From a virus, in IMG/VR virus record IMGVR_UViG_3300006921_000156, positions 1-23,776 of that record: a stretch of DNA of 23,776 bases, one strand, 5' to 3'. The position numbers and the translations under genes are program-made. Shown here in pieces: positions 1-23,776 of this stretch. Each line of letters begins with the position of its first letter. Position 1 is the first letter of the stretch. The notes beneath the pieces are model-generated. The model saw only the letters and a program-made list of their open reading frames with translations, was not told the DNA's origin and did not search any database.

Positions 1-1
1 A

Positions 2-925
2 ACAAGTACTCCACCAGCTTCTGGTTGTAACGAATGGGAGTTAGAAGGAGGCTCAGGAGGAGGTACATTTAGTTATACTGATTGTGATAGTAACCCACAA
101 ACAGAAAGTGTACCAGATGGAGATTCAATACCAGTTTGTGCTTTAGGTTCTGGACCTGTATTAACAAGTGGTAATGGAACTATTACTTTAATTGGACCTT
201 GTGTTACTCCAACACCAACTCCTACGATAAGTGTGACACCATCTGTAACACCTACGATAAGTATAACACCGACAATAAGTGTAACACCGAGTATAACTCC
301 TACTATAAGTATTACACCATCAGTTACACCAACGATATCAGTAACACCAACAGTTACACCTTCATCAACATTTACTTACTATACTTTAACTAATTGTGGT
401 AGTGCAGGAGGAGGGTATGATAGAATGAGATCACCAAATGGAGGTGCAGCACCAGGAGATTCAGTATTAATGCCAGATGGTTGTTATGAAGTAGATGATG
501 CATTAGCACCAGAAAATTCATTTGACTATATAAACTTCTATGCAGGTTGTACAGCTTGTGAGTCAGCTAATCCTACTCCAACTCCAACTCCATCGACAAG
601 TTTAACACCGACACCAACAGTAACGGCTAGTCCAGGAACTACACCTACACCTACACCGACTGTATCAGTTACACCTTCACCGGCAGCATGTTATGGAATT
701 GTAGTAACTAAAGGTAATAATACAACAGATGGTTGTTGTACAGCACCTAGAACAAGCTACTTTGATGCAGCAACGGTAGCATCATCTACTAAACTGTATG
801 ATGGATTTGGCTGTACTACACTACAGACTGGAACTAAATACGTAAGTGAAGATCAAAGTGTATATTACACATTTGTAAATGGATTTAAATTTTCAGGACC
901 AGCAATATGTCCAGCATGTCCATAA
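2..925 (+). CDS. Pro/Thr-linker, Cys-containing virion structural protein (5' partial)
   Basis: The frame is open from the window edge, so the true start lies outside; the visible part is 308 codons ending in TAA. It is modular. A Gly/Cys-containing module (starting near a CNEWELEGG stretch) is followed by a Thr/Pro-rich linker of repeated TIS(V/I)TP(S/T) units. Then come a second Cys module with a TNCGSAGGG stretch, a second linker of PTPTPTPS type, and a last Cys module ending in CPACP. Alternating folded Cys modules and stiff PT linkers suggest an extended, surface-exposed virion appendage, such as a fibre or decoration protein. Marine phages commonly carry such proteins, but I cannot name a family. 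It lies directly upstream of the tape measure gene, which supports a tail or baseplate role. No signal peptide can be assessed because the N-terminus is missing. Confidence 0.8.
   Translation, partial: TSTPPASGCNEWELEGGSGGGTFSYTDCDSNPQTESVPDGDSIPVCALGSGPVLTSGNGTITLIGPCVTPTPTPTISVTPSVTPTISITPTISVTPSITPTISITPSVTPTISVTPTVTPSSTFTYYTLTNCGSAGGGYDRMRSPNGGAAPGDSVLMPDGCYEVDDALAPENSFDYINFYAGCTACESANPTPTPTPSTSLTPTPTVTASPGTTPTPTPTVSVTPSPAACYGIVVTKGNNTTDGCCTAPRTSYFDAATVASSTKLYDGFGCTTLQTGTKYVSEDQSVYYTFVNGFKFSGPAICPACP
206..370 (+). repeat. Degenerate tandem repeat encoding a TISVTP-type linker
   Basis: Imperfect tandem copies of short units such as ACACCxACxATAAGTGT encode alternating TISVTP, TISITP and TPSVTPT blocks. 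The units are about 12-24 bases long and vary mainly at third codon positions. This is the first of two linkers in the gene. Such arrays can change length by slippage. Confidence 0.75.
569..684 (+). repeat. Second Pro/Thr linker repeat
   Basis: A second low-complexity stretch of ACxCCxACxCC-type codons encodes PTPTPTPSTSLTPTPT and then PTPTPTVSVTPSP. It separates the second and third Cys-containing modules of the same protein and uses different codons from the first linker. Confidence 0.7.
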
Positions 926-937
926 CATATAAACTAG

Positions 938-955
938 AAACTATTTAATAATATG
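938..955 (+). promoter_or_regulatory. Repeated translation leader AAACTATTTAATAATATG (copy 1)
   Basis: This 18-base string ends in the tape measure start codon and is identical to positions 2524-2541 before the protease. A near copy, CTATTTAATAGTATG, stands before the adaptor gene at 13753. No GGAGG-like site is present. It probably acts as an A/T-rich ribosome entry leader of the kind used in Bacteroidota. Confidence 0.55.
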
Positions 956-2524
956 GCAACTAAGACATATAATATCGACATTAACGTTCAAAGTAAGACT
1001 TTAGGGCAGTTAGAAGACCAGTTAAGTGAGATTAACGAAGAGTTAAAGCAGGTTGATAGAAATAGTCAAGCGTTTAAAGATCTTTCAAAGCAAGCTCAGG
1101 CTACTGAAAAGGAATTAGCTAAGGTTAATAAGCAAATCGAAGGATTTACTGCAGAGGATAAGTTTATGGCTGCAGATGGTGCTATCAAAGCTTTTTCTGG
1201 AGCATTACAAGGTGCAGTGGGAGTAATGGGTATGTTCGGTATAGAGACAGAGGTATTTGGAGAGTTTGAGAAAAAAGCTGCTTCAGCTATAGCTTTAGGT
1301 ATAGGTTTAAAAGATATATCAGAAGGGTATGGACAGTTAAGTAAGTCTTTTAAAGCTGCTACAGGAGCTCAGTTAGGGTTTAATACTGCAACTTTACTTA
1401 ACCCTTATATAGCGGCAGGAGCTGCAATAGTAGCTGTAATAGGTGCAATTGTAGTTCAGTTTGATAAATTTAGTAAAGTCTTAGAAGATGCTGGTTTAGG
1501 TACACTAGATTTAAGCGGTGCTTGGGTAAAATTTCAAGACTTTTTTGCAGGTGCAACAACAGCTATTGCTAAAACTGCAGGTAAATTAGTTGCAGGTATG
1601 GCAGCGTTGTTTAGATTAGATTTTAAAGAAGCCGGTAAACAGTTAGGTGGTATAAGTGTAAAAGAAGATTTTAATGAAGGAGTAATTACTAGAAGAACTG
1701 AAAGAATTGAAGAACAAGCTAAAAAAGATGCTGAGGCTTATGAGTTAACTAGACAGGAAGAATTAAAAAGATTACAGGCTGAATGGGCTTTTGAAGATGA
1801 ATTAGCAGAAGCTACGTCTGAGTTTAGTGACTATTGGGCTGAAGAGGGTAAAAAGTCTGCAATGAGTTTCCAAGAGGCTTTTACTACTCAAATGAATGGT
1901 GGTGAAGATGAAGATCCTTTCCAGTTTATGCCTGAGTTTGTAGATACTGATTTCTTAGACGATATGGAGGATTTAGATGATCAAATGGCTAAGTATAGGG
2001 ATAACCAAGAAAAAGCTTTACAGTTAGATGAATTAAGGAGACAATCTAGGTTACAGTTGTTAAGTATAATTGAAGGAGCTACTAATCAAGAAACTGCAAT
2101 TGGAAAAGCAGCATTTATAGCTAGACAAGCAATAATAATTTCAGAGATAGGTTTAGAGGCTAAAAAAATGGCTATAGATGCACAAATGGCAGCTACAGGA
2201 GCAGCTGTTGATGCTAATGCAGGTTTAATTAAAACTATAGCATCAGCTCCATTCCCAATAAACGTAGCTTTAGGTGCAGCGTACTTAGTGCAGGTGGGGA
2301 GTATATTAGCTAGTGTTAAAGATGCAGTAAGTGCTGCAGGAGGCACGACAGCAGGAGTAGCGGTTACACCTCCAAGTGCTCCGGCAATACCTCAAGAAAT
2401 GTCAACAGCACCTGATATAGGTCCAGCACAACCTATGGTACAGGCTTATGTGGTAGCAGGTGATACAAGGTCAGCTAGTGAGGCTGAAGCAAAAATACAA
2501 ACTAGGAGAACCTTTGGGTCCTAA
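953..2524 (+). CDS. Tail tape measure protein
   Basis: This 523-residue protein should run through the tail tube and set its length. Residues 14-62 are a strong charged heptad-like coiled coil (QLEDQLSEINEELKQVD and onward). A long Ala/Gly-rich segment follows, with hydrophobic stretches around residues 80-100 and 148-170 (IAAGAAIVAVIGAIVVQF). An acidic, helix-rich middle comes next. The C-terminal Ala-rich helices at about 365-455 include AAFIARQAIIISEIGLEAKKMA, a pattern I recognise from tape measure proteins. It is short for the class, which fits a short-tailed siphovirus-like or small contractile particle, although another tail part could also contribute length. The start is set by the conserved leader. 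It is the second gene in a late operon and is followed closely by the protease, which is not a usual neighbour of a tape measure gene. Confidence 0.8.
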   Translation: MATKTYNIDINVQSKTLGQLEDQLSEINEELKQVDRNSQAFKDLSKQAQATEKELAKVNKQIEGFTAEDKFMAADGAIKAFSGALQGAVGVMGMFGIETEVFGEFEKKAASAIALGIGLKDISEGYGQLSKSFKAATGAQLGFNTATLLNPYIAAGAAIVAVIGAIVVQFDKFSKVLEDAGLGTLDLSGAWVKFQDFFAGATTAIAKTAGKLVAGMAALFRLDFKEAGKQLGGISVKEDFNEGVITRRTERIEEQAKKDAEAYELTRQEELKRLQAEWAFEDELAEATSEFSDYWAEEGKKSAMSFQEAFTTQMNGGEDEDPFQFMPEFVDTDFLDDMEDLDDQMAKYRDNQEKALQLDELRRQSRLQLLSIIEGATNQETAIGKAAFIARQAIIISEIGLEAKKMAIDAQMAATGAAVDANAGLIKTIASAPFPINVALGAAYLVQVGSILASVKDAVSAAGGTTAGVAVTPPSAPAIPQEMSTAPDIGPAQPMVQAYVVAGDTRSASEAEAKIQTRRTFGS

Positions 2525-2541
2525 AACTATTTAATAATATG
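2524..2541 (+). promoter_or_regulatory. Repeated translation leader AAACTATTTAATAATATG (copy 2)
   Basis: This is an exact 18-base duplicate of 938-955. It overlaps the last base of the tape measure stop codon and ends in the protease start codon, so the whole 14-base intergenic gap is this element. Confidence 0.55.
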
Positions 2542-3867
2542 AAAATTGTAGAATTACTTATAGACGAATTAGATAAATTATCAGGCTTTGATGCTGTAGC
2601 GTTAGTAGAACAACCAGCTATTGAATCAGATTTTTATGCATTCAAAAATCAAGACTTAGAAGACATAATAACTTTTGAGTTAATTAAACAAGCAATGTCA
2701 GAAAACTTTGAAGATTTTGACAACCATACAACAGAATCTTATTCTAACCATGATTTACACTTTGACGTCTCTGTCGTTAAAACAGAAGATGGTAATAAGT
2801 ATGTTATGAATGGAGAGTTAACGCCAGATTTACATTTAGTTACAGGTAATACCTATTGTTTCGATCAAAGTAATACTACTAACGATACACACGATATAAG
2901 AATCAGTCTTACTAAAGACGGTACTTGGGGTGGAGGAAAAGAATTTAACAAGGGTGTAGCTATAATGGGTGATAAGTTATACTTACAAATAACTGACTCT
3001 ACTCCAAAAGAATTGTACTACTACTGTATTAATCATGCAGGTATGGCTAATGATGCAAGAATATATATAGATACAGAACAAAGAGAAAACTTTGCAAGCT
3101 ATACAGACTATCCTCAAGCAGCTACAAACAATGCTAAAAGAGCATTAAAATATGCAGAAAAAGAAGGTTGGGGATCTTGTGGTACACCAGTAGGTAAAGC
3201 TAGAGCTAATCAATTAGCAAAAAGAGAGCCTATTTCTGAAGATACTATAGCAAGAATGGCTGCATTTGAAAGACACAGAAGAAATTCAGATACTCCTTAT
3301 GGTGAAGGATGTGGTAAATTAATGTGGGATTGCTGGGGCGGAGATGCAGGCATAGCATGGGCTCAAAGAAAATTAAAACAAATTCGTAAAGAAGAACAGT
3401 CAAAGCAAAATATCTTTCAGGAGAGCTTCTCTATTACAGGTAAAAACGATTCATATAAGTTTGCTTTAGACACAGATCAAATGAGAGTAACTGGTGCATT
3501 AATGGTACCAGACAAGCTTATAAAAAGATATGATCAAGAAGGTAATGAATACTTCGTTTATTTTTCTAAAAATACAATCAAGCAGATAGCTGATAAGATG
3601 ATGAAGAATAAATTACTAGATAAAATGAATTTAGAGCATGATCCAAACCAACCGGTAGAAGGTTTTATGACCGAAACGTGGATTGTTGAAGATGGTATGA
3701 AAGATAAGTCTAGATCTTATGGTTTTGATTTCCCAGAAGGAACATGGGTTGGTACTTACCAAATAGAGAATGAAGACATATGGGAGTTAGTAAAAAATAA
3801 AACAGTAAAGGGTTTCAGCATAGAAGGTTTCTTTTCAGATAAACTAATACAAGCTAAAAAAGCTTAA
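2539..3867 (+). CDS. XkdF-type prohead protease with cupredoxin-like insert
   Basis: This is a 442-residue, four-part protein. Residues 1-36 resemble the N-terminus of phage prohead core/protease proteins (GFDAVALVEQPAIESDFYAF). Residues 70-178 look like a cupredoxin fold: a TYCFDQS strand, H118 in NDTHDIRIS, then C163, H166 and M169 in YYYCINHAGM. That set of residues could form a type 1 copper site. Residues 187-283 form a distinct conserved block (YPQAATNNAKRALKYAE, GWGSCGTPVGKARANQLA, CGKLMWDCWGGDAG) that I have seen attached to marine phage head proteins. Residues 305-435 match the XkdF putative serine protease domain, with H367 in NLEHD and S427 in KGFSIEGFF as candidate catalytic residues. 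The expected role is processing scaffold and capsid in the prohead. Copper binding is untested, and the metal site may be vestigial. Confidence 0.82.
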   Translation: MKIVELLIDELDKLSGFDAVALVEQPAIESDFYAFKNQDLEDIITFELIKQAMSENFEDFDNHTTESYSNHDLHFDVSVVKTEDGNKYVMNGELTPDLHLVTGNTYCFDQSNTTNDTHDIRISLTKDGTWGGGKEFNKGVAIMGDKLYLQITDSTPKELYYYCINHAGMANDARIYIDTEQRENFASYTDYPQAATNNAKRALKYAEKEGWGSCGTPVGKARANQLAKREPISEDTIARMAAFERHRRNSDTPYGEGCGKLMWDCWGGDAGIAWAQRKLKQIRKEEQSKQNIFQESFSITGKNDSYKFALDTDQMRVTGALMVPDKLIKRYDQEGNEYFVYFSKNTIKQIADKMMKNKLLDKMNLEHDPNQPVEGFMTETWIVEDGMKDKSRSYGFDFPEGTWVGTYQIENEDIWELVKNKTVKGFSIEGFFSDKLIQAKKA

Positions 3868-3884
3868 TATATATATATATATAT
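3867..3884 (+). repeat. Alternating AT dinucleotide run
   Basis: Nine AT units run from the protease stop codon into the start codon of the next small gene. The run takes the place of a ribosome binding site and could melt easily or vary in length by slippage. Confidence 0.7.
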
Positions 3885-4053
3885 GCAATACTCTATCAAA
3901 GAATATCAACTAGCAGGATTCTTTTCCTCTGGTTCAATAGGACTTTTACACTTTCAAGATTTAATAATGGCAGTACTTTTAGGGTTCTTCGGAGCTTTAG
4001 GAGCATGGTGCTTCCAACGTATTGTAAATAAAATAAAAAAGGGTAAAAACTAA
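3883..4053 (+). CDS. Small single-span membrane protein
   Basis: This 56-residue ORF starts at an ATG 15 bases after the protease stop. It has a short polar N-terminus, then a hydrophobic segment at about residues 27-44 (LIMAVLLGFFGALGAWCF). A strongly basic tail (RIVNKIKKGKN) follows, giving a likely N-out/C-in single-span topology. Glycines in the span suggest helix packing. Its size and layout would suit a holin-like or other phage inner-membrane protein, but no family is recognised. It closes the left late gene block before the strand switches, and a hairpin with a T-run follows at 4096-4145. Confidence 0.6.
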   Translation: MQYSIKEYQLAGFFSSGSIGLLHFQDLIMAVLLGFFGALGAWCFQRIVNKIKKGKN

Positions 4054-4095
4054 CAAAACCTTTTCGTCCGTAACAGTGTCTTTACCCCTTCTTTT

Positions 4096-4145
4096 AAAAA
4101 GTACATATAACTATATAAACAGCATAACTAGTTAGTACTTTTTTT
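4096..4145. terminator. Bidirectional terminator-like inverted repeat between convergent genes
   Basis: AAAAAGTAC (4096-4104) is a perfect complement of GTACTTTTT (4135-4143), a 9-base-pair stem with a 30-base loop and extra T residues to 4145. On the plus strand it ends in a T-run; on the minus strand the first arm supplies the T-run. The right arm lies inside the last codons of the minus-strand endonuclease. The stem is AT-rich, so its strength is uncertain. Confidence 0.5.
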
Positions 4146-4628
4146 GCTAGAGTGTATAAATCTAGTTGTATGTATTTGGTTAAGCATAGGATTAAGTCTT
4201 TTAATCCATTTTTTTTCTGCATCTAACCTATTTCTTTTATCTTTTTGTTCCTCTAAAACAAACCAAGTTATTATTTTAGCACCTTTTGCTCCAACGTTAC
4301 CTGGTTGTTTACCCCTATGTTGTAATACTCTAGAGGTAATCTTATCTGAAGCTCCTACATATAAACCTTTAGTAGTAATAAGTAAGTAAACTCCTTTTCT
4401 TTGTCTCTTCCAATAATCTTTCTGAGCTTTGTAAGCAATTACATTCCATCTCTTAGGATTATCTTTCCTCCATTTAGCTGAGGTATGTTTAGTCATCTTG
4501 TTATAGTGACATTTTCTACAGTAGGTATAAGTATACTTTTTTAAAGTTCTTTTGTTTATAATTGTATAAAAGTCTTCAATTGGTAACTCTTTACTACACT
4601 TAGTACATTCTCTAGTATTCATCTGCAT
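4128..4628 (-). CDS. GIY-YIG family (homing-type) endonuclease with zinc finger
   Basis: This 166-residue protein has an N-terminal zinc-ribbon-like motif with C8, C11, C37 and C40 (CTKC and CRKC pairs). A basic linker leads into a GIY-YIG nuclease core: GVY at 79-81, LYVG at 89-92, a conserved Arg region around 100-105 (SRVLQHR), Glu138 in DAEKKW and Asn150 in NPMLN. The layout fits free-standing homing or group I-type endonucleases, which cut DNA and promote their own spread. It is encoded opposite to all virion genes around it. Its start overlaps the end of the upstream minus-strand gene by 17 bases, so the two are probably co-translated. A second ATG two codons later is an equally possible start. 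Confidence 0.85.
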   Translation of the reverse strand: MQMNTRECTKCSKELPIEDFYTIINKRTLKKYTYTYCRKCHYNKMTKHTSAKWRKDNPKRWNVIAYKAQKDYWKRQRKGVYLLITTKGLYVGASDKITSRVLQHRGKQPGNVGAKGAKIITWFVLEEQKDKRNRLDAEKKWIKRLNPMLNQIHTTRFIHSSKKSTN

Positions 4629-4905
4629 TAAGATTATGATCGTTTGCTATCTTAACAACGATGTCGTATTGACCTATTGTTAACGTATCATAACCATTGT
4701 TCAGTAAGTTTTCTAAGAAAGAAGTATTACTATTATTAGCTTTCTGTAATTGTATAAGCTTATTAATTAACTTACTATCTTTACTAACTAACTTTACTTC
4801 TTTATTTGTATTAACTACTTCTTTAGTACTATCTAAACTATCTTTTAACTGTTTAATTATACCTTCTATAGTAGTTAACTTATTTAGTATTGTTTCTTTA
4901 TTCAT
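4612..4905 (-). CDS. Small coiled-coil protein upstream of the GIY-YIG endonuclease
   Basis: This 97-residue, Lys/Asn-rich protein has a predicted coiled coil over residues 1-35 (LTTIEGIIKQLKDSLDS) and a helical C-terminus (LENLLNNGYDTLTIGQYDIVVKIA). No domain is recognised. The start ATG is preceded by the A/T leader AAGAATAAT without a Shine-Dalgarno site. It overlaps the endonuclease start, so the two form one minus-strand transcription unit. Its N-terminal pattern (KLT, then I, then QL, then DSL) loosely resembles the minus-strand gene at 22797-23000. It may be a partner of the endonuclease or unrelated. Confidence 0.6.
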   Translation of the reverse strand: MNKETILNKLTTIEGIIKQLKDSLDSTKEVVNTNKEVKLVSKDSKLINKLIQLQKANNSNTSFLENLLNNGYDTLTIGQYDIVVKIANDHNLNADEY

Positions 4906-5113
4906 ATTATTCTTTTTGGTTAAACATTTATTTATATATTATAATATAGCAAGAAAATCCCAAACCGCCAAATAAAATATACCTTTTTCCGAATAATATA
5001 CCAAATACATAGGGTTTAGTACGAATTCCATAAAAATATGAAAATAGTTGATTCTTTGAGTAAAATTCCTTACCTTATTGGTAATAAGTGTATAATTATA
5101 TATAAAGAAGAGT
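4906..5113. promoter_or_regulatory. Divergent intergenic region with promoter-like AT tracts and a dyad
   Basis: About 200 bases separate the minus-strand pair from the plus-strand modification genes, so promoters in both directions are expected. Reading minus, TATATTATAATATATAAATA lies about 25-45 bases upstream of the 4905 start. Reading plus, GTGTATAATTATATATAAAG (5089-5108) lies just before the 5114 ATG. A small dyad, CTTATT-GGT-AATAAG, sits at 5074-5088. None matches a known phage or Bacteroidota promoter well enough to be certain. Confidence 0.4.
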
Positions 5114-5121
5114 ATGAGTAG
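5038..5121 (+). CDS. Possible 27-residue leader ORF
   Basis: An ATG after AAAAAT opens a 27-codon frame (MKIVDSLSKIPYLIGNKC and onward) that ends in TAG. It overlaps the next small ORF by 8 bases at ATGAGTAG, the kind of stop-start coupling seen elsewhere in this window. There is no homology evidence, and at this length chance is a real possibility. Confidence 0.25.
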   Translation: MKIVDSLSKIPYLIGNKCIIIYKEEYE

Positions 5122-5227
5122 AGATAAAGAGGATAGAGAGTTAACTTGGAAAGAGTTTGAAGAAAGACTAGATACAGTCTTTGAAGAAATAAAAAACCTT
5201 ATAGAGGATACCTATGGCAAGAAGTAA
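5114..5227 (+). CDS. 37-residue acidic ORF coupled to the glycosyltransferase
   Basis: The 37 codons encode a highly charged, helix-prone peptide (MSRDKEDRELTWKEFEERLD and onward, ending GKK). Its last 14 bases overlap the start of the glycosyltransferase at 5214, so the two are probably translationally coupled. Codon use resembles the neighbours. Function is unknown; it could simply deliver ribosomes to the downstream start. Confidence 0.45.
   Translation: MSRDKEDRELTWKEFEERLDTVFEEIKNLIEDTYGKK
5203..5208 (+). promoter_or_regulatory. AGAGGA Shine-Dalgarno-like site before 5214
   Basis: AGAGGA lies 5 bases before the glycosyltransferase ATG. It is one of very few purine-rich sites at proper spacing in the window, where most genes use A/T leaders, and it supports the 5214 start. 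Confidence 0.45.
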
Positions 5228-6467
5228 AGAAACAATTTTTATACAAATGGCATCTTATAGAGACCCTGAACTAGGTCCTACTTTAGATGACTTACTTAAA
5301 CAAGCACAACAACCTGATAACTTACATATATGTATATGTTTTCAGTATAGTAAAGAAGATAAATTTAACTCAGACATTGATAAGTATAGAGACGATAAAA
5401 GGTTTACTATTATAGATGTTGATTATACAGAAACTAAAGGTACTTGTTGGGCTAGAAATAGAATACAGCAAGAATACAAAGGGGAAACTTATACCTTACA
5501 GTTAGATAGTCACCATAGATTTGTTAAGAACTGGGATACTAAGGTTAAGAAAATGTATAATAAGTTAAAAAAAGAAGGTTATAATCCTTTACTAACTGCT
5601 TATATTCCTAGTTATAATCCAGAAAACGATCCAGAAGAAAGAATAAATGAACCATGGGAGTTAGCATTTGATAGATTTATACCAGAAGGAGCTATATTCT
5701 TTTTACCACAAACAATGCATGATAAAGATAAACCTCAGTTAGGTAGATTCTTTTCAGCACACTTTGCATTTACTGAAGGTAGGTTTTGTACTAAAGTACC
5801 TCATGATCCTAATTATTATTTTCATGGAGAAGAAATTAGTTTAGCTGTTAGAGCTTATACACATGGTTATGATATCTTTTACCCTAATGAAGTTATAGCT
5901 TGGCATGAATATACTAGAAAAGGTAGAACTAAACATTGGGATGATGATAAAACATGGGTACAAAAAAATACTACTAGTCATGCAAGAAATAGACAACTAT
6001 TAGGAGTAGATGGAGAGGTATGCAGTCCATGTAATGAAAAGACTTTTGATAAGTATGGTTTAGGTAAAGAAAGAACTCTAGAAGATTATGAATTATTTGC
6101 TGGTGTTAGGTTCTCAGATAGATCTGTAACACAAAGAGTATTAGATAAAGTACCACCACCGGGTAGTAAGTACGATATGTTTTTTCAGAAGTTTAAACAC
6201 TGTATAGATGTACATAACGATAGTTTTAGTTATGATGATTATACTTTTATAGCAATTATACTTCACGATAAACAGGGTAAAGAATTATATAGAAAAGATC
6301 TTTCAAAAGAAGAAGTACTTAATTATAGAGCATCATTAGACGGATGGTGGAAGTTATGGGTTGAATATACTGGTCCTTTACCGCACAAATGGATAGTATG
6401 GCCTCATAGTGAAAAAGATGGTTGGGTAGAGTATAGAGAAGGTGTTATTGCTAATACAGTTTCTTAA
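5214..6467 (+). CDS. GlcNAc-transferase-like glycosyltransferase (GT60-like, GT-A fold)
   Basis: This 417-residue protein resembles the family that includes UDP-GlcNAc:polypeptide (Skp1-type) GlcNAc transferases. Residues 6-45 begin the nucleotide-binding fold (TIFIQMASYRDPELGPTLDDL). TGTCWARNRIQ at about 77-85 is followed by the LQLDSHHRF motif at 95-103, whose D98 and H100 are the metal-binding DxH-type pair, and WD at 107-108. Further on, HGEEISLAVRAYTHGYD and WHEYTRKGR match the family's C-terminal acceptor/metal region. The last 120 residues form an additional domain. The expected role is transfer of an amino sugar to a protein or glycan, perhaps a virion protein. It is the first gene of a four-gene overlapping cassette, and its stop shares a base with the next start. 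Confidence 0.8.
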   Translation: MARSKETIFIQMASYRDPELGPTLDDLLKQAQQPDNLHICICFQYSKEDKFNSDIDKYRDDKRFTIIDVDYTETKGTCWARNRIQQEYKGETYTLQLDSHHRFVKNWDTKVKKMYNKLKKEGYNPLLTAYIPSYNPENDPEERINEPWELAFDRFIPEGAIFFLPQTMHDKDKPQLGRFFSAHFAFTEGRFCTKVPHDPNYYFHGEEISLAVRAYTHGYDIFYPNEVIAWHEYTRKGRTKHWDDDKTWVQKNTTSHARNRQLLGVDGEVCSPCNEKTFDKYGLGKERTLEDYELFAGVRFSDRSVTQRVLDKVPPPGSKYDMFFQKFKHCIDVHNDSFSYDDYTFIAIILHDKQGKELYRKDLSKEEVLNYRASLDGWWKLWVEYTGPLPHKWIVWPHSEKDGWVEYREGVIANTVS

Positions 6468-7423
6468 TGATAAGAGTACATTATTTAGAAAACGTTCCTT
6501 GGGATAGGGAACACTTAAGTTATTTTAAAAGATTCACAAAATATTTACAGACTAAATTTACAGTAGAAGTTAAAACATATAAACCAGAAGAGACTTTAGA
6601 CTTATGTGTTGATATACCACCATTTGAAAAACCTAAAATTAGTGATGTTGACTTTGTTATAGAGAATACAGAGTTAAAAAAAATAAAAATCTTTTCTTTT
6701 ACAGAATACTTTTTACATTATTTAACACACTGGAGTAAAAGTGAGCATGTAGATAGTATACATCTAGGTCATTTTTCTTACCACTGGTTATATAATTGGT
6801 GTAAATCAGATAACAACTTACACAACATACACAAAATAAAACCTTTTACTTTTTTATCTTATGCACCATTTGACCCTACACCCTATAGAAACAAAAGAGA
6901 AAATGATAAGTTATTCTATTTAGGTAGTGGTGTTAATAGTTATAGAGAGACAGTAAAAATAATAAACGAGAAAGGTTATTTACAACCTCTAATAAATGTA
7001 GACCATAAAAATTATTTAGAATTACTCAGTAAACAAAAAATAGCTTTATCTCATTACTTAGATTTAAGTAAAAACGTTAACCATTATGAACATACAGGAG
7101 AGTTTTGTTATAGAGATATAGAAATGATGGCTTTAGGTATACCTTTTGTAAGAATGGAATTTAGAGATACTACTTACGAACCAATGTTACCTAACGTACA
7201 CTATATACCTATTTTAAGAGAAGATTGTTTCTTAGCTTATGAAAAAAATGGTAATGAAGGTGTAGCAGATCTATACATAGGAAAGTACTTAGAGGTAAAA
7301 CAAGATGAAGAGTACTTAAATTATATTTCAAAGAATCAAATTGAATGGTACGATAGAAACAATAAATCACCTGAATCAGAAGAACAAACATATAAATTAT
7401 TAAACTTAAAAGAATGGGAGTAG
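6467..7423 (+). CDS. Probable GT-B-like glycosyltransferase
   Basis: This is a 318-residue protein. The N-terminal half looks like the acceptor domain of a GT-B enzyme. The C-terminal half has FYLGSG, an LPNVHYIPI stretch and a conserved-looking GEFCYRDIEMMALGIPFVRM segment (about residues 210-230), which resembles the donor-site helix region of GT-B transferases where EAMA-G-P is typical. No signal peptide or membrane segment is seen. The TAATG overlap with the upstream gene and the 10-base overlap with the next show tight translational coupling. Donor and acceptor cannot be predicted. The assignment rests mainly on that C-terminal motif and the context. Confidence 0.6.
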   Translation: MIRVHYLENVPWDREHLSYFKRFTKYLQTKFTVEVKTYKPEETLDLCVDIPPFEKPKISDVDFVIENTELKKIKIFSFTEYFLHYLTHWSKSEHVDSIHLGHFSYHWLYNWCKSDNNLHNIHKIKPFTFLSYAPFDPTPYRNKRENDKLFYLGSGVNSYRETVKIINEKGYLQPLINVDHKNYLELLSKQKIALSHYLDLSKNVNHYEHTGEFCYRDIEMMALGIPFVRMEFRDTTYEPMLPNVHYIPILREDCFLAYEKNGNEGVADLYIGKYLEVKQDEEYLNYISKNQIEWYDRNNKSPESEEQTYKLLNLKEWE

Positions 7424-7998
7424 TAGGACATACAGCTTATGAAGGACTAACAGTACAGCAGCATAACGATGTATTTAAAGTATTTGATGACTTTTTAGCA
7501 GACATTAAACCAGATAGAATACTGGAAATAGGTACTGCTGGTGGAGGTTTAACTTTATTTATAAGACATAATTTACCAGATACACCTATACTAACATTTG
7601 AAGTATTTGATAGAGAGTATTACCAAAGACTTAAAGATAATAATGTAGATGTAAGAATAGAAAATATTTTTAACCATGCATACAATGCTTTAGAAAAACC
7701 AGAAGCAATAGAATCTTATATACAGCAAGAAGGTACAACATTAGTTTTATGTGACGGTGGTCATAAAATAGGAGAGTTTAACTCTATAGCTCCTTTACTT
7801 AAAAAAGGAGATTTTATTATGGCTCATGATTATGTAGCTAACAAAGAAGAATTCGATAAAAATTACTACAATAAGATATGGAACTGGATGGAAATACAAG
7901 ATTCAGACATACAACAAGTATCAGAAGAACAAAACTTAATAAATTATAACCAGGAAAACTTTAGTAAAGTAGTATGGGTATGCAAAAGAAAACAATGA
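7414..7998 (+). CDS. Class I SAM-dependent methyltransferase (CmcI-like)
   Basis: This 194-residue single-domain enzyme has the SAM-binding motif I LEIGTAGGG at 37-45 and an acidic post-I strand end (TFEVFD, 61-66). LVLCDGGHK at about 110-118 and GDFIMAHDY at 132-140 resemble the cephalosporin hydroxylase/macrocin O-methyltransferase group, which uses an aspartate-histidine metal site near the catalytic centre. The expected reaction is O-methylation of a sugar or other small group, here probably a glycan built by the neighbouring transferases. The length suits a minimal domain. It overlaps both neighbours: 10 bases upstream and an ATGA overlap with the next start. Confidence 0.75.
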   Translation: MGVVGHTAYEGLTVQQHNDVFKVFDDFLADIKPDRILEIGTAGGGLTLFIRHNLPDTPILTFEVFDREYYQRLKDNNVDVRIENIFNHAYNALEKPEAIESYIQQEGTTLVLCDGGHKIGEFNSIAPLLKKGDFIMAHDYVANKEEFDKNYYNKIWNWMEIQDSDIQQVSEEQNLINYNQENFSKVVWVCKRKQ

Positions 7999-9614
7999 CA
8001 ACATTAGTAACAGGTTTATGGGATTTAAAAAGAGGTGAGTTAGGTAATAACTTTACAAGAGGTTATGACCATTACTTAGAATGCTTTGAAAAATTACTTA
8101 AGTTAGACGTTAATCTAATTGTATTTGGTGATAAAGAGTTAGAAGACTTTGTAAACAAACGTAGAGAAACTAATATACAGTTTATATACAGAGAGTTAGA
8201 TTGGTTTGAGAATGAGTTCTTTAATACCATACAAGAGTTAAGACAAGATGATGACTGGTATAGTCAAGTAGGTTGGTTAGCTGAATCACCACAAGCAAAA
8301 TTAGAGTATTATAATCCAGTAGTTATGTCTAAAATGATGCTACTGCATGATGCTAAATTATTAGATGGCTTTAACAGCGATTATATGTACTGGATAGATG
8401 CAGGTTTAGCTAATACAGTAAACCTAGATACATACGTAAATAATAATACGTTAAATACAATTAGTAATAAATTAAAAGACTTCTTATTTGTTACTTATCC
8501 TTATAATGCAACTGCTGAGATACATGGTTTTAAATACCCAGACATAAACAAATATGCAGGTGAAGAAGTAAAATTAGTAGGAAGAGGAGGATTCTTTGGT
8601 GGTAAAAAGAGTATTATAAATACAGTAATGAATGAATACTATAGACTTGTTGAAAATACTTTATCAGCAGGTTATATGGGTACAGAAGAAAGTATCTTTG
8701 CTATTATGCTATATAAACTACCAGACATTATCTCTTACCATATGATAGAAGAAAATGGTTTACTATATAAAGTATTTCAAGATGCAATAGATAATAAAAC
8801 TATAGTACAAAAAAATAAACATAAAGATAAAATAGAGAACACAGGACTCTATGTAATAACGTTTAACTCTCCTAATCAATTTGAAACTCTTATAAAGAGT
8901 ATAGAACTATATGATAAGACTTTGTTAGATACAAAGAAATACTTATTAGATAACTCTACGGACGATAGTACAAAAGTGAAATACGTAGAATTGTGTAAAA
9001 AGTACGATTTCGAAATGATAGGTACTGGAGAAAATATAGGCATATGTGGAGGAAGACAGTATATAGCAGAACATTTCGATAAAACAGACTTAGATAGTTA
9101 TTTTTTCTTTGAAGATGATATGTTCTTTTACAACGGTAAAGAGAATACCTGTAGAAATGGATTCAATAGATACTTTAACAATTTTTTTACAAAAATAAAA
9201 GAAATAGTATACGAAGAAGGTTTTGACTTTCTAAAATTAAACTTTAGTGAGTTTTTTGGTGATAACCAGCATCAATGGTCTTGGCATAACTTACCTCAAG
9301 ATAAAAGAGATAGGTTCTTTCCAGGTATAACTGAAAAACCATTTACTAAATACAACAACATTAAAAGCTTTAACGGTATACCTTATGCAACAGGTGAGGT
9401 TTATTATTGCAATTGGCCACAACTTGTAACAAGAGAGGGTAACCGTAAATTATTTTTAGAGACAACTTGGGAATATCCGTACGAACAAACATGGATGTCG
9501 TTTATTTACCAAAAGACTAGAGAAGGTTATATAAAACCAGGGATTTTGTTAGCAACACCAACAGAGCATGATAGATTCGAACATTATGATGCTGATTTAC
9601 GTAGAGAAAACTAA
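7995..9614 (+). CDS. Two-domain glycosyltransferase: HtrL/YibB-like plus GT2-like
   Basis: I place the start at the ATG that overlaps the upstream TGA (ATGA), giving 539 residues; an in-frame ATG at 7974 would add seven. The N-terminal half begins TTLVTGLWDLKRGELGNNF and carries YWIDAG, as in the HtrL/YibB (WlaTC-like) family of putative glycosyltransferases. From about residue 283 a second transferase begins with TGLYVITFNSPNQFETLIKS. It continues with DNSTDDST and a metal-binding FFFEDDMFF motif, typical of GT-A family 2 enzymes. Two active sites in one chain suggest sequential sugar additions. It is the last gene of the cassette and ends 12 bases before a hairpin that precedes the scaffold gene. 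Confidence 0.75.
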   Translation: MTTLVTGLWDLKRGELGNNFTRGYDHYLECFEKLLKLDVNLIVFGDKELEDFVNKRRETNIQFIYRELDWFENEFFNTIQELRQDDDWYSQVGWLAESPQAKLEYYNPVVMSKMMLLHDAKLLDGFNSDYMYWIDAGLANTVNLDTYVNNNTLNTISNKLKDFLFVTYPYNATAEIHGFKYPDINKYAGEEVKLVGRGGFFGGKKSIINTVMNEYYRLVENTLSAGYMGTEESIFAIMLYKLPDIISYHMIEENGLLYKVFQDAIDNKTIVQKNKHKDKIENTGLYVITFNSPNQFETLIKSIELYDKTLLDTKKYLLDNSTDDSTKVKYVELCKKYDFEMIGTGENIGICGGRQYIAEHFDKTDLDSYFFFEDDMFFYNGKENTCRNGFNRYFNNFFTKIKEIVYEEGFDFLKLNFSEFFGDNQHQWSWHNLPQDKRDRFFPGITEKPFTKYNNIKSFNGIPYATGEVYYCNWPQLVTREGNRKLFLETTWEYPYEQTWMSFIYQKTREGYIKPGILLATPTEHDRFEHYDADLRREN

Positions 9615-9626
9615 ATATATATTCTA

Positions 9627-9676
9627 TTTAGGGTCAAGCCTATTTATTTTTATAGGAAATTACTTTTAACCCTAAA
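9627..9676 (+). terminator. Nested hairpin upstream of the scaffold gene
   Basis: The outer arms TTTAGGGT (9627-9634) and ACCCTAAA (9669-9676) are perfect 8-base complements. Inside, CCTAT (9639-9643) pairs with ATAGG (9652-9656). The structure ends 11 bases before the scaffold ATG. It could be a terminator for the glycosylation cassette, a processing site or a translational control element. There is only a short T-run after it. Confidence 0.5.
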
Positions 9677-9687
9677 AATCTTTTAAT

Positions 9688-10419
9688 ATGAACAAAGATC
9701 AATTAAAGGAGCTTGTAAAAAAGTATTTTTCACTTACCGAAATGACTGAAACGGAAAACTCTTCAGAGGAAAAGCAAAACTTTGATTCAGCTACTTTAGT
9801 AGACGGAACAAAAATTACGAACAAAAAAGATTCTTCTTTTGCTGTTGGTGATGAATTGTACGTAGAAACGGAAGCTGGCGAAGAAGTATTGGCACCTAGT
9901 GGGGAGCATACTACTGAGAGTGGTATAACTGTAACAGTAGACGGTGAAGGAAAAATCACTGGAATAGCTCGCCCAGACGGAGACGATTCTGGTTCATTAG
10001 CAGAACACGAAGAAGATATGAAGGACCTTGATAAAGGACCTGCAAAAATCATCCAAGCAGAAGCTACTGAATTATCAGAAGACTCTAAAGCGGTTAAGTT
10101 AGAAGAAGATGAAGAATCTATGAATGATCATTATCCTGAAGAGGAAACAATGGACATTAAAGAAGAAATCATTGAAGCTATCATGACTGAAGTAGGACCT
10201 GCAATAGAGGAACTACGCAAAAAAATGACTGAGCACGAAGATATGTTGACAGAACACGAGGAAAAAATGAGTGAGTACATGAGTGCTCCATCATCTAAAC
10301 CGACTGCAGAATCAAGATATGCTAAGTCTAGAAATAACTTCGAAAAACCTAAAGCAGTGTACAATCAAAAGAGGTACGAAAAAGCTTTATTTAAATTAAC
10401 AAACTCTAAAAATCAATAA
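9688..10419 (+). CDS. Capsid scaffolding protein
   Basis: This 243-residue acidic protein lies 2 bases upstream of the major capsid gene. Residues 33-95 contain a DGT-based segment (ATLVDGTKITNK, FAVGDELYVETEAGEEVLAP, TVTVDGEGKITGI) that I recognise from scaffold-like proteins of marine phages. Residues 150-195 are a charged coiled coil (EEIIEAIMTEVGPAIEELRK, EHEDMLTEHEEKMSEYM). The C-terminus turns basic (KSRNNFEKPKAVYNQKRYEKALFK), as expected for the helix-turn-helix that contacts capsid subunits in scaffolds. It should nucleate the prohead and be removed by the protease at 2539. The G/C-richer codons (GAA, GAC, ACG) differ from the tail fibre genes. Confidence 0.75.
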   Translation: MNKDQLKELVKKYFSLTEMTETENSSEEKQNFDSATLVDGTKITNKKDSSFAVGDELYVETEAGEEVLAPSGEHTTESGITVTVDGEGKITGIARPDGDDSGSLAEHEEDMKDLDKGPAKIIQAEATELSEDSKAVKLEEDEESMNDHYPEEETMDIKEEIIEAIMTEVGPAIEELRKKMTEHEDMLTEHEEKMSEYMSAPSSKPTAESRYAKSRNNFEKPKAVYNQKRYEKALFKLTNSKNQ

Positions 10420-10421
10420 TT

Positions 10422-11372
10422 ATGGCACTAGATGTATCAGCATTAAATGACTTTAATAATGAGTTAGCAGGTAAATTAGTCTTAGACTCAGTTTATACTG
10501 GTAACACAGCAGAGTACGTTAGCGTTCAGGAAGGCATCAAATTTCAAGAGCCTCTTAATCTTGTATCAGTAGCACCTTACTTCCAAGGAGGTAACGCCGT
10601 TTCAACTGCTTCAGGATCAGCTGACTTTACTCAACGTAACATAACCGTCACAAAAAGAACGGCTTATGATGCATGGAACTTGCAACTTCTTACGGAGAAG
10701 TATACAGGTAAAGCTTTCCTTCCAGAGGGAAGTTATGAGGACACAATGACAATCTTAACAGAAATGTCTGCAGACCTTGTAAAAAAATCACAACAAAACA
10801 ACGATGACTTTATTTGGAACTCTATTAGTGGATCAACATTCGCTAATTCAACTGTAGTACCTCAAGCAGATGGATTCAAGACTTTAATCTCAGGATCTAC
10901 TTCAGGTGTTAACGTAGCAACAGGAATTGGAGCTAACGCAATAACTGCATCAACTGCTTACGACCAGATCTCTACAATGTTAGAATCTGTAGACGTAAAC
11001 GTACTAGATGCTCCAGACCTAACAGTATGGTGTGGAACTTCAGTATTCCAAAGAATAATCAACGGATTAACTACTCAAAACTTATTCCACTTTGACCCTA
11101 CAACAGTAGCTAAAAGAGGAGGTTTTTACGAAGTCCCATTACCGGGTTACCCTAATATTTCTATAATTGGGACTTACGGTTTAAGATCTTCGGAGAGAGT
11201 AATAATTGGACCAGCATCTGATATGGTAGTAGGAACAGATTTATCTTCTGATACTACAAACTTCCAAATGTGGTACGATATTAATGGAGATTCCCTTAAA
11301 TATAGATTAAGAAATAAATTAGGTGTACAAGTTGGTCACCCAGAATATTTCGTATCTAACGACCAAGCGTAA
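10422..11372 (+). CDS. Major capsid protein
   Basis: This 316-residue protein directly follows the scaffold. It shows an N-terminal region without a long delta domain, a central segment FTQRNITVTKRTAYDAWNLQ that reads like the E-loop/spine region of an HK97-fold capsid, and a C-terminal half with LTVWCGTSVFQRIINGL and a final strand SLKYRLRNKLGVQVGHPEYF. The codon choice is unusually rich in C-ending codons (AAC, GAC, TAC, TTC) compared with the accessory genes, as often seen for highly expressed genes. It is 2 bases downstream of the scaffold, and a terminator-like hairpin follows. HK97 fold is inferred from context and pattern rather than a search. Confidence 0.8.
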   Translation: MALDVSALNDFNNELAGKLVLDSVYTGNTAEYVSVQEGIKFQEPLNLVSVAPYFQGGNAVSTASGSADFTQRNITVTKRTAYDAWNLQLLTEKYTGKAFLPEGSYEDTMTILTEMSADLVKKSQQNNDDFIWNSISGSTFANSTVVPQADGFKTLISGSTSGVNVATGIGANAITASTAYDQISTMLESVDVNVLDAPDLTVWCGTSVFQRIINGLTTQNLFHFDPTTVAKRGGFYEVPLPGYPNISIIGTYGLRSSERVIIGPASDMVVGTDLSSDTTNFQMWYDINGDSLKYRLRNKLGVQVGHPEYFVSNDQA

Positions 11373-11394
11373 ATAGAAGCTTTATACAGTATAT

Positions 11395-11427
11395 GGGGTT
11401 TTAATTAACCCCTAATACTATTTTTTT
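11395..11427 (+). terminator. Terminator-like hairpin after the capsid gene
   Basis: GGGGTT (11395-11400) pairs with AACCCC (11407-11412) around a TTAATT loop, followed after 8 bases by a run of seven T (11421-11427). It lies 23 bases after the capsid stop and only about 20 bases before the next start codon. It may be a partial terminator or an mRNA 3'-end stabiliser. Confidence 0.65.
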
Positions 11428-11447
11428 AACCTTTAAAAAATAACATT

Positions 11448-11990
11448 ATGGCATGTAATTTAAGTAGCGGATTTTCTTTAGGATGTCGTGACAATATTGG
11501 GGGCATAAAAAACTTATATATCTTATCTGGATCAGTAACTAGTGTTACAGCATCATCTGGTGCTATTAGTAACATAGCAGGTACAGGTACTTTCTTTAAG
11601 TTTGAGCTACCAAGAAATGTCGGTGACTTTACAGAAACTCCAACACCAAGTTTAGAAAACGGAACAGTTTTTTATTCTCAGGTAACAAATTTAGCTATGC
11701 ATAAGTTACAAGCTTCTATAAGAAATCAAGTAAAAGTATTAGTTCAAAACCCTGATCTAAAGATTGTTGTTGAAACAAACAACGGTACAGACGATTATGT
11801 AGGACAATTCTTTTATGTAGGAAGATACAGAGGAAGCACTGTAACAGGTGGAACAGGTGGTACCGGAACTGCAATGGGAGATGCAAATCAATATGCATTA
11901 ACTTTTGAAGCAATGGAACCTTATCCAGCAGAAGAAATCACCACTACTGGTGTATTAACTGATGCGTTAACTACTATCACAGTTAGCTAA
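11448..11990 (+). CDS. Probable major tail (tube) protein
   Basis: This is a 180-residue, beta-rich protein of alternating polar/hydrophobic strands. The opening CNLSSGFSLGCRDNIGGIKN, with LYILSGSVTSV after it, resembles the start of tail tube or major tail proteins in Bacteroidota phages and prophages (a CRD-IGGIK motif). The middle has TVFYSQVTNLAMHKLQASIR, then KIVVETNNGTDDYVGQFFYV, a Gly/Thr-rich loop (TGGTGGTGTA) and a final strand QYALTFEAMEPYPAEE. The gene stands alone between two hairpins, as expected for a tail protein needed in many copies. It could instead be another tail or decoration protein. Confidence 0.6.
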   Translation: MACNLSSGFSLGCRDNIGGIKNLYILSGSVTSVTASSGAISNIAGTGTFFKFELPRNVGDFTETPTPSLENGTVFYSQVTNLAMHKLQASIRNQVKVLVQNPDLKIVVETNNGTDDYVGQFFYVGRYRGSTVTGGTGGTGTAMGDANQYALTFEAMEPYPAEEITTTGVLTDALTTITVS

Positions 11991-12002
11991 ACTGAATAAG
12001 AA

Positions 12003-12037
12003 TAAGGGTTGGTTTAATTATCAACCCCTATTTTTTT
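12003..12037 (+). terminator. Terminator-like hairpin after the tail tube gene
   Basis: GGGTTG (12006-12011) pairs with CAACCC (12022-12027), and TA/TA pairs flank it beyond one mismatch. CTATTTTTTT follows. It has the same design as the hairpin at 11395-11427, including CCCCTA before the T-run, and ends about 12 bases before the next ATG. Confidence 0.65.
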
Positions 12038-12048
12038 AATTTAAAGAT

Positions 12049-12498
12049 ATGTTAAACATATACCCTACTCAAGCAACAGGAAGTGTTGCAATATGGCCAG
12101 CAACTGGTAGTCGTACTGGTGCTAACTATAAACTAGAGCTAACTAATGACATGAATATGAATTCATCGTCATTTTCTTTGTCTCTAACAAACACTCCTAA
12201 TAACCTAAGTGAGTATATGCAGTTAGATTATCTTTCAGGCTCTGCAGGTATACCAAGTGCTAGCGGTTTATATAGTTATGAATTAAAAGCAGATATAGCA
12301 GGAGGACAATTAAAATGGACTGAAGCTTCTAATTTATGGACAGCTATTCAAAGTCAATGGACTAACGTTACAACAGCAAGTGGAATATTTGAAACAATAG
12401 ACAGTGGTAGAGCATTTGTATATGGAACTAATGATCCAGAGTTTACAGAAAACATTACCTCAAATGAAAACGGTACTTATATAACTTACTATTCATAA
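12049..12498 (+). CDS. Unknown structural protein, beta-rich
   Basis: This 149-residue protein lies between the tail tube candidate and the portal. It is rich in Ser, Thr, Asn and Tyr and looks all-beta: MLNIYPTQATGSVAIWPAT, YKLELTNDMNMNSSSFSLSL, GLYSYELKADIAGGQLKWTE, SGRAFVYGTNDPEFTENITS. No catalytic motif, signal peptide or membrane segment is present. Its position suggests a virion component, such as a decoration or tail-associated protein. Small proteins of this general style are common in marine phage structural modules. It ends 1 base before the portal start, so the two are probably coupled. Confidence 0.6.
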   Translation: MLNIYPTQATGSVAIWPATGSRTGANYKLELTNDMNMNSSSFSLSLTNTPNNLSEYMQLDYLSGSAGIPSASGLYSYELKADIAGGQLKWTEASNLWTAIQSQWTNVTTASGIFETIDSGRAFVYGTNDPEFTENITSNENGTYITYYS

Positions 12499-12499
12499 A

Positions 12500-13738
12500 A
12501 TGGCAGATAATAAAAAATTTAATTTTACAAAAATTAATAACTCCAAGTTAAGAGAATTTAACCATAAGGAGTATAAAAAAGATAAAAACGAGAAGTTCGT
12601 AAAAAATGGAGACGATAATATGTTTCCACAACACTTAATTGAAATGTATAATAAAAGTTCTGTTAACGCAGCTTGTATTAATGCTATAGTTGAAGGTATT
12701 ATAGGACAAGGGTTAACAGCTAACGATGAAGAATACACAAAGAGAGCTAATTCAGCTGGTGAAAGTTGGAATGACATATTCACTAAATGTTCTCTAGATT
12801 TTAAACTCCACGGTTCGTTCGCCATGGAAATAGTTTACAGTAATGACAGAACTAGGCTAGAGGCTTATCATGTTGACTTTAGTTATCTAAGAGCTAAAGA
12901 AAAGAATAAGTACGGCCACATCCCTGGTTATTTTATCTCAGAAGAATGGGACAGAAAAAATAGATTTTCAGGTATTGTTTATAAAAGCGAGGATAATATG
13001 GACTATCTGCCAGTATACAATCCCGATAAAAAACAAGAAGAACCTCATCAAATCTATGTTCACAGAGACTACAGACCAGGGCAATCTTACTATCCTCTAC
13101 CGGATTACGTAGGAGCATTAAGAATTATCGAACTAGATACTTCTATTGATGACTTTCACGTAAACAATATTAAGAATGGTTTAGCACCATCACTTAGTAT
13201 TACCACTTTTACAAATGGTACTCCGGATCAATTAAGAGAGATAGAACAACAGCTATTAGCAAATTATGGTGGTACTAACAATGCAGGTTCACTTATGTAT
13301 ATTGACGTACCAGAAAAAGAAATGGCACCAGTAATTACTCCAATACCTCAAAATGGAGCTGATGGGTACTATACTACCATTAATGATTTAGTAATGCAGA
13401 AGATTTTAACTGCACACAGAATTACTAGTCCAATGCTATTAGGTATCAAAACAGAAGGACAACTTGGTGGAAGAGCAGAGTTAATAGATGCTAATTTATT
13501 ATTTATGAATTTAGTTATCTTACCTTTCCAGCAAGACCTATTAGGCTGTTTTGAAATGATAATGTCATTTAACTATCCTGATGTAGTGTTAGGTATAGAG
13601 CAAAAAAGATTACTAGAAGATGGAGAGCAAGATGAAGAAGTAATCGTTGGAACAGACACAACAGATGCTGAAGAAGAAGCAGTAAGTGATGAAAACGTCA
13701 CAGATACTGACACAGAAGGTGAACCTTTATTAGCTTAA
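12500..13738 (+). CDS. Portal protein
   Basis: This 412-residue protein should form the dodecameric ring through which DNA enters and leaves the head. Evidence includes the N-terminal FVKNGDDNMFPQHLIEMYNKS block and the SSVNAACINAIVEGIIGQGL helix. A wing region with FKLHGSFAMEIVYS and the stem helices (TTINDLVMQKILTAHRITSP followed by MLLGIKTEGQLGGRAELIDA) are typical of PBSX/SPP1-like portals. The acidic C-terminus (EEAVSDENVTDTDTEGE) is unstructured. The start ATG lies 1 base after the previous stop. The gene comes after the capsid gene rather than before it, the reverse of the usual order. Confidence 0.88.
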   Translation: MADNKKFNFTKINNSKLREFNHKEYKKDKNEKFVKNGDDNMFPQHLIEMYNKSSVNAACINAIVEGIIGQGLTANDEEYTKRANSAGESWNDIFTKCSLDFKLHGSFAMEIVYSNDRTRLEAYHVDFSYLRAKEKNKYGHIPGYFISEEWDRKNRFSGIVYKSEDNMDYLPVYNPDKKQEEPHQIYVHRDYRPGQSYYPLPDYVGALRIIELDTSIDDFHVNNIKNGLAPSLSITTFTNGTPDQLREIEQQLLANYGGTNNAGSLMYIDVPEKEMAPVITPIPQNGADGYYTTINDLVMQKILTAHRITSPMLLGIKTEGQLGGRAELIDANLLFMNLVILPFQQDLLGCFEMIMSFNYPDVVLGIEQKRLLEDGEQDEEVIVGTDTTDAEEEAVSDENVTDTDTEGEPLLA

Positions 13739-13740
13739 AT

Positions 13741-13755
13741 CTATTTAATAGTATG
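13741..13755 (+). promoter_or_regulatory. Repeated translation leader, variant copy (CTATTTAATAGTATG)
   Basis: This third copy of the leader differs at one base from those ending at 955 and 2541 over the last 15 bases. It starts 3 bases after the portal stop codon and ends in the adaptor start codon. Confidence 0.5.
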
Positions 13756-14340
13756 ACAACCACCTTTTTAATTTCAGAAGCAAAAATAAGAAGCTTTACT
13801 AGCTTGAATGATGCTGTTGATTCAGCACTTATTAAGAACTGTATAAGAACAGCTCAAGATGTATGGCTACAAAATATAATTGGTACCGTACTATACAATA
13901 AACTTTTATCTGATGTTGATGCAGGTACGTTAACAGGTAACTATAAAGGATTAGTTGATGACTACATACAAGACTTTTTATTGTATGCAGCTTATTACGA
14001 AACTTTAGAAGAGATTTACCTAAGACCAAGAAACAATGGTTTACTAAGACCTAATGGAGGAGAGAACTCTGACCCAGTTGAAAGAGATCTTTATGATATG
14101 AAAAGACAGAGCATTAGAAACAAAATGGACTACTACAGTCAAAGACTAACAGAATACATCTTAGAGGAAGATAATCTATTTCCAGAGTTATCACAAGATA
14201 CTAAATTATACCAACAGCTACCAGACTATACTAATAAGTATAAAAATCCATTTGTAATGAGAGGTAGTTACTATTTAGATTTTGCTAGAGAGTACGGGAT
14301 TAGAACATACGATACAAGATACAAACAATACCCTCAATAA
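13753..14340 (+). CDS. Head-tail adaptor/connector protein
   Basis: This 195-residue helical protein follows the portal. The segment LIKNCIRTAQDVWLQNIIGT leading into VLYNKLLSDVDAGTLTGNYK and LVDDYIQDFLLYAAYYE resembles the helical connector (gp6/gp15-like) proteins that plug onto the portal ring in Bacteroidota phages. The C-terminus is Tyr/Arg-rich (YYLDFAREYGIRTYDTRYKQ). Its stop overlaps the tail fibre start by one base (TAATG). Order and size support a connector, though a tail completion protein is possible. Confidence 0.68.
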   Translation: MTTTFLISEAKIRSFTSLNDAVDSALIKNCIRTAQDVWLQNIIGTVLYNKLLSDVDAGTLTGNYKGLVDDYIQDFLLYAAYYETLEEIYLRPRNNGLLRPNGGENSDPVERDLYDMKRQSIRNKMDYYSQRLTEYILEEDNLFPELSQDTKLYQQLPDYTNKYKNPFVMRGSYYLDFAREYGIRTYDTRYKQYPQ

Positions 14341-16874
14341 TGGCAGCAGATTTTAACTTAACCAATCAATACATATCAGCAAGTTTTGACAACCTTATGC
14401 AAAACTCTGGTAGTATACCAGTAAATGGATTAGGAACACAAATTAATAACCTAACAGTTACTTCTTCTTTTGCAACAACAGCATCTTATGCTTTAAATTC
14501 AGAAGCACAAGTAAGTGCATCTTATGCAAATAGAGCAGGTGTAGCAGATGCAGTAAGTGGTAGTAATGTAGTAGGTAATGTTGCAACAGCTTCAGTTGCA
14601 TTAACAGCTACCTCAGCATCACATGCTATTATAGCTAACAGTGCTTTAACGGCAACTTCTGCAAGTCATGCATTAACAAGTAATACTTCAATAAGTGCTT
14701 CACATGCTTTACAAGCAAATAATGCTACAACTGCAACTACAGCAACGACAGCCTCTTATGTAACTACAGCTCAAACAGCATCTTATGTAGCAGCAGCAAA
14801 TATAGACGGAACAGTAGCAACAGCAACTAGTGCATCACATGCATTAAGAGCTGATATAAGTGATGATGTAGCTTCTACTGCAAGATTAAATGTAACAGAT
14901 ATAACTGCAAGTAATGCAACATTTACTTCAGCTTCAATTGGGTATTTAAAAACAGTAACAGGTTCAGCAACAATCATAGGAGATGAATACATTATTTTAA
15001 ATGCTGATTCACCAACTAAAAGGTTTGCTGGAATAAAAGTATATGATAGTGGATCTGGTTTAACAGGGTCGTTTGAATGGGATAGTGTAGATGATAACTG
15101 GATACAAGTCGAAACAGGAGGAACATCAGCAGGTATGCTTACAGGTATATCTGGTAGTAAAGGCTCAGAAGCTTATCCTTCTAACAATACAATATTAAAA
15201 GGTACAGGTAACCATACAGTACAAAATTCTATTATAACAGATAATGGATCATTAGTAACTGTAGCAGGTGACGTATCAGCATCATCATTTGTAGGAGATG
15301 GTTCAGGTTTATCAAATATTTCACCAGCCTCATCTTCTTATGCATTAAGTGCATCATTTGCACAAACAGCATCATATGCTGCCAATGCAGGTGATTGGGA
15401 TGGACAATTTAGTGGTTCAGCAAACATAACAGGTAGTTTAATTGTTAGTAGAAGTAGTGGTCAAGCATTAACTTCAGATGGTAACTTTACTGCTAATTTA
15501 TTCACACCTTCAGCATTTTCAGAACATCAAATAATTACAGCACCATCATTTACTAAAACAGCAGGTGTAACCAAACCATTTACGGTCAACCAGATGGTTT
15601 ACCAAGACTTTGCATTTGGTTCAGGTTATTATGAAAATACCTGGATGATATCTCAGTGGGATAGTGCAGGTTTCAACTACGGTAGTGATATGTTAATGGG
15701 TGGTACAAGAATAAATGCTAGTTTAGTTGCAAGTGGAAGTGGTACAGCAGCACAAAAAACTGCAGCATTCTCTGTATTAGACGATACATTTAATAGTGGA
15801 GATGGAGTAGCAGATGCAGTAGCAAGATATTATGGTAGAACGATGGAGCTTGGTTTATACAACAGTGAAACGATTGTTGTAGGTAACAACTTAACTAACC
15901 CTGTTGGGTACATGACTCAAAATCTTCACTTAACTGCTGAAGATCAAGTAATAATTGGTTCAGCACAAGGAGTTTCTTACCCTTATAAAAGTGGTACAAG
16001 AGCATGGGATGGAACAGGATCAGATACTAAAGATATAAAGTTTTACTATACAGGATCAGCTTGCTTTATACAGACAGGTTCAGCAACTGGACCAGCAGTA
16101 CAGATAACTGGTTCGTTAAACATAACAGGAAGTGGGTTAAATGAATCTACAATAGTAGGTAACATTAAACAATCATTCCCATCGCCAGGTAATAACCAAA
16201 CAGTAGGTTTAGCTGAATTAAGTGGTACTAACACAATAGGTGGTAAAAACTATACTAATAAAAACTTATTTGTAGCAGACTTTAATGCATTTGGAGAACA
16301 ATTTAGAGATTATTACTCAATAGAATACTACGATGGCTTTGCATATAATTATGGTACAGAGTTTAACATTAATGGTATAAAATCAAGACTTGGATTAGTA
16401 GTTTCAGGTTCAGGAGGAGGAAGAACAGGAGAGATAGCAGTAGTAGATAACCAAGACGGTACAGGTACTGTAAAAATATCTACTGGAGATCAAGTAGGTG
16501 TAGAAATTAGTGCAGGTAATAAAGGTATTAAAGTTACAGGTGCAGTATCATCAGTTATAACTACACTTGGAATATCTTCTAATACAGCATCTTTAGATTT
16601 ACAAGATGGTGATGCATATATCTTAAACTTAGTATCTGGTTCTGATACACATTTAGATGCAACTAATATTTCTACTAATGGAAGTCAAACAGTATCTTTA
16701 AGAGTTAATCAACCAGGAACAGGACACGGAACAATATCATTTGCACCAGAGTTTAAGTTTGCAGGAGGTACAGCACCAACGGCAACTGCTACTTCAAATG
16801 CAGAAGACATACTTACGTTCCAAACATACGCAGGAACAAACGTTTACGGAACAGCAGCATTAAATTTAAGTTAA
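14340..16874 (+). CDS. Tail fibre protein with Ala-Ser repeat stalk
   Basis: This is an 844-residue protein. Residues 1-35 may be the attachment region. Residues 36-150 carry about ten degenerate copies of an (T/S)AS(Y/H)A(L/x)xA unit, predicted to form a trimeric beta/coiled stalk. Residues 190-260 form a compact module (GYLKTVTGSATIIGDEYIIL, FAGIKVYDSGSGLTGSFEWD) found in many marine phage fibres. Another TASYA pair sits near residue 340. The remainder is Gly/Ser/Thr-rich beta structure with two related segments (GSGYYENTWMISQWDSAGF and FRDYYSIEYYDGFAYNYGTE), suggesting duplicated receptor-binding or shaft modules. No C-terminal intramolecular chaperone is evident. It should bind the host surface together with the next gene. 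Confidence 0.8.
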   Translation: MAADFNLTNQYISASFDNLMQNSGSIPVNGLGTQINNLTVTSSFATTASYALNSEAQVSASYANRAGVADAVSGSNVVGNVATASVALTATSASHAIIANSALTATSASHALTSNTSISASHALQANNATTATTATTASYVTTAQTASYVAAANIDGTVATATSASHALRADISDDVASTARLNVTDITASNATFTSASIGYLKTVTGSATIIGDEYIILNADSPTKRFAGIKVYDSGSGLTGSFEWDSVDDNWIQVETGGTSAGMLTGISGSKGSEAYPSNNTILKGTGNHTVQNSIITDNGSLVTVAGDVSASSFVGDGSGLSNISPASSSYALSASFAQTASYAANAGDWDGQFSGSANITGSLIVSRSSGQALTSDGNFTANLFTPSAFSEHQIITAPSFTKTAGVTKPFTVNQMVYQDFAFGSGYYENTWMISQWDSAGFNYGSDMLMGGTRINASLVASGSGTAAQKTAAFSVLDDTFNSGDGVADAVARYYGRTMELGLYNSETIVVGNNLTNPVGYMTQNLHLTAEDQVIIGSAQGVSYPYKSGTRAWDGTGSDTKDIKFYYTGSACFIQTGSATGPAVQITGSLNITGSGLNESTIVGNIKQSFPSPGNNQTVGLAELSGTNTIGGKNYTNKNLFVADFNAFGEQFRDYYSIEYYDGFAYNYGTEFNINGIKSRLGLVVSGSGGGRTGEIAVVDNQDGTGTVKISTGDQVGVEISAGNKGIKVTGAVSSVITTLGISSNTASLDLQDGDAYILNLVSGSDTHLDATNISTNGSQTVSLRVNQPGTGHGTISFAPEFKFAGGTAPTATATSNAEDILTFQTYAGTNVYGTAALNLS
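14468..14860 (+). repeat. Degenerate repeat in the tail fibre stalk
   Basis: Repeated GCATCTTATGCA-, GCATCACATGCA- and GCAAGTCATGCA-like strings encode ASYA and ASHA units at roughly 30-60 base intervals. A further pair occurs near 15335-15380. The array is an obvious substrate for recombination between fibres. Confidence 0.65.
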
Positions 16875-16875
16875 C

Positions 16876-17643
16876 ATGGGATTAGTTAAACCATTTGCCT
16901 TTATGGGGTCATCAGCAGCAGGTGAACTAGTCAATGACGGTTTAGTTCTTTATCTAGATGCTGGAGATACATCAAGTTATCCAGGATCAGGAACTACATG
17001 GACTGATTTAAGTAGTACTGGTCAAAACTTTACTCTTTATGGATCACCAACTCCTGTACATACATCAGGTGAACAAGGGTACTTTACTATGGATGGTAGT
17101 AGCACGTACTTTCAAAATTCAGTTTCTAATGCTTATATTACACCTGCATCTTCGTCAGTAGAGTGGACTATAGAAACTATTTCAGATACTACTACATTAT
17201 CAGGCTATAGAGGTTTAGCAACAGTATGGCACAGTGGTACTAATCAAGTATGGTGGCATGGTTTATCAGGAGCAACATCAGGAGGTATACACTGGGCATT
17301 AAGAGAAGATCCAGCACAAGGTGGTTCTTCACAATTTTATAACAGTTCAGCTATATACTCTCTTAACACACTAACCCATATGGTATGGAAAGTAAATTAT
17401 ACTGCACAAACATTAAACTGCTGGTTAAACGGTACTCAAGTTATTACAGATGATGCATTAACAATAGACAGTATGGATACGGCAGGATCAGATTCTTACT
17501 TACAGATAGGTAAACAAAATTCAGGTAATTATTGGAGTGGTAAAATAGCAATGGTTAGAATATATAACGAGTATGGATTTACTACAGAAAATGCAGAACA
17601 GAACTATGATTACTGGAAAAATACAAGAGGATACGCAATTTAA
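16876..17643 (+). CDS. LamG/concanavalin A-like lectin tail fibre or adhesin
   Basis: This 255-residue protein starts 1 base after the tail fibre stop. Residues 15-65 show the phage LamG signature: DGLVLYLDAGDTSSYPGSGT, TWTDLSSTGQNFTLYGSP and GYFTMDGSSTYFQ. The domain closes with LTHMVWKVNYTAQTLNCWLN, SYLQIGKQNSGNYWSGKIAM and VRIYNEY. That is a jelly-roll carbohydrate-binding fold. As a virion protein it probably contributes glycan recognition at the fibre tip. The last residues (NYDYWKNTRGYAI) are typical for this group. The adjacent sugar-modification cassette makes glycan biology a theme in this phage. Confidence 0.8.
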   Translation: MGLVKPFAFMGSSAAGELVNDGLVLYLDAGDTSSYPGSGTTWTDLSSTGQNFTLYGSPTPVHTSGEQGYFTMDGSSTYFQNSVSNAYITPASSSVEWTIETISDTTTLSGYRGLATVWHSGTNQVWWHGLSGATSGGIHWALREDPAQGGSSQFYNSSAIYSLNTLTHMVWKVNYTAQTLNCWLNGTQVITDDALTIDSMDTAGSDSYLQIGKQNSGNYWSGKIAMVRIYNEYGFTTENAEQNYDYWKNTRGYAI

Positions 17644-17655
17644 CATTTATTAATT

Positions 17656-17790
17656 ATGAAAACATATACAAGAGAAGAACTTACAAACTTAACATCAGAT
17701 CAATTTAATGCTTTATCTAAAGCAGAACAAGATGATGTAAGAGCACAAGGTAGAGCTTTTTTAGCTGCTGACCAAAGTGAATTAGCATAA
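17656..17790 (+). CDS. 44-residue hypothetical protein
   Basis: A 44-codon ORF (MKTYTREELTNLTSDQFNAL and onward, ending AADQSELA) starts after the leader TTATTAATT and ends 71 bases before the strong terminator. It is hydrophilic and helical, with no membrane segment. It is the last gene of the late operon. Codon use matches its neighbours. Function is unknown. Confidence 0.55.
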   Translation: MKTYTREELTNLTSDQFNALSKAEQDDVRAQGRAFLAADQSELA

Positions 17791-17813
17791 TATTTAATTC
17801 CCATGATTAAATA

Positions 17814-17859
17814 AAAAAGGATTACTTTCCAAGTTTCAGCCATGGTACAATTCCTTTTT
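17814..17859 (+). other. Long-loop inverted repeat before the terminator
   Basis: AAAAAGGA (17814-17821) and TCCTTTTT (17852-17859) are perfect 8-base complements around a 30-base loop that contains AGCCATGGT. It sits immediately before the intrinsic terminator, so the mRNA 3' end would carry two stacked hairpins. It may protect the 3' end or be a second terminator. Confidence 0.45.
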
Positions 17860-17861
17860 AT

Positions 17862-17886
17862 AGAGCCTCTATGGCTCTTTTTTTTT
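17862..17886 (+). terminator. Strong intrinsic terminator of the late operon
   Basis: AGAGCC (17862-17867) pairs with GGCTCT (17873-17878) around a TCTAT loop, followed directly by a run of nine T (17878-17886). It marks the end of the structural operon. The sigma-like gene begins 58 bases further on. Confidence 0.9.
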
Positions 17887-17909
17887 CTTTTATGGTAAAA
17901 GTTGGATAG

Positions 17910-17938
17910 TTATAATAAAGTTCTTATTTTATAATAAA
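17910..17938 (+). promoter_or_regulatory. Promoter-like direct repeat TTATAATAAA x2
   Basis: TTATAATAAA occurs at 17910-17919 and again at 17929-17938, spaced by 9 bases, just upstream of the sigma-like gene and after a strong terminator, so a promoter is expected here. AAAGTTCTTAT between them recurs, reverse-oriented, before the minus-strand gene near 23050. Confidence 0.45.
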
Positions 17939-17943
17939 CAAGT

Positions 17944-18498
17944 ATGACAGAAGCAGAAAAAAGAAGATTAGTTACCGAAGAAATAGGTAGCATATACGAA
18001 CAACTTGTAATTAATTGTAAAAAGACTTGTGGTGCAGGGTACGACAAATGGGGTGAAGACTTATTAGCTATGTGTGTTGAAATGTTCTTAGAAAAAGATA
18101 CTGAATACATATATAAAGTTTACACAGATGGTAAGTTAGAAAACTTCTTAACATTTATGATGAGCTTTCAGTTAAAGTCTAGTACCACAAGGTTTTTTCA
18201 TAGGTATAGAAAGCATATGAGTATGAATAGAGAGTTGTATGATAATATGGCTGTTGAACAACAAAGAGTAGCTAGAAATACTGCCTTTGAAGACGAACAG
18301 TCAGAAGTTTACACCTGTATGAAGAAAGTAATAGATAAGTTAAACCCTTATGAAAAGATGTTAGTTAATGAAATAATGATAGAAGGAGCAAGATACAATA
18401 CAACATCAGAGAAGTATAAGATTAATTACCACTCATTAAAAGGTGACTATAAAAAAGTTCAAATGAAAATAAGAAAATTATGCAAACACCTTATATAA
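17944..18498 (+). CDS. Sigma-70-like RNA polymerase sigma factor
   Basis: This 184-residue protein has a region 2-like helix pair: YDKWGEDLLAMCVEMFLEKD at 33-52, then FLTFMMSFQLKSSTTRFFHR with YRK after it at 69-91. That matches the DDLxQE / Arg-Arg pattern of core-binding and -10 recognition helices. After a linker, residues 124-180 resemble region 4 (CMKKVIDKLNPYEKMLVNEI, SEKYKINYHSLKGDYKKVQM), ending in a helix-turn-helix-like basic segment. The phage could use it to redirect host RNA polymerase to late promoters. It is the first gene after the late terminator and has its own promoter-like region. The domain match is by eye, so a different helical DNA-binding protein remains possible. Confidence 0.55.
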   Translation: MTEAEKRRLVTEEIGSIYEQLVINCKKTCGAGYDKWGEDLLAMCVEMFLEKDTEYIYKVYTDGKLENFLTFMMSFQLKSSTTRFFHRYRKHMSMNRELYDNMAVEQQRVARNTAFEDEQSEVYTCMKKVIDKLNPYEKMLVNEIMIEGARYNTTSEKYKINYHSLKGDYKKVQMKIRKLCKHLI

Positions 18499-18668
18499 TA
18501 TCTCTAATAGTTAACATAGGACTAATTATGTTAGTTCTCTCGTTAGTTTATCCTCGTTTAATAGCAAGATATAGGAGAAAGAAGAAACAAGGAGAGATAC
18601 AAGAATACAATAGAATAAAACGATATGTCAATGAATATTTAGATTCGTTAAGAACTGATGACAATTGA
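18480..18668 (+). CDS. Small N-anchored membrane protein
   Basis: This 62-residue protein has one hydrophobic segment at residues 5-24 (YIISLIVNIGLIMLVLSLVY) followed by a strongly basic stretch (RLIARYRRKKK) and a charged helix. It is therefore an N-out single-span anchor with a cytoplasmic tail. It overlaps the sigma-like gene by 19 bases and the next membrane gene by 11. It could be part of a lysis or membrane-association function, but no lysis enzyme lies nearby. Confidence 0.6.
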   Translation: MQTPYIISLIVNIGLIMLVLSLVYPRLIARYRRKKKQGEIQEYNRIKRYVNEYLDSLRTDDN

Positions 18669-18930
18669 TCTATTTAATTTAATAGGATTAGCTTATCTAT
18701 CAAATATGGTAGTAAGCGAGTTTAAACCAATACAACCTGCTAAGGAGAAGGTAGTCGAGTTTCTTTATACACATTTACCTCCCTTATCGATCCTTCTTAC
18801 GTGCAGCAAATGTCTGGCTTTTTGGTTAGGTCTGTTTATATACGTAGACATTTTCCATGCTGCACTAGCAGGTTTCTTTGGTTATTTAGTTAAACACTTA
18901 ATTGATAGAATTAATTTCTGGTATGAGTGA
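18658..18930 (+). CDS. Membrane protein with CxxC motif (DUF1360-like)
   Basis: This is a 90-residue protein with hydrophobic segments around residues 5-20, 38-62 and 64-80. A TCSKCLAFWLGLF motif at about residues 48-60 resembles small phage and bacterial membrane proteins in which a CxxC pair precedes a Trp-containing helix. DUF1360 is the closest family I can recall. It overlaps the previous gene by 11 bases and the next by 8. The role is unknown; the Cys pair could bind metal or form a disulfide. Confidence 0.55.
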   Translation: MTIDLFNLIGLAYLSNMVVSEFKPIQPAKEKVVEFLYTHLPPLSILLTCSKCLAFWLGLFIYVDIFHAALAGFFGYLVKHLIDRINFWYE

Positions 18931-19126
18931 ATGGTTATTAAATGATTTCCCTAAGTATCAAGGTAAGACCTTACGTAGTGATGTAAAAGATGCTTATACT
19001 AAAGCAGAGACGATTATTTCCGGTGTAGTTACGTTGCCTGATTGTGATTGTCAATATGGTTCCTACCAAAACAAAATAAATAAGTTATATGAACAATGGC
19101 TACTAAGTGGACAAAATACAAAGTAA
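18923..19126 (+). CDS. 67-residue hypothetical protein
   Basis: I choose the ATG at 18923, which overlaps the preceding stop in ATGAGTGA; an upstream TTG at 18902 is in frame but unlikely. The protein (MSEWLLNDFPKYQGKTLRSD and onward) is hydrophilic, with a DCDCQYGS stretch near residue 42 and no membrane segment. It belongs to a run of tightly overlapping small genes and overlaps the next by 31 bases. Confidence 0.55.
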   Translation: MSEWLLNDFPKYQGKTLRSDVKDAYTKAETIISGVVTLPDCDCQYGSYQNKINKLYEQWLLSGQNTK

Positions 19127-19566
19127 AAAGAGCAGATTACATAACTGATAACTATATTAAAGATGTAGAGCATTACCTTTATAATGACTTACCAATAGAT
19201 AAGTTTTATGAAGATACTAATATATCAAAGTTTAATCAAAGAGTTATAGAAGGTCTACTAAAGAAAGGAGAGAAGTATACTAGATTAAAGCATGAAAGAG
19301 ATCATATAGTACTTACCAGCTTTGGTAGATGTATAAACACTCATTTAGTTAAACAGTTCTGTATGAGGATATCAGCTCATACTTTTCACCTATATGTAAC
19401 AGGTAAGAAGATTAACTTACCAAAAATATTTAAACAAGAGAAGTGGGAGTATGACTTTAATGTAATAAAAAACAAGTATATAAAAAATAAATGGAAGTAT
19501 CAAGACACTTCTAAATATAGTTATTATGCAGGTAAAGCTAAAGAAAAAAGAACTAAGTATAAGTGA
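19096..19566 (+). CDS. Basic protein of unknown function
   Basis: This 156-residue protein is very basic and Tyr-rich: KRADYITDNYIKDVEHYLYN, LLKKGEKYTRLKHERDHIVL, FKQEKWEYDFNVIKNKYIKN. Its helical N-terminal segment (ADYITDNY through FYEDTNIS) might be a DNA-binding helix-turn-helix of the kind that opens with 'xYLxxNYxxxxxxxIA' in phage proteins, but this is only suggestive. C81 and C90 are separated by nine residues and do not form a clear metal site. It overlaps both neighbours. Confidence 0.5.
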   Translation: MATKWTKYKVKRADYITDNYIKDVEHYLYNDLPIDKFYEDTNISKFNQRVIEGLLKKGEKYTRLKHERDHIVLTSFGRCINTHLVKQFCMRISAHTFHLYVTGKKINLPKIFKQEKWEYDFNVIKNKYIKNKWKYQDTSKYSYYAGKAKEKRTKYK

Positions 19567-19660
19567 GGGTTTATTCACTAGTGTAGTTTATATAAAAGGA
19601 GAAAATATACCTCTTGAAGTAGGTAGAGAAGTTACTAAGTTTCTAAAAAACTTTCATTAA
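19526..19660 (+). CDS. 44-residue ORF overlapping the basic protein gene
   Basis: An ATG inside the preceding gene opens a 44-codon frame that fills most of the following gap and ends in TAA. The sequence (MQVKLKKKELSISEGLFTSV and onward, then PLEVGREVTKFLKNF) looks like a small globular alpha/beta protein rather than random translation. The overlap is 41 bases, longer than for its neighbours. Confidence is limited by its size. Confidence 0.4.
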   Translation: MQVKLKKKELSISEGLFTSVVYIKGENIPLEVGREVTKFLKNFH

Positions 19661-19686
19661 AAGTTGTTGTTTCGGTATTTTCTGCC

Positions 19687-19720
19687 TATCTTATATTATA
19701 TAACCAAAAAGTATAAGATA
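19687..19720 (+). promoter_or_regulatory. Perfect inverted repeat that includes the first base of the kinase start codon
   Basis: TATCTTATA (19687-19695) and TATAAGATA (19712-19720) are perfect 9-base complements separated by 16 bases. The right arm ends on the A of the ATG. As DNA it is an operator-like dyad; as RNA it would fold the start region into a hairpin. A TATATTATATAA promoter-like string overlaps the left arm. Confidence 0.6.
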
Positions 19721-20253
19721 TGAAAATAGCAATAAGTGGAGCTCAATCCACTGGTAAGACAACCTTACTAAACTCAATTAAAAAAGACTTTCGAAGAAAT
19801 GGTTCGTTACCAAAGTTTACATTCTTTGATGAGTTAACAAGAAAGATTCACCAAGAAGGTATAAAGATAAATGAGGATGGAGATAATCTAACTCAGTTAT
19901 TAACACTAAACGTTCATGTAAATAATATAGTTTATCCTAATTTTGTTAGTGATAGAAGTATTATAGATGCAGTTTGTTATACACATTACTTGTATTCAGA
20001 AGATAAGGTAAGTGAATGGGTAATGAATTATGCAACTAATGTAATGAAGCAGATAGTGTTTCTCTATGATAGAATTTATTATCTACCGAATGAACTACCG
20101 ATTAAAGATGATGGGGTAAGGAGTAGTAGTGAAACGTTTAGAGACGATATAGTAGAGTTATTTGAGTACTATATAGAAGAGTATAACCTGCCGGTAATTA
20201 AGTTACAAGGTACGGTAGCAGAAAGAACTAACCAATTTTATAATACATTATGA
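19720..20253 (+). CDS. P-loop kinase, AAA_28/NadR-like nucleotide kinase
   Basis: This 177-residue protein opens with MKIAISGAQSTGKTT, whose GAQSTGKT at 7-14 is the Walker A loop. FFDELTRK at 35-42 and FVSDRSIIDAVCYTHYL near 76-92 match the NadR nicotinamide-riboside-kinase-like group (SDRSxxD: Asp78 acts as the metal/base residue). The C-terminal YYIEEYNLPVIKLQGTVAER is the typical last strand and helix. The likely role is phosphorylating a nucleoside or nicotinamide riboside, which could help phage nucleotide or NAD metabolism. It overlaps the next gene by 4 bases (ATGA), and the unusual inverted repeat may regulate it. Confidence 0.75.
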   Translation: MKIAISGAQSTGKTTLLNSIKKDFRRNGSLPKFTFFDELTRKIHQEGIKINEDGDNLTQLLTLNVHVNNIVYPNFVSDRSIIDAVCYTHYLYSEDKVSEWVMNYATNVMKQIVFLYDRIYYLPNELPIKDDGVRSSSETFRDDIVELFEYYIEEYNLPVIKLQGTVAERTNQFYNTL

Positions 20254-20606
20254 ACATAGATACATTAAAATATTTTAACGAAGCAAACGAGTACTGGACT
20301 GAAAAAGGATACAATAAAGCAGATAATTGTGCAGTCATCAACTATAAAGATAAGTGTTGGTGTTGGATAAGAGAGAGTAAAGACGATAGCAGTCATGTTC
20401 ATATTAGTAGATTCGTATCAGATAATAAGAGAGAAGGATTGGGTAGTAAGATGATTTATATATTGAAGGATGGGTATACAAGTATAAGTGCATGGGTGAA
20501 ACCAAAGTTGTTTAGTTTTTATTTAAAGCATGACTTTGTAGTTCAAGACGATAGTATGGATGAGTACGGGTATTATTACTTAACTTATGATAGACTGGAG
20601 AGGTAG
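20250..20606 (+). CDS. GNAT-like N-acetyltransferase
   Basis: This is a 118-residue protein. KREGLGSKMIYILK (60-73) resembles the acetyl-CoA pyrophosphate-binding motif A (Q/RxxGxG/A) of GNAT enzymes, with Lys in the first position. The preceding strand SHVHISRFVSD and the later FYLKHDFVVQ (90-99, the usual 'fYxxxGF' end of the domain) fit the fold. It is shorter than most GNATs (about 140-160), so the first strand-helix unit is abbreviated. The ATGA overlap couples it to the kinase gene. The substrate is unknown. Confidence 0.55.
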   Translation: MNIDTLKYFNEANEYWTEKGYNKADNCAVINYKDKCWCWIRESKDDSSHVHISRFVSDNKREGLGSKMIYILKDGYTSISAWVKPKLFSFYLKHDFVVQDDSMDEYGYYYLTYDRLER

Positions 20607-20742
20607 TCATAGAGTAATAACTATAATAGTCTCAGTAATAGATACCATATATAGAACAATAGATAATCCAGTAAGATAAACGATAGGTAACTTCTTATCT
20701 CTCCCTTACTATTTATATAATGATAATATAATAGGTTAAACA
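20607..20742 (+). promoter_or_regulatory. Intergenic region with a bulged hairpin before the small terminase
   Basis: The 136 bases have no good ORF. AGTAAGATAA (20670-20679) can pair with TTATCT (20695-20700) and TACT (20707-20710) across a six-base bulge. AT-rich promoter-like stretches (TATTTATATAATGATAATAT) lie just before the small terminase ATG. A promoter for the packaging genes is plausible. Confidence 0.35.
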
Positions 20743-21123
20743 ATGGCAGGACAACGATTGACAGAGAAGGAAACAAAGGATAGAGTAATGGAAGCTTACA
20801 AGTATAGGTATGAAGCTGATAAACCAATAAGACAAGAAGATTGGGTTCGAATGTGTCACACACTATATGGCGATAAATCAGAACAGCAATACTGCCAATA
20901 CTTTACTGCAGCAAGAGATGTTTGGGAGAATGGTTTACAAAACAAATTAGAACAAATGCTTGAACCAGCAGCCAATCAATTAAGGTTACTACTTAATGAT
21001 GACTCACCTGCCATTAGACAAAGAGCTATAGATCAGATAATGAAGTATACAGGTAGAGATATAGAAAGAAAGCTTATAAAGGCTGAAATACAAAACATTA
21101 CAATAGGGTTCCAGGAGGAGTAA
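20743..21123 (+). CDS. Probable terminase small subunit
   Basis: This is a 126-residue, mostly helical protein. The N-terminal 60 residues contain a helix set (TEKETKDRVMEAYKYRYEAD, WVRMCHTLYGDKSEQQYCQY) that could bind DNA. The C-terminal half (KLEQMLEPAANQLRLLLNDD, SPAIRQRAIDQIMKYTGRDI) matches a stretch I associate with small terminase or terminase-adjacent DNA-binding proteins. It precedes the large subunit, as is usual, but 308 bases separate them, an odd gap. Its start is set by GGTTAAACAATG. The role would be recognition of the packaging site and loading of the large subunit. Confidence 0.65.
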   Translation: MAGQRLTEKETKDRVMEAYKYRYEADKPIRQEDWVRMCHTLYGDKSEQQYCQYFTAARDVWENGLQNKLEQMLEPAANQLRLLLNDDSPAIRQRAIDQIMKYTGRDIERKLIKAEIQNITIGFQEE

Positions 21124-21124
21124 G

Positions 21125-21185
21125 TATAAGAAAAACTTATAGTTATACCCCTCACTCCTTTCAGTCGTTCGGGTTACCGGGGGTA
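21125..21185 (+). other. GC-enriched structured segment between terminase genes
   Basis: TATAAG-AAAAA-CTTATA (21125-21141) is a perfect 6-base hairpin just after the small terminase stop. TACCCC (21146-21151) pairs with GGGGTA (21180-21185) around a segment that holds CGG-GTTA-CCG. The C/G runs are unlike the AT-rich surroundings. It may be a terminator, a leader structure for the large terminase, or a packaging recognition site. Confidence 0.4.
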
Positions 21186-21231
21186 ATAAACCGTAATAGT
21201 CTTCCTAATATAAAATAAAGATAGAATAAAA

Positions 21232-21435
21232 TTGACAAGTTACAAACTTATTTTAAAGAAAGTTTTTTTACTTTGTAGGTTATTGGTATCTAAGGTAAAA
21301 AGTACCTATCTTGACTATAACTATACTTGTGGCTATTTACCCGTAGGAGTTACGCTAGGTTTAGTTGTGTCCTTAGGGAAAAGTTACTATCTTGGCTTAG
21401 ACTATGGTCTAGTCAATAACACCGGTAAAGAATGA
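21232..21435 (+). CDS. Doubtful TTG-start ORF before the large terminase
   Basis: A 67-codon frame with a TTG start ends in TGA, overlapping the large terminase ATG by 4 bases (ATGA). Its hydrophobic, Tyr/Gly-rich product (YLPVGVTLGLVVSLGKSYYL) has no recognised motif. TTGACA at 21232 could equally be a -35 promoter element, and the stretch is T-rich. The coupling-type overlap argues for it; the lack of an ATG argues against. Confidence 0.25.
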   Translation: MTSYKLILKKVFLLCRLLVSKVKSTYLDYNYTCGYLPVGVTLGLVVSLGKSYYLGLDYGLVNNTGKE

Positions 21436-22679
21436 ACATACAATTATTTAAGCCTTATAAGAGGCAGAAGCAGTTTATAGATAGGTATGCTGATACTGAA
21501 GATCTATTTGGAGTCATTAGTTCACCCAGAGGTTCAGGTAAGTCATTACTATCAATGAATCTAATGCTGTATTGGTTGTTACAGAAACCTAAACGTAAAG
21601 GAGGTTATATAACACCGGTATATGGTCAAGGTAAATCTATAATGGATCAAATAGTGGCTACATCAGAGGGTGTTATAACAGCTAGCAATAGAATGGAAGG
21701 TACTATTACATTTATGAATGGTAGTACATTAAAGTTTCTATCATCAGATAATCCTGACAACATAAGAGGTTTTAGGTTTACTCATCTTATAATAGATGAA
21801 GCAGCCTTTATAAAAGAACATGCATTAAATACTGCTATCTTACCTACATTAAACCCTAACGGTAAGAAGTGTCTGATGGTATCAACACCTAAAGGTAAGA
21901 ACTTCTTTCATAATTGGTACAATAAAGAAGGAGTAGTTTCGATGAAGTTTCCACTTACTGACTGTCCATACATCAATCCTATCTTGATAGATGAAGCTAG
22001 AAAGAGTTTACCTCCTGACATTTTTAAACAAGAGTTTGAAGCAGAGTTTGTTGATTCGGCAAATGACGTGTTTGTGGGTGTAGAGAAGTGTGCAACTGTA
22101 ACAAACTTTGACTCCGTCTCATCCAAAGAAGTCTATGTTGGTATAGATACCGGCCTGTCGGACGATAAATCGGTTTTAACAATAATTGATACCGTTGGGA
22201 GAGTCATGAACGTACTATCAGACAACCACAATAACATTGTAACAATAGCCGATAAATTTGTATCTGCCTTGAGTAGATATAGAGTGATAGGTGGTTATAT
22301 AGAAGTAAATGGTATCGGCCGTGCGATGTATGATTTGATACAACCAAAGTCTCCTCGTATCCGTCCATTTAATACAACTCAGGATAACAAAACAGAGATG
22401 GTTAGAAAATTAATTCATGATATAGAGACTATGTCGATTGAATTACCTTCAAGAGAGTTACTGCCTCAGTTACATAAAGAGTTTTCGACCTATACCTATA
22501 AACTATCTCAGACTGGAAAACTATCATTTACCCATTCTACTGGACAGCATGATGATTTTATTGATTCATTGATGCTTGCCAATTACAGCCGTAATCAATT
22601 CATTAAACGTAACCGTATAACGGTACCTCCTAAATACATAAGAGAGGAAAAACCTATGTTTGGTTCACTACCTAAGTAG
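21432..22679 (+). CDS. terL: Terminase large subunit
   Basis: This 415-residue packaging motor has both expected parts. The ATPase has Walker A SPRGSGKS at 31-38, Walker B LIIDEAAF at 119-126 (D122, E123) and the coupling motif MVSTPKG at 149-155. The nuclease has D239 in VGIDTG, E291 in IEVNG, and D374/D375 plus D378 in HDDFIDSL as the RNase H-like metal site. It is compact, near the lower end for the family, but no motif is missing. The protein translocates DNA into the prohead through the portal and cuts the concatemer. The start overlaps a doubtful upstream frame by ATGA. Confidence 0.95.
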   Translation: MNIQLFKPYKRQKQFIDRYADTEDLFGVISSPRGSGKSLLSMNLMLYWLLQKPKRKGGYITPVYGQGKSIMDQIVATSEGVITASNRMEGTITFMNGSTLKFLSSDNPDNIRGFRFTHLIIDEAAFIKEHALNTAILPTLNPNGKKCLMVSTPKGKNFFHNWYNKEGVVSMKFPLTDCPYINPILIDEARKSLPPDIFKQEFEAEFVDSANDVFVGVEKCATVTNFDSVSSKEVYVGIDTGLSDDKSVLTIIDTVGRVMNVLSDNHNNIVTIADKFVSALSRYRVIGGYIEVNGIGRAMYDLIQPKSPRIRPFNTTQDNKTEMVRKLIHDIETMSIELPSRELLPQLHKEFSTYTYKLSQTGKLSFTHSTGQHDDFIDSLMLANYSRNQFIKRNRITVPPKYIREEKPMFGSLPK

Positions 22680-22715
22680 GGTACTCGAAAATCTTAAGTA
22701 AACGTAGGGTACTCG
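22676..22715 (+). repeat. 12-base direct repeat at the large terminase stop
   Basis: GTAGGGTACTCG occurs at 22676-22687 and again at 22704-22715, a perfect repeat offset by 28 bases. The first copy covers the terL stop codon (TAG). Its spacing of just under three helical turns could place protein sites on nearly the same face. Confidence 0.75.
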
Positions 22716-22733
22716 CGTGACAACATTAGACAT

Positions 22734-22784
22734 AAAAAAAGCACCTGCCTTTCGATGATCAATCTACCGGGTTATCAGATGCTT
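22734..22784 (-). terminator. Intrinsic terminator for the minus-strand gene
   Basis: Read on the minus strand, AAGCATCTG (22784-22776) pairs with CAGGTGCTT (22747-22739) over nine positions with one G-T wobble. A run of T (plus-strand A, 22734-22740) follows. It starts 12 bases beyond the stop codon of the minus-strand gene at 22797. It would not act on the plus strand, where no T-run follows. Confidence 0.75.
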
Positions 22785-22796
22785 GTAAGGTTTGTT

Positions 22797-23000
22797 TTAC
22801 TTTTGTTGATTCAGTTTGTTATTCTCAATAGAGTTCATCTTAATCAAACTACTAGCAATAGATCCAAAGATCTCAGCATAACTCCAATTACTAAAGTCAT
22901 CTTTTCTGTTAAGAGAGTCGTTTAGTTGTTCTATATTAAAGTTAAGGTTATCTAATTGGTTAGTTAACTTTTGTACTGTTTCATTACTTAATTTTTCCAT
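22797..23000 (-). CDS. Small coiled-coil protein (minus strand)
   Basis: I take the start as the ATG at 23000, which follows an AATAATAATAAT leader; the frame stays open upstream but begins with an implausible extension. The 67-residue product starts MEKLSNETVQKLTNQLDNLN and has a heptad-like helix over residues 8-30, then WSYAEIFGSIASSLIKM. It is the only minus-strand gene in the right half and has its own terminator and promoter-like region. It loosely resembles the coiled-coil protein at 4612-4905. Function is unknown; independent regulation suggests an early or regulatory role. Confidence 0.6.
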   Translation of the reverse strand: MEKLSNETVQKLTNQLDNLNFNIEQLNDSLNRKDDFSNWSYAEIFGSIASSLIKMNSIENNKLNQQK

Positions 23001-23026
23001 TATTATTATTATTTTATTATTATTAA

Positions 23027-23053
23027 ACTTATATACTATAAAGATAAGAACTT
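23027..23053 (-). promoter_or_regulatory. Promoter-like element for the minus-strand gene
   Basis: On the minus strand, AAGTTCTTATCTT runs into TATAGTATATAA (plus-strand 23029-23040), some 30 bases before the start codon. TATATTATATAA occurs at 19692-19703 before the kinase, and AAAGTTCTTAT occurs before the sigma-like gene, so a shared promoter type is possible. Confidence 0.4.
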
Positions 23054-23129
23054 TTAATCGATTTACCAACTATTTTAACAGTTATTTTTTAGGTGTAACT
23101 TCCCGACTTTCATGTCCTATTTATAAAAT

Positions 23130-23776
23130 ATGAAGAAAAAATTTAATATTTCATTACCAGACTACTTAACTCTAGACATGTATACCAAAGTGTCTAAGAA
23201 TGAAGGTACTGATATTAGTAAGCTAGTCACTACGGTAGCTGCATTACTAAAAATAGAAGAAAAAGATGTTAAGCTTTATCCTACTCGATTAATTCAAGAG
23301 ATATATAAAGACTTACAGCAATTAGCTTTACCTAAAGAATCGTTTCATGCACTAGTTGAATATAACGGCACTCTATATGGTTATTCCGATATCCATAAAA
23401 TGAACCTTGGTTGTTTCGTAGATATGGAAGAATACTGCAAAGACCTTGGTAATAATTTACATAAGATAGCAGCATTGTTATACCGCCCGGTAGTAAAAAA
23501 TAAATTCAAATCGTTAGAGTTTATAGTCAATCAAGGAATTAGAACTGCTTTAAAACAAGGAGTAGAAAATCCTTTTGAATACTACGACATAGAAACATAC
23601 GATTCAGAGAAAGTACAAGACCGATGGGAAGAAATGAAAGACTTTCCTTCTCATATCTTATTAGGAGCTATTGGTTTTTTTTTGACAGTAGCAAGCATGT
23701 ACTCGGCAGGTACAGCCTCTTCGAAACGAACGATAAGCAAGAAGATGGAGACCCTTCTGCAACTATCGATGAAAGA
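23130..23776 (+). CDS. Possible tail assembly chaperone (3' partial)
   Basis: A frame opening at ATG 23130 (after ATTTATAAAAT) stays open to the window edge, at least 215 codons. Residues 1-50 look like a compact alpha/beta domain (MKKKFNISLPDYLTLDMYTK). KMNLGCFVDMEEYCKDLGNN followed by LHKIAALLYRPVV, near residues 90-125, is a pattern I associate with tail assembly chaperones and related proteins of Bacteroidota phages. FPSHILLGAIGFFLTVASMY near 173-192 is hydrophobic. The nine-T run at 23675-23683 lies in this part, and the -1 frame is open beyond it, as would be expected for a programmed frameshift in such chaperones. Identity is uncertain; the gene may continue well past the window. Confidence 0.5.
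   Translation, partial: MKKKFNISLPDYLTLDMYTKVSKNEGTDISKLVTTVAALLKIEEKDVKLYPTRLIQEIYKDLQQLALPKESFHALVEYNGTLYGYSDIHKMNLGCFVDMEEYCKDLGNNLHKIAALLYRPVVKNKFKSLEFIVNQGIRTALKQGVENPFEYYDIETYDSEKVQDRWEEMKDFPSHILLGAIGFFLTVASMYSAGTASSKRTISKKMETLLQLSMK
23675..23684 (+). promoter_or_regulatory. Candidate -1 ribosomal frameshift site (T-run)
   Basis: In the reading frame the codons are GGT TTT TTT TTG, so both T_TTT_TTT and T_TTT_TTG fit the X_XXY_YYZ slippery heptamer. The -1 frame is open for 31 codons from 23684 to the window end, while the +1 frame hits TGA at once. A weak hairpin (TGTAC, 23698-23702, with GTACA, 23710-23714) lies 13 bases downstream. Confidence 0.4.

Follow-up and report, generated by a model that had tools for sequence, protein, structure and literature searches.

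The four genes at positions 5214 to 9614 of the 23,776-nucleotide sequence analyzed here (the window), which comes from a small marine phage, probably make up a swappable O-glycosylation cassette that serves the phage's own particle, placing sugars on Pro/Thr-rich (PT) linkers, chiefly those of a 1218-aa tail protein; we put the probability of this reading at about three in four. It is suggested by a comparison with hundreds of related viral sequences. Gene identities, conserved motifs, predicted folds, an exact exchange of the cassette among relatives, and an association with PT-rich genes were all observed. The result supports and sharpens the main inference of an earlier note on this DNA, which had described a sugar-modification block inserted as a unit among late genes and aimed at a virion protein or a host glycan.

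Organization of the cassette and its surroundings

All four open reading frames (ORFs) are present and intact on the plus strand, between a protease gene and a putative scaffold gene. They encode a GT60-type (PF11397) glycosyltransferase (5214–6467, 417 aa), a GT-B fold glycosyltransferase (6467–7423, 318 aa; a predicted extender), a CmcI/rhamnosyl O-methyltransferase-like methyltransferase (7414–7998, 194 aa; predicted to cap the glycan), and a two-domain transferase with a YibB/HtrL and a GT2-like part (7974–9614, 546 aa). These identities, which the earlier note had assigned from sequence, were upheld by Pfam and PHROG matches and by predicted structures. The overlaps it had read between the genes (TAATG, 10 bases, ATGA) also check out, the last one if gene 4 starts at 7995 (codon 8), which is its most likely start. 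A small ORF overlapping the GT60 start (5114–5221, plus strand) is 54–100% identical in cassette-carrying relatives.

On the left, an XkdF-type head maturation protease (2539–3867, plus strand; PF14550, 2.3e-16) is separated from the cassette by a pair of minus-strand genes, previously called homing-type endonucleases. This description fits the GIY-YIG endonuclease-like protein (4128–4628, 166 aa; PF01541, 5.1e-5, above its cut-off), which is found at the same site alongside the cassette in relatives and is inverted together with GT60 in two of them (L021 and L060). It does not extend to the small protein encoded at 4612–4905, which is conserved with the GIY-YIG gene and for which a family search returned no nuclease domain and no family above cut-off. 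On the right, the gene at 9688–10419 (plus strand) is 87–99% identical in phages carrying a different cassette; it matched no family in Pfam or PHROG, and its label as a scaffold gene is inferred only from its position before the capsid gene. The hairpin noted 3' of the cassette is present and not unusual (z -1.33; 19 of 200 shuffles were as stable), and a terminator or hairpin as a mark of insertion was rejected as not significant. No Bacteroidota-type promoter pattern was found, and a sigma-70 promoter scan scored below chance. With no promoter identified and the minus-strand gene pair lying between the protease and the cassette, the co-expression with capsid genes that the earlier note proposed stays an inference.

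As the genome measures approximately 29 kb, mostly inside the window, about 15% of it is given over to the cassette, which is therefore unlikely to be neutral. The host was not identified, since nothing related to the capsid protein turned up in annotated phages; Bacteroidota is merely guessed at, by analogy with crAss-like phages.

A GT60 enzyme with a predicted polypeptide transferase-like fold

The first protein matched PF11397 at 2.3e-71 (241.5 bits against a curated cut-off of 21) and phrog_24687, annotated as "glycosyltransferase", at 1.6e-176. In an alignment of 41 GT60 sequences, the DSH motif (D98-S99-H100), R102-F103, and H231, assigned as metal- and donor-site residues, were invariant. 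Searching PDB sequences with profiles of genes 1, 2, and 4 gave no matches, and structures were therefore compared through predicted models; for one structure-prediction alignment, two rows from phage records were left out. The folds closest to the GT60 model (pLDDT 92.2) were those of mucin-type polypeptide GalNAc-transferases (ppGalNAcTs, family GT27), with a best Z of 22.8 and an rmsd of 3.5 over 276 residues; the 29 top PDB entries were all ppGalNAcTs (Z 19.7–22.8), and the next group scored 17.5. The DxH...H metal-site motif, which GalNAc-T2 carries, is shared as well. Unlike these enzymes, the phage protein has its own C-terminal beta-rich region (323–411), and identity is only about 10–13%. 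It did not match the GT27 sequence family, PF11397 being the only family reported, and to judge from the model it may work like a GT27 enzyme though it is not filed as one. The gene is thus predicted to encode an initiating protein O-glycosyltransferase, with its catalytic activity, acceptor, and donor sugar inferred.

Two acceptors of GT60 enzymes are known: the hydroxyproline of Skp1, formed in a PhyA-dependent manner, and threonine in Trypanosoma cruzi mucin, as in the peptide KPPTTTTTTTTKPP (PMC6939170, PMC3769586). The UDP-GlcNAc:polypeptide alpha-GlcNAc-transferase of T. cruzi and the Skp1 Gnt1 pathway belong to the same GT60/PF11397 family, and by analogy the phage initiating enzyme would be of the type with which parasites and amoebae begin their sugar coats. 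In these systems GT60 acts either on Thr in Pro-flanked mucin repeats without a hydroxylase or together with a prolyl hydroxylase, and separate and two-domain transferases add later sugars. The phage genes differ in lying in operons beside virion genes, in having an inferred acceptor, and in their partners, which are YibB+GT2, GT-B, methyl-, carbamoyl-, or sialyl-type enzymes.

Partner genes

Gene 2 had no Pfam or PHROG match. Its AF2 model (pLDDT 87.5) aligned over residues 1–318 with GT4-type GT-B enzymes (Z up to 15.9), a GT-B fold over the whole protein, and homologs adjoin GT60 in three other loci (L204, at 47%, L172, and L180). Gene 3 matched RMNT_CmcI (PF04989) at 2.7e-8, above its cut-off, with homologs of 38–57% in 13 GT60 loci. 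Gene 4 matched HtrL_YibB (PF09612) at 2.3e-16 over residues 9–254 (60.6 bits against a cut-off of 24.1) and fell far below the NCBIfam equivalog cut-offs, so that it is not YibB itself. Its second half (about 290–546) matched no family; the sequence is GT2-like, with conserved FFEDDM and NxGICGGRQ motifs, EDDM being invariant in a 22-row alignment. A viral scan found homologs of gene 4 in 49 of 76 GT60 loci. The jumbo phages XacN1 and RAS14 likewise hold GT60 (43–44%) and YibB-GT2 (42 and 39%) in one cluster, with the difference that a carbamoyltransferase and other genes lie between them; BLAST did not find GT-B and methyltransferase homologs at that locus.

Exchange of the cassette among relatives

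The earlier note had proposed comparing related phages for presence or absence of the block, and this comparison supported insertion as a unit. In near-identical phages the flanks are 96–100% identical in DNA and the interior is replaced by other glycosylation genes, the replaced segment running exactly from the GT60 start codon (5214) to the last stop (9614). Two relatives (L077 and L078) lack a cassette, a holin-like gene adjoining the scaffold gene there. As the flanks are conserved while this segment is swapped or, in two relatives, absent, sequence comparison indicates that the cassette moves as a single unit. Most versions have GT60 as their common first gene, and its partners vary. The arrangement that would have refuted a virion target, with the genes kept elsewhere beside genes for DNA modification, did not turn up: two relatives (L032 and L074) do keep GT60 elsewhere, after g19, where it lies beside other transferases.

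Association with Pro/Thr-rich proteins

The window opens within a gene for a PT-rich tail protein, whose C-terminal part (2–925, plus strand) contains 105 PT-rich residues. The whole gene, which encodes 1218 aa and 203 such residues, is found in a contig overlapping the window at 99% (L088:4353–8009). This protein, a few genes upstream, is likely the acceptor in this phage; its role as acceptor is inferred, the chemistry is untested, and its virion location is deduced from gene order. Within the family of the window, the tail gene has 132–319 PT residues in all 7 GT60 contigs that cover it and 0–48 in contigs without GT60. In L204, a PT-rich 1541-aa protein is followed directly by GT60, GT-B, methyltransferase, two further genes, and YibB-GT2, the glycosylation genes all being homologous to those of the window.

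Across IMG/VR, a PT-rich ORF was found in 38 of 76 GT60 loci versus 0 of 35 random loci (Fisher 1.2e-8), an enrichment robust to five definitions, and PT-rich ORFs lay nearer to GT60 than random genes (26 within 2 genes versus 16 expected, p 0.0008). Half of the GT60 loci, mostly large phage contigs, had no PT-rich ORF in their 10-kb flanks, so other acceptors may exist; two PT-rich fragments (L094 and L095) had neither GT60 nor prolyl-4-hydroxylase (P4H).

In crAss-like phages, GT60 has a PT-rich protein of the tail/muzzle region on either side, and the PT-rich protein adjoining it shares phrog_15511 with the tail protein of the window. A PT linker occurs in the crAss-like muzzle protein at 33 of 33 loci where GT60 and/or P4H adjoins it and at 0 of 46 where neither does. 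Mapped on the muzzle tree, this trait switches only about three times, which amounts to 2–3 independent events, and the tree-aware pair test was not significant alone; within-clade associations thus rest on few independent events. A PT-rich ORF was also present in 73 of 79 P4H loci, in most directly adjacent. P4H never occurs alongside long GT60 and usually occurs alongside short GT60, a pattern that parallels the two known acceptors, T. cruzi mucin Thr and Skp1 hydroxyproline. No P4H was found in the window or in L088, which together cover nearly the whole 29-kb genome; four relatives (L023, L042, L244, and L278) have P4H with GT60.

Proposed mechanism and alternatives

In the absence of biochemical data, the acceptor, donor sugar, order of steps, catalytic activity, and benefit are all inferred. 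GT60 would begin the chain on Thr/Ser in the PT linkers of structural proteins by direct transfer of a sugar, probably GlcNAc taken from host UDP-GlcNAc, the GT-B and YibB+GT2 enzymes would lengthen the chain, and the methyltransferase would cap it. Close relatives retain the initiating step and exchange the later enzymes, so that the outer sugars would be the varying part, as one would expect of a coat under selection at the particle surface, whether for adsorption, for protecting extended linkers against proteases, or for evasion. Elsewhere, in other phages, P4H with short GT60 or another transferase would do the same job, presumably on hydroxyproline.

The earlier note had listed the capsid, a Pro/Thr-linker protein, a Ser/Thr-rich fiber, and a host glycan as targets, and the GT60 association singles out the second. 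Glycosylation of the capsid or of the fiber proteins (genes at 14340–17643) instead of PT linkers is still possible if doubtful: the cassette adjoins protease, scaffold, and capsid genes, and the fiber-like genes are variable and Ser/Thr-rich, but the association with PT linkers is seen again in crAss-like phages, with GT60 between two PT-rich tail/muzzle proteins. We consider it unlikely that the target is a surface glycan of the infected host (LPS or capsule), modified for instance to block superinfection, with the PT-rich genes nearby only incidentally. In bacteria, the YibB/HtrL, Gly_transf_sug, carbamoyltransferase, and CmcI-like families are characteristic of polysaccharide or small-molecule loci, and only 19 of 80 bacterial GT60 homolog loci have PT-rich neighbors; however, the GT60 fold is nearest to polypeptide transferases, GT60 is associated with PT-rich virion proteins and P4H, and a Pfam scan of island genes recognized neither a membrane polymerase nor a flippase.

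Glycosylation of hypermodified phage DNA against restriction has very little in its favor beyond a weak match (E 0.015) between gene 4 and beta-glucosyl-HMC-alpha-glucosyltransferase and the fact that phage glycosyltransferases often target DNA (PMC12619734). Known GT60 enzymes have polypeptide acceptors, and no base-modification genes were found among the window genes tested, the window being most of the ~29-kb genome; on this last ground the explanation was set aside. Glycosylation of the phage's own PT linkers remains the preferred reading, and the ppGalNAcT-like fold, the absence from the window of genes for DNA modification, and the association with PT-rich virion proteins support the protein target that the earlier note had favored.

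Implications

To our knowledge, glycosylated virions have been described in few phages. In mycobacteriophages, phage-encoded transferases glycosylate virion proteins, and the glycans sit on capsid and tail-tube subunits, at their C-termini (Freeman et al. 2023, as summarized in PMC12619734); as far as that summary goes, the phage of the window would differ in its PT-rich linkers, GT60 family, and exchangeable cassettes. P4Hs of the same kind (PDB 5iax, 3itq) are encoded by PBCV-1 and, as an auxiliary gene, by marine phages, and the use of such enzymes by viruses has been called cryptic (PMC9301287); in the loci compared here, P4H lies together with transferases and with PT-rich virion linkers. 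We found no prior description of GT60, P4H, and PT linkers in phages in the open-access literature.

Comparative genomics ties GT60, accompanied or replaced by P4H elsewhere, to one recognizable type of acceptor, the PT linker, in phages of several kinds: small tailed, crAss-like, and some large ones. We lean slightly towards a widespread mucin/extensin-like system in phages, in which PT linkers are glycosylated in either of two ways, on Thr/Ser by long GT60 or, where P4H takes part, on hydroxyproline by short GT60 or another transferase, and exchangeable cassettes vary the outer sugars. If true, such a system would explain PT linkers and cryptic viral P4Hs alike, and the latter gain a testable role. 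The suggested change of particle surface sugars by cassette exchange would bear on adsorption, stability, and recognition of the phage.

Organization and exchange of the cassette

The four-gene sugar-modification block proposed in the earlier note was confirmed, as positions 5214-9614 of the window contain four intact ORFs on the plus strand. The first encodes a 417-aa protein (P0001) matching PF11397/GT60 (2e-71) and, across nearly its full length, phrog_24687. The second product (P0002, 318 aa) matched no family, and its predicted structure is a complete GT-B fold (pLDDT 87.5; structural match with Z 15.9 over residues 1-318). The third (P0003) resembles CmcI/rhamnosyl O-methyltransferases (3e-8). 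In the fourth (P0004), a YibB/HtrL domain (2e-16) is fused with a GT2-like half, to which no library searched assigned a family. To the left lie an XkdF protease gene, a small holin-like ORF, a GIY-YIG ORF on the minus strand and its small partner; to the right, a putative scaffold gene and the capsid gene. No DNA-modification gene was found within the window.

Two extra modules are present in the protease gene (2539-3867), which relatives lack or carry in reshuffled order. Its residues ~74-175 are similar to domains of tail/virion structural proteins, and residues 187-291 to a portable domain, phrog_2859, that also occurs in phage genes with no other relationship. Between phages with capsid proteins 92-95% identical, the fibre-like genes (14340-17643), which contain Ser/Ala/Thr-rich repeats, diverge strongly (43-86%).

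Relatives, found via the capsid gene, share the order protease, holin-like gene, GIY-YIG, cassette, scaffold, and capsid, and differ in cassette content. DNA identity between the window and one relative (G002) is 82-100% at 4900-5199, drops to ~60% from the GT60 start codon onward, and returns to 80-100% directly past the stop at 9614; in a second (G001), right-flank identity resumes at the same point. Both, as well as L020, carry a GT60 gene (37-38%) and two further genes, of which one matches a sialyltransferase (GT29). Other relatives combine GT60 (75%) with a carbamoyltransferase, a YibB-like gene and a YibB-GT2 gene (75%; L016), or with a 762-aa Gly_transf_sug/Caps_synth protein (L015). 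L023 and L042 encode a prolyl-4-hydroxylase (P4H), a radical SAM/SPASM protein (its gene lying between the other two at L023:5584-6489), and a short GT60. The GIY-YIG and GT60 set is inverted in L021 and L060, the cassette is absent from L077 and L078, and GT60 instead follows g19 in L032 and L074. Most versions retain the first enzyme and swap the remainder, as expected for an initiating transferase with a fixed acceptor.

The GIY-YIG ORF and the small ORF accompanying it (4128-4905) occur at this site with the cassette, are inverted along with GT60 in two relatives, and seem to be missing where the cassette is missing. It is possible that they drive cassette exchange.

The GT60 enzyme and its putative acceptor

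The P0001 model (pLDDT 92.2) was closest to polypeptide GalNAc-transferases, which took the first 29 places among the PDB matches (Z 19.7-22.8); other entries followed at Z 17.5 or less. The DSH motif and H231 were invariant among 41 sequences. Known GT60 acceptors are threonine in T. cruzi mucin (peptide KPPTTTTTTTTKPP) and Skp1 hydroxyproline, made by a prior prolyl-4-hydroxylase (PMC3769586, PMC6939170). The family is not restricted to phages, as bacterial homologues exist, with Pro/Thr (PT)-rich neighbours in 19 of 80 loci.

The proposed acceptor is a tail protein whose gene is cut by the window start (C-terminal part at 2-925). Contig L088 overlaps both window ends at ~99% identity, so that the two pieces together close a ~29 kb map. 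There the gene is whole (L088:4353-8009), encoding 1218 aa with ~200 residues of Pro/Thr-rich repeats; its location in the virion is inferred from gene order only. The genome is apparently only ~29 kb with a circular map, and the longest contigs of relatives measure 25-31 kb.

Association of GT60 and P4H with PT-rich proteins

A GT60 profile search yielded 76 new viral loci. A PT-rich ORF was found in 38 of these, compared to none of 35 control loci chosen by an arbitrary 15-mer (Fisher 1.2e-8), and five definitions of PT-rich gave the same picture. The GT60 loci were longer than the random controls; per 10 kb, they contained 101 PT residues versus 0. Within loci, PT-rich genes lay closer to GT60 than random genes did (p 0.0008). 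In half of the GT60 loci, chiefly large phage contigs, no PT-rich gene was within reach. One locus (L204) encodes a protein that contains 1138 PT-rich residues; homologues of the four cassette genes come immediately after it, two additional genes preceding the last. GT60, carbamoyltransferase and YibB-GT2 genes also occur in the jumbo phages XacN1 and RAS14 of Xanthomonas and Stenotrophomonas, with the GT60 cluster near very large ORFs containing short PT tracts.

A P4H profile search gave 79 loci, which are close kin rather than independent. A PT-rich ORF was present in 73, mostly directly adjoining, and the enzyme genes were often sandwiched between two PT-rich genes. Some of the remaining six were short fragments, and those inspected had Pro-rich linkers barely below the threshold.

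Two matched comparisons were made, the first among crAss-like phages, collected via their muzzle protein (PF25729). The muzzle had a PT linker in all 33 loci with adjoining GT60 (20), P4H (7) or both (6), and in none of the 46 loci without. On the muzzle tree, linker and enzymes change three times each, together, a number of events too small to test for significance. In loci L222-L301 and L337-L415, PT-rich linkers in the muzzle and upstream proteins accompany GT60 or a two-domain P4H operon, and short linkerless muzzles occur with neither. In the second comparison, within the window's own family, the tail gene encodes 132-319 PT residues in the seven GT60 contigs that span it, 45-46 in the two P4H contigs, and 0-48 in the remaining contigs (some incomplete).

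Outside the P4H scan, long GT60 proteins (at least 370 aa) never occurred together with P4H (0/110), while short ones (275-318 aa) mostly did. In the P4H scan, most GT60 proteins were short as well (138-318 aa), but one group had a 471-aa form, so the split is only a tendency. This longer protein, matched by the GT60 profile in L356-L374, is possibly GT60 fused to another domain.

The window's phage has a long GT60, and no P4H was detectable in the window or L088. Direct attachment to Thr/Ser is therefore the simplest reading, although activity, glycan and donor sugar have not been shown. These results support the earlier note in favouring protein glycosylation, with activity and glycan still inferred, and narrow it to a specific, testable claim, namely that the targets are Pro/Thr-rich virion linkers, for which XacN1 and RAS14 provide cultured systems.
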